Source: Desulfoscipio gibsoniae DSM 7213
GTDB taxonomy: Bacteria > Bacillota > Desulfotomaculia > Desulfotomaculales > Desulfallaceae
Reading direction: 5' to 3'
Length of the DNA: 64,000 nt
Assembly: GCF_000233715.2 (NCBI RefSeq)
Contig: NC_021184.1
Location: 310,001-374,000, forward strand
Part shown: piece by piece, positions 1 to 64,000 of the stretch
Layout of the letters: each line of letters opens with the position of its first letter
Numbering within the stretch: the first letter of the stretch is position 1
Notes under the pieces: generated by a model
Seen by the model: the letters and a program-made list of their open reading frames with translations, nothing else
The model's database searches: none
What the model was told of the DNA's origin: nothing
Translations under genes and position numbers: made by a program

Positions 1-1254
1 ATTGACTTGATGGATGAGGCGGGTTCCCGGGTGCGGTTGCAAGCTTTTACAGCACCCCCTGACGTAAAGGACCTGGAACAGCGCATTGAGGAGATCTGCA
101 AGGAAAAAGAGGCTGCGGTAAATAATCAGGAATTTGAAAAAGCGGCCCAGCTGCGGGACGAGGAAAGTAAGTTAAGGCAGGAGCTGGATGGCAAACGCAG
201 CACTTGGCAGCAGCAAAAGGGCGGCAAGAAACTGGAAGTAACCGCAGAGGATATCGCTCAAATTGTGGCCAGTTGGACGGGTATACCGGTTAAAAAACTG
301 GCAGAGGAAGAATCAGACCGGCTGCTGCGTATGGAGGAAATACTGCACCAGCGGGTAGTCGGCCAGGATGAAGCTGTTGCGGCGGTATCCAGGGCTATTC
401 GCCGTGCCCGGGCCGGGTTGAAGGATCCTAAGCGGCCCATTGGTTCATTTATCTTTTTGGGACCCACAGGGGTGGGTAAAACTGAGCTGGCCAGGGCGCT
501 GGCCGAGGCTATGTTCGGCGATGAGGATGCAATGGTACGCATTGACATGAGCGAGTATATGGAAAAGTTTGCAGTTAGCCGGTTGGTGGGCGCGCCCCCT
601 GGATACGTGGGTTATGATGAGGGTGGGCAATTAACCGACGCGGTACGGCGCAAACCCTATTCCGTAGTGCTGTTGGATGAAATTGAAAAAGCTCATCCGG
701 ATGTATTTAATATACTGCTGCAAGTGCTGGAGGATGGTCGTCTCACCGATGCCAAGGGCCGTACAGTGGATTTTCGCAACACGGTAATTATCATGACCTC
801 CAATGTGGGTGTAGGATTGATTAAACGGGAAACCACAATGGGCTTTAAAACCAATGAGGGGGCCAATACAAGTTACGAAAATATGAAAAAAAGGGTTATG
901 GATGACTTGCGCCGCGCCTTTAGGCCGGAGTTCTTAAATCGTATTGATGATATAATTGTCTTTCACGGGCTGAGTCAGGTCCATATTAAGGAAATTGTGG
1001 GACTGATGGTACAGGAAGTGGCCGGGCGTCTGGCTGAAAATGAGATAGCCATTGAAGTTACCGATGCGGCCGGGGAGTACCTGGCCCGGGAAGGGTTTGA
1101 CGAAGAATATGGTGCCAGGCCGCTGCGCCGGGCCATTCAGAAGGAGATCGAAGACCGCCTGTCGGAGGAAATGCTGCGTGGAACCTTTAGGCGTGGCGAC
1201 CGGGTACTAATTGACAAAGAAACCGGCGGGGGTTTGAAAGTAGTCAAAATTTAA
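1..1254 (+). CDS. clpC: ATP-dependent Clp protease ATP-binding subunit ClpC (3' part)
   Basis: The reading frame is open from the first base, so the 5' half lies outside the window; about 418 of the usual ~810 residues are present. ClpC is a Hsp100 unfoldase that feeds substrates to ClpP and handles McsB-marked or adaptor-bound proteins. Visible in order: end of the first AAA+ module (DEAGSRVRL), a UVR-type coiled middle segment (about residues 18-60 of the fragment), the second AAA+ module with Walker A GPTGVGKT (codons near 460-487) and Walker [14 protein letters not shown], and the C-terminal D2-small domain ([12 protein letters not shown]). It ends with an intrinsic terminator before radA. 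Identity is secure. Confidence 0.95.
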
Positions 1255-1308
1255 GTGATAGGCAAATAATAGTGTCATCAAGGAAGTAAATTAAATATGA
1301 TGTGAGTA

Positions 1309-1347
1309 GGGGTAAGGGTGGAGGTTAATCCCTTTTACCCCTTTTTT
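1309..1347 (+). terminator. Intrinsic terminator after clpC
   Basis: A G-rich arm at 1309-1318 pairs with a C-rich arm at 1330-1341 (ggggtaaggg against cccttttacccc), followed directly by six T. This separates the clpC transcript from radA. Confidence 0.75.
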
Positions 1348-1398
1348 ATTATAGACACAATTACCAGGGCTGTTGGTGCTGCAGTTGCGGCTGTACTA

Positions 1399-1407
1399 TG
1401 ATATAAT
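1399..1407 (+). promoter_or_regulatory. Extended -10 promoter candidate for radA-disA
   Basis: TGATATAAT is an extended -10 element (TGn plus perfect TATAAT) 30 nt upstream of the chosen radA start. No good -35 hexamer sits 17 nt upstream, which is tolerated for extended -10 promoters. Assignment is by pattern only. Confidence 0.45.
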
Positions 1408-1437
1408 TATTAGATAATTTTTGGGGGAGAATTGGCT

Positions 1438-2790
1438 GTGACTGCAAAAAAAACAGGTTATTATTGCCAGCAATGCGGGCATTTTACTTCCCGGTGGATG
1501 GGTCGCTGTTCCGGTTGCGGGGGATGGAACACCTACGTGGAAGAGGTTGCTGTACCCGCGCGGCATGGCCGGGCGTCGGGGCACCGGGAGGAAGATCCCC
1601 GTCCCCTGATAGAGGTTCCCCTGATGGATGGCGAACGCCGGTCCACGGGTATGGCTGAATTAAATCGTGTGCTGGGCGGCGGTGTGGTGCCGGGTTCGCT
1701 AATATTATTGGGCGGCGACCCGGGCATTGGTAAATCAACTTTGCTTTTGCAAGTCGCCGGTGCGGTGGGCTCTGCCGGTCACCGGGTGCTTTATGTGTCG
1801 GGGGAGGAATCACCTCACCAGCTGAAGCTGCGCGCTGAACGGCTTGGGGTAAACAGTACCGAGCTTTACGTATATCCACAAACTAATCTGGAAACCGTGG
1901 AAGAGCAGTTGGCCAGGGTAAATCCTTCGCTGGTAGTGGTAGATTCCATCCAGACGATGTTTTTATCCGATATTTCATCTGCTCCCGGCAGTGTGAGCCA
2001 GGTGCGGGAATGTACCGCGCGGCTTATGCAGCTGGCCAAAAAACAGTCGGTATCAATTTTTGTTGTAGGGCACGTCACCAAGGAGGGCATGATTGCCGGC
2101 CCCCGGGTTATGGAACACATGGTGGACGTAGTGCTATACTTTGAAGGTGAGCGCCATCAAACATTTAGAATACTGCGCGGTGTAAAAAACCGTTTTGGTT
2201 CTACTAATGAAATTGGCGTTTTTGAGATGTCCGGCACCGGCCTGCGGGAGGTGGCCAATCCTTCTTCCTTTTTTTTAATGGATCATGTCTGCCGGAATGT
2301 GGCTGGAACAGTGGTGGTACCAACTCTGGAGGGTACCCGCCCTTTGTTGGTGGAGATTCAAGGACTGGTTTGCCCTACTTCCTTTGGCACGCCCAGGCGA
2401 ATGACTGCCGGGGTGGATCATAATCGGGTGGCCCTGATTATGGCTGTGTTGGAAAAGCGTTTGGGGTTAATGTTGGGCAACTGTGATGCTTATGTTAACG
2501 TAGTGGGAGGTGTACGTATAGATGAGCCCGCGGCCGACCTGGGTATTGCAGTAGCACTGGCCTCCAGTTTTCGGGATCGGGCCATTGACGGGAGTATGGT
2601 AGTTATGGGTGAGCTGGGGCTGACCGGTGAAATCCGGCCGGTTACTGCGGTGGATAAAAGGATTCGGGAAGCCGCCCAACTGGGTTTCGGATGTTGCATA
2701 GTGCCCCGGCAAAAGGGTCTGCCCAAAGCAGGTGAGCTGGATATTAAAGAAGCAGCTACACTGGCAGAAGCGTTTGACTTAGTGTTTTAA
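1438..2790 (+). CDS. radA: DNA repair protein RadA (branch-migration ATPase)
   Basis: A 450-residue RadA/Sms protein that drives branch migration of recombination intermediates. An N-terminal C4 zinc finger (C10, C13, C24, C27) precedes a RecA-like ATPase with Walker A GGDPGIGKST (about 91-100), the RadA-specific KNRFG motif (about 250) and a C-terminal Lon-protease-like domain. I chose the GTG at 1438 because the SD GGGGGAG (1423-1429) is 8 nt upstream; the in-frame TTG at 1432 is only 2 nt from it. The radA-disA order is the usual one in Firmicutes. Confidence 0.95.
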   Translation: MTAKKTGYYCQQCGHFTSRWMGRCSGCGGWNTYVEEVAVPARHGRASGHREEDPRPLIEVPLMDGERRSTGMAELNRVLGGGVVPGSLILLGGDPGIGKSTLLLQVAGAVGSAGHRVLYVSGEESPHQLKLRAERLGVNSTELYVYPQTNLETVEEQLARVNPSLVVVDSIQTMFLSDISSAPGSVSQVRECTARLMQLAKKQSVSIFVVGHVTKEGMIAGPRVMEHMVDVVLYFEGERHQTFRILRGVKNRFGSTNEIGVFEMSGTGLREVANPSSFFLMDHVCRNVAGTVVVPTLEGTRPLLVEIQGLVCPTSFGTPRRMTAGVDHNRVALIMAVLEKRLGLMLGNCDAYVNVVGGVRIDEPAADLGIAVALASSFRDRAIDGSMVVMGELGLTGEIRPVTAVDKRIREAAQLGFGCCIVPRQKGLPKAGELDIKEAATLAEAFDLVF

Positions 2791-2835
2791 TATAAGTAAA
2801 ATTTTACTTAAACCGGTGCTTAAAGGGGGAGAAAA

Positions 2836-3897
2836 TTGGAAGATAAATTGCTCAAGGTGCTGCGGGTGGTTGCGCCGGGCACGCCGCTGCGCGAAGGTAT
2901 GGAGAATATTTTAAGAGCTAAAACCGGAGGTTTATTAGTTATTGGTGATAGTCCCGAAATTATGGAATTAGCCGAGGGTGGGTTTGCTATTAATGCTGAC
3001 TTTACTCCTGCTAATCTTTATGAACTGGCTAAAATGGATGGGGCCATCATTATTAGTGAAGATGTTAAAAAGATAATTGCTGCTAATACCCAATTAATCC
3101 CCAACCTGAGCATCCCTTCCAGTGAGACGGGCATCCGGCACCGTACGGCGGAACGGGTGGCTAAGCAAACCGGTTCCCTGGTCATCTCCATTTCCCAGCG
3201 GCGTAGTGTTATTACAATTTATAAAGGTAATTTAAAGTATGTACTCCGGGAATCCGGGGTTGTTATTACCAAGGCCAACCAGGCCATACAAACCTTGGAG
3301 AAATATCGCAGTGTGTTAAACCGGGTAGTGGCTAATTTAAGTATACTGGAGTTCGAAGAGGCTGTGACCCTGTTTGATGTGGCCAAGGCCATACAAAGGA
3401 CAGAAATGGTTTTAAGGGTGGTCAAAGAAATTAAGCGCTATATAGGTGAGCTGGGCACCGAGGGGCGTCTGGTTACTATGCAACTTGAGGAACTGGTGGC
3501 TAATGTGGAGGAGGAGGGGCGTTTAATTATTCAAGATTACGCTACCCTGAGCGGGGAAAAACCGCCGGAAAGTGTCCTGGCTATGATCGGCAGTTGGCCC
3601 GCCGAAGATTTGTTGGATCTTTCACTCGTAGCCCGTGCCCTGGGACATCCGGGTAGTGCCAGCATACTGGATCAAAGCGTAGCACCACGAGGCTACCGTA
3701 TCTTGGAGAAAATCCCCCGGTTGCCCCTGCAGGTTGTAGAAAATCTGGTGCGGGAATTTGGCTCACTGCGGAAGGTGCTTGGGGCCACCATTGAGGAACT
3801 GGATGCCGTGGAGGGGATTGGCGAGGTTAGGGCGCGCTCTATCAAGGAAGGGTTGCAGAGGTATCGTGACCAGCTTACCCAGGAGCGGTACGTGTAA
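2836..3897 (+). CDS. disA: DNA integrity scanning diadenylate cyclase DisA
   Basis: Makes cyclic di-AMP from two ATP and scans DNA for branched intermediates; in Bacillus it delays sporulation when damage is found. The 353-residue product carries the DAC-domain motifs DGA (68-70) and RHR (101-103), a central helical spine, and a C-terminal helix-hairpin-helix region (EELDAVEGIGEVRARSI) that binds DNA. Start is TTG at 2836 behind GGGGGAG. It lies 45 nt after radA and is probably co-transcribed; RadA inhibits DisA in Bacillus, so the pairing fits. Confidence 0.95.
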   Translation: MEDKLLKVLRVVAPGTPLREGMENILRAKTGGLLVIGDSPEIMELAEGGFAINADFTPANLYELAKMDGAIIISEDVKKIIAANTQLIPNLSIPSSETGIRHRTAERVAKQTGSLVISISQRRSVITIYKGNLKYVLRESGVVITKANQAIQTLEKYRSVLNRVVANLSILEFEEAVTLFDVAKAIQRTEMVLRVVKEIKRYIGELGTEGRLVTMQLEELVANVEEEGRLIIQDYATLSGEKPPESVLAMIGSWPAEDLLDLSLVARALGHPGSASILDQSVAPRGYRILEKIPRLPLQVVENLVREFGSLRKVLGATIEELDAVEGIGEVRARSIKEGLQRYRDQLTQERYV

Positions 3898-3900
3898 AAC

Positions 3901-3952
3901 AAAAATTATTAAAGGCATTGCCTGGGGGCGTGCCTTTAATAATTTTTAGTTA
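3901..3952. terminator. Bidirectional intrinsic terminator between disA and the convergent gene
   Basis: A 17-nt perfect inverted repeat (3901-3917 with 3931-3947) starts with five A and ends with five T, so it can terminate both disA and the minus-strand gene at 4166-4564. Confidence 0.85.
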
Positions 3953-4165
3953 TAAAATGAAAACCAAGAAAAATAATATAGAAGGAAAATGGTTTATCTG
4001 TATGGAATTTATCTATAGAACTAAGTAACGTAAGAACTATGTGATAAGGTTTTAATTTTTGGGTCGCCATATATTTGGAGCAAGCCGGCTTAGCGGTTTT
4101 TCTTAAGCAAAAATATTGGGCTGTATATGTAGGTAGTATGCAGAGCAAAACAAAAAGCCGGTCGG

Positions 4166-4564
4166 TCAGGCTAGATTATACAATCCCAATGCTTTTAAAT
4201 TTTTTTGTTCTTTGATTAAAATATCATACATGTTCAGGTCAAGCAAATTGCATAGAGCGGCCAGATAAAAAAGGGTGCGTCCCATTTCTAATTCTATGAT
4301 TTCCCGACAGTTGTCACACAGCTCGCCTTCCAGATGTGATTCCAGCAATTTTTTTAATTCCTCCAGCGAAGTTTCAGGTGGAATTTTCTTTTTAGCTGCA
4401 TTTATTCTCAAACACCCACAGCTGGTTACTGATTTAATGATGTTCCTGTTCATTCTGGCGTTGGTTTCCTGTGACTTGGCCAGCAGGTCCAGGATGCTCC
4501 GGTTGCAGAGCAGTATTTCAGAAACCGTATGTTGAAATTCGTCATAGATTATATCTTTTAGCAA
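4166..4564 (-). CDS. Conserved small cysteine-containing protein, function unknown (MazG-like C-terminus)
   Basis: A 132-residue protein I do not recognise with certainty; related proteins beside carD in other Clostridia are, from memory, annotated as DUF1573. The N-terminal half is helical (FQHTVSEILLCNRSILDLL), followed by CGC (about residues 49-51) and a CDNC motif (about 83-86). The tail ELEMGRTLFYLAALCNLLDLNMYDIL recalls the ExxD helix region of MazG-like NTP pyrophosphatases, but the acidic metal motif is incomplete. Start is TTG at 4564 behind AAAGGAG (9-nt spacing). It has its own consensus promoter, head-to-head with carD. The four cysteines suggest metal or redox binding (inference). 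Confidence 0.75.
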   Translation of the reverse strand: MLKDIIYDEFQHTVSEILLCNRSILDLLAKSQETNARMNRNIIKSVTSCGCLRINAAKKKIPPETSLEELKKLLESHLEGELCDNCREIIELEMGRTLFYLAALCNLLDLNMYDILIKEQKNLKALGLYNLA

Positions 4565-4601
4565 ACGGTTTCACTCCTTTGTGATTTTAGAACCTGCAGT
4601 A

Positions 4602-4631
4602 ATTATAACGGTGAGCAGCTTGTCCTGTCAA
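4602..4631 (-). promoter_or_regulatory. Sigma-A promoter of the minus-strand gene 4166-4564
   Basis: On the minus strand TTGACA (4631-4626) and TATAAT (4607-4602) are separated by 18 nt; both hexamers are perfect. It is divergent from the carD promoters, with -35 boxes only about 25 bp apart. Confidence 0.8.
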
Positions 4632-4655
4632 ACCATTGAACTTTAAAAAATATTA

Positions 4656-4684
4656 TTGACACAATGTATATGCTGTGCTAAAAT
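4656..4684 (+). promoter_or_regulatory. carD distal promoter P1
   Basis: TTGACA (4656-4661), 17 nt, TAAAAT (4679-4684). First of two tandem promoters before carD. Confidence 0.75.
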
Positions 4685-4695
4685 ATTAGATTTCC

Positions 4696-4724
4696 TTGAC
4701 AATATCCTATTTTTGTGGTATATT
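4696..4724 (+). promoter_or_regulatory. carD proximal promoter P2
   Basis: TTGACA (4696-4701), 17 nt, TATATT (4719-4724). The predicted start near 4731 leaves about 10 nt before the SD at 4741, a very short leader. Confidence 0.75.
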
Positions 4725-4756
4725 ATTTTATGAATATGGTAAGGAGGGCCGGGAAT

Positions 4757-5233
4757 TTGTTTAAAATTGGAGATAAAGTTGTTTATCCCATGCACGGTGC
4801 TGGGATTATCGAAGCTATCGAGGAAAAGGAAGTTCTCGGGGAGACCAGACAGTACTATATCCTCAGGTTGCCGGTTGGTGATATGAAAGTAATGATACCC
4901 ATTTCCAACTGTAAAGAGGTGGGGTTACGCCAGGTAATTGATGATGATGGGGTGCAGCGGGTTTTTCGCATTTTACGTGAACAATCCACCAGCATGTCGG
5001 ACAACTGGAACAGGCGCTATCGGGCTAACCTGGAAAAAATAAAAAGCGGTAATATCTATGAAGTTGCGGAGGTTGTAAGAAACCTGGTTAAAAGGGATAA
5101 AGAAAAAGGTCTTTCCTCAGGTGAACGAAAAATGCTTGAAAATGCTCGGCAAATATTGATCAGTGAACTGGTGCTGGCTACCGAGTTGGGTGAGGATAAG
5201 ACAAAATCCATGATTGAGGGAGTCTTTGCATAA
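4757..5233 (+). CDS. carD: CarD-family transcriptional regulator
   Basis: A 158-residue CarD/CdnL-type RNA polymerase-binding protein. The N-terminal RNAP-interaction domain starts FKIGDKVVYPMHGAGII and is followed by a helical DNA-binding domain (conserved W in SDNWNRRYR). Family members stabilise the open complex at promoters, notably rRNA-type ones. The TTG at 4757 lies 8 nt after AAGGAGGG (4741-4748) and matches the family N-terminus; a longer frame from 4715 would start upstream of the predicted transcript start of P2. It has tandem promoters and its own terminator, so it is monocistronic. Confidence 0.9.
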   Translation: MFKIGDKVVYPMHGAGIIEAIEEKEVLGETRQYYILRLPVGDMKVMIPISNCKEVGLRQVIDDDGVQRVFRILREQSTSMSDNWNRRYRANLEKIKSGNIYEVAEVVRNLVKRDKEKGLSSGERKMLENARQILISELVLATELGEDKTKSMIEGVFA

Positions 5234-5258
5234 TACGTCAGGCAACTGGCGTATTTTT
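5233..5258 (+). terminator. Terminator after carD
   Basis: Hairpin atacgtcag/ctggcgtat (one G-T pair, GCAA loop) ending in a run of five T; it overlaps the carD stop codon. Confidence 0.75.
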
Positions 5259-5367
5259 ATTTAACGGAAAAAATCTCCAAAAAGGTTGAAACTAACTTTT
5301 AAATCATCCATAATAGAATATAATACCGCTGTAAATAATAATTAACAATAAGGGAGGTGATATCAGG

Positions 5368-6516
5368 ATGGTCAGAAAGTTGGTATTTATAATTATGGTG
5401 GTTTTGTTTTCCGCCGCCGGCGGTTATTTGGGGTGGTACCTATCGGATTTGGGCTTGTGGCCCCTTACTGATACCATGAAGTTTGGCATAATCGGTCTAG
5501 GTGCGCTGGTCGGTCTGGTGTTGGGTATTTTACTTACACCCTGGCTGATCCGGTTTTCCTTGTGGCTGACGGCGCTCCTTGAACAAATGCTTAGCAAGAC
5601 GCCGGTGCAAGATCTGGTCATGGGCTCAGTTGGTCTCATTGTCGGACTTATTATAGCTAATTTATTAGGTTCAGTTTTTGCGTTTATGGGTATTCCAGGT
5701 AAAATAATTTGGATAGCGGTAACTTTATTGCTTGGCTACCTGGGGCTGGCAATAAGTGTTAAAAAGCGTGAAGAAATAATGAGCTTTTTTAGTAACATAT
5801 CCCGTCTGGGTGGCAGTAAGGAGAAAGAGAAAACCGTATCTGAAGCAAAACAAACCGGAATCCAAAAAATTCTTGACACCAGTGTCATTATAGACGGCAG
5901 GATTGCGGATTTATCGGCAAGCGGTTTTGTTGAAGGAGCCTTGGTGGTGCCTGGTTTCGTATTGGAAGAACTGCGTCATATAGCAGATTCATCAGATTTG
6001 CTTAAGCGTAACCGGGGTCGCCGGGGGCTGGATATTTTAAATAATTTACGCAAAGATACATCGGTTAAAGTGGTAATCTATGATAACACCAAAGGCATTG
6101 ACGATTCCCTGGAGGTGGACACCAAGCTGGTTAAGCTGGCCCAGAAACTGGGTGCGAAAATAGTTACCAATGATTTTAATTTAAATAAAGTGGCTGAACT
6201 GCATGGTGTTAAGGTATTAAATATAAATGAACTGGCTAATGCTGTTAAACCGGTTGTGCTGCCAGGTGAAGAAATGCTGGTACAGGTAGTCAAGGAGGGT
6301 AAGGAGTCCGGACAGGGGATAGCTTACCTGGATGACGGTACCATGATCGTGGTGGACGGTGGTAAACGGTATATGCATCAAACTATTACCGTACTGGTGA
6401 CCAGTGTATTGCAAACAGCGGCCGGGCGCATGATATTTGCCAAGCCCAAAACCGACCGGCGGGGCGATGTCCAGCAGGAAACCCATGATTTTGGAGAGGT
6501 GAAAATGCTTGTGTAG
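5368..6516 (+). CDS. yacL: Membrane-anchored PIN/TRAM domain protein (YacL family)
   Basis: A 382-residue protein with four N-terminal hydrophobic segments (about residues 5-27, 37-58, 75-100, 105-127), a PIN nuclease-like domain beginning ILDTSVIIDGRIADL (about 167) and a C-terminal TRAM domain (about 292-350). PIN domains are metal-dependent RNases and TRAM binds RNA, so a membrane-tethered RNA-processing role is likely, though the target is unknown. ATG 5368 follows AGGGAGGTGA. A TATAAT box at 5319-5324 is present upstream without a good -35. The last 8 nt overlap ispD, as in other Firmicutes. Confidence 0.88.
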   Translation: MVRKLVFIIMVVLFSAAGGYLGWYLSDLGLWPLTDTMKFGIIGLGALVGLVLGILLTPWLIRFSLWLTALLEQMLSKTPVQDLVMGSVGLIVGLIIANLLGSVFAFMGIPGKIIWIAVTLLLGYLGLAISVKKREEIMSFFSNISRLGGSKEKEKTVSEAKQTGIQKILDTSVIIDGRIADLSASGFVEGALVVPGFVLEELRHIADSSDLLKRNRGRRGLDILNNLRKDTSVKVVIYDNTKGIDDSLEVDTKLVKLAQKLGAKIVTNDFNLNKVAELHGVKVLNINELANAVKPVVLPGEEMLVQVVKEGKESGQGIAYLDDGTMIVVDGGKRYMHQTITVLVTSVLQTAAGRMIFAKPKTDRRGDVQQETHDFGEVKMLV

Positions 6517-7183
6517 TGTTTATGCACTGGTGGCCGCGGCCGGCCGGAGCACCCGTATGGGTGGTGGGGTCAATAAGCAGCTGCTTGACTTGGCTGGTCA
6601 ACCGGTAGTGGTACACTCGCTGCGGGCTTTGCATGCAGTGCCGGTGGACGGCCTTATCTTGGTTGTAACGCCGGGTGAAGAAGAAATTTTTCGGTCGGTG
6701 TTGAACAGGTTTATGCATGATGTAGTTATAAAAATTGTTCCGGGTGGAGCCAGCCGCGGGGATTCTGTAATGTCCGGCTTAATGGCCTTGCCCAACGATG
6801 TTGAGCTGGTAGTGGTGCATGATGGCGCGCGTCCGTTAATCAAACCTGAAAAAATACGGGAAGCGATCAGCCAGGCCAGGCAGTGGGGTGCCGCTACCCT
6901 GGCGGTGCCTGCCAAGGACACCATTAAAGTAGCGGGTGAACAAGATCTGGTGCGGCAAACCCTGCAGCGGGACAAGTTGTGGCAGGTGCAAACGCCTCAG
7001 GTGTTTAAGCGCCAGCTGCTGGTGGAAGCACACCGGGTGGCCGCCCGGGACGGTTTTGCCGGTACGGATGACGCTTCCCTGGTGGAGCGGTTGGGGCATC
7101 CCGTCAAGTTGGTGCGGGGTGATTATGCCAACATAAAAATTACTACCCCTGAAGATATTGTTCTAGCCGGTATGTTGATGTAG
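6509..7183 (+). CDS. ispD: 2-C-methyl-D-erythritol 4-phosphate cytidylyltransferase
   Basis: Third step of the MEP isoprenoid pathway: transfers CMP from CTP to MEP. The 224-residue protein has the nucleotide-binding loop AAAGRSTRMGG near the N-terminus, a K in NKQLLDL, VHDGARPL and the C-terminal GDYANIKITTPEDI typical of IspD. The TTG at 6509 is preceded by GGAGAGGTGA and overlaps yacL, implying translational coupling. ispF follows, giving the common ispDF pair. Confidence 0.95.
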   Translation: MCSVYALVAAAGRSTRMGGGVNKQLLDLAGQPVVVHSLRALHAVPVDGLILVVTPGEEEIFRSVLNRFMHDVVIKIVPGGASRGDSVMSGLMALPNDVELVVVHDGARPLIKPEKIREAISQARQWGAATLAVPAKDTIKVAGEQDLVRQTLQRDKLWQVQTPQVFKRQLLVEAHRVAARDGFAGTDDASLVERLGHPVKLVRGDYANIKITTPEDIVLAGMLM

Positions 7184-7238
7184 AAATATGTCGATAAGTT
7201 TAAATAAGTTAAAGCCTGACCCCTTGGGAGGTTTATGC

Positions 7239-7724
7239 ATGAGGGTAGGTATAGGATATGATGTTCACAGTTTTGTTGAGGGAAGGCCATTGATTTTAGG
7301 TGGGGTGAAAGTGCCTTATCACCTGGGGCTGAAAGGTCATTCGGATGCTGATGTGCTGGTGCATGCTGTAATGGACGCTTTGCTGGGTGCCGCCGGGTGT
7401 GGTGATATTGGCAAGCATTTTCCCGACACTGACCCGCAGTACCGGGGCATTTCCAGCCTGGTGCTGCTTAAAGATGTTATTGCTCATTTAAACAACCTGC
7501 AATGGGTGGTGGGGAATGTGGATGCCGTAGTTATTGCCCAGGCTCCCAAAATAGCCCCTTATATTGAGCAGATGCGGGTGAACATGGCTCGGGAAATGGG
7601 TGTGGCCACTAACTTGGTCAGCGTTAAGGCTACAACTACGGAAGGATTGGGGTTCGCGGGTCGTGGTGAGGGAATTTCCGCCCAGGCGGTAGCCTGTATT
7701 TATCCGGCAACTAACCCGCGCTAA
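7239..7724 (+). CDS. ispF: 2-C-methyl-D-erythritol 2,4-cyclodiphosphate synthase
   Basis: Fifth MEP-pathway enzyme; cyclises CDP-ME 2-phosphate with release of CMP. The 161-residue product has zinc ligands D8 and H10 (GYDVH), the GHSDADVLVHA segment and the CMP-site ATTTEGLGF. ATG 7239 lies 7 nt after GGGAGG; the frame is open further upstream but without an SD. The final codons and stop lie at the edge of a repeat-like element (7719-7814), which may have supplied the stop codon. Confidence 0.95.
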   Translation: MRVGIGYDVHSFVEGRPLILGGVKVPYHLGLKGHSDADVLVHAVMDALLGAAGCGDIGKHFPDTDPQYRGISSLVLLKDVIAHLNNLQWVVGNVDAVVIAQAPKIAPYIEQMRVNMAREMGVATNLVSVKATTTEGLGFAGRGEGISAQAVACIYPATNPR

Positions 7725-7814
7725 TGCTCCCGCTTCTATAGACGAGGGGACTAGTCCTTGAGGAATATTTCAATTGTTAGTTAAAGCTCCACCGGATTTA
7801 AGAATTTGTGTTAT
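7719..7814. repeat. Dispersed structured repeat, copy A (MITE-like)
   Basis: Starts at the ispF stop codon. Two stretches resemble the rplJ leader at 20050-20200: ctaatgctcccgcttct against ctaatactcccacttt, and gaggaat...ccaccggatttaagaatttgt against gaggaat...ccacccgaattaagaatttgt. By eye the second block is about 70% identical. No protein is encoded. It may be a remnant of the structured end of an IS200/IS605-type element, which is inference. Confidence 0.45.
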
Positions 7815-7870
7815 AAGATGATTAAGCCTGGCTTATAAGTGAGAGAGCTTAAGAACTTACGCAGTTAATT

Positions 7871-7912
7871 ATTAAGCCGTATCCTCAAGAACACAGGGTA
7901 CGGCTTTAATTA
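7871..7912 (+). terminator. Terminator-like hairpin after ispF
   Basis: attaagccgtatcct (7871-7885) pairs with agggtacggctttaat (7895-7910), with one bulge. The T-run after the stem is short, so efficiency is uncertain. Confidence 0.6.
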
Positions 7913-7953
7913 TATACCCGGTGCCTCTTTACCAGGCAAATTAGTGTAAAAAG

Positions 7954-7983
7954 TTGCTAGCAAATACTGCGCAATGTTATAAT
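7954..7983 (+). promoter_or_regulatory. gltX promoter
   Basis: TTGCTA (7954-7959), 18 nt, TATAAT (7978-7983). Transcription would begin near 7990, downstream of the GTG at 7987, which supports the later gltX start. Confidence 0.7.
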
Positions 7984-8025
7984 TAAGTGTCGAAAAACAG
8001 CCATAATAAGGGAGTGGAACCAGCA

Positions 8026-9504
8026 TTGACACAAACCAAGGTTAGATTTGCACCAAGTCCTACAGGACCTTTACATATAGGTGGGGCAAGATCCGCCCTG
8101 TTTAACTGGCTTTTTGCCCGCCGTTACGGCGGCAAATTTGTTGTGCGCATAGAGGATACCGATTTGGATCGCTCGTCAAGGGCCTCGGAAGAAAATATAT
8201 TATCCTCACTGCGCTGGCTTGGACTGGATTGGGATGAGGGCATTGATGTGGGGGGTGACAATGGCCCCTACCGTCAAACCGAGCGGCTAAAAATATATTC
8301 ACAGTATGCCGCTTATTTGTTGGAGAAGGGGTTGGCCTACCGGTGTTACTGCAGCGAGGAGGAGTTGGCCGCCCAGCGGGAGGCTCAATTGGCCGCAGGG
8401 GAAATGGTTCGTTACACCGGTAAATGCCGTGATCTTGGCCCCGAAGACTGCGCGCGACTGGAAGCCGAGGGCCGTAAACCGGTGTTGCGCTTCAGGGTGC
8501 CTTCGGAAAAAATAATTACGGTACGGGACATCGTGCGGGGAAATGTTAATTTTGATTGCGCAGGTATCGGGGATTTTATTATTATAAAGTCGGATGACAT
8601 ACCTACGTACAATTTTGCTGTGGTGGTGGATGATCACCTGATGGGTATCAACCACGTGATTCGTGCCGAGGAGCATCTATCCAATACGCCCCTCCAGGTC
8701 TTGTTGTACGAGGCGCTGGGCTGGGACGTGCCGGAATTTGCTCATGTGTCATTGATACTGGGCAAAGACCGGTCTAAGATGAGCAAGCGCCATGGCGCCA
8801 CATCCATTGAGCAATACCGGGAATTAGGTTATTTACCCGAAGCGCTGGTGAATTTTTTAGCACTTTTAGGCTGGTCCCCAGGTACCGAGGAAGAGGTTTT
8901 CACTCTGGATCAGCTGAAAGAGCAATTTTCACTGGAGCGCGTATCTAAAAGCCCGGCGGTGTTTGACCTGGAGAAATTGAACTGGCTGAATGGTAGTTAT
9001 ATACGGCACAGTCCGATGGATCGCCTTGCTGAACTGGCACTGCCTTATTTGCAAAAGGCCGGTTATTTGCCCGGGGCTGTGGACGAAGTGGTGCGGGAAA
9101 AGGCGCGTTTAATAGTTGCAGCGGTAAAGGATCGGCTGGAATACATGGCGCAAATTAATGATTATGCAGACGTGTTTTTTAATGATCCCGGTTACGACGA
9201 TGCAGAGGCCCGAAAAATACTGGCCCAGGAGCAGGTGCCCGCGGTAATAAAAGCGTTGCAGGGTAAAATGACTGCTCATGTGGGTGATTTAGATGAGGCT
9301 GGTGCCCAGGCATTATTGAAAAAACTGCCCAAGGAACTGGGGCTCGGCGGCAAAAAGGTCTATCAGCCACTCCGGGTTGCCTTGACCGGCAAAGTCAGCG
9401 GTCCCGACTTGCATCACCTGCTGCCGGTATTGGGGGCACAAAGGGTTATTGCCCGGCTGGAAAAGGCGCTGGCCTCAAGCCGGCCAGAAACTGATGATAA
9501 GTAA
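8026..9504 (+). CDS. gltX: Glutamate-tRNA ligase
   Basis: Class I synthetase of 492 residues that charges tRNA-Glu (and probably tRNA-Gln where GlnRS is absent and GatCAB amidates). The HIGH-type motif is [11 protein letters not shown] near the N-terminus; KMSKR is at about 252-256; the anticodon-binding helical domain follows. I chose TTG 8026, preceded by AAGGGAG with 11-nt spacing and matching the family N-terminus [11 protein letters not shown]; the GTG at 7987 has no SD and falls before the predicted transcript start. Confidence 0.93.
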
Positions 9505-9616
9505 AATATAGCTTGGTTTTAAAATTAATATTACATTGCAGGTAAGTATTAGTTCAACGAGTTGCTAAGGTTTACGTTAAGTTAATTCTTTACATGTCGG
9601 AAAGGCAGGGATTGGT

Positions 9617-10306
9617 TTGCTGTTCGGTCGGCTTCGTAAAGATATTCAAGTGGTATTTGAGAGGGACCCGGCCGCGAAATCGGTGCTTGAGGTACTGCTT
9701 TGCTACCCCGGGCTGCATGCTATTATGCTGCACCGGGTAGCTCATTTCTTTTACCGGCATCGTTTTTTTCTCATAGCCCGGCTGATATCCCAGTTTGCCA
9801 GAGCGGTTACACAAATTGAAATCCACCCGGGGGCCAAGATCAGTGAAGGGTTGTTTATTGACCACGGTGCCGGGGTGGTTATTGGAGAAACCGCTGAAAT
9901 AGGCAACAACGTAACTATCTATCAGGGCGTGACATTGGGGGGTACCGGTAAAGAAAAAGGTAAACGCCACCCTACCATCGGGGATAATGTAGTAATCAGC
10001 ACCGGGGCTAAAATACTTGGCTCATTCACCGTAGGGGATAATAGTAAGATTGGTGCCGGTTCTGTGGTGCTGAAAGCTGTACCGCCCAATAGCACCGTGG
10101 TTGGTGTGCCGGGCAAAGTAGTGGTTCGGGACGGTGAAAAAGTAGCCCGAGCCGGGGTATCTATTGACTTGCGACATGATTTGCTGCCCGATCCTATGGC
10201 TGAGGCGATGAATAGCATGCAAAAAAATGTAGAGGTATTGGAAAAGCGGGTTAAGGAATTGGAAGCGACATTATTAGATCGAAATAATCAAGAGCATGAG
10301 GCATAA
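9617..10306 (+). CDS. cysE: Serine O-acetyltransferase
   Basis: Acetylates L-serine from acetyl-CoA, the first committed step of cysteine synthesis. The 229-residue protein has an N-terminal helical part and a left-handed beta-helix of hexapeptide repeats (about 65-170) with [15 protein letters not shown] and [15 protein letters not shown], the catalytic His/acetyl-CoA regions. Start is TTG 9617 behind GGCAGGG. cysS overlaps the reading frame slightly upstream of its own start, so cysE and cysS are likely co-transcribed, coupling cysteine supply to its charging. Confidence 0.93.
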
Positions 10307-10331
10307 AGAAAGGAACGGGGATTATCGTATT

Positions 10332-11789
10332 ATGCGTATATATAATACCTTGACCAAAAAAAAAGAAGAACTTATACCACGGGAACCGGGCAAAGTGGCT
10401 ATATATGTTTGTGGGCCCACTACTTATAATTACATACACCTGGGCAATGCCCGGCCTATTGTGGTTTTTGATACAGTGCGCCGGTATCTAAAATATAAGG
10501 GATTCAATGTGTTGTATGTTCAAAACTTTACCGATATCGACGATAAAATAATTAACCGGGCCAGGGAAGAGGGGGATGACCACCAGGCCTTGGCTGAACG
10601 GTATATTAACGAGTATTTTAAAGACGCCGATGCATTAAATGTATTGCGGGCGGATATTTACCCCAAAGTGTCCGGTCATATCACAGAAATTATTAAATTA
10701 GTGGAAACCCTGGTGGAAAAGGGTTTTGCTTATCTGGTAGACGGCGACGTTTATTATAATGTGCGCAAGTTTGCCGGCTATGGTAAATTGTCCGGCCGAA
10801 CTCTAGAGGATATGCAGGCGGGTGCCCGGGTGGAGATTGATACGCGAAAAAATGATCCTATGGATTTTGCACTGTGGAAATCCGCCAAACCCGGCGAGCC
10901 TGCCTGGGACAGTCCCTGGGGTAAAGGCAGGCCTGGCTGGCATATTGAGTGTTCCGCTATGGCCCTCAAATATTTAGGCGTTAATTTTGATATTCACGGT
11001 GGTGGATTTGACTTAATTTTCCCCCACCATGAAAATGAGATTGCTCAGTCCGAGGCGGCCACCGGTCAACCTTTTGCCCGTTATTGGATGCATAACGGAT
11101 TTATCACAGTGAACCAGGAAAAAATGAGCAAATCATTGGGGAACTTTTTCCTGGTCCGGGATATTTTAAGTGAATTTTCACCTGAGGTGGTGCGCTTTTA
11201 CCTGTTGGGTACTCACTATCGCAGCCCTTTGGATTTTGATGATGAAAAATTAACAGCTGCCCAAAAGGGGCTTGAACGTATTAAAACTAGTCTTCGATTG
11301 TTGGACGAGGCCCTGGCAGGGCGGCAAGCAGGCAGTGCGGAGAGGCCTGATCCTGCGCTGGCTGTCCGTTTGGAGGAAATACGCATAGAATTTGAAAAGG
11401 CCATGGATGATGATTTTAACACCGCACTGGCCACCGGCATGCTGTTTAACCTGGCCCGGGAAGTGAACAGTTACCTGCAAAGGAGCGATTTCCCCAGCCC
11501 GGCGGAAAAGATCGCTGCACTGCAGAAAGCACGGCAGGTGTTCCTCCAATTTAACAGCGTGCTGGGGGTCTTTAAAACCAGTGCCAGAGGCGAATTCTTA
11601 TTGGAAGATGAGGGTTCGGAAAAGGAAAAGGTAGTTGAGGATTTAATCGATTTAATTATCGAAATCAGACAAACAGCGCGGCAAAACAAAGACTGGCCCA
11701 CCGCCGACCGCATGCGTGACCGGCTGAAGGAGCTGGGCATTGTGTTGGAAGATACTCCAGGCGGAGTGCGCTGGAAAAAGCAGAGATAA
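10332..11789 (+). CDS. cysS: Cysteine-tRNA ligase
   Basis: Class I synthetase, 485 residues. Motifs: zinc ligand Cys in [14 protein letters not shown] (HIGH variant HLGN), WHIECSAMA with a second zinc Cys, [10 protein letters not shown] with further ligands, and EKMSKSLGN (KMSKS, about 264-268). ATG 10332 gives the standard N-terminus MRIYNTLT; the frame is open upstream from 10296 but overlaps cysE. Directly followed, after 2 nt, by mrnC, an arrangement conserved in Firmicutes. Confidence 0.95.
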
Positions 11790-11791
11790 CT

Positions 11792-12211
11792 ATGTTTGGA
11801 GACACGGTAGTAAACATCGATCCCCGGGAAGTATCCTCTCTGGTTTTAGCGTATATCGGCGATGCGGTATACGAGCTGGCGGTGCGGGAATACCTGGTGA
11901 ATCAGGGTATCACCAACGTTAACAAGCTGCACAGGGAGGCGGTGCAGCACGTGCGGGCATCCACCCAGGCCAAGGTTTTCCTTGCCCTGGACGGACACCT
12001 CAACAAAACCGAGGAGGCGGTAGCCCGGCGCGGGCGCAACGCCAAGCCCGGTCATGCGCCTAGGGGAGATAGTATAATTGAATACCGGCATAGCACCGGT
12101 TTCGAAAGCCTGGTGGGTTATTTATATTTAAAGCGCGATTGGTCCAGGTTGGAGGAAATATTAAACCTGGCCCGGGAAGTTATCAAACAAGAAATCGGTG
12201 CCGGGTGTTGA
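11792..12211 (+). CDS. mrnC: Mini-ribonuclease 3
   Basis: A 139-residue RNase III catalytic domain without a dsRNA-binding domain; in Bacillus it matures the ends of 23S rRNA. The signature LAYIGDAVYELAVREYL and the downstream acidic residues (YKRDWSRLEEI region) match the family. It starts 2 nt after cysS. The last codons and the TGA stop lie inside a 25-nt arm of the palindromic repeat that also flanks cwlD, so its C-terminus (EIGAGC) is partly repeat-derived. Confidence 0.92.
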   Translation: MFGDTVVNIDPREVSSLVLAYIGDAVYELAVREYLVNQGITNVNKLHREAVQHVRASTQAKVFLALDGHLNKTEEAVARRGRNAKPGHAPRGDSIIEYRHSTGFESLVGYLYLKRDWSRLEEILNLAREVIKQEIGAGC

Positions 12212-12236
12212 AAGGTTGAAAGTTGGATTCCTGGCA
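12197..12236 (+). repeat. Degenerate single-arm copy of the cwlD-flanking palindrome
   Basis: 12197-12221 matches 24 of 25 bases of the left arm of the palindrome at 52707; a cctggca remnant of the right arm follows at 12230-12236. The hairpin cannot form. It overlaps the mrnC stop codon. Confidence 0.7.
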
Positions 12237-12402
12237 TACGGTGAACTGATATGTATAGGTTCTGCCGGCTTCTTATTGTATTCAGTTGTCTGGTATTGTT
12301 AATTATGTAATACTGATAATGCGCATAGTCCGAAACTGAAAACACTTAATAATTTAGTGGTAACTGGTCAGATTATATAAATATACTTCGGGGGAACATG
12401 TT

Positions 12403-13143
12403 ATGGGGAGAACTAACCTGCGGGTGGAATTACTACAGTATACAAGCAATCCCGAGCAATTGGTGGCTTTAGCGGCCAAGCTTTGTTATTCGTCTGCTGA
12501 TATGGAAGAGCTGCAAAAGGGTGTTGCCGATGGGGATCAATCTCATTTTGTGCGCAAATTAGCCGAAATGGGGCATCTCACCCCCGTTGAGCATGCCAGC
12601 TTTACCTTTGGGGTGGAGGGAGTATCCCGAAGTCTTTTAGCACAGATAACCAGACACCGGATCGCCAGTTTTAGCGTGAAGTCCCAGCGGTACGTCAGTG
12701 AGGACAGTACCGCTAAGGCAGATGGTGTGTTCAATTATATTATACCACCGCGCATAGCCGCGCTGGGTGCCGGTGAGGTTTCCGAATATGCCAGGCAAAT
12801 GGCCAAAATTCAGCAATGGTATGACGGGTGGTTGGAAAAACTGGCCTGCTACGGTGATGCAGCCCGGGAAGACGCCCGGTTTATTCTGCCCAATGCCGCA
12901 GAAACCAAGCTGGTGGTCACTATGAACGCCCGGGAGTTGCTGCATTTTTTTGCCTTGCGGTGCTGCAACCGGGCACAATGGGAAATAAGAGCCCTGGCCA
13001 CTGAGATGCTCCGCTTGGTGCGGCGGGTTGCTCCCGAATTGTTTCGGGATGCCGGTCCCGGCTGCCTTACAGGACCTTGTCCTGAAGGTGGTATGTCCTG
13101 TGGTAAGCAGGCTGAAGTGCGCGATATGTTTCAGAAACTATAG
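12403..13143 (+). CDS. thyX: FAD-dependent thymidylate synthase
   Basis: Makes dTMP from dUMP using methylene-tetrahydrofolate and FAD/NADPH. The 246-residue protein has the ThyX motif RHR followed by seven residues and S (RHRIASFSVKSQRY, starting at R85) and the C-terminal RNRAQWEIR-like segment (CCNRAQWEIRALA). ATG 12403 follows GGGGGA at 7 nt. No thyA is seen in the window. The C-terminus contains several Cys (CLTGPCPEGGMSCG), common in this family. Confidence 0.94.
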   Translation: MGRTNLRVELLQYTSNPEQLVALAAKLCYSSADMEELQKGVADGDQSHFVRKLAEMGHLTPVEHASFTFGVEGVSRSLLAQITRHRIASFSVKSQRYVSEDSTAKADGVFNYIIPPRIAALGAGEVSEYARQMAKIQQWYDGWLEKLACYGDAAREDARFILPNAAETKLVVTMNARELLHFFALRCCNRAQWEIRALATEMLRLVRRVAPELFRDAGPGCLTGPCPEGGMSCGKQAEVRDMFQKL

Positions 13144-13164
13144 ATACTGGGTGGAGAAATATTA

Positions 13165-13896
13165 ATGGAACAAATTATTATCGGGCGCAACCCGGTATGT
13201 GAAGCGCTGCGGGCCGGCCGTACAATAAATAAGATTTACCTGGCCCGGGGCATGAAGTCAGCTGCCACTGCGGAAATTATCCGTTTGGCCAGGGAAGGGC
13301 AGGTGCCTGTGCAGAATGTTGAAAGGCAATTTCTGGATCGCATGGCGCCCGGTGCGGTGCATCAGGGCGTAGCTGCCCAGGTGGCACCCTATGCATATGT
13401 GGAGCTGGAAGATATACTGGAAGGAGTAAAGGACGCAGATCCTTTGCTGGTGCTGTTGGATGAGGTAACAGACCCTCATAATTTAGGGGCCATCATTCGC
13501 TCGGCCGATGCGGCAGGAGCCCATGGGGTGGTTATACCCAAGCGCCGAGCCGCCGCGATTACTCCGGTAGTGGTTAAATCCTCGGCCGGGGCGGTGGAAT
13601 TTGTGCCCGTAGCCAGGGTGGGTAATATGGTTCAAACCATTGAGTTGCTTAAAGAACGGGGTGTATGGGTGGTGGGTGCGCATCAAGATGCGCGGCAACT
13701 GGTCTGGGATGCCCCGCTGGCAGGTCCTCTGGCTATAGTAATTGGTGGGGAGGATAAGGGTCTGGGACGACTGGTGCGGGAAAAGTGTGATTTATTGGTG
13801 AAGCTCCCCATGGCGGGCCGGGTTAATTCTCTTAACGCCTCAGTGGCTGCGGCTCTGATGTTATTTGATGCGGTGCGCCAGAGAAGTAGGGGATAA
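13165..13896 (+). CDS. rlmB: 23S rRNA (guanosine-2'-O-)-methyltransferase RlmB / TrmH family
   Basis: A 243-residue SPOUT methyltransferase. N-terminal substrate-binding domain (IIGRNPVCEALRAG), then the trefoil-knot domain with LLDEVTDPHNLGAIIRSADAAG (motif 1), IVIGGEDKGLGRLV (motif 2) and LPMAGRVNSLNASVAAALMLF (motif 3). In Bacillus the orthologue YacO modifies 23S G2251. The yacP gene follows after 1 nt. Exact substrate is inferred from family. Confidence 0.9.
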   Translation: MEQIIIGRNPVCEALRAGRTINKIYLARGMKSAATAEIIRLAREGQVPVQNVERQFLDRMAPGAVHQGVAAQVAPYAYVELEDILEGVKDADPLLVLLDEVTDPHNLGAIIRSADAAGAHGVVIPKRRAAAITPVVVKSSAGAVEFVPVARVGNMVQTIELLKERGVWVVGAHQDARQLVWDAPLAGPLAIVIGGEDKGLGRLVREKCDLLVKLPMAGRVNSLNASVAAALMLFDAVRQRSRG

Positions 13897-13897
13897 A

Positions 13898-14410
13898 ATG
13901 AATGAGTACATTGTGGTTGACGGGTATAACATTGTCCATGCCTGGCCGGAATTAGCCAAGTTGAAAGATGAAAGCTTGGAGCATGCCCGGGACCGGTTGG
14001 TGGAAATACTGGCTAATTACGCCGGGTTTAGCGGTGATAGGGTGGTGGTGGTTTTTGACGCCCACAGGGTTAAAGGTAACCTGGAGAGGTACGAAGAAAT
14101 AAACGGAGTGCAAATTTTTTATACCAGGGAAGACGAAACTGCTGACTCCTTGATTGAAAGACTGGTGGGTGATATGCCAAAGGATGGCAACATACGGGTG
14201 GCTACCTCCGACTGGGATGAGCAAAGGGTGATTTTTGGACGGGGTGCTTATCGGATGACCCCCGGGGAACTAATGGCACTGGTGCGTGAGGCGGGGAAAG
14301 AAAGCAAAAAGCGGTTGACGCGCCGGGATTATACCGACGGTTACCTGGAAAACCGTTTAGCAGGGAATATTCGACAAATATTTGAGCAGTGGAGAAGAAA
14401 AAAGGAATAA
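13898..14410 (+). CDS. yacP: NYN domain nuclease YacP/Rae1 family
   Basis: A 170-residue protein with the PIN-like NYN fold: EYIVVDGYNIVHAW at the N-terminus, VVVVFDAHRVKG, FYTREDETADSLIERL and VATSDWDEQRVIFGRGA give the acidic active-site residues. The Bacillus orthologue Rae1 cleaves mRNA in the ribosomal A site. ATG 13898 behind AGGGG; one nucleotide separates it from rlmB. Ribosome-linked function is inferred from family and neighbours. Confidence 0.87.
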   Translation: MNEYIVVDGYNIVHAWPELAKLKDESLEHARDRLVEILANYAGFSGDRVVVVFDAHRVKGNLERYEEINGVQIFYTREDETADSLIERLVGDMPKDGNIRVATSDWDEQRVIFGRGAYRMTPGELMALVREAGKESKKRLTRRDYTDGYLENRLAGNIRQIFEQWRRKKE

Positions 14411-14440
14411 CATTGCTGCCGGTTTGCAGGAGCTTTTTAC

Positions 14441-14469
14441 TTGACGAGCCTCCCGTGGATGGTTATAAT
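14441..14469 (+). promoter_or_regulatory. sigH promoter
   Basis: TTGACG (14441-14446), 17 nt, TATAAT (14464-14469). The leader to the sigH SD is about 150 nt with no clear structure that I could see. Confidence 0.8.
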
Positions 14470-14635
14470 AAAGTCTGTAAATATGTGTACTAGCTAATTG
14501 ATTAAAAATCCATATCATTATGCCCCATATGCTATCTGGGATCGATGTGCCCGGATTTTAATTGTCTAATAAGCGGTGCGGGTTATTTTTTTCTTTTTGG
14601 GTTTCGTTGGGGAGATTACGGCGGGAGGGATATTG

Positions 14636-15280
14636 TTGAATTTACACGCCCAAATGGATGCTTCCAGCGATTTTCAGTTGATGATTGACGAAGACGTTGT
14701 GGAATTTGCTCGTGAGGGTGACGATGCGGCTCTTGAGTATTTAATCAACAAGTATAAGAATTTTGTGCGAGCCAAAGCCCGTTCTTATTTTTTGATCGGT
14801 GCGGACCGGGAGGATATTATCCAGGAGGGTATGATCGGTCTATATAAGGCGATTCGTGATTTTAGGATGGACAAGTTGTCGTCTTTTCGTGCATTTGCAG
14901 AGCTTTGCATTACCCGTCAAATAATAACAGCAATTAAAACTGCCACCAGACAAAAACATATTCCACTAAATTCGTATGTTTCTTTGAATAAACCAATTTA
15001 TGACGAGGACTCTGACCGTACCTTGCTGGATGTTATATCGGGTTCCAAAATATCTGATCCTGAAGAGCTGATTATCAGCCGTGAAGAATTCGATGATATC
15101 GAAGAAAAAATGGGTGAGATACTAAGTTCGCTGGAGTGGAAAGTGTTGATGTCCTACCTGGAAGGCAAATCCTACCAGGAAATCGCCGAAGATCTTCAAA
15201 GACATGTTAAATCCATAGACAATGCTTTGCAGAGAGTAAAGCGCAAGTTGGAACGCTACCTGGAAAAACGTGAAGCCTAA
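14636..15280 (+). CDS. sigH: RNA polymerase sigma factor SigH (Spo0H)
   Basis: A sigma-70 family factor of 214 residues used at the transition to stationary phase and onset of sporulation. Region 2 is visible as LINKYKNFVRAKARSYFLIGADREDIIQEGMIGLYKAIRDF, with FRAFAELCITRQIITAIKTA, and region 4 as MGEILSSLEWKVLMSYLEGKSYQEIAE. The TTG at 14636 lies 6 nt after GGGAGGG; a longer open frame upstream has no SD. It ends in a strong terminator before the tRNA cluster. Confidence 0.93.
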   Translation: MNLHAQMDASSDFQLMIDEDVVEFAREGDDAALEYLINKYKNFVRAKARSYFLIGADREDIIQEGMIGLYKAIRDFRMDKLSSFRAFAELCITRQIITAIKTATRQKHIPLNSYVSLNKPIYDEDSDRTLLDVISGSKISDPEELIISREEFDDIEEKMGEILSSLEWKVLMSYLEGKSYQEIAEDLQRHVKSIDNALQRVKRKLERYLEKREA

Positions 15281-15296
15281 TAGCTTTTGAGGCTAA

Positions 15297-15333
15297 AAAA
15301 AGCCGGATTGCCCGCCGGGTAACCGGCTTTTCT
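15297..15333 (+). terminator. Terminator after sigH
   Basis: aaaagccgg (15297-15305) pairs with ccggctttt (15323-15331); the loop is itself GC-rich and the stem ends in T-rich sequence. Confidence 0.8.
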
Positions 15334-15372
15334 GTTGGTTGCCAACTTAATAATTTTTATTGCTTTAATCTG

Positions 15373-15401
15373 TTGACAAAGATACACACTTCGCTTATAA
15401 T
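15373..15401 (+). promoter_or_regulatory. tRNA cluster promoter
   Basis: Perfect TTGACA (15373-15378), 17 nt, perfect TATAAT (15396-15401), 17 nt before the first tRNA. Confidence 0.88.
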
Positions 15402-15417
15402 AATTTTTGTTGCCGGT

Positions 15418-15493
15418 GCCGGCGTAGCTCAATTGGCAGAGCAGCTGACTTGTAATCAGCAGGTTGCGGGTTCGAGTCCCATCGCCGGCTCCA
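15418..15493 (+). tRNA. tRNA-Thr (TGT)
   Basis: Cloverleaf with acceptor GCCGGCG/CGCCGGC, D-loop GTAGCTCAATTGG, anticodon TGT in CTGACTTGTAATCAG, T-arm GGTTCGAGTCC and encoded CCA. Confidence 0.95.
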
Positions 15494-15530
15494 GAATAAT
15501 TTAGCTGATTTTGGGCGGAATGCAAATCGT

Positions 15531-15615
<85 letters not shown>

Positions 15616-15645
15616 AACCTTAAGCCCGGTTACAGTAACTGGCAT

Positions 15646-15674
15646 TTGATAAGTTGTTTAAGGTATGGTATACT
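15646..15674 (+). promoter_or_regulatory. Internal promoter before tRNA-fMet
   Basis: TTGATA (15646-15651), 17 nt, TATACT (15669-15674), 12 nt before the initiator tRNA. It would let the last three tRNAs be made independently. Confidence 0.65.
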
Positions 15675-15686
15675 AATAAATGTTGA

Positions 15687-15762
15687 CGCGGGGTGGAGCA
15701 GCTGGCAGCTCGTCGGGCTCATAACCCGAAGGTCGGGGGTTCAAATCCCCCCCCCGCAACCA
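15687..15762 (+). tRNA. Initiator tRNA-fMet (CAT)
   Basis: Anticodon CAT in GGGCTCATAACCC with the three G-C pairs of initiators, and an unpaired C1-A72 end (acceptor starts CGCGGGG, 3' strand CCCCGCA). CCA is encoded. Confidence 0.95.
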
Positions 15763-15765
15763 AAT

Positions 15766-15841
<76 letters not shown>

Positions 15842-15852
15842 GTTATACATAT

Positions 15853-15929
15853 GGCGGCGTAGCTCAGATGGTTAGAGCATGCGGTTCATACCCGCAGTGT
15901 CCGGGGTTCAAATCCCTGCGCCGCTACCA
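15853..15929 (+). tRNA. tRNA-Met (CAT), elongator type
   Basis: Acceptor GGCGGCG/CGCCGCT (first pair G-T), anticodon CAT in GCGGTTCATACCCGC, T-arm GGTTCAAATCC, CCA encoded. CAT could also be tRNA-Ile2 with lysidine; the features fit elongator Met better, but this is not certain. Confidence 0.88.
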
Positions 15930-15932
15930 ATA

Positions 15933-15956
15933 AACCAGCTTAAAGCTGGTTTTTTT
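15933..15956 (+). terminator. Terminator of the tRNA cluster
   Basis: aaccagctt/aaagctggtt stem followed by seven T. Confidence 0.88.
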
Positions 15957-16250
15957 GCATTATTTGCATTATAAGTACTTTTGTAAATTTTATTTGGCCG
16001 AAGAAGGATTTATTTGATAACTATCGAATAAATGTGTTGGTATTGGGCTGCCAGTTTATAAAAGTGGTAAAATTGGAAATAATAAAGAAATGCTGCAACG
16101 TACATAGTATTGCAAATTGTGTCCTCTATGTTGGTGGGGGTTGTGTAAAAATGCCGGCATGTTTTTTGTTTGGCCAAGCTCCTTAGAATATACCATACTT
16201 AATTATTGGTGATTGGCAAGCGCAATATGGCTACTAAACTATATAATTTT
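15957..16250. other. Gene-free stretch upstream of tuf1
   Basis: No gene found. It holds an AT-rich hairpin (atttatttgata 16008-16019 with tatcgaataaat 16022-16033) without a T-run and a TATAAT at 16242-16247 that is the likeliest tuf1 -10, though the nearest -35-like TTGGCA (16213-16218) is 23 nt away, too far for a normal promoter. Confidence 0.5.
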
Positions 16251-16281
16251 GATAATTGCAAGGAGGAATCAAAAACCAACC

Positions 16282-17484
<1,203 letters not shown>

Positions 17485-17494
17485 CTTGATGCAG

Positions 17495-17535
17495 GGGTTG
17501 GGAATTGGTGTCTTAAGATTCCCAACCCTTATCTT
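17495..17535 (+). terminator. Terminator-like hairpin after tuf1
   Basis: gggttgggaat (17495-17505) pairs perfectly with attcccaaccc (17518-17528); followed by ttatctt, a modest T-tract. Confidence 0.65.
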
Positions 17536-17562
17536 GACACACAATTTGAATTGTGATAAAGT
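17534..17562 (+). promoter_or_regulatory. rpmG-secE-nusG promoter
   Basis: TTGACA (17534-17539), 17 nt, TAAAGT (17557-17562), with a TG-like extension (TGTGA) before the -10. Confidence 0.65.
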
Positions 17563-17622
17563 TGGTAAGGTAATTTTTAAAAAAAGGCACAAGTCTTTTT
17601 TTAGTTTAGGGAGGTGGGCCCG

Positions 17623-17772
17623 GTGAGGGTAGGAGTTACTTTGGCCTGCACCGAGTGCAAGCGTAGAAACTATTCAACAACCAAGAATAAGAAAAACGAC
17701 CCCAACCGCATTGAGATGAAGAAGTATTGCAAGTTCTGTCATACCCATACCATGCATAAAGAAACCAGATAA
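17623..17772 (+). CDS. rpmG: 50S ribosomal protein L33
   Basis: A 49-residue small ribosomal protein. GTG 17623 follows GGGAGGTG at 6 nt. It begins [16 protein letters not shown] and contains two CxxC pairs (CTEC and CKFC), so this is the zinc-binding (C+) form. It precedes secE and nusG, the usual Firmicutes order. Confidence 0.93.
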
Positions 17773-17795
17773 GTATATTTAAGGATGTGGCATAA

Positions 17796-18104
17796 GTGGC
17801 CGTGACCAAAAAACAGGACGGGTCAATGAAAAAAGATAAAGGCGCAGGGAAGGAATTGGTTAAAAAAGATAACCGCAAAGAAGTGGCCAAAAAGAATGCT
17901 GCTGCCAATAAGCCTGCTCTAGTAGACCGAGCCAGAACTTTTTTCCGTGGCGTAACAAATGAACTTAAAAAAGTGCACTGGCCCAATCGCAGGGAAACCA
18001 TGATCTATACTGCCGTGGTTTTGGTTTCAGTGGTTTTTGTGGCTGTACTTATTTGGGTATTTGATATAATTCTCGGTTCGGCCATGGGTATGCTGATAAA
18101 ATGA
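17796..18104 (+). CDS. secE: Preprotein translocase subunit SecE
   Basis: A single-spanning SecYEG subunit of 102 residues. The first ~45 residues are Lys-rich and probably disordered; then FFRGVTNELKKVHWPNRRETM, the conserved amphipathic helix, leads into one transmembrane helix (about 70-92). GTG 17796 behind AAGGATGTG. The charged N-terminal extension is longer than in Bacillus SecE (59 aa). Confidence 0.92.
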   Translation: MAVTKKQDGSMKKDKGAGKELVKKDNRKEVAKKNAAANKPALVDRARTFFRGVTNELKKVHWPNRRETMIYTAVVLVSVVFVAVLIWVFDIILGSAMGMLIK

Positions 18105-18144
18105 ATCAAGGGGGTGAGGGGCCTGCGTTCACGCCGGGTCCCTT

Positions 18145-18678
18145 ATGTTTATGAGTAAGCGCTGGTTTGTCATACATACCTATTCAGGGTACGAAAACAA
18201 GGTTAAGGCGAACCTGGAAAAGCGCATTGAGTCCATGAATATGGAAGATAAAATATTCCGCATTTTGGTTCCCATGGAAGACGAGGTTGAGATCAAAGAC
18301 GGCAAAAAAAAGGTTACCAAACGGAAAATTTTCCCCGGCTATGTACTGGTGGAAATGATAATGACCGACGATTCATGGTACGTGGTGCGTAATACTCCCG
18401 GAGTAACCGGGTTTGTGGGTAGCGGTGCAAAGCCAATTCCGCTGGATGAAGCGGAAGCCCGGCAGATTATGGGAACAATGGGCGTGGATGAACCGCGTAC
18501 CAAGGTTGACTTTGATGCCGGTGAACAGGTGCGAGTTATTTCTGGTCCTTTTGAAAATTTCAGTGGTGTTATCGAAGAATTACTGCTGGATAAAAGCAAA
18601 CTTAGGGTGTTGATATCCATGTTTGGCCGGGAAACCCCGGTGGAGCTTGATTATAATCAGGTTGAAAAAATAAATTAA
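18145..18678 (+). CDS. nusG: Transcription termination/antitermination protein NusG
   Basis: A 177-residue RNAP elongation factor. N-terminal NGN domain (RWFVIHTYSGYENKVKANLEKR ...FPGYVLVEM) and C-terminal KOW domain (FDAGEQVRVISGPFENFSGVIEE). ATG 18145 or ATG 18151 may be used; neither has a clear SD at normal distance, the nearest strong one (AAGGGGGTGAGGGG, about 18107-18120) being over 20 nt upstream. It sits between secE and the L11 operon. Confidence 0.93.
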   Translation: MFMSKRWFVIHTYSGYENKVKANLEKRIESMNMEDKIFRILVPMEDEVEIKDGKKKVTKRKIFPGYVLVEMIMTDDSWYVVRNTPGVTGFVGSGAKPIPLDEAEARQIMGTMGVDEPRTKVDFDAGEQVRVISGPFENFSGVIEELLLDKSKLRVLISMFGRETPVELDYNQVEKIN

Positions 18679-18700
18679 GCAGCGCAAGGAGGTGTGACAT

Positions 18701-19126
18701 ATGGCTAAACGGGTGGCAGCAGTTATTAAATTGCAGGTGCCTGCGGGTAAAGCCACTCCCGCACCCCCGGTAGGACCAGCACTTGGCCAGCACGGGGTTA
18801 ACATTATGCAATTTGTTAAAGATTATAATGAACGTACTGCCAAGCAGGCGGGTATGATTATCCCGGTGGAGATAACTGTTTATGAAGACAGGAGCTTTAC
18901 ATTTATTACCAAGACCCCGCCGGCGGCGGTGTTGTTGAAAAAAGCAGCCGGTCTGGAGACTGCGTCAGGTGAACCTAACAAAAAGAAAGTTGGCAAGGTG
19001 ACCAGCGCCCAGGTGCGGGAAATTGCTGAATTAAAGATGCAAGACCTGAATGCTAATACTGTTGATGCAGCTATGCGCATGGTTGAGGGCACTGCCCGCA
19101 GCATGGGCATAGAGATAGCCGGTTAA
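18701..19126 (+). CDS. rplK: 50S ribosomal protein L11
   Basis: A 141-residue protein of the GTPase-associated centre. [22 protein letters not shown] is the N-terminal domain involved in factor binding and thiopeptide sensitivity; the C-terminal rRNA-binding domain ends [18 protein letters not shown] 18701 follows AAGGAGGTG. Confidence 0.96.
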
Positions 19127-19175
19127 AAAATTGTGGGAGGAGAATTTCCGCTAATACCACAGGGAGGTATAATGT

Positions 19176-19874
19176 ATGCCAAAAAGAGGAAAAAGGTATC
19201 AAGATGCGGCCAAGCAAATTGACCGTACCAAACTTTATGACCCGCTGGAAGCCATTGAATTGTTAAAGGGCATGGCCAAAGCCAAGTTTGATGAAACTGT
19301 GGAAGCTGCTATTAAGCTTGGCGTGGATCCGCGGCATGCCGACCAGCAGGTCCGGGGTGCCATGGTATTGCCCCATGGTACTGGTAAAACCCGTACTGTG
19401 CTGGTATTCGCCAAAGGTGATAAAGCCAAGGAGGCTGAAGCTGCCGGAGCGGATTTTGTTGGTGCGGAGGATATGGTGGAGAAGATTCAAAAGGAAGGTT
19501 GGCTGGGGTTTGAAGTAGCCATTGCCACCCCGGATATGATGGGTACGGTGGGTAAGTTGGGCCGTATTCTTGGTCCCCGGGGGTTGATGCCCAACCCCAA
19601 AACAGGTACCGTTACCTTTGATGTGACCCAGGCTATTCAAGAAGTGAAGGCCGGTAAAATTGAATACCGGGTGGATAAAGCCGGGAGTATTCATGTTCCT
19701 ATTGGTAAAGCTTCTTTTGAATCTGAAAAACTTGCCCAAAACTTAAAGGCACTGGTCGAACAGCTCATCCGGGTAAAACCTTCGGCAACCAAAGGCCAGT
19801 ATATTAAAGGTATTACGGTGACCACCACCATGGGGCCCGGTGTTAAGGTTAGTGCCCAGAAAGTTACCGCTTGA
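19176..19874 (+). CDS. rplA: 50S ribosomal protein L1
   Basis: 232 residues; builds the L1 stalk and in many bacteria represses its own operon. Typical [16 protein letters not shown] start and [16 protein letters not shown] motif. ATG 19176 follows AGGGAGGT at 7 nt. The rplK-rplA pair is separated from rplJ by an attenuator leader. Confidence 0.96.
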
Positions 19875-19890
19875 TAAATTAAACTGCATA

Positions 19891-20029
19891 GTGATACCTA
19901 GCCGCAGACAGCAGGCGCCCTTAAGGGGCTTAATGGCCAAGTGCCGCCAGCCGAGGCCGGGAGGGTTTAACCTTTTAAGCTTTGCTTAAACGGGCCTCTG
20001 GCATGCTGTCTTGCACCGGAGGCTTTTTT
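19891..20029 (+). promoter_or_regulatory. L10-type ribosomal leader with intrinsic terminator
   Basis: The RNA upstream of rplJ has an 8-nt long-range pairing (agacagca 19907-19914 with tgctgtct 20004-20011) enclosing GC-rich hairpins, and a terminator gcctctgg (19994-20001)/ccggaggc (20016-20023) followed by six T. The terminator loop contains the tgctgtct strand and its 5' arm could instead pair with gaggc at 19953-19957, so two folds compete. This matches the known L10 leader, through which L10(L12) controls rplJL; the assignment is by structure and position. Confidence 0.75.
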
Positions 20030-20030
20030 A

Positions 20031-20200
20031 GTTATCCGATAGCTAATCGCCGCTAATACTCCCACTTTTTAAGCGGCAGATAAGCGGCGCTAAGCTCCTG
20101 GATAACAACTTCTAAGATTTATCGGATAGGGGACACACCTCTTCGAGGAATGTCCCCAATTTATGGGGTTAAAACCCCACCCGAATTAAGAATTTGTTTA
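20031..20200. repeat. Dispersed structured repeat, copy B, within the rplJ leader
   Basis: Lies between the L10 attenuator and the rplJ SD. A large stem joins gttatcc (20031-20037) to ggataac (20100-20106) and cgccgct (20048-20054) to agcggcg (20083-20089). tatccgata (20033-20041) and tatcggata (20120-20128) form a separate inverted repeat. Further hairpins ggggaca/tgtcccc and ggggtt/aacccc follow. Parts resemble copy A at 7719-7814. No protein is encoded. Confidence 0.5.
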
Positions 20201-20221
20201 ATGGAAAAGGAGGTGTACATA

Positions 20222-20758
20222 TTGCCTATTAATAAACAGGAAAAAGAACAAATGCTGCAAATGCTCAAGGAAAAGATGGGTTCCTCGCAAATAACTATTA
20301 TGACCGATTATAAGGGTATCAATGTGGATGCCATGACCAAATTGCGCCGTAAAATGCGCGAGTCGGGCAGCGAGTTAAAGGTAGCTAAAAATACCATTAT
20401 TAAAATTGCAGCCAGAGAATTGAATATGGAGGGTGCGGACCCGTATCTGGAAGGCCCTACTGCGCTGGCTTTCGGCATGAGTGATCCGGTGGCACCGGCC
20501 AAAGTGCTGAATGAATTTATTAAAGAGCATAAGAAGCTGGAAATAAAAGCAGCCATTTTGGAAGGACAGGTTATTGATGCAGCGCAAGTGAAGGCATTGG
20601 CCGGTTTGCCTTCCCGGGAGATGCTGCTGGCACAGGTATTGAGTGGTATGCAGGCTCCCATGTATGGTTTTGCCGGGGCACTGCAGGGCCTGCTAAGGAA
20701 TCTTGTTTATGTGTTTGATGCCGTGCGTGAAAAAAAGGCCGGCGAAGCGGCGGGTTAA
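20222..20758 (+). CDS. rplJ: 50S ribosomal protein L10
   Basis: 178 residues; anchors L7/L12 dimers on the ribosome. The N-terminal rRNA-binding domain contains MTDYKGINVDAMTKLRRKMRESGSELKVAKNT; the C-terminal helix binds L12. TTG 20222 lies 6 nt after AAGGAGGTG; in-frame ATGs at 20150 and 20201 lack an SD and would add residues foreign to the family. Confidence 0.93.
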   Translation: MPINKQEKEQMLQMLKEKMGSSQITIMTDYKGINVDAMTKLRRKMRESGSELKVAKNTIIKIAARELNMEGADPYLEGPTALAFGMSDPVAPAKVLNEFIKEHKKLEIKAAILEGQVIDAAQVKALAGLPSREMLLAQVLSGMQAPMYGFAGALQGLLRNLVYVFDAVREKKAGEAAG

Positions 20759-20833
20759 GGTGCTGGTCACTATCCACAGCAATTACGAAACGACTTGCAA
20801 TAAGAAAATTAAATTTTTAGGAGGTTTATATCA

Positions 20834-21214
20834 ATGTCCAAAGTAGCAGAAATACTTGAAGCCGTTAAGGGCTTAACCGTGTTGGAACTGGCCGAACTGG
20901 TCAAAGCTTTTGAAGAAGAATTTGGTGTAAGTGCCGCTGCCCCCGTTGCAGCCGTAGCTGCCCCTGTAGCAGGTGCTGCCGCTCCGGCCGAGGAAGAGGC
21001 TCAAACTGAATTTGACGTAATTTTGACAGCCGTTGGTGACAAGAAAGTAAACGTTATCAAGGTGGTACGCGAGGCTACCGGCCTTGGATTGAAAGAATCC
21101 AAGGAACTGGTGGACAGCGCTCCCAAGCCTATCAAAGAAAAAATCAGCAAAGAAGATGCCGAAGCGCTTAAGACCAAGCTCGTTGAAGCTGGTGCTACCG
21201 TTGAAATTAAGTAG
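20834..21214 (+). CDS. rplL: 50S ribosomal protein L7/L12
   Basis: 126 residues: N-terminal dimerisation domain, an Ala/Pro-rich hinge ([21 protein letters not shown], about 34-55) and the globular C-terminal domain with the factor-binding [35 protein letters not shown] upstream. Ends in a terminator before the rpoB promoter. Confidence 0.96.
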
Positions 21215-21237
21215 CTGGTATTAAAAATTTTAACTAT

Positions 21238-21268
21238 AAGCCGCTCCCGAGCCGGGGTGCGGCTTTTT
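21238..21268 (+). terminator. Terminator after rplL
   Basis: aagccgc (21238-21244) pairs with gcggctt (21259-21265), then T-run. Confidence 0.8.
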
Positions 21269-21270
21269 GC

Positions 21271-21299
21271 TTGACAGTAAAGGAGTAACATGATATAAT
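21271..21299 (+). promoter_or_regulatory. rpoBC promoter
   Basis: Perfect TTGACA (21271-21276), 17 nt, perfect TATAAT (21294-21299), immediately after the rplL terminator. The 5' leader is about 240 nt. Confidence 0.88.
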
Positions 21300-21305
21300 C
21301 CGAGA

Positions 21306-21545
21306 ATGTCCATTATAAAGAGCATTGGTAAAAATAGCAGATTTTTCTGGGCTAGTTCTTTTATAAAGGCTTTTATTTTTTATGCATGCCCGGAAAATGT
21401 ATCCGTTATAAAAATAATGGAAATAATACATTAGATAGCTTTTTTTATTTTGTTAGTAAGCGAGGGATTGTGAAAAGGACAAGACCTTGCTTTTCGTTGT
21501 TTGTATTAATATTAATGCCTTATTTTTGGGGGTGTGGTGCTGTAG
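21306..21545 (+). other. Long AT-rich rpoB leader
   Basis: About 240 nt without an ORF or a hairpin I can support strongly. It contains two T-rich runs (around 21371-21381 and 21440-21452) that are not preceded by good stems. Confidence 0.4.
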
Positions 21546-24500
21546 ATGTATCCTGAGCAACTGGGTACTAGAACCAGGTGGAATTTCGGGAAGTTCCAGG
21601 AAGTTTTGGAGCTGCCTAATCTCATTGAAGTGCAGCGCAACTCGTACGTATGGTTTCTTAACGCAGGGCTGAGGGAGGTGTTCCATGATATTTCTCCCAT
21701 TCAGGACTTTACCGGCAATTTAGTGCTGGAGTTTTTGGATTACAGCCTGGGGAAACCAAAGTATGGCGTCGAGCAATGTAAGGAACGCGATGTCACCTAT
21801 GCTGCTCCACTTAGGGTAAAGGTGCGCCTGATTAACAAGGAGACAGGTGAGGTTAAGGAACAGGAAGTTTTTATGGGTGATTTCCCGCTGATGACCGATA
21901 AGGGTACTTTTATTATCAACGGGGCCGAGCGGGTTATTGTCAGCCAGTTGGTGCGTTCACCCGGTGTTTACTTTGCGGAGACACACGACCCCAGCGGCAA
22001 AAAACTATATGGTGCAACTATTATACCCAATCGTGGCGCCTGGCTGGAGTTTGAAACTGATATCAACGACCAGCTTCACGTGCGAATTGACCGCACCAGA
22101 AAGATTCCTGCGACAGTATTGATTAGAGCTTTGGGTTACGGATCCAATATCATGATTACGGATTTATTTAACGAGAACATACATATCCAGGAGACCCTGG
22201 CCCGGGATAATACTGATTCAACGGAAGATGCGCTGGTGGAAATCTATAAGCGCCTTCGCCCCGGCGAGCCGCCTACGGTGGATAGCGCCCGGTCGCTGTT
22301 GGAGACACTCTTTTTCGACCCCAAACGTTATGACCTGGCAGTCGTAGGACGCTATAAGATTCAGAAAAAGCTAAAACACGGAGTGTTGTACCGTTATCCT
22401 GAAAGCGAGAACCAGGATACCGAATTTGATCCCTATTTAAAAACAGAAGTGCCCAAAGTACGGGAATTTATTCGGGAGCTATCCGCCCAGGATATCATTG
22501 AAACGGTTAATTACCTGCTGCGCCTTATGGAAGGTGAGGGGCAGGTGGATGATATCGACCACCTGGGCAACCGGCGCCTGCGCTCGGTGGGAGAGTTGCT
22601 GCAAAATCAGTTTCGTATCGGCTTATCCCGTATGGAACGTGTGGTGCGGGAACGTATGACCATCCAGGATGTGGATGTTATTACCCCGCAGGTGTTGATT
22701 AACATTCGCCCCGTTGTGGCGGCCATTAAAGAATTTTTCGGCTCAAGCCAGCTCAGTCAGTTTATGGATCAGACAAATCCTCTGGCCGAATTGACCCACA
22801 AACGACGCTTATCCGCCCTGGGACCCGGTGGCCTTAGCCGGGAGCGGGCAGGTTTTGAAGTGCGGGACGTGCACCACTCTCACTATGGTAGGATGTGTCC
22901 CATTGAGACCCCCGAGGGTCCTAACATTGGTTTAATAGGCTCTCTCTCGTGCTATGCACGGATTAATAATTTTGGTTTTATTGAAACGCCCTACCGCAAG
23001 GTGGATAAAGATAACAAGCGGGTAACGGATGAAATAGTATATCTTACTGCTGATGAGGAAGAAGATCAAATCATTGCCCAAGCCAATGCACCGCTAAACG
23101 AGGATTTTTACTTTGCTGAAGAACGGGTTAACGCCCGTCACGGCAGTGAAATACTGGTGGCACCTGCGGAGCAAGTGGATTACATGGATGTTTCGCCCAA
23201 ACAGGTGGTCAGTGTGGCCACTGCGTTAATACCGTTTTTGGAACATGATGATGCCAACCGGGCATTAATGGGTGCCAACATGCAGCGGCAAGCCGTGCCT
23301 TTACTTAGAACCGATGCCCCGCTGGTGGGCACTGGTATTGAATATAAGGCGGCCCGGGATTCCGGCGTGGTCAAACTGGCCAATAACAGTGGCGTGGTGG
23401 AAAGGGTTACGGCCACCGAAATTGTAATCCGGACAGACGACGATAGACTGGAAAAGTATAAGTTGTTGAAGTTTTCCAGGTCCAACCAGGGTACCTGTAT
23501 TAATGTGCGGCCGATAGTTAGTAGGGGTGAAAGGGTTGTGGCCGGTCAGGTTATCGCCGACGGGGCCTCTACCGACAATGGTGAACTTGCCCTGGGCCGC
23601 AATATCCTGGTAGCCTTCATGCCCTGGGAGGGCTACAACTACGAAGATGCTATATTGATCAGTGAAAAGACTGTTAAGCAGGATTACTTTACTTCCATAC
23701 ACATAGAGGAATATGAATGTGACGCCCGGGACACTAAGCTGGGTCCCGAAGAAATCACCCGGGACATTCCTAATGTGGGTGAGGAAATATTAAAGGATCT
23801 GGATGACCGTGGTATTATCCGTGTAGGTGCCGAGGTGCGGCCCGGAGATATACTGGTGGGTAAGGTTACCCCCAAGGGGGAAACAGAGCTTACTGCCGAA
23901 GAACGCTTGCTGCGGGCTATTTTTGGTGAAAAGGCCAGGGAAGTACGGGATACGTCGCTGCGAGTACCTCATGGTGAAGCCGGCAAAGTGGTGGATGTCA
24001 AGGTGTTCGCCCGGGATAACGGTGATGAATTGCCCCCCGGGGTTAATCAGCTGGTTCGGGTATACATTGCCCAAAAACGCAAGATATCCGAGGGTGATAA
24101 AATGGCCGGACGCCACGGTAACAAGGGTGTTGTGGCACGCATTTTACCCGAGGAGGATATGCCGTTTTTACCCGATGGCACGCCTATAGAAATTGTACTT
24201 AATCCTTTGGGGGTGCCCTCCCGGATGAATATAGGCCAGGTCCTGGAGACACACCTGGGCTGGGCTGCCCATGCACTGGGGATTCACATGGCTACCCCGG
24301 TATTTAACGGCGCATTGGAAGAGGATATCGTAGCCCAGCTGGAAAGGGCAGGACTACCCACCAACGGTAAAATGACTTTGTATGACGGTCGTACCGGTGA
24401 ACCATTTGATAATCCGGTTACAGTTGGGTATGTGTATATGCTTAAACTGGCCCACCTGGTGGATGACAAAATCCATGCCCGTTCCACGGGACCATATTCA

Positions 24501-25043
24501 CTGGTTACCCAGCAGCCGCTGGGCGGCAAGGCTCAGTTCGGCGGTCAGCGTTTTGGTGAAATGGAGGTTTGGGCGCTGGAGGCTTATGGCGCGGCTTACA
24601 CGCTGCAAGAGATACTTACCGTCAAATCCGATGATGTCGTCGGGCGGGTAAAAACCTATGAAGCAATTGTCAAAGGTGAAAATGTGCCTGAACCCGGTGT
24701 GCCCGAGTCCTTCAAAGTGCTTATTAAAGAACTTCAAAGCTTAAGTCTGGATGTCAAAGTGCTTTCAGAGGACGATCGGGAAATTGAAATCAAGGAAGCG
24801 GAAGATGATATTGCTGAAACCGCCAAGGATTTAGGCATTGAATTGCATGAGGATCGGGGACGTCGGCGGGATGATAATTATGAAGAACCCGAAGATGAAG
24901 AAGACGTGGAACCGGGTGAAGATATCGACCAATTGGATGAGGATGCTCTTATAAATGAAGACGGTAAATTGGATGATCTGGATGAGGTAAATAATCTTGA
25001 CGGGGATCTAAACGATTATGACCCCGATGAGGATAATTACTAA
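21546..25043 (+). CDS. rpoB: DNA-directed RNA polymerase subunit beta
   Basis: 1165 residues. The rifampicin region (about 400-430) reads [19 protein letters not shown] then [13 protein letters not shown], i.e. the sensitive-type D, H and S residues. [16 protein letters not shown] and the C-terminal clamp-associated [19 protein letters not shown] are present. After the conserved core a ~70-residue tail is very acidic (runs of D/E to the C-terminus DPDEDNY), as in some other Clostridia. ATG 21546 behind GGGGGTG at 10 nt. Confidence 0.97.
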
Positions 25044-25075
25044 CACAGTTAGAAAATCCGAAGGGAGAGAGGTCC

Positions 25076-28552
<3,477 letters not shown>

Positions 28553-28578
28553 CCGGCCAAAGGGTGCCGGGGGATGAT

Positions 28579-28614
28579 ATGCAGCCGGGCGCCAATCAGT
28601 GTGCCTGGCTGTAT
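28579..28614 (+). other. Stem-loop downstream of rpoC
   Basis: atgcagccgggcgc (28579-28592) pairs along its length with gtgcctggctgtat (28601-28614), including G-T pairs, 8-nt loop. It is followed by A-rich, not T-rich, sequence, so it is more likely a processing or 3'-end stability structure than a standard terminator. Confidence 0.5.
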
Positions 28615-28665
28615 GTCCCAAAAAAATTATATAACCGAGCACCTCCCAGGCATCGGTGAAATTTA

Positions 28666-28694
28666 TTGACTTTGCGTGTTGGTAGTGATATTAT
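28666..28694 (+). promoter_or_regulatory. ybxF-rpsL-rpsG-fusA promoter
   Basis: TTGACT (28666-28671), 17 nt, TATTAT (28689-28694). Start would be near 28701, just ahead of the ybxF SD. Confidence 0.75.
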
Positions 28695-28726
28695 GCTTAA
28701 GTGTGTTATTTTTGGGGGTGTCGATT

Positions 28727-28978
28727 ATGCCTTTAAAACGGCTGCAGGCAGCCAAGGAAAAGTCGGTGGGTAGCAAGCAAACCGTTAAGGCATTGAAAAA
28801 AAAACTGGCCAAAGTGGTGTATGTAGCAGATAACGCAGATAAACATGTCGTCGATCCTGTGATTAAGTTGTGCGAGGAAAACCAGGTCTCGGTTATACGG
28901 GTAGATTCCATGAAAAACCTGGGCAAGGCTTGTGGAATTAAAGTTGAATGTGCTACGGCAGCTATTATAGAAGATTAA
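28727..28978 (+). CDS. ybxF: L7Ae/L30e-family K-turn RNA-binding protein (YbxF)
   Basis: An 83-residue L7Ae-like protein; such proteins bind K-turn RNA, and its place between rpoC and rpsL is conserved in Firmicutes. Features: AKVVYVADNADKHVVDPVIKLCEENQVSVIRV and MKNLGKACGIKVECATAAI. ATG 28727 lies 6 nt after GGGGGTG; an upstream in-frame start would precede the predicted transcript start. Confidence 0.9.
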   Translation: MPLKRLQAAKEKSVGSKQTVKALKKKLAKVVYVADNADKHVVDPVIKLCEENQVSVIRVDSMKNLGKACGIKVECATAAIIED

Positions 28979-29031
28979 TTGTTTATATTTTGCCTTAAAT
29001 TAATAATGCGGCAAAGGAGGTGTAATTGAAT

Positions 29032-29406
29032 ATGCCGACAATCCACCAGCTGATCAGAAAAGGCAGAGAGGATTTAATTAAAAAATCTACTGCACCGGCA
29101 TTGAAAGAATGCCCGCAGAAAAGGGGAGTTTGTACCAGGGTATATACCACAACTCCTAAAAAACCAAACTCAGCGCTGCGCAAGGTGGCCAGGGTAAGGC
29201 TTACCAATGGTATTGAAGTAACCTCCTATATCCCCGGTATCGGTCACAACCTGCAGGAGCACTCGGTGGTGCTGGTTCGCGGCGGTAGGGTAAAGGACCT
29301 GCCGGGCGTTAGGTATCACATTGTCAGGGGTGCTTTGGACTGTGCCGGAGTGCAGAACCGTAATCGGGGTCGTTCCAAGTATGGTGCCAAACGGCCAAAA
29401 AAATAA
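29032..29406 (+). CDS. rpsL: 30S ribosomal protein S12
   Basis: 124 residues at the decoding centre. [17 protein letters not shown] and [13 protein letters not shown] show the lysines whose change gives streptomycin resistance, here wild-type. ATG 29032 has SD AAAGGAGGTG at 9 nt; the in-frame TTG at 29026 is too close to it. Confidence 0.97.
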
Positions 29407-29443
29407 GACAATTGCTCTAAGTCCTTGATATCTTAATACGTAA

Positions 29444-29926
<483 letters not shown>

Positions 29927-29943
29927 TGAAAGGGGGGGTCTTA

Positions 29944-32022
29944 ATGGCGAGGCAATTTCCGCTCGAAAAAACTCGCAACATTGGCATTATGGCACATATA
30001 GACGCCGGAAAGACCACCACCACCGAGCGCATCCTGTTTTATACAGGTAAGGTGCACAAATTGGGTGAAGTCCATGATGGCGCGGCAACCATGGATTGGA
30101 TGGTTCAGGAGCAGGAAAGGGGTATTACCATCACCTCTGCTGCAACGACGTGCCAATGGCGAGATCATTGTGTAAATATTATTGACACACCCGGACACGT
30201 GGACTTTACTGTTGAGGTGGAAAGGTCGCTGCGTGTGCTGGATGGGGCGGTTGCCGTTTTTTGTTCAGTGGGTGGTGTAGAACCCCAGTCTGAAACGGTA
30301 TGGCGGCAGGCCGATAAATATAGGGTGCCGCGGATTGCTTATATCAATAAAATGGACCGTGTTGGCGCAGATTTTTTCAATGGTATGGCTATGATGCGTA
30401 AAAGATTAGGTGCTAACCCGGTAGCAATTCAATTGCCCATTGGTGTGGAAGAGAATTTTAGCGGCATTGTTGACCTGGTTCGCAACAAGGCCATCAGGTA
30501 CATTGACGACCTGGGCACCACTAGCGAGGAAACAGATGTTCCCGAGGACATGTTGGAACTGGTTACCGAACACCGGGAAAAACTTCTGGAGGCGGTGGCC
30601 GAATTCGATGAAGAGTTAATGCTCAAGTATCTCGAAGGCGATCAGCTTACTTCCGAAGAGATCAAGGGCGCTCTGCGTAAGGCCGCACTGGCGGTGAAGA
30701 TAATACCGGTACTTTGCGGTTCCTCTTTTAAAAATAAAGGGGTTCAGCCCTTATTGGATGCCATCGTGGATTATCTACCATCTCCGCTGGATGTTCCTGC
30801 TATCCGAGGTGTACACCCTGACACCAGCGATGAGGACACGCGGGTAGCTGATGACGAAGCACCTTTTTCAGCACTGGCTTTTAAAATTATGACGGACCCA
30901 TACGTGGGAAAATTGACTTACTTCAGGGTATATTCAGGGCGGATGGCCAGCGGATCATATGTTTATAACTCCACTAAGGGAAAACGGGAGCGTGTAGGCC
31001 GTATACTGCGAATGCATGCCAACCACCGGGAAGAGGTCAAGGAGATCTATTCCGGTGATATAGTGGCAGCCGTAGGACTAAGGGACACCTCAACCGGGGA
31101 TACCCTGTGCGATGAAAAACAGACGATACTGCTGGAGTCCATGGAGTTTCCCGAACCCGTTATTTCTGTGGCCATTGAACCCAATACCAAGGCCGATCAG
31201 GATAAAATGGCTGTAGCTTTGCAAAAACTGGGCGAAGAAGACCCCACCTTCAAGGTAAGTATTGACGCTGAAACGGGGCAGACCATCATTAGAGGTATGG
31301 GCGAACTGCACCTGGAGATTATTGTGGATCGCTTACTGCGTGAGTTTAAAGTGCAGGCCACGGTTGGTAAGCCCCAGGTCGCCTATAAAGAGACTATTCG
31401 CAAAAAATCCAAGGCTGAAGGCAGATTTATTCGCCAGTCCGGCGGGCGCGGTCAATACGGTCACGTAGTAATTGAGATTGAACCGGCCGAGCCGGGCACC
31501 GGGTTTGAATTCGTCAATAAAATTGTTGGCGGGGTAATACCCAAGGAATATATACCGGCGGTATCAAACGGTATTTCCGAGGCTATGTCTAATGGTGTAG
31601 TAGCATCCTATCCGCTGGTAGACCTGCGGGCTACATTGCTTGATGGTTCTTATCATGATGTTGACTCTTCAGAAATGGCCTTTAAAATAGCAGGCAGCAT
31701 GGCGCTGCAAAATGCGGCTAAAAAGGCCGGAGCAGTATTGCTGGAACCGGTCATGAAGGTGGAAGTGGTGGTCATGGATGAGTATATGGGTGATGTTATT
31801 GGTGATATAAACGCCCGCCGGGGGCGTATCGAGGAAATGGAACCCCGGGGAATAAATCAAGTTATTCATGGCATTGTACCGCTATCGGAAATGTTCGGTT
31901 ATGCCACTGAACTGCGTTCCAGAACCCAGGGCCGTGGCACTTATACGATGCAGTTCAGCCACTATGAGGAAGTGCCACAGAACATTGCGGAAAGTATTGT
32001 ATCTAAAAGATTTTACGGATAA
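29944..32022 (+). CDS. fusA: Elongation factor G
   Basis: Translocase GTPase of 692 residues. G1 [16 protein letters not shown]2/G3 [12 protein letters not shown] and [24 protein letters not shown]4 NKMDR; domains III-V with YRETI-like AYKETIRKK and [16 protein letters not shown] at the C-terminus. ATG 29944 follows AGGGGGGG. Its stop codon is part of the segment shared with the tuf1 leader. Confidence 0.97.
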
Positions 32023-32048
32023 TTGCAAGGAGGAATCAAAAACCAACC

Positions 32049-33251
<1,203 letters not shown>

Positions 33252-33290
33252 TTGTTGACGCACTTCTTTTAGGCGAAAGGAGGTCAGTGC

Positions 33291-33599
33291 ATGAAAAGTC
33301 AAAAAATTCGTATCCGGCTTAAGGCGTATGATCACCACATGCTGGACCAATCGGCCCAGAAAATAGTGGACACCGCCCGGCGGACCGGCGCTAATGTGGC
33401 AGGCCCCGTGCCTTTGCCCACAGAAAAGAATATCTACACGATATTGCGTTCCCCCCACGTCAACAAGGACTCCCGGGAACAATTTGAAATGAGAACCCAT
33501 AAGCGGCTGATTGACATTATGGAACCCACGCCCAAAACGGTGGATGCGTTGATGCGCCTTGACCTGCCCGCCGGTGTGGATATTGAAATTAAACTATAA
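33291..33599 (+). CDS. rpsJ: 30S ribosomal protein S10
   Basis: 102 residues; also NusE in antitermination. [27 protein letters not shown] and [21 protein letters not shown] are diagnostic. SD AAAGGAGG, ATG 33291. No promoter is evident between tuf2 and rpsJ, so the str and S10 operons appear joined. Confidence 0.97.
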
Positions 33600-33728
33600 G
33601 AAAACTAGCAGATAGCAGTCTCGAAGGTCAAGTTCAGCGCTTGTGGTCGTGATAAAAACAGCGACCAGTACGTTGAACCGCTGACGGCATCGAAAAGCCT
33701 AGGAAGCACAGTACTTCGAGCAGGCTCG
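33600..33728 (+). promoter_or_regulatory. Structured spacer between rpsJ and rplC
   Basis: An unusually long gap for this operon, with stems tggtcg/cgacca (around 33643-33668), cagcg/cgctg and agttca/tgaac enclosing it, and gcct/aggc near its 3' end, close to the rplC SD. No promoter or ORF seen. It could be a leader for ribosomal-protein feedback; not matched to a known class. Confidence 0.4.
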
Positions 33729-33742
33729 GGAGGTGCATGGAA

Positions 33743-34372
33743 ATGCCCAAGGCAATATTGGGTAAAAAGGTTGGTATGACCCAGGTATTTACTGATGAAG
33801 GTATTGCCGTTCCGGTAACCGTTATTGAGGCTGGACCTTGTTTGGTGGCCCAAAAGAAAACCGGCGCCAAGGACGGCTATAACGCCATTCAATTAGGGTT
33901 TGGTGAAAAACGGGAAAATTTGTTTAACAAACCTATGAAAGGCCATTTTGAAAAAGCGGGCATAAAGCCCAAGCGTTACTTGCGGGAAATACGCGTTGAT
34001 GACATTGATGCCTATGAAGTGGGGCAGGAAATCAAAGCGGATGTATTTGCACCCGGCGAAAAAGTAGACGTTGTGGGTATCACCAAAGGGCGCGGTTTTT
34101 CGGGTGGTATAAAACGCCATGGATTCCACCGTGGCCCCATGGCGCACGGTTCCAAGTATCACCGGCGTCCCGGTTCGCTGGCGGCTAAAGGCCCGGCCCG
34201 GGTGTTCAAGGGCAGAAAATTGCCGGGGCACTACGGCGCTGAGCGGGTGACCATACAGAATTTGGAGGTTGTCCGTGCGGATGCCGGGCAGAACCTGCTG
34301 GCTGTTAAGGGAGCCATTCCGGGCCCGCGCGGCGGTCTGGTCATGGTCAAACAATCCGTTAAAGCCAGGTAA
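33743..34372 (+). CDS. rplC: 50S ribosomal protein L3
   Basis: 209 residues. Starts [15 protein letters not shown]; the central loop reaching the peptidyl-transferase centre is [28 protein letters not shown] 33743 lies 7 nt after GGAGGTG; the ATG at 33737 is too close to that SD. Confidence 0.96.
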
Positions 34373-34402
34373 CGGCGGCGCAGCGAAAGGAGGAAGTCAT
34401 TC

Positions 34403-35026
34403 ATGCCCAGAGTTGCCATGTATAACATAAACGGTGACCAGGTCGGGGAGATCGACTTAAAAGAAGACATTTTCGGTATTGCAGTTCACCAACAAGCTCT
34501 GCATGATGTCGTAACCATGCAGTTGGCCGGCAGGCGGCAGGGCACACACGATACCAAAACCAGGGCCGAAGTCAGCGGCGGCGGCCGCAAGCCCTATCGC
34601 CAAAAAGGCACCGGCCGGGCCCGGCACGGGTCTATTCGTTCACCCATCTGGCGTGGCGGCGGCATTGTGTTCGGGCCACACCCGCGCAGTTATAGCTACC
34701 GGGTGCCCAAAAAGGTGCGCAGGCTGGCTATGAAATCAGCATTATCCTCCAAGGTGGAAGGCGGCACCATTGTAGTTTTGGAAGAGCTCAAAATGGATGT
34801 GCCCAAAACCAAGGATATGGTAAAAATACTTAATAACCTTAAAGTTGATAATAAAGCTTTGGTAGTAACAGCGGAAAGAGACGATGCGGTTTATAAGTCG
34901 GCGCGTAACATACCGGGCATTAAACAATTAAGCGTCCCGGGGCTGAATGTTTATGATTTGCTGGCGCATAAAACGCTGGTCATTACCAAAGATGCGGTGG
35001 CCAGGGTCGAGGAGGTGTTTGTTTAA
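34403..35026 (+). CDS. rplD: 50S ribosomal protein L4
   Basis: 207 residues. The extended loop lining the exit tunnel is visible as [39 protein letters not shown]. Stop overlaps the rplW start by one base (TAATG). Confidence 0.96.
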
Positions 35027-35313
35027 TGAAAAATCCTCGAGATATTATTAAAAAGCCGGTGGTCACTGAAAAGAGTATGGGCTTGGTGGAAGAAAACAAG
35101 TACACATTTATCGTGGATATGGGTGCCAATAAAATTGAGATTCGCCAGGCTGTGGAAGAGTTGTTTAATGTTAAAGTTGACAAGGTGCGCACCATGCGGG
35201 TCAAGGGTAAATTAAAGCGGGTTCGTAACCGTTGGGGCAAGACACCCGACCGTAAGAAAGCCATAGTTACACTCAAAGAGGGGCAAAAAATTCAGCTCTT
35301 TGAGGGTGTTTAG
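35026..35313 (+). CDS. rplW: 50S ribosomal protein L23
   Basis: 95 residues at the tunnel exit, docking site for SRP and trigger factor. [25 protein letters not shown] is typical. Coupled to rplD by the TAATG overlap; SD GAGGAGG lies inside rplD. Confidence 0.96.
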
Positions 35314-35375
35314 TGAAATGATTCCTTCGCTGTCCTGGTAAAAGGACGCGGGGGGGCGATAAGGAGGGAAACCAG

Positions 35376-36203
35376 GTGGGGATTAAAAAATTCAAGCCTA
35401 CATCGCCGGGTCGGAGGTTTGTAACTGTATCAACTTTCGAGGAAATAACCGCCACCGAACCGGAAAAGTCCCTGCTGGAACCGCTTAAGAGCAAAGGCGG
35501 CAGAAATGCCAGCGGCAGAATAACTGTTCGTCACCGTGGCGGCGGACATAAACGGATGTACCGGTTAATTGATTTCAAACGGGATAAGGATGGTATACCG
35601 GCCAAGGTAGCCACTATTGAATACGATCCCAATCGCTCGGCACGTATTGCCCTGTTGCATTATGCCGACGGTGAAAAGCGTTATATCATTGCTCCGGTAG
35701 GCCTGCAGGTGGGACAGAAGGTTGAATCGGGTCCGCAAGCTGACATAAAAGTGGGCAATGCCCTTGCTTTGCGTAATATTCCGGTGGGTACAATGATTCA
35801 TAATCTTGAGCTGCACCCCAAGGGCGGCGGACAATTGGTTCGTTCAGCCGGCACAGCCGCGCAGCTTATGGCTAAAGAGGGCAAATACGCCCACGTACGC
35901 ATGCCATCAGGGGAAATGCGTTTAATATTACAGGATTGCCGGGCCACCATAGGCCAGGTGGGTAATGTGGATCACGAGAACATTTCGGTTGGTAAAGCCG
36001 GCCGTTCCCGTTGGTCAGGCATTCGCCCGACAGTGCGCGGCGTGGTGATGAACCCGGTGGATCACCCCCATGGTGGTGGTGAGGGTCGCTCACCCGTAGG
36101 CAGAAACCCGGTTACTCCCTGGGGTAAACCAGCCCTGGGTGCACGTACCAGGAAGAAAAAACCCAGTGATCGCTTAATTGTGAAGCGGCGTGGTAAAAAA
36201 TAA
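35376..36203 (+). CDS. rplB: 50S ribosomal protein L2
   Basis: 275 residues; needed for subunit joining and peptidyl-transferase activity. [18 protein letters not shown] and the C-terminal [20 protein letters not shown] (with the functionally important His) are present. GTG 35376 behind AAGGAGGG. Confidence 0.97.
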
Positions 36204-36236
36204 GTATATGTACAGGTGTAGGAAGGAGGCCAGCCG

Positions 36237-36521
36237 ATGGGTCGCTCTCTGAAAAAAGGCCCGTATTGTGACGATAAACTCCTTAATAGAATCCAAGAGA
36301 TGAATGATAAGGGCGACAAAAGGGTCATTAAGACATGGTCCCGCCGGTCCACCATTTTTCCGGATATGATTGGGCACACCATTGCGGTGCATGATGGCAG
36401 AAAGCATGTTCCCGTATATGTTACCGAGGATATGGTTGGACATAAATTAGGCGAGTTCGCCCCCACGAGGCTTTTCAGGGGACACGGATCACATACTGAA
36501 AGGTCGACGTCTTTGAAGTAA
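36237..36521 (+). CDS. rpsS: 30S ribosomal protein S19
   Basis: 94 residues. [15 protein letters not shown] and [16 protein letters not shown] are conserved. SD AAGGAGG, ATG 36237. Confidence 0.97.
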
Positions 36522-36542
36522 ACGTGTAAAGGGGGTAAAACC

Positions 36543-36887
36543 ATGCAAGAAGCAACAGCGGTTGCGAAATATATTCGCATCTCCCCACGTAAAGTGCGTC
36601 AGGTTATTGACATTATCAGGGGTAAGGATGTGCAAGAGGCGCTGGCTATATTGAAATTTACGCCCAAGCGGGCCTCTGTACCGGTGGCTAAAGTAGTTAA
36701 ATCTGCCGCAGCCAACGCCGAGCATAATTATGAAATGAATAAGGATAACCTGTATGTGGCCGCCTGTTATGTAGATCAAGGACCCACCTTGAAGCGGTGG
36801 CAGCCCCGGGCCATGGGCCGTGCGGATGTACTGCGCCACCGTACCAGCCACATTACCGTGGTAGTAAAAGAGAAAAAGGAGGGTTAG
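36543..36887 (+). CDS. rplV: 50S ribosomal protein L22
   Basis: 114 residues with the tunnel-lining hairpin near [26 protein letters not shown] 36543 behind AAAGGGGGT. Ends one base before rpsC. Confidence 0.97.
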
Positions 36888-36888
36888 T

Positions 36889-37554
36889 GTGGGGCAGAAG
36901 GTAAATCCCGTAGGGTTGCGCATAGGCATTATTAAGGATTGGGAAGGCAAATGGTACGCGGATAAGAAAAACTTTTCCACCCTTTTACTGGAGGATTTTA
37001 ATATCCGCAAATTTGTCAAAAAGAAATTGTATGCGGCAGGTATCGCCCGCATTCAGATAGAGCGGGCAGCCAACAAAATAAAATTATCCATCCACACGGC
37101 CAAGCCGGGTATTGTTATCGGGCGTGGCGGTGCCGAGGTGGAGAATTTGCGCAAGCAGCTGGAACAAATGACCGGTAAGCATGTGAACATTAACATAGTT
37201 GAAGTTAAAGTGCCTGAAATTGATGCCCAGTTGCTGTCCGAGAATGTAGCCTCTCAATTGGAGAGAAGAATTGCTTTCCGCCGGGCCATGAAACAAAGCG
37301 TAGGCAGGGCCATGAAGATGGGGGCCAAGGGAATCAAAATTTCTTGCAGTGGCCGGCTGGCCGGAGCAGAAATTGCCCGGACTGAGTGGTATAGTGAAGG
37401 TAAAGTACCCCTGCATACATTGCGTGCTGATATCGACTATGGTTTTGCCGAAGCAAATACAACTTATGGTAAAATCGGTGTCAAGGTTTGGATATATAAA
37501 GGAGAAGTTTTGCCGGAAGTTAGAAGAACCGCTGCCGGTAAAGGAGGCGAATAG
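36889..37554 (+). CDS. rpsC: 30S ribosomal protein S3
   Basis: 221 residues; KH domain motif [19 protein letters not shown] and C-terminal [27 protein letters not shown] 36889 with AAAAGGAGGG inside the rplV end. Confidence 0.97.
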
Positions 37555-37559
37555 GCTTT

Positions 37560-37994
37560 ATGCTCATTCCAAAAAGGGTAAAATACCGCAAGCAGCGCCG
37601 CGGATCAATACCCTCGGGTAAATCCAAGGGGGGCAATGAAGTCCATTTCGGGGAATACGGGTTAAAAGCGCTGGAACCCGGATGGATTACCAACCGGCAA
37701 ATTGAAGCCGCTCGTATTGCTATGACCCGTTACATTAAACGGGGCGGTAAAGTATGGATTAGAATTTTCCCCGATAAACCGGTCACCAAAAAGCCGGCTG
37801 AAACCCGGATGGGCAGCGGCAAGGGCGCTCCCGAATGGTGGGTGGCGGTGGTTAAGCCCGGACGGATAATGTTTGAGTTGGCTGGTGTCAGTGAAGAGGT
37901 AGCCCGGGAGGCCATGCGGTTGGCATCGCACAAGCTGCCCATCAAAACCAAGTTTGTAAGACGTGGGGAAGTAGGTGAGGCAAGTGAAAGCTAA
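37560..37994 (+). CDS. rplP: 50S ribosomal protein L16
   Basis: 144 residues; contacts A-site t[18 protein letters not shown] and [22 protein letters not shown] are typical. ATG 37560 follows AAAGGAGG at about 10 nt. Its 3' end overlaps rpmC by 11 nt. Confidence 0.97.
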
Positions 37995-38187
37995 GGAACT
38001 GCGTGATATGACCGTTGAGGAACTGCAAAAGAAAATGAACGATACCAAGGATGAATTGTTCCGGTTACGCTTTCAACTGGCTACCGGACAACTGGATAAC
38101 CCAATGCGTATCAAGGAAGTGCGCAGAAATATCGCCCGCGTCAAAACTGTCATCCGGGAAAGGGAAATTGGCATTAAGCGGGCTTAA
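37984..38187 (+). CDS. rpmC: 50S ribosomal protein L29
   Basis: 67 residues at the tunnel exit. Contains [20 protein letters not shown] and the [12 protein letters not shown] tail. I chose GTG 37984 ([10 protein letters not shown]), which matches the family; an upstream in-frame GTG at 37975 is possible. Confidence 0.94.
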
Positions 38188-38225
38188 TGAAAAGCATATT
38201 ATCCCGATGCAGGAAGGGGGTAGCC

Positions 38226-38492
38226 ATGTTGACGGAGCGCAATTTGCGCAAAACTCAAACAGGTGTGGTTGTGAGCAATAAAATGAATAAAACTGCGGTC
38301 GTAGCAGTGGAAACACTGGTTAGACACCCGCTATACAACCGGACCATCAGGCAAACTAAAAAATACAAGGCACATGATGAAGAAAATATATGCAATATCG
38401 GCGACAAGGTCAAGATAATGGAAACCAGGCCATTGTCCAAGGATAAGCGGTGGCGTGTGGTGGAAATATTGCGCAAGACAGAGCAGTTATAG
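38226..38492 (+). CDS. rpsQ: 30S ribosomal protein S17
   Basis: 88 residues; [22 protein letters not shown] and [31 protein letters not shown] 38226 with GGAAGGGGG 5 nt upstream. Confidence 0.96.
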
Positions 38493-38535
38493 CCGCCGGT
38501 AGCCCGCCGGTTATTGTGCAAAGGAGGCTAATTCG

Positions 38536-38904
38536 GTGATTCAAGTACAATCTATGCTTAGAGCGGCAGACAATACCGGTGCCCGTAAGCTGATGTGTAT
38601 CCGCGTAATGGGCGGTTCGTTGCGCCGATATGCCAGCCTGGGCGATGTGGTGGTTGCCACCGTCAAGGAAGCCACACCAGGCGGCGTTGTTAAGAAAGGG
38701 GACGTGGTTAAGGCTGTTATCGTGCGCACCAAAAAGGAAGTGCGACGTCCCGATGGTTCTTATATTAAATTTGACGAAAACGCCGCAGTGATTATTAAAG
38801 ATGACGGAACTCCACGTGGCACCCGTATATTCGGTCCCGTGGCCCGGGAATTAAGAGAGCACGATTATATGAAAATTGTCTCCCTGGCCCCGGAAGTATT
38901 GTAG
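38536..38904 (+). CDS. rplN: 50S ribosomal protein L14
   Basis: 122 residues; starts [27 protein letters not shown] 38536 with AAAGGAGG upstream. Confidence 0.97.
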
Positions 38905-38933
38905 TAGATGCCGCTACAGGAGGTGTAACGGAT

Positions 38934-39260
38934 ATGACCAAGCCCAAAGTGCATGTGCATAAAGGTGATACAGTATTGGTGATTCGGGGCAAAAGCGCCG
39001 GTAAAAAAGGCAAGGTCCTGGAAGTGCAGCCAGCTAAGAGTCGCGTGGTGGTGGAAGGGGTTAACAAAGTAAAGCGCCATGCCAAACCAACCCGCAGTAT
39101 GCCGCAAGGCGGCATTACGGAAAAGGAGGCGCCCATCCACAGCTCCAACGTGATGCTGTATTGCAGTAAGTGCAACAGACCCACCAGGGTGGGTAAGAAA
39201 ATACTGGAAGACGGTAAAAAAGTTCGCCAGTGCAAGAAATGCGGGGAAGTGCTCAGCTAA
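38934..39260 (+). CDS. rplX: 50S ribosomal protein L24
   Basis: 108 residues; KOW motif [23 protein letters not shown] at the N-terminus. The C-terminal CSKCNRPTR and CKKCGE add two CxxC pairs, so a zinc site is likely. SD AGGAGGTG. Confidence 0.96.
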
Positions 39261-39283
39261 CCCGGCGGAAGGAGGGTATAGGT

Positions 39284-39826
39284 GTGCCTAGGCTAAAGGA
39301 TAAAATCAAAGATGAAGTGGTCAAGGCTATGATGGAAAAGTTCGGCTATAAAAACCCAATGCAGGTCCCCAGGCTGGAAAAGGTAGTCATTAACATGGGG
39401 GTGGGGGAAGCCATCCAAAACAGCAAGGCCATTGACGCTGCGGTAAATGACCTGATGATTATTTCGGGTCAGCGCCCGGTGGTAACAAAAGCGAAAAAAT
39501 CCATTGCCGCGTTTAAATTGCGCGCCGGGATGAACGTAGGCTGCAAGGTTACCTTGCGGGGCGACCGTATGTACGAGTTTGTAGACAGGCTGTTTAACAT
39601 TGCTCTGCCGCGGGTGCGCGACTTCCGTGGGATATCCCCGAAGTCATTTGACGGGCGGGGCAACTACAGCATGGGCGTTCGGGAACAACTTATTTTCCCG
39701 GAAATTGATTACGATAAAATTGATAAGGTCAGGGGCATGGATATAATTTTTGTAACCACTGCCCGGACTGACGAAGAGGCGCGGGAATTGCTTCGCTTAC
39801 TCGGAATGCCGTTTAAAGCTGCCTGA
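39284..39826 (+). CDS. rplE: 50S ribosomal protein L5
   Basis: 180 residues; binds 5S r[40 protein letters not shown] and [18 protein letters not shown] are diagnostic. GTG 39284 lies 7 nt after GGAAGGAGGG. Confidence 0.96.
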
Positions 39827-39865
39827 TGGAAGATAAATTAGCTTTAAGCAAAAGGAGGGAAATGT

Positions 39866-40051
39866 GTGGCTAAAAAGTCAATGGTAGCCAGGTCCAAGCG
39901 CCCTCCCAAATTTTCAGTGCGGGCGCACAACAGGTGTAATATATGTGGCCGTCCTCATGCTTACATGCGCAAGTTCGGGATCTGTCGGGTTTGCTTCCGG
40001 GAGTTGGCATACAAGGGAGAGATACCCGGACTGAGGAAGGCCAGTTGGTAA
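39866..40051 (+). CDS. rpsN: 30S ribosomal protein S14, zinc-binding type
   Basis: 61 residues, the short zinc form: [20 protein letters not shown] supplies four Cys. GTG 39866 behind AAAAGGAGGG. Confidence 0.97.
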
Positions 40052-40072
40052 AAGGAAGGAGGTATTCCTTAG

Positions 40073-40471
40073 ATGGTGATGACTGATCCTATTGCCGATT
40101 TTTTAACTCGTATTCGAAATGGCAATATGGTTTTTCACGATAAAATTGAAGCACCCGCTTCCAAAATGAAGCGATCTATTGCAGATATCCTTAAAGAAGA
40201 GGGTTTTATCAGGGATTATGAGTATGTTGAGGATGGCAAACAGGGTATTATCCGTGTTTACCTCAAATACAGCTCTGGTAAGGATCGGGTGATTACCGGT
40301 CTCAAGCGCATATCTAAACCCGGCTTGCGGGTATACGCCCGCAAGGATTCCATTCCCAAGGTGTTAGGTGGGCTGGGCATTGCCATAATATCCACCTCCC
40401 GGGGGATCATGACCGACAAAAAAGCCCGTAAGGAGGGCCTCGGTGGCGAGGTTGTCTGCTACGTCTGGTAG
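40073..40471 (+). CDS. rpsH: 30S ribosomal protein S8
   Basis: 132 residues; [16 protein letters not shown] and [29 protein letters not shown] 40073 fits the SD AAGGAGG (9 nt); ATG 40079 is an alternative. Confidence 0.96.
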
Positions 40472-40496
40472 CACAGGGGCATAGGAGGTGTAAGGC

Positions 40497-41042
40497 ATGA
40501 GCAGAATCGGCAAAAAACCGGTACCGCTTCCTGATAAGGTTACCGCTACGCTGGACGGAAACACCGTGCGGGTCGAGGGTCCCAAAGGGAAGCTGGAAAA
40601 AGAGTTTCACCAGGACATGCAAATTAAGTTTATAGATGACCGTACTATGGTGGTGGAGAGACCATCCGACAATAAGTTGCACAGGTCTTTACACGGTCTC
40701 ACACGTACCCTGTTGAATAATATGGTGCAGGGCGTGGCAGGCGGATTTCAGAAGAACCTGGAATTGGTGGGTGTGGGTTACCGGGCTGCCATGCAGGGTA
40801 ATAAACTGGTATTGACAGTGGGTTACTCGCATCCGGTGGAGATTACCCCTCCGCCGGGAATAGAAATAGAAGTGCCCGCCCCTACTAAAATATCGGTTAA
40901 AGGGATCGATAAGGAAATGGTGGGCGCTATAGCGGCCAATATTCGGTCGGTAAGGGAACCCGAACCCTACAAGGGTAAAGGTATTAAGTACGAGGGTGAA
41001 CATATCCGCCGTAAAGTAGGTAAGGCCGGGGCTAAACGTTAA
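40497..41042 (+). CDS. rplF: 50S ribosomal protein L6
   Basis: 181 residues; two-fold repeat, with [18 protein letters not shown] and the C-terminal [33 protein letters not shown]. Confidence 0.97.
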
Positions 41043-41063
41043 CGGGGGAAGGAGTGAAGTGGC

Positions 41064-41429
41064 ATGATTAATAAACCCGACCGTAATGCACTGCGCAAGA
41101 AACGTCAGCTGCGCGTGCGCAATAGGGTCAATGGTACCGAGCAGCGTCCCAGGCTGAATGTGTACCGCAGCCTTAATAACATATACGCCCAAATTATCAA
41201 TGATGATCGTGGTGAAACTTTAGTGACCGCATCATCCCTTTCGCCCGAAATAAAAGGTGCTATGTCCGGAGGTAACCGGGAGGCGGCTGCGGCAGTGGGC
41301 AAGCTGATTGCTGCCAGGGCTCTGGAAAAGGGTATCAAACAAGTGGTGTTTGACCGTGCCGGTTATGTTTATCACGGGCGGGTCAAGGCTCTGGCCGATG
41401 GAGCCAGAGAGGGCGGCCTTGAATTTTAA
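41064..41429 (+). CDS. rplR: 50S ribosomal protein L18
   Basis: 121 residues; 5S rRNA binder, basic N-terminus ([18 protein letters not shown]), [23 protein letters not shown] at the end. ATG 41064 with GGAAGGAG upstream. Confidence 0.96.
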
Positions 41430-41458
41430 GATGTATCGGTCAAAAAGGAGGGGAAACG

Positions 41459-41959
41459 GTGTCAAGATTTGAACCACCCAAGTCCGAGTTTTCCGAAAAA
41501 GTAGTATTTATTAATCGCGTGGCTAAAGTGGTTAAGGGTGGCAGGCGGTTCAGCTTTTCGGCCCTGGTGGTTGTCGGCGACGGTAAAGGTTCGGTCGGTT
41601 ACGGTCTGGGCAAAGCTAATGAAGTACCCGAAGCTATACGCAAGGCAGTTGAAGATGCCAAGAAAAAACTAATTAGCGTACCTTTTGCTGAAAATACCAT
41701 TCCACATGAAGTTATTGGACGGTTTGGCGCCGGCAGAGTGCTTTTGAAGCCTGCCGCACCCGGTACCGGTGTCATTGCGGGCGGTCCTGTAAGGGCTATC
41801 ATGGAGCTGGCCGGTGTGAAGGATATTTTAACCAAGTCTTTGGGGTCCAACAATGCCAATAATGTGGTGCGTGCCACTTTTGAGGCAGTTAAAATGTTGA
41901 AAACGCCTGAGCAAGTAGCCCGCATGCGTAATAAATCAGTGGAAGAACTGCTGGGTTAG
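41459..41959 (+). CDS. rpsE: 30S ribosomal protein S5
   Basis: 166 residues; dsRBD-like N-domain [21 protein letters not shown] and [20 protein letters not shown] 41459 behind AAAGGAGGGG. Confidence 0.97.
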
Positions 41960-41970
41960 GGGGTTATTTT

Positions 41971-42150
41971 GTGGCCAAGTTGAAGATTACCCTGGTCAGG
42001 AGTGTTATCGGTAGGCCGGAGACCCAAAGAAGAACGGTACGCGCCCTGGGTCTAAAGAAAACAAACAGCTTTGTCATTCGGGAAGACATACCTCAGGTGA
42101 GGGGCGCAATCAGTAAAGTTTCCCATTTGCTTAAAGTGGAGGAAGTGTAA
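41971..42150 (+). CDS. rpmD: 50S ribosomal protein L30
   Basis: 59 residues: [20 protein letters not shown] then [18 protein letters not shown], the standard bacterial L30. GTG 41971 lies 11 nt after rpsE with AGGGGG overlapping the rpsE stop; TAA at 42148-42150. Confidence 0.95.
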
Positions 42151-42162
42151 AGGAGGTGCACC

Positions 42163-42606
42163 ATGAACCTGCATGAATTAAAACCCACCCCTGGATCCCG
42201 GCGCAAGCCCACCCGTAAAGGACAGGGTATCGGATCGGGATTGGGTAAAACTGCCGGTCGCGGGCATAAAGGTCAAAAGGCCCGCAGCGGCGGCGGAGTA
42301 AGACCTGGTTTTGAGGGTGGCCAGATGCCCCTGCAGCGCCGTATGCCCAAGCGGGGATTCACCAATGCACCTTTTAAAAAGGAAATTATTACAGTAAACC
42401 TGGATAAATTAAATCGCTTTGAAAACGGTACCGAGGTGACCCCGGAAATTTTGCTGGAAACTAAAGTGATCAGAAAAATTCGGGACGGGGTTAAAATTTT
42501 GGGCGAAGGCAACCTGGAAAAAACACTTACCATTAAGGCCCATGCATTCAGCAAGTCGGCGCTGGAAAAAATCGAGGCCGCCGGCGGCAAGGCCGAGGTG
42601 ATTTAA
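42163..42606 (+). CDS. rplO: 50S ribosomal protein L15
   Basis: 147 residues; Gly/Arg/Lys-rich N-terminal extension ([19 protein letters not shown]) followed by the globular domain with [26 protein letters not shown]. Confidence 0.97.
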
Positions 42607-42607
42607 A

Positions 42608-43885
42608 GTGGCTCAGCTGCTGGATGGCTTGAAGGGTGCCTTCAAGGTCAGTGAACTGCGCACCAAGTTATTGTTCACCCTGTCAATGATCTTTATTTTT
42701 CGTGTAGGGGCGCATATACCTGTTCCCGGGGTGGATGTAGACGCATTTCGTGAGCTGATTGGCACAGCCGGTATAATATTAGGCTTCTTTGATGTTATAT
42801 CCGGCGGCGCCTTTAAGAGTTTTTCGGTATTTGCTATGAGCATAATCCCCTATATTAACGCCTCCATTATTATGCAGCTGCTCACCGTGGTTATCCCCCA
42901 TTTGGAGCGGTTGGCCAAGGAAGGCGAAGAGGGGCGCAAAAAGATCACCCAGTATACTCGCTATTTTACGGTGATGCTGGCTTTTCTGCAGGCCATCGGC
43001 ATGAGCGTTATGATGGGCAACTACGGGGTTTTGCATAACCCGGGCTTCATCAGCTATGCTGTCATTGTGTTCACTCTTACTGCGGGTACGACACTGTTGA
43101 TGTGGATCGGCGAGCAGATTACCGAGCGGGGTATCGGCAATGGTATATCCCTGTTGATATTTGCAGGTATCGTCAGCCGCCTGCCTTCCGGTATCCAAAA
43201 CCTTTACCTGCAGCTTGAAGCGGGCACTATCAATGTATTGAGCCTGCTTATACTGGTGGTAATCGGTGCATTGGTTATCGCCGCTGTAGTGGCGGTACAG
43301 GAAGGCCAAAGGCGCATTCCTGTGCAATATGCCAAGCGGGTAGTGGGTCGCCGGGTTTACGGTGGTCAAACCACCCACTTGCCGCTCAAAGTGAATCAAG
43401 CCGGTGTGATACCTGTAATTTTTGCTTCATCATTGCTGATGTTTCCCGAACAGATAGCTCGCTGGTTTCAGGGCTCGGCCATAGCTGAATTTTATGTAAA
43501 TTATTTTGGCTGGAATTCACCGGCACATACCTTAGTCTATGCTTTACTGATTATTGGCTTTACTTATTTTTACACTGCAGTAATTATGAACCCGGTGGAT
43601 ATGGCTGACAATATTAAAAAGTACGGCGGTTTTATACCTGGCATCAGGCCGGGGCGACCCACTGCGGAATACATTTCCCGGGTCATGAGCCGTATTACAT
43701 TGGCCGGAGCTGTATTTCTGGCGCTAATAGCCATTTTGCCTAACTTTGTTTTGCTGGCCACCAGAATACCCAATATTTATTTCGGTGGTACCGCACTATT
43801 AATCGTGGTTGGCGTGGCTTTGGACACTATGAAACAAATTGAATCACAACTATTAATGCGCAGCTACCAGGGATTTATTAAGTAA
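42608..43885 (+). CDS. secY: Preprotein translocase subunit SecY
   Basis: The ten-helix channel of the Sec translocon, 425 residues. [62 protein letters not shown] and [38 protein letters not shown] are family hallmarks. GTG 42608 starts 1 nt after the rplO stop, with GAGGTG inside rplO. Confidence 0.97.
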
Positions 43886-43898
43886 CCGGGGTGTTTGT

Positions 43899-44645
43899 AT
43901 GATTATCTGTAAATCCGAGCGGGAATTGTCCTACATGCGGGAGGCTGGTAAAGTGGTGGCGGGAGCCCTCGACAAGCTGGCCGAGGCGATAGAGCCCGGG
44001 GTAACCACTGCAGAACTGGACCAAATTGCCGAAGAGTACATTCTTTCCAAGGGAGCCAAACCGGCCTTTAAAGGTCTTTACGGTTTTCCGGCTACTATAT
44101 GTGCATCGGTTAATGAACAGGTGGTACACGGCATCCCTGGTTTAAGAAAACTGGAAAATGGAGATATTATTAGTATTGATGTTGGTGCGGAAATAAATGG
44201 ATATTTTGGAGACCATGCCCGAACCTTTGCTGTAGGTAGTATTGCAGCTGAACAGCAAAAACTACTGGACGTAACCCGTACATCCCTGGCAGAAGGCATT
44301 AAAATGGCCAGAAGCGGTAACCGGCTCTCCGATATATCCCATGCAGTACAGAGTTATGTTGAAAAAAACGGTTTTTCGGTGGTTAGAGATTACGTGGGGC
44401 ATGGTATCGGATCAAAAATGCATGAGGAACCCCAGGTACCTAACTTTGGTAGGCCCGGACGTGGGCCACGGCTTAAAGCTGGCATGACATTAGCGATAGA
44501 ACCGATGGTAAACATGGGAGCTTATTATGTGCAAACTCTTCCGGATAACTGGACGGTGGTAACAAGGGACGGCCAGCCATCGGCTCATTTTGAGCATACC
44601 ATTGTCATTACCGACAGCGAACCGGTGATACTAACATTGCCATAG
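43899..44645 (+). CDS. map: Methionine aminopeptidase, type I
   Basis: Removes N-terminal Met; 248 residues. Metal ligands are recognisable in [17 protein letters not shown] (two Asp), [13 protein letters not shown] (His), LAIEPM (Glu) and HFEHTIVIT (Glu). ATG 43899 with GGGGTG. adk, usually between secY and map, is missing here. Confidence 0.96.
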
Positions 44646-44750
44646 TGGATGCGCCTGGTGATCATACACTTGGCGTAGTGCTGCGCGGGCAAGTTGGTGC
44701 AGTGCAAGAGACGATGGTTTTTATACGCTGGTTGATCGGGAGGATGAACG

Positions 44751-45044
44751 GTGATGCAGGTTAATGTAACCCCGGGACAACTAGTGCAACCCAGGGCCGG
44801 GCGGGATAGCGGCAAGTATTACCTGGTGATTAAGGTTCTTGATGATCATTACGTGCTTGCTGCTGACGGAACGGTTAGGCGATTGGAAAATCCCAAGAAA
44901 AAAAATATTAAACATCTCACTTTGCATACGCGAATCGCCGGAGAGATTGTTGATAAGCTGAAATCAGGCGATAGTATTAGCAACGCCGATATACGCAGAG
45001 CGATAGAACGCTTGGTGGGCAACGAGGAAGAGTTGCCATTTTAA
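44751..45044 (+). CDS. KOW-domain RNA-binding protein (L14e/L27e-like)
   Basis: 97 residues. The N-terminal ~40 residues form a KOW-like fold (PGQLVQPRAGRDSGKYYLVIKVLDDHYVLAADG) followed by RRLENPKKKNIKHLTLH, a pattern of bacterial proteins related to archaeal/eukaryal L14e/L27e. In Peptococcaceae such a gene often sits between map and infA. Function is unknown; RNA or ribosome binding is inferred. GTG 44751 is 7 nt from GGGAGG; ATG 44754 is an alternative. Confidence 0.85.
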   Translation: MMQVNVTPGQLVQPRAGRDSGKYYLVIKVLDDHYVLAADGTVRRLENPKKKNIKHLTLHTRIAGEIVDKLKSGDSISNADIRRAIERLVGNEEELPF

Positions 45045-45065
45045 AGGAGGTTGGTTTGTTATCTA

Positions 45066-45284
45066 ATGTCAGGTAAGGATGTTATAGAAGTGGAAGGTAC
45101 CGTAATTGAGCCATTGCCCAATGCTATGTTTCGAGTGGAACTGAAAAACGGCCATAAGGTACTGGCCCACGTGAGTGGAAAAATCAGGATGAATTTTATC
45201 CGAATTTTAGCCGGGGACCGGGTGATGGTGGAATTGTCCCCCTATGATTTAACCCGGGGGCGCATTGTCTACCGCTACAAATAG
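45066..45284 (+). CDS. infA: Translation initiation factor IF-1
   Basis: 72 residues, one S1/OB domain: [23 protein letters not shown] and [29 protein letters not shown] 45066 gives the exact family length; the SD AAAGGAGG (about 45043-45050) is then about 15 nt away. The in-frame TTG 45051 touches the SD and is unlikely. Confidence 0.95.
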
Positions 45285-45316
45285 TGTGTACTAAAAGCAG
45301 GGCCCGAGGAGGTTGA

Positions 45317-45433
<117 letters not shown>

Positions 45434-45453
45434 GCTGGAGGTGTTTAATAGGA

Positions 45454-45825
45454 ATGGCACGTATCGCGGGTGTAGATTTACCGCGGGATAAAAGAGTGGA
45501 AATTGGCCTTACCTACATTTACGGCATTGGTAAGCCCACCTCGCAAAGAATATTGGAGCAAACTGGGGTTAGCCCCGATACCCGTATCAGGGATTTAACC
45601 GAGGATGAAGTAAATAAACTAAGGGATGCCATTGAAAAGAATTATCGTGTCGAGGGTGACCTGCGCAGGGAAATAGCCCTGAATATCAAACGGCTTATAG
45701 AAATCGGCTGCTATAGAGGACTGCGCCACCGCCGTGGGCTGCCGGTACGCGGACAAAATACCAAAAATAACGCCAGGACCCGTAAGGGACCTAAGCGCAC
45801 GGTTGGCGTACGCAGGAAAAAGTAG
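45454..45825 (+). CDS. rpsM: 30S ribosomal protein S13
   Basis: 123 residues; [25 protein letters not shown] and C-terminal [23 protein letters not shown] 45454 with GGAGGTG 11 nt upstream. Confidence 0.97.
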
Positions 45826-45838
45826 GGGGGTGAAATAA

Positions 45839-46228
45839 ATGGCTCGCAGAGCAACCAGAACCAGAAGACGTGAACGTAAAAATATTGATCGCGGCGTGGC
45901 GCATATTAAGTCTACGTTTAACAATACCGTAGTCACCATTACAGATACGAAGGGCAATGCCATCTCCTGGGCCAGCGCCGGTGGGGTTGGTTTTAAAGGA
46001 TCACGGAAGAGCACCCCCTTTGCTGCTCAAATGGCTGCAGAAAAAGCTGCGCGGGAAGCTATGGAACATGGTATGAAGGAGCTTGAGGTAACGGTAAAAG
46101 GGCCTGGCGCGGGTCGCGAGGCTGCCATTCGTTCCCTGCAGGCTGTTGGCCTGGAAGTTAGTGTAATCAAGGACGTTACACCTGTTCCACATAATGGATG
46201 CCGGCCGCCCAAGCGCCGGAGAGTATAA
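45839..46228 (+). CDS. rpsK: 30S ribosomal protein S11
   Basis: 129 residues; [31 protein letters not shown] and the C-terminal [18 protein letters not shown] are diagnostic. SD GGGGGGTG. Confidence 0.97.
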
Positions 46229-46250
46229 GAGGAGGTGTAGTAAGCAACTT

Positions 46251-46877
46251 ATGGCAAGATATACGGGTGCGCAGTGCAAGCTGTGCCGTCGCGAAGGTCA
46301 AAAGCTGTATCTTAAGGGTGACCGCTGCTATACCGGTAAATGCGGTATTGATCGCCGCAGTTATGCTCCCGGTCAGCATGGTCAGGGTCGTAAAAAGATT
46401 TCCGAATACGGCTTGCAGTTAAGGGAAAAGCAAAAAGCCCGTCGCTTTTATGGCATTTTAGAAAAGCAGTTTAGAAACTATTACTTCAAAGCTTCCAGGC
46501 AGCCGGGCGTGACCGGTGAAAACCTTTTACGCTTATTGGAACGTCGTTTGGATAATGTGGTTTACCGCCTGGGTTTGGCCGCTTCACGTAACGAGGCCCG
46601 CCAATTGGTACGCCACGGTCATTTCGTTGTAAACGGCCGGAAGACTAATATCCCTTCATTCCTGGTACGGGTGGGGGATGAAATCGTTGTACGGGAAAAA
46701 AGTAAGGAATCGCCGCGGGTTAAGGAATTAATTGAACGTGCTGCTGACAACACACCCCCGGCATGGCTGGAATACGACGCCGAGCAATTAAAAGGTCGGG
46801 TGGTAGCGCTTCCCTCTCGGGAACAGATAGATGCCCCCGTTCAAGAAACCCTGATTGTGGAGCTATACTCCAAGTAG
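46251..46877 (+). CDS. rpsD: 30S ribosomal protein S4
   Basis: 208 residues; primary 16S binder. The N-terminal zinc motif is [23 protein letters not shown] and the S4 domain is [30 protein letters not shown] 46251 follows AGGAGGTG (about 12 nt). Confidence 0.97.
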
Positions 46878-46934
46878 TACGGGTTTATCAGGGGTAATCC
46901 CATTCCGTCCTAAGGAGGGGTTTGAATCTCAGCT

Positions 46935-47882
46935 ATGTTGGAAATTGAGAAACCTAGAATTGAATGTGTGGAAACCAACGATGAACAACATTATGGTAAG
47001 TTTGTGGTGGAGCCGCTGGAAAGGGGCTACGGAATAACTTTGGGCAATTCGCTGCGGCGCATTTTACTGTCCTCACTACCTGGTGCGGCGGTAACCTCGG
47101 TTAAAATTGAAGGGGTGCTGCACGAATTTTCCACTGTTCCCGGTGTAAAGGAAGATGTCACCGATATAATCCTAAACCTCAAATCCCTTTGTCTAAAGAT
47201 GCATACGGACGAGGAAAGGATTATGCGTATTGAGACCCAGCAAGAGGGTCCAGTAACAGCCGGGGATATTCTGACCGACCCGGATGTGGAGATATTGAAC
47301 AACGATATGCACATAGCCACCCTGGCCGAGGGCGGGCGGTTATTTATGGAAATGACCGTCTCCAAAGGCCGTGGCTATGTATCAGCTGAGCGTAATAAAA
47401 AAGGTGACCATATCATTGGAGTTATTCCGGTGGACTCTATATTTACTCCGGTGCGCAAGGTTAACTACCATGTGGATAATACCAGAGTGGGTCAGCGCAC
47501 GGATTATGACAAACTTACCATGGAAGTTTGGACGGACGGCAGTATTGAAGCTGATGAAGCTGTTAGCTTAAGCGCCAAAATATTAAGTGAGCACCTGCGT
47601 CTGTTCATTGGTTTAACCGAGTCTGCGGACGAGGTTGAAATAATGGTAGAGAAGGAAGAAGAGCAAAAGGATAAGATACTGGAAATGCCCATTGAGGAAC
47701 TGGATTTAAGTGTGCGTTCATATAACTGTCTGAAACGGGCGGGAATCAATACCGTGGAAGAATTGGTTCAGCGCAACGAGGAGGATATGATGAAGGTACG
47801 CAACCTGGGCAAAAAATCCCTGGAAGAGGTCATGAATAAACTATCCGAGCTGGATTTGAAACTGCGCAATGAAGATGATTAA
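46935..47882 (+). CDS. rpoA: DNA-directed RNA polymerase subunit alpha
   Basis: 315 residues. alpha-NTD with [30 protein letters not shown]; alpha-CTD (UP-element and activator contacts) from about 245 with [23 protein letters not shown] and [14 protein letters not shown] 46935; SD AAGGAGGGG is about 14 nt away. Confidence 0.97.
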
Positions 47883-47894
47883 GGAGGGATAAAG

Positions 47895-48233
47895 GTGGCT
47901 TACGCTAAGTTGGGCCGCAACACCGGCCATAGAAAGGCTATGTTGCGTAACCTGGTGACTGCTCTGTTCCGTGATGAACGTATTACCACCACCGAGACCC
48001 GAGCCAAAGAAGTAAAAAGGATAGCTGATAAAATGGTGACCCTGGCCAAGCGGGGAGATTTGGCCGCTCGCCGCCAGGCACTGGAATATATTTACGAGGA
48101 AAGAGTGGTACGTAAACTGTTTGATACTTATGGGCCCAAATATGCTGAACGCCAGGGCGGTTATACCCGCGTAGTCAAGCTGGGTTACCGGCGTGGCGAC
48201 GCTGCCCAGCTGGCCCTTTTGGAATTGGTTTAA
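47895..48233 (+). CDS. rplQ: 50S ribosomal protein L17
   Basis: 112 residues; [24 protein letters not shown] and [27 protein letters not shown] 47895 with AAGGAGGG. Confidence 0.97.
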
Positions 48234-48299
48234 TAGATCTGCTGACCGGGAAATCGCAATAGCGGTTTCCTCTTGGCATTTATAGGCAAGGAGTTTTTT

Positions 48300-49142
48300 A
48301 TGCCCGGTCATAGCAAGCTTTTTATCAAACTACAGAACGCTACGTATATATATCCCGGCACGGAAAACCCCGTGCTGCGGGAAATTAATAATAATATCAA
48401 TGCCGGGGAATTTATTGCAGTGATTGGCCCCAATGGGTCGGGTAAATCCACCCTGGCCCGTTTAATCGCCGGTTTATTGATTCCCTCCGGGGGACATGTA
48501 CTGGTAGACGGTATGGATACGGGTTTACCGTCTAATAGTAAAAAAATACGCCGGCAGGTGGGATTGGTTCTGCAAAACCCGGATAACCAACTGGTGGCTG
48601 CAGTGGTGGAAGAAGACGTGGCCTTTGGACCGGAAAATTTAGGCCTGCCGTCGGCTGAAGTGCGCCGCCGGGTGGAAGAAGCGCTGGCCGCAGTTGGTTT
48701 GAGTCAGATGCGCAGCCGCCCGCCCCACATGCTTTCCGGTGGTGAGAAACAGCGTTTGGCCATAGCCGGTTTATTGGCTCTGCACCCGTTATGCGTGGTG
48801 CTGGACGAACCCACTTCAATGCTTGACCCCGTGGGACGGCAGGAGGTTGTGCAGGTGTTGCGCCATCTGGCAGACACAGGCACGGCGGTGGTGCTGATTA
48901 CCCATCATATGGATGAGGCAGCAAGTGCAGATAGGGTTTGGGCGCTGGGCCGTGGTGGTTTGCTGGCTGATGCTGAACCCGAGGTGGTATTCAGCCAAGT
49001 TAAACTGTTGCATGATCTGGGGTTGACGTTGACCAATACCGGCGAATTGGCCCGCTGCATGACCGAACGGGGCTTTGAACTGCCCACTGGCATTGTCACC
49101 ATGGAGGATATGGTGGAGTATTTATGCCGTGTATTGAAGTAG
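48300..49142 (+). CDS. ecfA1: ECF transporter ATPase EcfA1
   Basis: ABC ATPase of the shared energising module for vitamin/metal ECF transporters; 280 residues. Walker A GPNGSGKST, Q-loop QNPDNQ, signature LSGGEKQRLAIA, Walker B VVLDEPTS and H-loop ITHHM. ATG 48300 lies 6 nt after AAGGAG. The set ecfA1-ecfA2-ecfT-truA after rplQ is the standard Firmicutes arrangement. No substrate-binding S subunit is in the window. Confidence 0.94.
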   Translation: MPGHSKLFIKLQNATYIYPGTENPVLREINNNINAGEFIAVIGPNGSGKSTLARLIAGLLIPSGGHVLVDGMDTGLPSNSKKIRRQVGLVLQNPDNQLVAAVVEEDVAFGPENLGLPSAEVRRRVEEALAAVGLSQMRSRPPHMLSGGEKQRLAIAGLLALHPLCVVLDEPTSMLDPVGRQEVVQVLRHLADTGTAVVLITHHMDEAASADRVWALGRGGLLADAEPEVVFSQVKLLHDLGLTLTNTGELARCMTERGFELPTGIVTMEDMVEYLCRVLK

Positions 49143-49999
49143 AGGGACTGACTCATATATATTTTCCCGGCACGCCTCTTGAGACCATGGCTTTACGGGA
49201 TATAAATCTGACGGTGGATGAGGGAGAGTTTATAGCCCTGGCGGGCGCAGCCGGTAGTGGCAAATCCACACTTGTACAGCACTTTAACGGTTTACTGTTG
49301 CCCACCGCGGGCTCTGTACGGGTATTTGGCGGGAATACCATGGATAAAAAACACCGCCAGGGACTGTGGCGCCGGGTTGGGTTAGTTTTTCAATTTCCGG
49401 AAAGACAAATATTTAGCGCTACGGTATTTGATGATATTGCCTTTGGGCCCCTGAATATGGGATGGGATGCTTCGAAGGTGGAAAAGCTGGCGAAGGAAAC
49501 ACTGGGTCTGGTGGGGCTACCGGAACAAATCCAGGCTGCGGATCCAGCGACACTCAGCGGAGGTATACTCCGGCGGGTCGCCATAGCCGGAGTGCTGGTC
49601 ATGCGTCCCCGGGTTTTAATCATGGATGAGCCCGGGGCCGGCCTTGAACCGGCGGCCAGGCAGTTAATTCTGGCCGGCTTAAAGAAACTTCAGGCGCAGC
49701 ATGGTGTTACCGTTATATTAATTACTCATCACCTGGAAGACGCGGCGGTTTTTGCCGATCGGGTGGCTGTGCTCCGCCGGGGAAGTCTCTTATGTGTAGG
49801 GAAAACACGGGAAATCCTTAGCCGGATCCGGATACTGCAGGAGGCCGGCTTAAAAGCGCCATTTGCCGTGGAACTGGCCCACCGGTTAATCGTTGCGGGC
49901 ATAGAAATACCTGATATACCGTTGACCATAGATGATGCCGCCCGGCTGCTGCACGGGCTTGTACAGACCACCCGAGCCGAGCCGGGGAGGGAACAGTGA
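49124..49999 (+). CDS. ecfA2: ECF transporter ATPase EcfA2
   Basis: 291 residues, partner ATPase of EcfA1, overlapping it by 19 nt. Walker A GAAGSGKST, Q-loop FQFPERQIF, H-loop ITHHLE. Two motifs differ from the usual form: the signature is LSGGILRRVAIAG (usually LSGGQ/M) and Walker B is LIMDEPGAGLEP (usually LDEPTAGLDP). The catalytic Glu after Walker B is kept, so activity is probable. Confidence 0.93.
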   Translation: MPCIEVEGLTHIYFPGTPLETMALRDINLTVDEGEFIALAGAAGSGKSTLVQHFNGLLLPTAGSVRVFGGNTMDKKHRQGLWRRVGLVFQFPERQIFSATVFDDIAFGPLNMGWDASKVEKLAKETLGLVGLPEQIQAADPATLSGGILRRVAIAGVLVMRPRVLIMDEPGAGLEPAARQLILAGLKKLQAQHGVTVILITHHLEDAAVFADRVAVLRRGSLLCVGKTREILSRIRILQEAGLKAPFAVELAHRLIVAGIEIPDIPLTIDDAARLLHGLVQTTRAEPGREQ

Positions 50000-50793
50000 T
50001 GAACGGTTTTTCTATGGGGCAGTATCTCCCTGCATCCTCACCGGTGCACCGTCTGGACCCCCGGACTAAATTAATTTGTGCGGCACTGGTGGTACCCGCA
50101 GTAATTATAACATTTAACTTATTAGCCCTGGCTTTGGTATCCCTGTGGACACTTTTGGCCGCGGCACTGTCGGGAATTAAGCCCGGCGTTTACTGGCGAA
50201 GTTTAAAGCCGTTGTGGGTGCTGCTGTTGATCAGCTTTGTATTACAAGTTTTTTTCACCCCCGGCGATCCACTCATAGCTGCAGGGTTTGTTGAAATATC
50301 ACGGCAAGGACTGTTGCTCAGTGGATGGTTGTTGTGGCGTATCAGTGTGCTGCTATTGGTAGCGGCCGCGCTTACCTTTACCACCACCCCCCTGCAACTG
50401 ACTGCAGCGTTGGAATGGCTTTTGTCCCCCCTGCGAAGGGTGAGGATACCAGTAGGGGAATTGGCTATGATGATTAATCTGGCGCTGCGTTTTGTGCCCA
50501 CTCTTTTTGATGAGGCCAGGCATTTGATGCTGGCGCAGCGATCAAGAGGGGCTGATTTTACCAGCGGTAGTATTAAGGAACGCGTAAGTAAACTGGCCCC
50601 CTTTATAATACCATTGCTCACCAGTATTTTTAGCCGGGCCGATGAGCTGGCCCTGGCTATGGAAATTCGCTGCTACCAGGTGGGTGCCACCCGTTCCCGC
50701 ATGCATGTGTTGCGTTTTGGGCCGGCGGATTATGCAGCCATGTTGCTAAGTATGGTTATTTTGACAGTGGTGGTGGCTATGCGTATGCTGTAA
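49999..50793 (+). CDS. ecfT: ECF transporter transmembrane subunit EcfT
   Basis: 264 residues with about five to six membrane helices. The coupling helices that contact the ATPases carry MLAQRSRGADF and, as second motif, LALAMEIRCYQ, where IRC replaces the more common ARG/ARC. ATG 49999 (overlapping the ecfA2 stop, TGATG) is 7 nt after GGGGAGGG. Confidence 0.92.
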   Translation: MNGFSMGQYLPASSPVHRLDPRTKLICAALVVPAVIITFNLLALALVSLWTLLAAALSGIKPGVYWRSLKPLWVLLLISFVLQVFFTPGDPLIAAGFVEISRQGLLLSGWLLWRISVLLLVAAALTFTTTPLQLTAALEWLLSPLRRVRIPVGELAMMINLALRFVPTLFDEARHLMLAQRSRGADFTSGSIKERVSKLAPFIIPLLTSIFSRADELALAMEIRCYQVGATRSRMHVLRFGPADYAAMLLSMVILTVVVAMRML

Positions 50794-50849
50794 CAGGTAG
50801 TGAAAAGATCCTGCCTATCGCTTTAATCTTTTTTTTACGGGGTGGTCCC

Positions 50850-51593
50850 ATGCGTAATGTTAAACTAACCGTGGCTTATGACGGCACTAATTATCACGGT
50901 TTTCAGGAGCAGCGGGGCACCGGGTTGGCTACCGTGCAGGAGGTACTGGAACTTTGTCTGGGGAGATTGGCGGGGCGGCGAGTGCAGGTAACCGGTGCCG
51001 GTCGTACTGATGCCGGGGTGCATGCCCTTGGGCAGGTGGTTAACTTTGATGCTGCGGGATGGCCCATACCGGTGGAACGCATACCCCTGGCGATGAACGG
51101 CTTACTGCCGGGTGACGTTGTAGTGACGGAAGCCAGGGAGGTGGGGCAGGATTTTCATGCCCGTTTTTCCGCCCGGGCTAAAATCTACCGGTATACCATA
51201 TGGAATAATCGCATTCCCTCCCCGTTTAATCGCTTGTACAGCAGTTTTTGGCCGGTACCCCTAAATGATGAAGCTATGTCCCAGGCCTGTGACCACCTGT
51301 TGGGCCGACATGACTTTAAATGTTTTCAGGCATCGGGAGCCACTGTAAAAACCACTGTACGTACGCTGTACCGGGCGGAAGTGATACGCGAGGGCACTCT
51401 GGTACATTTTGTTTTTAAAGGCGATGGCTTTTTGTATAATATGGTACGCATAATGACAGGTACACTTTTGCAGGTGGGTATGGGCAAAGCCAGCCCCGAT
51501 TCAATCAGAAATCTGCTTGAGTCCCGTCAACGGGCACAGGCCGGGCCGACCATGCCGCCACAGGGATTATGCCTGGAACATGTCGAGTATTAA
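50850..51593 (+). CDS. truA: tRNA pseudouridine synthase A
   Basis: 247 residues; makes pseudouridine at tRNA positions 38-40. The catalytic Asp is in GAGRTDAGVHALGQVVNF; GDGFLYNMVRIMTGTLLQVG closes the active site. ATG 50850 with GGGGTGG. Confidence 0.95.
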   Translation: MRNVKLTVAYDGTNYHGFQEQRGTGLATVQEVLELCLGRLAGRRVQVTGAGRTDAGVHALGQVVNFDAAGWPIPVERIPLAMNGLLPGDVVVTEAREVGQDFHARFSARAKIYRYTIWNNRIPSPFNRLYSSFWPVPLNDEAMSQACDHLLGRHDFKCFQASGATVKTTVRTLYRAEVIREGTLVHFVFKGDGFLYNMVRIMTGTLLQVGMGKASPDSIRNLLESRQRAQAGPTMPPQGLCLEHVEY

Positions 51594-51613
51594 TAACTAT
51601 AAAATCATTTGCC

Positions 51614-51642
51614 TTGACACTGGTAATACTATGTATTAAAAT
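51614..51642 (+). promoter_or_regulatory. rplM-rpsI promoter
   Basis: TTGACA (51614-51619), 17 nt, TAAAAT (51637-51642). Confidence 0.8.
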
Positions 51643-51650
51643 AACTTTAT

Positions 51651-51725
51651 GTGTGACCTAATGGCGACCGAAGAGCCCCCGGTTGGCCAGTAAGGTTTGG
51701 TTCCTTTTTTCAACACACGGGAGGT
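51651..51725 (+). promoter_or_regulatory. L13-type ribosomal leader
   Basis: The leader closes with gtgtg (51651-51655)/cacac (51714-51718) and encloses a hairpin of ggcgaccg with cggttggcc. The closing stem abuts the rplM SD GGGAGG, so folding could control ribosome access. Position and shape fit the Firmicutes L13 leader family; not confirmed by a model. Confidence 0.6.
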
Positions 51726-51734
51726 AATAATAGT

Positions 51735-52166
51735 ATGAGGACGACATATATGGCCAAGCCCGCCGATGTACAGCGCAAGTGGTACATTATCGACGGCGAA
51801 GGCAAAGTGCTGGGACGCCTGGCAACTGAGGCCGCCAGGTTATTGAGGGGAAAGCATAAACCAACTTTCACGCCCCATGTTAATACCGGTGACCATGTAG
51901 TAATTATTAATGCTGATAAAGTAGTACTTACCGGTAATAAATTACGCCAGAAAATGTATTACCGGCACTCGGGTTATCCGGGTGGATTAAAGGCTACCAG
52001 TTATGAAAAACTGATGCAAAGCAAACCCGAACTGGCCGTTTACAAAGCAATTACCGGCATGCTGCCCCATAATAGCCTGGGCAGGGACATGGCCAGAAAA
52101 TTAAGGGTATACCGCGGTAGTGAACATCCCCATGAGGCCCAAAAGCCTGAAGTTTGGGAAATGTAA
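51735..52166 (+). CDS. rplM: 50S ribosomal protein L13
   Basis: 143 residues; [28 protein letters not shown] and [24 protein letters not shown] 51735 lies 9 nt after GGGAGGT. Confidence 0.97.
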
Positions 52167-52187
52167 CGGTCGGAAGGAGGAGCATGA

Positions 52188-52580
52188 GTGGCTCTAGTTC
52201 AGTTTTACGGTACCGGGCGCAGAAAAGATGCGGTAGCCAGAGTTTTTCTTCGTCCCGGTGAAGGCAAGATGACAGTAAACGATAAAAGCCTGGAAGAATA
52301 TTTTGGCAGGAAAACATTGCAAATTGTTGCCCGCCAGCCATTGGAATTAACCGGTGCGGGGAGTCGTTTTGACGTTATAGCCAAGGTTTTGGGCGGCGGT
52401 GTCAGCGGCCAGGCCGGTGCAGTTAAAATGGGCATTGCCCGGGCATTGATTGAGGCAGACCCTAATTTAAGGCCCGTGCTTAAAAAAGCGGGATTTTTGA
52501 CCCGTGATCCACGCATGAAAGAAAGGCGTAAATACGGCCTGAAAAAAGCCCGCCGGGCTCCGCAATACTCCAAGCGCTAG
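52188..52580 (+). CDS. rpsI: 30S ribosomal protein S9
   Basis: 130 residues; [22 protein letters not shown] and the P-site-contacting C-terminal tail [14 protein letters not shown] 52188 with GGAAGGAGG at 7 nt. Confidence 0.97.
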
Positions 52581-52619
52581 TACGTTAGTACTATCTTAAA
52601 GCTAATAATCAAAAACCGG

Positions 52620-52649
52620 GACCACCATATTGCAGGTGGTCTTTTTTTT
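52620..52649 (+). terminator. Terminator after rpsI
   Basis: gaccacc (52620-52626) pairs with ggtggtc (52635-52641), followed by seven or more T. Confidence 0.9.
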
Positions 52650-52706
52650 GTTCAAAAAGCCTTCATGGTTACTGCAACAAGCAACAAACTTTCGCTGCTT
52701 TTGATA

Positions 52707-52764
52707 GGTGCCAGGTGTTGAAAGGTTGAAATCTTTGATTTTCAACCTTTCAACACCTGGCACC
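52707..52764. repeat. Palindromic repeat, copy 1 (left of cwlD)
   Basis: 25-bp perfect inverted arms (52707-52731 and 52740-52764), 8-nt centre; arms begin GGTGCCAGGTGTTGAAAGG. It is the reverse complement, almost base for base, of the copy at 53802-53860, including a few flanking bases (tgata / tatca). The rest of the 52650-52896 gap holds no gene or clear promoter. Confidence 0.9.
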
Positions 52765-52896
52765 AAAGCTTATTAATCAATTTGCTGGATTTTCCGTTAC
52801 CGCTGCTGCTTTTCCCTCATATCCGGTTTATCTCTTGCATATTTTAAAACGAGGGTTTGGTAAAAAAGCCCCGTCAAGTGCGGAAGGGGTGGGTAA

Positions 52897-53703
52897 ATGC
52901 TGCGGGTATTCAGGATAAAGCTTCGTTTTGTATTGCTGGCCATACTTATCATGACGGCAGGTTTTTTTATTGCTCGTTCAATTGGGGATAACTTGGAGAA
53001 CCGCCGGGTGGCTGCGTTATCCTGGTCGGTGGCCAACAAAGTCATCGTTGTTGACCCGGGACACGGTGGTATTGACCCCGGCTCGACGGGTGCGACCGGG
53101 GTTATAGAAAAAGACATAACCCTCGAGGTTTCGCGCAAGCTGAGCACTGTTTTGGGGCAGGGCGGTGCCATTGTATTAATGACCAGAGAATCCGATGTTG
53201 ATCTTAGTGATGCGGATGGTGGTCAGCTAATAACCCGTAAAAGACAGGATTTATCCAGGCGAGTGGCTCTGGCTAACGAACGCAATGCTGACGCTTTTAT
53301 TTGTGTACATGTCAATAGTTTTAAGTCCGGCCCCAAAGAACACGGGGCACAGACATTTTACCAGCCGGGTTCTCAAGAAGGTCAGAGATTAGCCAATGCT
53401 GTCCAGGGTGAATTGGTTCGGTTACTGAAGAACACCAATCGCAAAGCTAAGGCAGTGGATTATTATACCACCCGCAATGCTAAAATGCCTGCAGTAATAG
53501 TGGAAATCGGCTTTATCAGCAACCCCACAGAGGAAAAGCTGATGTGCGACGATGATTATCAGGCAAAGCTAGCCTATGCGATATATGCGGGTCTGGTTAA
53601 ATATTTTGCTGAGAACGCTACCCCCACCAGCGGTTCTGTGGATAAAGAGAAAGCGTTGGAAACTTTTATGCAAAACGAAGGTAAAGATTACGGAGCACCG
53701 TAG
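52897..53703 (+). CDS. cwlD: N-acetylmuramoyl-L-alanine amidase CwlD (spore cortex)
   Basis: 268 residues. An N-terminal signal-anchor (about 8-28) is followed by an Amidase_3 domain with zinc/catalytic motifs VVDPGHGGIDPG, a conserved Glu (GVIEKD), CVHVNSF and VIVEIGFISN. CwlD strips peptides from muramic acid so that muramic-delta-lactam can form in the spore cortex. The place beside rpsI matches Bacillus. ATG 52897 with GGAAGGGGTGGG upstream. The gene is bracketed by inverted copies of a palindromic repeat. Confidence 0.9.
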   Translation: MLRVFRIKLRFVLLAILIMTAGFFIARSIGDNLENRRVAALSWSVANKVIVVDPGHGGIDPGSTGATGVIEKDITLEVSRKLSTVLGQGGAIVLMTRESDVDLSDADGGQLITRKRQDLSRRVALANERNADAFICVHVNSFKSGPKEHGAQTFYQPGSQEGQRLANAVQGELVRLLKNTNRKAKAVDYYTTRNAKMPAVIVEIGFISNPTEEKLMCDDDYQAKLAYAIYAGLVKYFAENATPTSGSVDKEKALETFMQNEGKDYGAP

Positions 53704-53801
53704 GGGTCAGGCTTAAACTTTCTTAAACTTACGGTGGTAGGGAATAATCTTTAAACATACTTGACATACACTCTAAAAGCTTGTTCGAAAAGGTAGGCTT
53801 T

Positions 53802-53860
53802 GGTGCCAGGTGTTGAAAGGTTGAAAATCAAAGATTTTCAACCTTTCAACACCTGGCACC
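53802..53860. repeat. Palindromic repeat, copy 2 (right of cwlD)
   Basis: 28-bp perfect inverted arms (53802-53829 and 53833-53860) with a 3-nt centre. It lies between the convergent ends of cwlD and the P-type ATPase gene and, as RNA, would form a very stable hairpin for either transcript. The remaining 53704-53998 sequence holds no supportable gene. Confidence 0.9.
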
Positions 53861-53998
53861 TATCAAGGCACCGACCAGGCCGGTTTTGGCGTTTATTAAA
53901 GTTTGACCGGTCATACACATCACCAGTTGCATGATATGAAGTAGATTTTTGGCGATGTGGCGTTGCACGCTGAAACGTTGAAGTGCCGAACATCGTTA

Positions 53999-56671
53999 TT
54001 AAGCAGGGTCATATAAAAACTTAAACCGGTTCATGACTTGAATTATCAAAATAGAAGCTATAGTGGTTATTAATACAATCATTATATCGCTCATATTTAA
54101 AGGTACGGTTTGCAGTACGCGGTTCAACAGGGGCTGGTAGATGGCCAGTGCTTGCAAGGCCAACACAAGTACAATGGCTCCCCACATGTACGGGTTGCTG
54201 AACAATGAACGATCCAACTTGATTACCCCGCCATGGCGAACATTGAAAATGTGGAACAACTGTACCACTGCCAGTGTGGCAAAGGCCACGGTTCGCGCTT
54301 CAGTTAAATTACCGGTTGCGTTAAGGGTCAACAGGTAGCTTGCCAGAGTGCCCAGCGCCAGCACAATGCCCTGGATCAACAGGCGCAGTTTAAACCGGTT
54401 GGTCAAAATGGCCCGGGAGGGGTCGCGGGGCGGACGGTCCATAATACCTTTTTCGGCCGGTTCCCAGCCCAGGGACAGGGCGGGGAAAACATCAGTCACC
54501 AGGTTAAGCCATAGTATTTGTAATGCCACCAGGGGCAAAGGCACTCCCATCAGCAGTGTCACAAAAATGAGGAGTATTTCACTGAGGTTGCAGGAAAACA
54601 GATAGTGAATAAACTTGGTGATGTTATCGAAGATCACCCTGCCTTCCTTGACGGCCTTAATAATAGTGGCAAAATTGTCGTCCTGCAGCACCATGTCAGC
54701 CGCCTCTTTAGCCACCACGGTACCCTCCTGGCCCATGGCGATACCGATATCCGCTTCCTTTAAAGCAGGGGCGTCATTTACGCCATCGCCCGTCATGGCG
54801 ACAATGGCCCCTTGCTCTTGTAAAGCATCTACTATGTTTAACTTGTCTTTGGGGTTAACCCGGGCAAATATGCTGGCATGGGCCAGTTCGTCGGATAATT
54901 CCATTTTAGACATGGCGTGCAGGGAGGAACCGTGCACAATATTACCTTGCGCCAATCCCAGCCGGCTGCCAATGGCACTGGCAGTTTCCGGCTGGTCCCC
55001 GGTGATCATAATGGTGCGTATACCTGCCCGGGCGGCTTCCGCGATGGCCTGTTTAGCTTCCTCCCGGGGCGGGTCCATAATGCCCGCCAGGCCGATTAAT
55101 ATCAGGTCCCGGTAAGGCTCCTCCTGCACTGATTGTACATGGCGGTAAGCCACGGCCAGCACCCGTAAGCCTCTGTGGGCCAGCTGGTCATTGGCTTCTT
55201 CCACCTGCCGCCATATCTCCTGATCAAGGGGTACCGGAATCCCATCTTTAAGCATTGCAGAGCAGCTTTCCATGATTACTCCGGGAGCCCCTTTGGACAT
55301 GACCATTGTTTTACCGTCGGGCATTTGGTAATAAACAGCCATACGTTTTTCATCGGAGTTGAAAGGAATTTCCTTTAACTCCTTATATCCGGAGCGCCTG
55401 GCGTTTTCGGGGTTAAAGCCACCCTTCATAGCGGCCACCACCAGGGCGCCTTCCGTAGGGTCGCCTACCACATCCCACTGGCCTGTATCGTTTTTATTCA
55501 CGGAAGCGTTGCTGGCCAGGGCACCGGCCATAAGAAACAACTCCAAATCACCCTGCACCTGTTCCCGTTGTTCACCGGCCAGGAAATCTCCTTCAGGTTT
55601 ATAGCCTGTTCCGGTTACCTGGATAGCGCGCCCGCCCAGCCAAATATGCTCCAGGGTCATTTCATTTTCGGTTAGTGTACCTGTTTTATCGGTGCAAATT
55701 ACAGTGGTGGAGCCCAGCGTTTCCACCGCCGGCAAGCGCCGGATAATTGCGTTTTGCCTGGCCATGCGGGTCATGCCGATGGCCAGGGTAATAGTGGATA
55801 CAGCAGGCAGGCCTTCAGGCACAGCGGCGATGGCCAGGGCAATGGCCGTTTCCAAAACTTCAATCACCGGGCGTCCCATGGCAATGCCCACGACTGCCAT
55901 CAGCGCGGCAATGGCCAGACTGAGAAAGGCCAGTGTACGGCCTAAATCAGCCATTCGCTTTTCCAAGGGGGTTTGCCCGGCGCCGGTTTGTTCCAGTAAA
56001 GTGGATACGTGGCCGATTTCAGTATCTTTACCCGTAGCGGTGACCACGGCCCGTCCTATTCCCCGCACCACCATGGTGCCCATATAAACCATGTTTACAC
56101 GATCCCCAACCGGCAGGTTTTCTTTTTCCAGCACAGCTGTTTTCTTATCCACAGGCTGGGATTCGCCTGTTAAAGAGGCTTCAACTGTTGCTAAATTTTC
56201 GGCTTCTACCAGCCGGGCATCGGCAGTAACCTGATCTCCTTCCTCCAACACAAGAACATCGCCTGGTACCAGGTGCTCAGCGTTAATCTCCTGCAATTTG
56301 CTGTCACGAACTACCTTGGCTGTGGCCGTGACCATTTTTTTCAGTGCCTCCATGGCCTGTTCCGCCCTGTATTCGGTGATAAAACCAAATGTGGCATTTA
56401 GTACTATCACTACCATTATTGCCACAGCTTCAACATAATCCCCCAGCAAAAGGGAGATAGCGGTGGCACCCAGCAGTAACACCGTAATGATATTGCTAAA
56501 CTGACTGGCCAAAATAGCCCAGGGGGAGATGCCGGTTTTCTCTTCCAGGCGGTTTTCACCGTACTGGGCCAGGCGGCCTTGGACTTCTTCTCCGGTTAAC
56601 CCGTTTTGCAGGTTAGTATTCAGCTGGGCTGATATTTCATCCGTTTTTATGGTGTGGGGGTGTTTGAGCAA
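53999..56671 (-). CDS. Calcium-transporting P-type ATPase (P2A-like)
   Basis: 890 residues, about ten membrane helices. Actuator TGES (168-171), phosphorylation site DKTGTLT (D328), hinge MTGDGVNDAP, and the M4 motif PEGLPA (285-290) typical of Ca2+ pumps such as PacL/YloB. N-terminal cation_ATPase_N and C-terminal extra helices are present. It probably expels Ca2+ (Mn2+ or other divalent ions possible). TTG start at 56671 with AGGAGGG upstream. No partner genes; it converges with cwlD and diverges from the DedA gene. Confidence 0.9.
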   Translation of the reverse strand: MLKHPHTIKTDEISAQLNTNLQNGLTGEEVQGRLAQYGENRLEEKTGISPWAILASQFSNIITVLLLGATAISLLLGDYVEAVAIMVVIVLNATFGFITEYRAEQAMEALKKMVTATAKVVRDSKLQEINAEHLVPGDVLVLEEGDQVTADARLVEAENLATVEASLTGESQPVDKKTAVLEKENLPVGDRVNMVYMGTMVVRGIGRAVVTATGKDTEIGHVSTLLEQTGAGQTPLEKRMADLGRTLAFLSLAIAALMAVVGIAMGRPVIEVLETAIALAIAAVPEGLPAVSTITLAIGMTRMARQNAIIRRLPAVETLGSTTVICTDKTGTLTENEMTLEHIWLGGRAIQVTGTGYKPEGDFLAGEQREQVQGDLELFLMAGALASNASVNKNDTGQWDVVGDPTEGALVVAAMKGGFNPENARRSGYKELKEIPFNSDEKRMAVYYQMPDGKTMVMSKGAPGVIMESCSAMLKDGIPVPLDQEIWRQVEEANDQLAHRGLRVLAVAYRHVQSVQEEPYRDLILIGLAGIMDPPREEAKQAIAEAARAGIRTIMITGDQPETASAIGSRLGLAQGNIVHGSSLHAMSKMELSDELAHASIFARVNPKDKLNIVDALQEQGAIVAMTGDGVNDAPALKEADIGIAMGQEGTVVAKEAADMVLQDDNFATIIKAVKEGRVIFDNITKFIHYLFSCNLSEILLIFVTLLMGVPLPLVALQILWLNLVTDVFPALSLGWEPAEKGIMDRPPRDPSRAILTNRFKLRLLIQGIVLALGTLASYLLTLNATGNLTEARTVAFATLAVVQLFHIFNVRHGGVIKLDRSLFSNPYMWGAIVLVLALQALAIYQPLLNRVLQTVPLNMSDIMIVLITTIASILIIQVMNRFKFLYDPA

Positions 56672-57117
56672 TGTTATGCCCTCCTGTAAATAATTTGCAC
56701 AAAAAGCCGCTGCATTTATATTATCATGGCCTGTGTTAATTTGTTCGATGCATTGATATTAAGCTGGGACAAAGACAGGATATCAGATGAAAGATACATG
56801 TGTTTATAGTGGTAGGAATAATGGATTGATGATTAGAGGGGTTATGGTCACCGCACGTTAAACTGTACAGTTTATATGGGTTTAATGTAAAATATAGGAG
56901 CGGTTATTGCAGGACAGTTGTTCAATAATATTAATAATAACTGTTTATTATTAAGGGATTGAGCTTAAGTGGCAGGTTGTGAATTTCCTCACGTTCCTGG
57001 TTAACCCAAATGGTTCTATGACGTATGCATGGTTTAATAACCTCACGGTGTTATAGTAAAACAAATATAGTAAAACAAATAAGGTATAAGTGTGTTGCGA
57101 AGGTAGGTTGTTTATTT
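56672..57117. other. 446-bp divergent intergenic region with palindromes
   Basis: No gene seen. It contains a 14-bp perfect palindrome aaactgtacagttt (56860-56873), a 10-bp inverted repeat ttaataataa/ttattattaa with CTGT centre (56931-56954) and a 14-bp direct duplication tatagtaaaacaaa (57052-57065, 57066-57079). I could not place a convincing promoter for either flanking gene. Confidence 0.6.
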
Positions 57118-57699
57118 ATGTTTGGCGTTACGGAGCAACTTTTGTCGATTATAGAACAATATGGGGTATGGGGCCTGGTGCTAATGACTCTATTAGATTC
57201 TTTTATCAGCCCCATACCGCCCGAGGTGCTGTTTATTCCTCTATGTTTGATGAACCCCAACAGTGCTCTGTTAATGGCGTTGATTACCACCAGTGTGTCC
57301 GTGGTCGGGGCCATGTTGGGTTACTGGCTGGGTCAAAAAGGTGGTAGACCTTTGTTATTGCGTTTTTTCCGCCGAGAAAAAATCATTCGGGCGGAGGAAA
57401 TTATTAAAAACTATGGGGCAATGGCTGTATTAATTGTGGCTTTTACACCAGTGCCCTTTAAGTTGATTACCATAACTTCGGGGGTACTAAATTTACCCCT
57501 CAGAAAACTGCTGTTTTGGTCTACCCTGGGTCGGGGAGCCCGTTTTTTTTTGGAAGCGGGGCTAATTATCATTTATGGCCGCGCCGCAGTTAATTTCCTG
57601 GAAAGTTCAAATTTTGCTTTATTAACTATGTTCATCGGTTTTTTGATGCTGATCATTTATTTAATGTGGGCATTTAATCGTAAAAGGCGCCGGCAATAA
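57118..57699 (+). CDS. DedA-family (VTT domain) membrane protein
   Basis: 193 residues, four to five membrane helices. Family features: an N-terminal re-entrant segment with SFISPIPPEVLFIPL, GAMLGYWLGQKGG, and FTPVPFKLITITSGVLNLPLRKLLFWSTLGRGARFFLEA. DedA-type proteins act in membrane lipid (undecaprenyl phosphate or phospholipid) flipping or export; the substrate here is unknown. ATG 57118 follows GAAGGTAGG by about 10 nt; the frame is open upstream but passes through a 14-bp duplication. Confidence 0.85.
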   Translation: MFGVTEQLLSIIEQYGVWGLVLMTLLDSFISPIPPEVLFIPLCLMNPNSALLMALITTSVSVVGAMLGYWLGQKGGRPLLLRFFRREKIIRAEEIIKNYGAMAVLIVAFTPVPFKLITITSGVLNLPLRKLLFWSTLGRGARFFLEAGLIIIYGRAAVNFLESSNFALLTMFIGFLMLIIYLMWAFNRKRRRQ

Positions 57700-57772
57700 A
57701 CCAGTTAAAGAGGTTTTAAAGTTCGAATACAGCGAGATAAATGTGTGGTCGAAGGCTTATCTTTTTCAAAAA

Positions 57773-57797
57773 AAGCCGGGTGATAAACACCGGTTTT
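57773..57797. terminator. Bidirectional terminator between the DedA gene and fadR
   Basis: A-run, ccgggtg/caccgg stem with one bulge, then T-run; serves both converging genes. Confidence 0.75.
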
Positions 57798-58412
57798 TTA
57801 TATAGAGAAAGATTTAACTTTTCCATCCTGTGCCAGGGCCCGGGCCAGAAGGTAGTAAACCGGCTCAATTTGATCAGTAAGTTTGTAATTATGACTGGAC
57901 ATCACCCAGGAGGTGGCTACTTCATCCATGGTACCGAAGATCATTTGCCGGGCCAGTTTGCGGTTGATATCCGGTTTGAAAGCACCGCTCTCTATACCAT
58001 GGGAGACTACCTCTTCAATGATATTGAAATAAAGTTTTAAAGGGCCGGCAATGCCTTGACGAATGGAGGTTTCCGACTGGCGCAGCTGGATTTGTAAAAC
58101 CAGGGCCAGGTAGCGGTCGGTTTCCAGACGGTTAAAGTGCAGATAAATTAGTCTGGCCAGTTTAGCGAATGAATCTTGCAATTCCTTTAATTCATGCCGG
58201 GCACCGGCTGTAAATTCACCCATTTTTACCTTGAATAAAGATACCAGCAAGTCTTCTTTATTCTTGAAATATAGGTAGATTGTTCCGTCCGCAACCCCGG
58301 CTTCCCTGGCGATTTTGGACACCTGGGAGTTATGGTAGCCATTTTCCGCAATAACCTTGACGGCTGCTTCAATAATAGCGTCATACTTTTCTCCGGTGCG
58401 TTTGGCGGCCAT
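57798..58412 (-). CDS. fadR: TetR-family regulator, FadR-like (fatty acid degradation)
   Basis: 204 residues. N-terminal TetR helix-turn-helix: ENGYHNSQVSKIAREAGVADGTIYLYFKNKEDLLVSLF, and the C-terminal QLELRQS-like QIQLRQSETSIRQ and RKLARQMIFGTMDEVATSWVM, all closely like Bacillus FadR (YsiA), which represses beta-oxidation genes until bound by long-chain acyl-CoA. ATG 58412 has GAGAGGAGGTGG upstream. It follows fadE on the same strand after 107 nt. Confidence 0.85.
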   Translation of the reverse strand: MAAKRTGEKYDAIIEAAVKVIAENGYHNSQVSKIAREAGVADGTIYLYFKNKEDLLVSLFKVKMGEFTAGARHELKELQDSFAKLARLIYLHFNRLETDRYLALVLQIQLRQSETSIRQGIAGPLKLYFNIIEEVVSHGIESGAFKPDINRKLARQMIFGTMDEVATSWVMSSHNYKLTDQIEPVYYLLARALAQDGKVKSFSI

Positions 58413-58470
58413 GTGCCACCTCCTCTCTTTTTATTAACGTAGGACGCGATTTCATAAAAGCCAGTTTTCA

Positions 58471-58484
58471 TAAGTCATAACTTA
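58471..58484. promoter_or_regulatory. Palindrome between fadE and fadR
   Basis: taagtcataactta is a perfect 5-bp inverted repeat around CATA, upstream of fadR. It may be an operator for autoregulation, but it does not match the Bacillus FadR consensus well. Confidence 0.3.
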
Positions 58485-58519
58485 GTAAGCAAGTTTTGCT
58501 CGCGTGGAGAGTTTATCAA

Positions 58520-60271
58520 TTACACTACATATTTGCCTGCATCGAGTACTTTATCGGCAATTTTCCGCCTGATGGCAATCAGGTTGACAGGTGTGAATTT
58601 GGCCAGGCGCTTGCCAATGCTCAGGTTGGTGCGCAGCATGTCACCATCAAACATATGAGCCAATGCTTGCTTGGCCCAGGCATCCAATTTGGGAAATACG
58701 TCATATACATAGGCCAGCGCCAGTTCAACTTTTGTTTCAGCGTTTTCCGGATCTTTTTCCAGGGCTTTCCTGGCCCGCAGTACGGTGCTCTCCATGGCGT
58801 AAATTTCAATAGCCATATTAGCCAGGATTTCGATGATTTCCTGTTCCTCGGCGATTTTTTGCATATATTTTTGAGCCGCGCTACCGCCCACCATCAGGAA
58901 CAGTTTCTTGGCCCGGTTGATGATATCCATTTCAAGCTCAAAGGGCGCCTCGTCCCCGGTGGGGATTTTAGCCCTTAATGAAATAACTTCGGAGGTCAGT
59001 GCCTGGGCGGCCTGGAACAGAGGCAATTGACCTTTTATACCACGGCGCAGCAGGGTGGTGGGGATGATCAGCCGGTTAACTTCGTTAGTACCTTCAAAAA
59101 TCCTGTTGATGCGGGCATCACGATAGAAACGCTCGGCCGGGAATTCCTGGGTATAACCGTAGCCGCCGTGGATTTGTAATGTTTCATCTACTGCGTAATC
59201 CAGGGTCTCCGATGCGTGTATCTTGGCAATGGAGCACTCAATGGCATAATCTTCGATGGCGGCACCGATTTCTCTGCCGTTGGTCTTTCCTGCCAAAGCT
59301 TTTTCAATATCGCCCACCATGCGATAAACCAAACTTTCCGAAGCATAAGTTTTGACGGCCATTTGGGCCAGTTTGTTTTTAATCATACCGAATTTAGCGA
59401 TAGGCATGCCAAACTGCTGGCGCTCTACAGCATACTTGGCTGCTATGGCGAGAGCCGCTTTGGAGGAACCCATTGCACCGGCACCCAGCTTGTAGCGCCC
59501 AATGTTCAATATATTAAATGCAATAACATGGCCTTTGCCAATTTCACCTAAAACATTACCCACGGGTACTTTAGCATCTTCAAAAATCAGCGAGCAGGTG
59601 GAGGAACCTCTAATCCCCAGCTTCTTTTCTTCTGCACCAACTGAAAAGCCCGGGGTATCCCTATCCACTATAAAGGCGGTAAATTTTTCGCCGTTAATTT
59701 TGGCGTAGGTAATGTAGACATCGGCAAAACCGGCGTTGGTGATAAAAATCTTTTCACCGTTTAAGATGTAAAACTTGCCGTCTTCGCTCAGTACAGCCTT
59801 GGTCCGGGCAGCCAGTGCATCGGAACCCGCCATGGGCTCGGTCAGGGCATAGGCGGCCACCAGGTCTCCGGAGGCCAGACCGGGCAGGTACTTTTTCTTC
59901 TGCTCTTCATTGCCGAAAAGCACAATGGGTAGTGACCCGATACCGGTATGGGCGCCGTGACTGACGGCAAAGGATCCACCGGCGGATACGTTTTCGGTTA
60001 TTATGGCGGCAGCAATTTTACCCATTTCACTGCCTTCATATTCTTCGGGAATGTCTGCGGACAGCAGGCCCAGCTCACCTGCCCTCTCCAGCATGGAGCG
60101 CATTAAACCTTCTTGTTGATTATCCAGCTCTTCTACATTGGGCAGTATTTCGTTTTTTACAAAACCGGCCACAGTATCGGCAATCATCTTATGCTCGCCG
60201 GTAAAATCTTCGGGAGTAAAAACCTGTTCCGGGGCGATATCTTCCAGAAAAAACATAGCACCCTTTTGCAT
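58520..60271 (-). CDS. fadE: Acyl-CoA dehydrogenase (FadE/VLCAD-like)
   Basis: FAD enzyme of 583 residues that makes the trans-2-enoyl-CoA in beta-oxidation. Acyl-CoA_dh_N, middle (YALTEPMAGSDALAARTKA) and C domains, with ETLQIHGGYGYTQEFPAERFYRDARI and FEGTNEVNRL near the active site, plus a ~180-residue C-terminal extension as in very-long-chain enzymes and Bacillus FadE. ATG 60271 with AAAGGGG. Third gene of fadN-fadA-fadE; a 93-nt gap before it contains a candidate operator. Confidence 0.9.
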   Translation of the reverse strand: MQKGAMFFLEDIAPEQVFTPEDFTGEHKMIADTVAGFVKNEILPNVEELDNQQEGLMRSMLERAGELGLLSADIPEEYEGSEMGKIAAAIITENVSAGGSFAVSHGAHTGIGSLPIVLFGNEEQKKKYLPGLASGDLVAAYALTEPMAGSDALAARTKAVLSEDGKFYILNGEKIFITNAGFADVYITYAKINGEKFTAFIVDRDTPGFSVGAEEKKLGIRGSSTCSLIFEDAKVPVGNVLGEIGKGHVIAFNILNIGRYKLGAGAMGSSKAALAIAAKYAVERQQFGMPIAKFGMIKNKLAQMAVKTYASESLVYRMVGDIEKALAGKTNGREIGAAIEDYAIECSIAKIHASETLDYAVDETLQIHGGYGYTQEFPAERFYRDARINRIFEGTNEVNRLIIPTTLLRRGIKGQLPLFQAAQALTSEVISLRAKIPTGDEAPFELEMDIINRAKKLFLMVGGSAAQKYMQKIAEEQEIIEILANMAIEIYAMESTVLRARKALEKDPENAETKVELALAYVYDVFPKLDAWAKQALAHMFDGDMLRTNLSIGKRLAKFTPVNLIAIRRKIADKVLDAGKYVV

Positions 60272-60300
60272 TTTTGGCTACCCCTTTCTTTATTTTGTTA

Positions 60301-60318
60301 TTATTGAGTAATCAGTCA
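60301..60318 (-). promoter_or_regulatory. Candidate FadR operator upstream of fadE
   Basis: On the minus strand TGACTGATTACTCAATAA fits 13 of 18 positions of the Bacillus FadR box TGAATGAMTARTCATTCA (consensus recalled). It overlaps a weak promoter-like TTCCAA-17-AATAAT, so bound repressor could block fadE transcription. Confidence 0.5.
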
Positions 60319-60364
60319 GGAGTTGGAATAAGCAAATCTTGGGAAGGCAGGCGCGGCACTGTAC

Positions 60365-61543
60365 TTAGTCAACGTTTTCAAATACAGCGGCCGCGCCCAT
60401 GCCGCCGCCAATGCACATACTTACTACGCCGTAGTGGGCGTTTTGGCGCTTCATTTCATACACCAGCTGGGTGGTCAGCTTGGAGCCGGTGCAGCCCAAG
60501 GGGTGGCCCAGGGCCACTGCGCCGCCGTTAAAGTTTACCTTGCCGGGATCCAGTTCCAGAACTTTGATACAGGCCAGCGCCTGCACGGCAAATGCTTCAT
60601 TTAATTCAAATACATCCACCTGATCCTTGGCAATGCCGGCCATTTTTAGAGCCCTGGGAATGGCAACGGTGGGCCCCATACCCATGATTTCCGGCGGGCA
60701 GCCGCCAACGGCATAGGATCGGAATACAGCCATTGGTTTTAACCCCAGGGAATCGGCCTTTTCACGGCTCATGATCATTACAGCGGCGGCGCCGTCACTG
60801 GTTTGGGAGCTGTTACCCGCGGTTACCGAACCGCCGGCCTTAAATACGGGACGGAGCTCGCCTAGTATTTCCAGGGTGGTGCCGGGGCGGACGCCTTCGT
60901 CGGTATCAAAGGTAAAAGTTTTTTCCACCAGGCGGCCATTGGAACGGGTTTTATTTGTGATGGTGAGGGGCACGATTTGTTCTTTAAACCGCCCTTCCTT
61001 AATGGCGTTAGCGGCTTTAGCATGGCTGGCCACGGAATATTCATCTTGCTCTTGTCTGGAAATGTTGTACATTTGGGCCACATTTTCTGCTGTAAGGCCC
61101 ATGTTTATATACGCCTGGGGGCAAGAAACCATCAATTCCGGATCGGGCATGCACTTGTGGCCGCCAATGGGTACCATGCTCATGTTCTCTACGCCGCCAC
61201 ACAGGTATATATCAGCGAATCCCGCCATCACCCGGGTGGCACCGATGGCGATGGACTCCAGGCCCGAGGAGCAGAAGCGGTTTATGGTGGCACCAGGCAC
61301 GGAGTGGGGCAGGCCGGTCCTAAGCACCAGCATGCGGCCTATGTTCATACCTTGTTCGGCTTCCGGGAAGGAGCAGCCAAAGATAACGTCATCTATTTCA
61401 GCCGGCTCAAGGCCGGGCGTTCTGGCTATTAAGGCCTTGATAACCTCGGCACCCATGTATTCCGGTCGGGTGTTTTTTAATTTGCCCCGGGGTGCCTTAC
61501 CAACTGCGGTACGTACAGCGCTAACAATTACAGCTTCTCGCAT
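60365..61543 (-). CDS. fadA: Acetyl-CoA C-acyltransferase (3-ketoacyl-CoA thiolase)
   Basis: 392 residues; cleaves 3-ketoacyl-CoA with CoA. Nucleophile C91 in [12 protein letters not shown], general base His in [11 protein letters not shown], and second Cys in [14 protein letters not shown] 61543 lies 12 nt after fadN. Very similar in layout to Bacillus FadA (YusK); a biosynthetic acetoacetyl-CoA role is less likely given its neighbours. Confidence 0.93.
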
Positions 61544-61555
61544 TATGCTACCCCC

Positions 61556-63979
61556 TTAATTCCTTAGTGGTTTATTGAACTTGAGCATGTATCTCATCCG
61601 GTCGAGGGTTTTGGGTTCCCCAAGCAGGCTCAGGAAGGCTTCCCTTTCCAGATCCAGCAGGTCCTGCTCGGTAACCGTGGTACCGGGTGTAACACCGCCG
61701 CCGGTCACGATATAAGCTACCTTTTTGGCGATCTTGGCATCGTGTTCACTAATTTGTTTAGCCCAGAGCAGCGTCTGCACACCCAACTCAATGGCGGCGT
61801 AACCCGATTCCCCTACGGCCTGCATCTTCCGGGGCTGTAGTGGGGTAAATCCGCCGGCAGCCATTTCTAAGACAAGGCGTTTGGCATCGCCGATAATACG
61901 GTCGCGATTGGGGCTTACCTGGTCGGTGGATCGCATGTAGCCGAGCTTAATGGCATCTCTGCCGCTGGTGGCCACTTTGGCCATGGCGATGTTTTCAAAG
62001 GCTCGGTTGATCATAGGCTGCATGGTGTTAGTACCACCGACATTAACTATGCTGGTGGGGGTCATCAATTCAGCAGCTCGGAAGGCCAGCTCTTTACAGC
62101 CTCCGCCGGCTGGTACCAAGCCTACACCCACTTCCACCAGACCCATGTAAGTTTCGCCGGCAGCATTAACTTTGTGGGCATGCAGACAGACTTCGCATCC
62201 GCCACCTACCGTCATGCCGTGCGGCGCCGCAATCACAGGTTTTTTGCAGTACTTTAGGCGCATATTGGACTTTTGGAACTCTTCCACCATGATTTCCAGT
62301 TCATCGAATTCGTCATCTTCCGCTTCCATCAGTATCAGGAACAGGTTGGCACCCACCGAGAAATGCCGCCCGTAATTACCAATAACCAGTCCTTCGTAAT
62401 TTTTTTCCACTTCCTTAACTGAATAGTTAATCATATTAACTATATCATCTCCGATGGAATTGGCCTTGCTGTGGAATTCCAGGCAAACCACACCGTCGCC
62501 GATATCAATCAGGCTGGCACCGCTGTTGGATTTAATAACTTTACCTTGCTCTTTAAGGGGGGTCAGTATAATAACCCCTTCGGGAATCCGTTCTTGGGCA
62601 AGTTCCTTGTTATTCTGATCGAAATAATAACGGCAGCCGTCCTGTTTTTCATAAAAGCTGGTTCTACCGGAAGCCAGCAGATCCTCCACCACTTTGGGCA
62701 CGGTGCCGCCTTCGGCTTTGATACGCTCCGCCACGGACTGAACGCCCAGAGCATCCCAAACTTCGAAGGGACCCATATCCCAGTTGAAGCCCCAGCGCAT
62801 GGCGTCATCTATGGATTGAATGTTGTCCGCAATTTCGCCCAGCAGGTTGGCGGCGTAGACGATGGTATCCCTTAGCACGGTCCAGGCAAACTGAGCACCC
62901 TTGTCTTTGCCGATTAGCAGTGCTTTCATCTGTTTGGCGGGCTTGCCGGCTTGCCTGGCGGCTTCCAGGGAAGCAAACCCGGGCTTTTGCTTGGGACGGT
63001 ATTCCATGGTGTTGTGGTCCAGCACCAAAACTTCGCGGTCTTTTTCAGTTTTAACCTTTTTATAGAAACCTTGTTTGTTCTTATCACCCAGCCATTTATT
63101 TTTCAGCATTTTTTGTACAAATGCGGGAGTTTCCAGCATGGCTTTTTCCTTGGGGTCGGTGGACATGTCATAAATGTTTTGCGACACGTGCACCATAATA
63201 TCAAGACCCACCATGTCCAGGGTACGGAATGATGCGCTCTTGGGCCGGCCAAGCACGCGGCCGGTCAGTGCGTCCACTTCTTCAACGGACAGGCCGAAAT
63301 CAAGCATGGATTTAATGGTGGCACACATACCATATACGCCGATACGGTTGGCGATAAAGTTAGGGGTGTCTTTGCAAATGACTACACCCTTGCCCAGTAC
63401 CTTTTCGCCAAAGTCCTGCATAAACTTCACGACTTCAGGCAGGGTTTCGCTGCAGGGAATCAGTTCCAGCAGTTTCATGTAGCGGGGTGGGTTGAAAAAG
63501 TGGGCACCCAGGAAATGCTGCTTGAAACCTTTGGACAACCCTTTGCACATTTGATTAATGGATATACCGGAGGTATTGGAAGCAACAATGGTTTCTGGTT
63601 TGACAATGGATGCCACTTTTTTTAACAGCTTTTGTTTAATGTCCAGCCGTTCAACGACCACTTCAATAACCCAGTCGCACTCGGCCAGTACATCCATGTT
63701 ATCTTCAAAGTTGCCGGGAGTTAACAGAGCCGCATTTTCAGGTACGTAAAACGGTGCCGGTTTAGCTTTGAGCAAGGCGGCGATGGAATTGGCGGCCAGC
63801 CTGTTCCGTACCTGCGGGCTATCCAGTGTGAACCCATTTTTTTCCTCATCAGGAGTCAGCTGTTTGGGAACAATGTCCAGCAGGTAAGTGGGAATGCCCA
63901 CATTGGCCAGGTGCGCGGCAATGGTTGCGCCCATAACGCCGGCCCCCAGAACTGCTGCCTTGCTGATGCTGCACTTCAT
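61556..63979 (-). CDS. fadN: 3-hydroxyacyl-CoA dehydrogenase / enoyl-CoA hydratase, FadN type
   Basis: 807 residues catalysing hydration of enoyl-CoA and NAD-dependent oxidation. The Rossmann motif AAVLGAGVMGATIAAHL is at the N-terminus (about 8-24), then the 3HCDH C-terminal domains (NFIANRIGVYGM), and at about 500-700 a crotonase domain with HFSVGANLF, PHGMTVGGGCEVCLHA and GLVEVGVGLVPAGGG (two Glu in the expected places). The dehydrogenase-first order is that of Bacillus FadN (YusL), not of FadB. ATG 63979 has AAAGGAGG at the window edge; its promoter is outside. Confidence 0.92.
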   Translation of the reverse strand: MKCSISKAAVLGAGVMGATIAAHLANVGIPTYLLDIVPKQLTPDEEKNGFTLDSPQVRNRLAANSIAALLKAKPAPFYVPENAALLTPGNFEDNMDVLAECDWVIEVVVERLDIKQKLLKKVASIVKPETIVASNTSGISINQMCKGLSKGFKQHFLGAHFFNPPRYMKLLELIPCSETLPEVVKFMQDFGEKVLGKGVVICKDTPNFIANRIGVYGMCATIKSMLDFGLSVEEVDALTGRVLGRPKSASFRTLDMVGLDIMVHVSQNIYDMSTDPKEKAMLETPAFVQKMLKNKWLGDKNKQGFYKKVKTEKDREVLVLDHNTMEYRPKQKPGFASLEAARQAGKPAKQMKALLIGKDKGAQFAWTVLRDTIVYAANLLGEIADNIQSIDDAMRWGFNWDMGPFEVWDALGVQSVAERIKAEGGTVPKVVEDLLASGRTSFYEKQDGCRYYFDQNNKELAQERIPEGVIILTPLKEQGKVIKSNSGASLIDIGDGVVCLEFHSKANSIGDDIVNMINYSVKEVEKNYEGLVIGNYGRHFSVGANLFLILMEAEDDEFDELEIMVEEFQKSNMRLKYCKKPVIAAPHGMTVGGGCEVCLHAHKVNAAGETYMGLVEVGVGLVPAGGGCKELAFRAAELMTPTSIVNVGGTNTMQPMINRAFENIAMAKVATSGRDAIKLGYMRSTDQVSPNRDRIIGDAKRLVLEMAAGGFTPLQPRKMQAVGESGYAAIELGVQTLLWAKQISEHDAKIAKKVAYIVTGGGVTPGTTVTEQDLLDLEREAFLSLLGEPKTLDRMRYMLKFNKPLRN

Positions 63980-64000
63980 CTTCGGCGTTCCTCCTTTTAC

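Follow-up and report, generated by a model that had tools for sequence, protein, structure and literature searches.

Palindromes on either side of cwlD in Desulfoscipio gibsoniae as probable copies of a lineage-specific interspersed repeat

Palindrome-bearing MITEs of bacteria are short, non-autonomous and intergenic, have imperfect terminal inverted repeats shared with insertion sequences (IS), are lineage-specific and occur in copies with and without the inner part, features that the repeats reported here appear to share, the IS link being tentative. Heptameric STRR repeats of cyanobacteria are direct repeats with 7-nt periodicity that lie between genes and are patchily distributed. Similar 7-nt periodicity, intergenic position and patchy spread, together with TGA stops in the forward reading, characterize the TAACTGA repeats of Beggiatoaceae according to PMC4679880. 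The REPs and REPINs associated with RAYT genes and marked by GTAG, as well as the CGTC repeats, are like the present family dispersed intergenic palindromes that often lie behind coding regions, and for the CGTC repeats, too, no transposase gene was found alongside (PMC3733652, PMC2817692). In addition, PMC3733652 describes GGGGWSAS-type repeats for TIRYTs.

A window of 64,000 nucleotides (positions 310,001 to 374,000 of contig NC_021184.1) was analysed from the genome of Desulfoscipio gibsoniae DSM 7213, which consists of one contig of 4,855,529 bases and is referred to as G000. The first-pass annotation had reported two perfect mirror-image palindromes beside cwlD, with an inverted match running beyond their arms. 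Both observations were confirmed. The palindromes P1 and P2 (Table 1) match each other in inverted orientation over 31 nt at 100% (52701-52731 with 53836-53866) and over 44 nt at 98% (52729-52772 with 53794-53837). Because any two copies of one palindrome are mutual reverse complements, their real orientation is given only by the flanks, which have CTTT before and TATCAA after the palindrome and place P1 and P2 in opposite directions. Folded as single-stranded DNA, P1 and P2 reach -30.9 and -34.4 kcal/mol (z -12.8 and -12.5), values that 0 of 200 shuffles equalled, indicating that the hairpins are not due to chance. The protein encoded between them matches Amidase_3 in a profile scan (PF01520, E 4.9e-51), consistent with cwlD, and the genes ahead of it, recognised from their ORF translations, are presumably rplM and rpsI.

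Table 1 Features of the window discussed in the text, in window coordinates.
Feature	Position	Strand	Basis and remarks
Palindrome P1	52707-52764	- (from flanks)	Perfect 25-bp arms (52707-52731 and 52740-52764, 100% complementary), 8-nt loop
Palindrome P2	53802-53860	+	Perfect 28-bp arms (53802-53829 and 53833-53860, 100% complementary), 3-nt loop
cwlD (Amidase_3, 268 aa), between P1 and P2	52897-53703	+	ORF list, profile
Putative intrinsic terminator between rpsI and P1	52618-52643	+	Terminator scan; kept in aligned congeners
Block between P1 and cwlD, TCATATC-N14-CATATTTT in G000	52817-52845	+	Aligned in seven congeners
Left terminal repeat of the MITE-like element of P2, AAAGCTTGTTCGAAAAGGT, one mismatch to AGAGYYTGTTCGAAAAGKY	53776-53794	+	End-word search (G000:C1:363776-363794)
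Candidate right end, degenerate, of P1's MITE-like carrier; reads AAGGCTTTTTGAACAAA	52647-52663	-	MAFFT against by-eye consensus; weak
Single-armed copy	12197-12214	+	Arm search (G000:C1:322197); its TGA is the stop of the upstream ORF by a simple ORF rule

When the 18-nt arm word GGTGCCRGGTGTTGAAAG was searched against the whole genome with up to 2 mismatches, 86 forward and 82 reverse matches were found, and the reversed control gave 0, identifying a dispersed repeat with copies in both orientations. The core of this repeat is an arm headed by GGTGCC with a GTTGAAA-type tail, which occurs either singly or doubled into a near-perfect palindrome; by eye, the tails have a period of 7 and read GTTGAAA or GTTGCAA. 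At least 43 palindromes and at least 54 single arms were recovered and classified in G000, as a sample of fetched loci in which 40 of 118 candidates were scored and perfect-match single arms beyond 4.446 Mb are under-represented. The 54 single arms do not represent 54 independent events, because they include the arms of a long-loop pair (688684/688763), a decayed palindrome (418538), several arms at tandem sites and a pair of positions that share the same flanks (651072 and 677871). The latter two (L078 and L165) each lie ahead of an ORF that by eye is acyl-CoA dehydrogenase-like, and suggest a duplicated operon segment.

An arm match was present in 11 of 41 searched genomes, its own included, all from the same family and some with merely one weak match. 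Among 398 genomes of the phylum, 16 had a match, with more than two only in G000 (80 + 73) and in Desulfoscipio geothermicus (G010; 34 + 43). A 21-nt version of the arm gave 105 stretches in named genomes, a set that may lack records close to G000; the 80 that were analysed come from D. geothermicus, BRH_c8a, BL5_bin.2, an uncultured Peptococcaceae bin and Bacillota MAG.313. The commonest arm spelling is GTTGAAAGGTTGAA in G000 and GTTGAAAGTTGAAA or GTTGCAAGTTG.. in relatives, and such lineage-specific spellings point to amplification within lineages. Judged from these sequences, P1 and P2 would belong to a new lineage-specific palindromic repeat family, and no earlier description of a GGTGCC palindrome family was found in the open-licence PMC literature. 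A palindrome in G006 lies next to a 28-bp tandem array of the arm (L149:2783-2912). PMC5903667 also lists D. gibsoniae as one of the species that carry small invertible sites close to signalling genes.

The cwlD locus was then compared with that of relatives. A cwlD match with an E value of 1e-40 or better is present in 16 of 16 genomes, and the rpsI-cwlD gene order is maintained in six congeners. In the rpsI-cwlD gap, aligned for seven congeners, the P1 stretch occurs in G000 alone and is missing in G001-G006, yet these six genomes conserve the rpsI terminator and the block ahead of cwlD. The latter is similar in 7 congeners by alignment and, judged by the sigma-E consensus, may be a promoter of that type. 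P1 may thus be a gain in this lineage, or its absence a loss in six. At the place of P2, the nearest congener (G001) has merely a shorter GGTGCC palindrome, GGTGCCAGGTGTTTTAAATACCTGGCACC, so that the gap there is not simply empty, and by-eye inspection of the 330 nt 3' of cwlD in G002-G006 showed no GGTGCC palindrome; related repeats are therefore present in this gap in two species. Right at the cwlD stop codon (53703-53730), GGGGTCAGGCTTAAACTTTCTTAAACTT resembles a repeat behind a RAYT-like gene of the same genome (L012), and a similar copy lies 3' of cwlD in G001. The palindrome is accordingly neither unique to this locus nor found at the same orthologous site in all relatives. With the 86 + 82 arm matches and the absence of P1 from the gap in six congeners, the earlier suggestion of a mobile repeat is probably right.

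Extension of the flanks led to a longer repeat, named MITE-1, that is bounded by imperfect terminal inverted repeats; its ends read AGAG[CT][CT]TGTTCGAAAAG on one side and its imperfect inverse on the other, at an end-to-end distance of 123-227 bp among the copies paired in G000. A MITE-1 flank is present on at least one side of 28 of the 43 palindromes (15 both, 9 right only, 4 left only), compared with one side in 47 and both sides in 0 of 4000 random window positions; 15 of 43 have no recognisable MITE-1 flank. The right half was found in 16 elements (17 matches, two in one element), of which by eye 10 contain a palindrome, 1 contains a decayed one and 5 have none (4713635, 2613722, 2702672, 3059666 and 4177835). 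Matches to the end word outnumbered those to its reversed control in G000 (20 vs 1), G010 (33 vs 1) and G001 (19 vs 2); counts in the remaining genomes were near the control, which itself matched in 15 of 16 genomes. P2 retains the left MITE-1 end and has lost the right half, and P1 has at best a shrunken right part, the match being weak. P2 lies within a MITE-like remnant, and P1, in degenerate form, probably does likewise.

The 17-bp end AGAGTCTGTTCGAAAAG is exact in the MITE ends at 130620 and 2377061 of G000 and also starts an insertion sequence in D. geothermicus, where contigs C30, C47 and C53 end 311-313 nt inside it; four further contig ends of this genome lie 95-340 nt inside another stretch, which begins AGAGCCTGTTCGAAAAGCC. 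The shared end precedes the start of a transposase known from its 129-aa N-terminal part alone (L310), which matches DUF772 (E 2.1e-8), an IS1182 model (E 2e-9) and an IS5 model (E 5e-4), both IS scores falling well short of the cut-offs for full-length proteins (36.9 bits compared with 270 for IS1182). Decayed relatives of the transposase-bearing end are present in G009, G011 and G000; the searches recovered no intact copy of such an IS, and G000 has one end with a decayed interior (L419). In G011, part of a transposase with a weak match to IS701/IS4 models (L418:922-1830) lies near an IS1182-like end. Searches for the IS transposase gave one Alicyclobacillus record among plasmids (55.6% identity) and 5 pattern stretches among viral contigs, none of which was confirmed. 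The 18 end pairs compared, which include spurious ones, showed no consistent target-site duplication, and no transposase was seen by eye between neighbouring copies in the first 60 residues of the ORFs of 18 regions (G000, G001, G006, G010, G011 and G013).

Single arms often lie in a second repeat context, which ends in TAAGTAATTTTCGCTGTAGTATT. For 21 motif matches of this context, a listed arm or palindrome was found within 100 nt in 14, and in 19 of the 21 by eye. Because 15 of 43 palindromes lack the MITE-1 flank and single arms have this second context, MITE-1 alone is insufficient to account for the spread.

Identical 24-nt arms were found in 33 of 43 palindromes in G000, where permutation gave 10.5 (max 16), and in 48 of 69 in relatives, where it gave 7.2 (max 14); the other 10 of the 43 are imperfect. 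Most arm identity is attributable to the copying of whole units. Seven perfect arm types occur in G000, four of them single-copy, and three of these four have changes paired on both arms, which requires correction or selection. Among the arm mismatches of G000 and relatives, 15 are G-T and 10 are A-C, which gives no clear preference to selection for RNA pairing. In the MITE-1 orientation, the loop is TTT in 7 copies, AAA in 4, A in 3, TT in 3, AA in 1 and CAA in 1; with both TTT and AAA represented, the centre occurs both ways round.

In our assessment it is likely that P1 and P2 are independent copies of a lineage-specific interspersed repeat spread via a MITE-like carrier, and that their framing of cwlD is coincidental. 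This explanation builds on the multi-copy dispersal, the shared flanks, the difference at the P1 site, the arm identity, the elements with and without palindrome and the IS-like 17-bp end. An IS1182/IS5-like transposase would move the MITE-like element and so carry the palindrome into intergenic gaps. The arms may stay identical through copying of whole units, with hairpin-templated repair, or selection for the hairpin, fixing single changes.

An alternative, which we regard as unlikely, is that the repeats are functional RNA elements at gene ends, serving in 3' protection, attenuation or as a protein-binding heptad array, with their spread being secondary. The arms covary, and the palindromes lie nearer to stop codons than random non-ORF positions do, both in G000 (median 60 vs 104.5 nt, p = 6e-4, for 36 of 43 copies) and in relatives (median 23 vs 106 nt, p = 1e-9, for 61 of 69). 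ORFs were called simply as the longest reading frames of 80 or 100 aa, with no annotation to guide them. Copies with no stop in reach were left out (7 of 43 palindromes and 1 of 54 single arms in G000, 8 of 69 and 10 of 55 in relatives), and 8 of 69 palindromes and 18 of 55 single arms of relatives lay inside a called ORF. Within 60 nt of a stop, the recovered single arms of G000 are all in sense orientation (39 of 39, 0 antisense), as a role in RNA would favour, but those of relatives are 21 sense and 10 antisense. Against such a role also stand the lack of any Rfam match in window positions 52300-54200 and 10 loci, the differences between congeners at the cwlD locus, and the position of P1 between the rpsI terminator and the block ahead of cwlD, a poor spot for a hairpin of the cwlD or rpsI mRNA. 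As for the proposal that the palindromes are reused terminators, the intrinsic-terminator scan of 52400-54100 returned 4 sites, P1 and P2 not among them; the palindromes have no T-tract and rpsI has its own terminator (Table 1), so a terminator role is not supported.

Somewhat more doubtful still is a scheme in which mobility or copying resides in the GGTGCC arm alone, as a unit of ~29-38 nt that is placed in sense orientation immediately behind stops with its head toward the gene; tail-to-tail pairs of such units would become palindromes whose perfection is maintained by copying templated on the hairpin. It is suggested by the 39 of 39 sense arms of G000. Relative to the nearest stop, 47 of the 53 single arms of G000 with a stop in reach are in sense orientation, and in relatives 24 of 55 single arms have the form GGTGCCRGGT-11mer-spacer-11mer, the 11mer being mostly GTTGCAAGTTG. 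The 21 sense and 10 antisense arms of relatives count against this scheme, and some of the antisense arms there abut apparent ribosome-binding sites. An anti-SD-like word is present in the head flanks of 12 of 55 single arms in relatives and 3 of 54 in G000, vs 6% at random. If true, the scheme would describe a repeat that targets gene ends, possibly with an RNA-linked insertion mechanism or a 3'-end function, its TGA being able to act as a stop.

The first-pass annotation had likened the arms to REP-type sequences, and REP/REPIN repeats mobilised in trans by a transposase of RAYT type (IS200-like, tyrosine) would be palindromic, intergenic and of high copy number, as is the family described here. 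The genome indeed has 15 PF01797 matches, of which 7 are longer and RAYT-like (L009-L015), and 10 of 43 palindromes have GTAG 5 nt before the stem, within GTAGGCTTT. However, when the flanks of the RAYT-like genes were searched to ~1.5 kb on each side for the words GGTGCC, GGCACC and TTGAAAG, and within 500 bp for inverted repeats, the palindrome was found beside 0 of 7, only stray single GGTGCC or GGCACC words being present. Six of the seven are instead flanked, on at least one side, by repeats of GGGGACG or GGGGTCAG type, matching the GGGGWSAS type noted above, and L011 has neither. GTAG directly abuts the stem in 0 of 43 copies, and CGTC lies within 12 nt of the palindrome in 2 of 43. The eight short IS200-type matches (L001-L008) were examined with the words GGTGYCAGG and CCTGRCACC as sole queries. 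Membership in the REP/RAYT system is thus not supported, and we consider mobilization of this kind improbable.

The proposal that P1 and P2 are the ends of a composite mobile element that carries cwlD between two inverted copies has in its favour the oppositely oriented flanks around a single gene, but is hardly credible, since six congeners also have cwlD behind rpsI without copies of P1 or P2, the one palindrome-palindrome gap of at most 1.2 kb is unremarkable (0.44 expected, P = 0.36, from the 43 recovered palindromes alone), and no transposase ORF was recognised by eye inside, where two reading frames reach 80 aa: cwlD, the only one scanned with profiles, and an overlapping antisense ORF. 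Because P1 and P2 are two among dozens of dispersed copies, their framing of cwlD looks like chance, and we infer that it is a coincidence with no cwlD-specific function.

In summary, the interspersed repeat with a MITE-like carrier would explain a striking feature flanking cwlD without invoking cwlD, and presents a single module in two different repeat contexts. If the sense placement at stop codons holds elsewhere, the route by which short repeats reach gene ends becomes a testable question. Compared with palindrome-bearing MITEs, no target-site duplication could be fixed here, and, unlike in those elements, the inner palindrome also occurs outside the element and as a single arm in the second context. 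Unlike REPs and REPINs (PMC3733652, PMC2817692), the palindrome is not placed beside the RAYT-like genes of its genome and does not have GTAG abutting its stem, and its stems are long and perfect (25-30 bp), which sets it apart from the CGTC repeats as well. The known palindromic repeats of bacteria would therewith gain a lineage-specific family without a linked RAYT, which also differs from STRR and from the TAACTGA repeats (PMC4679880) in its fixed GGTGCC head, its few units and its long-armed palindromic form.
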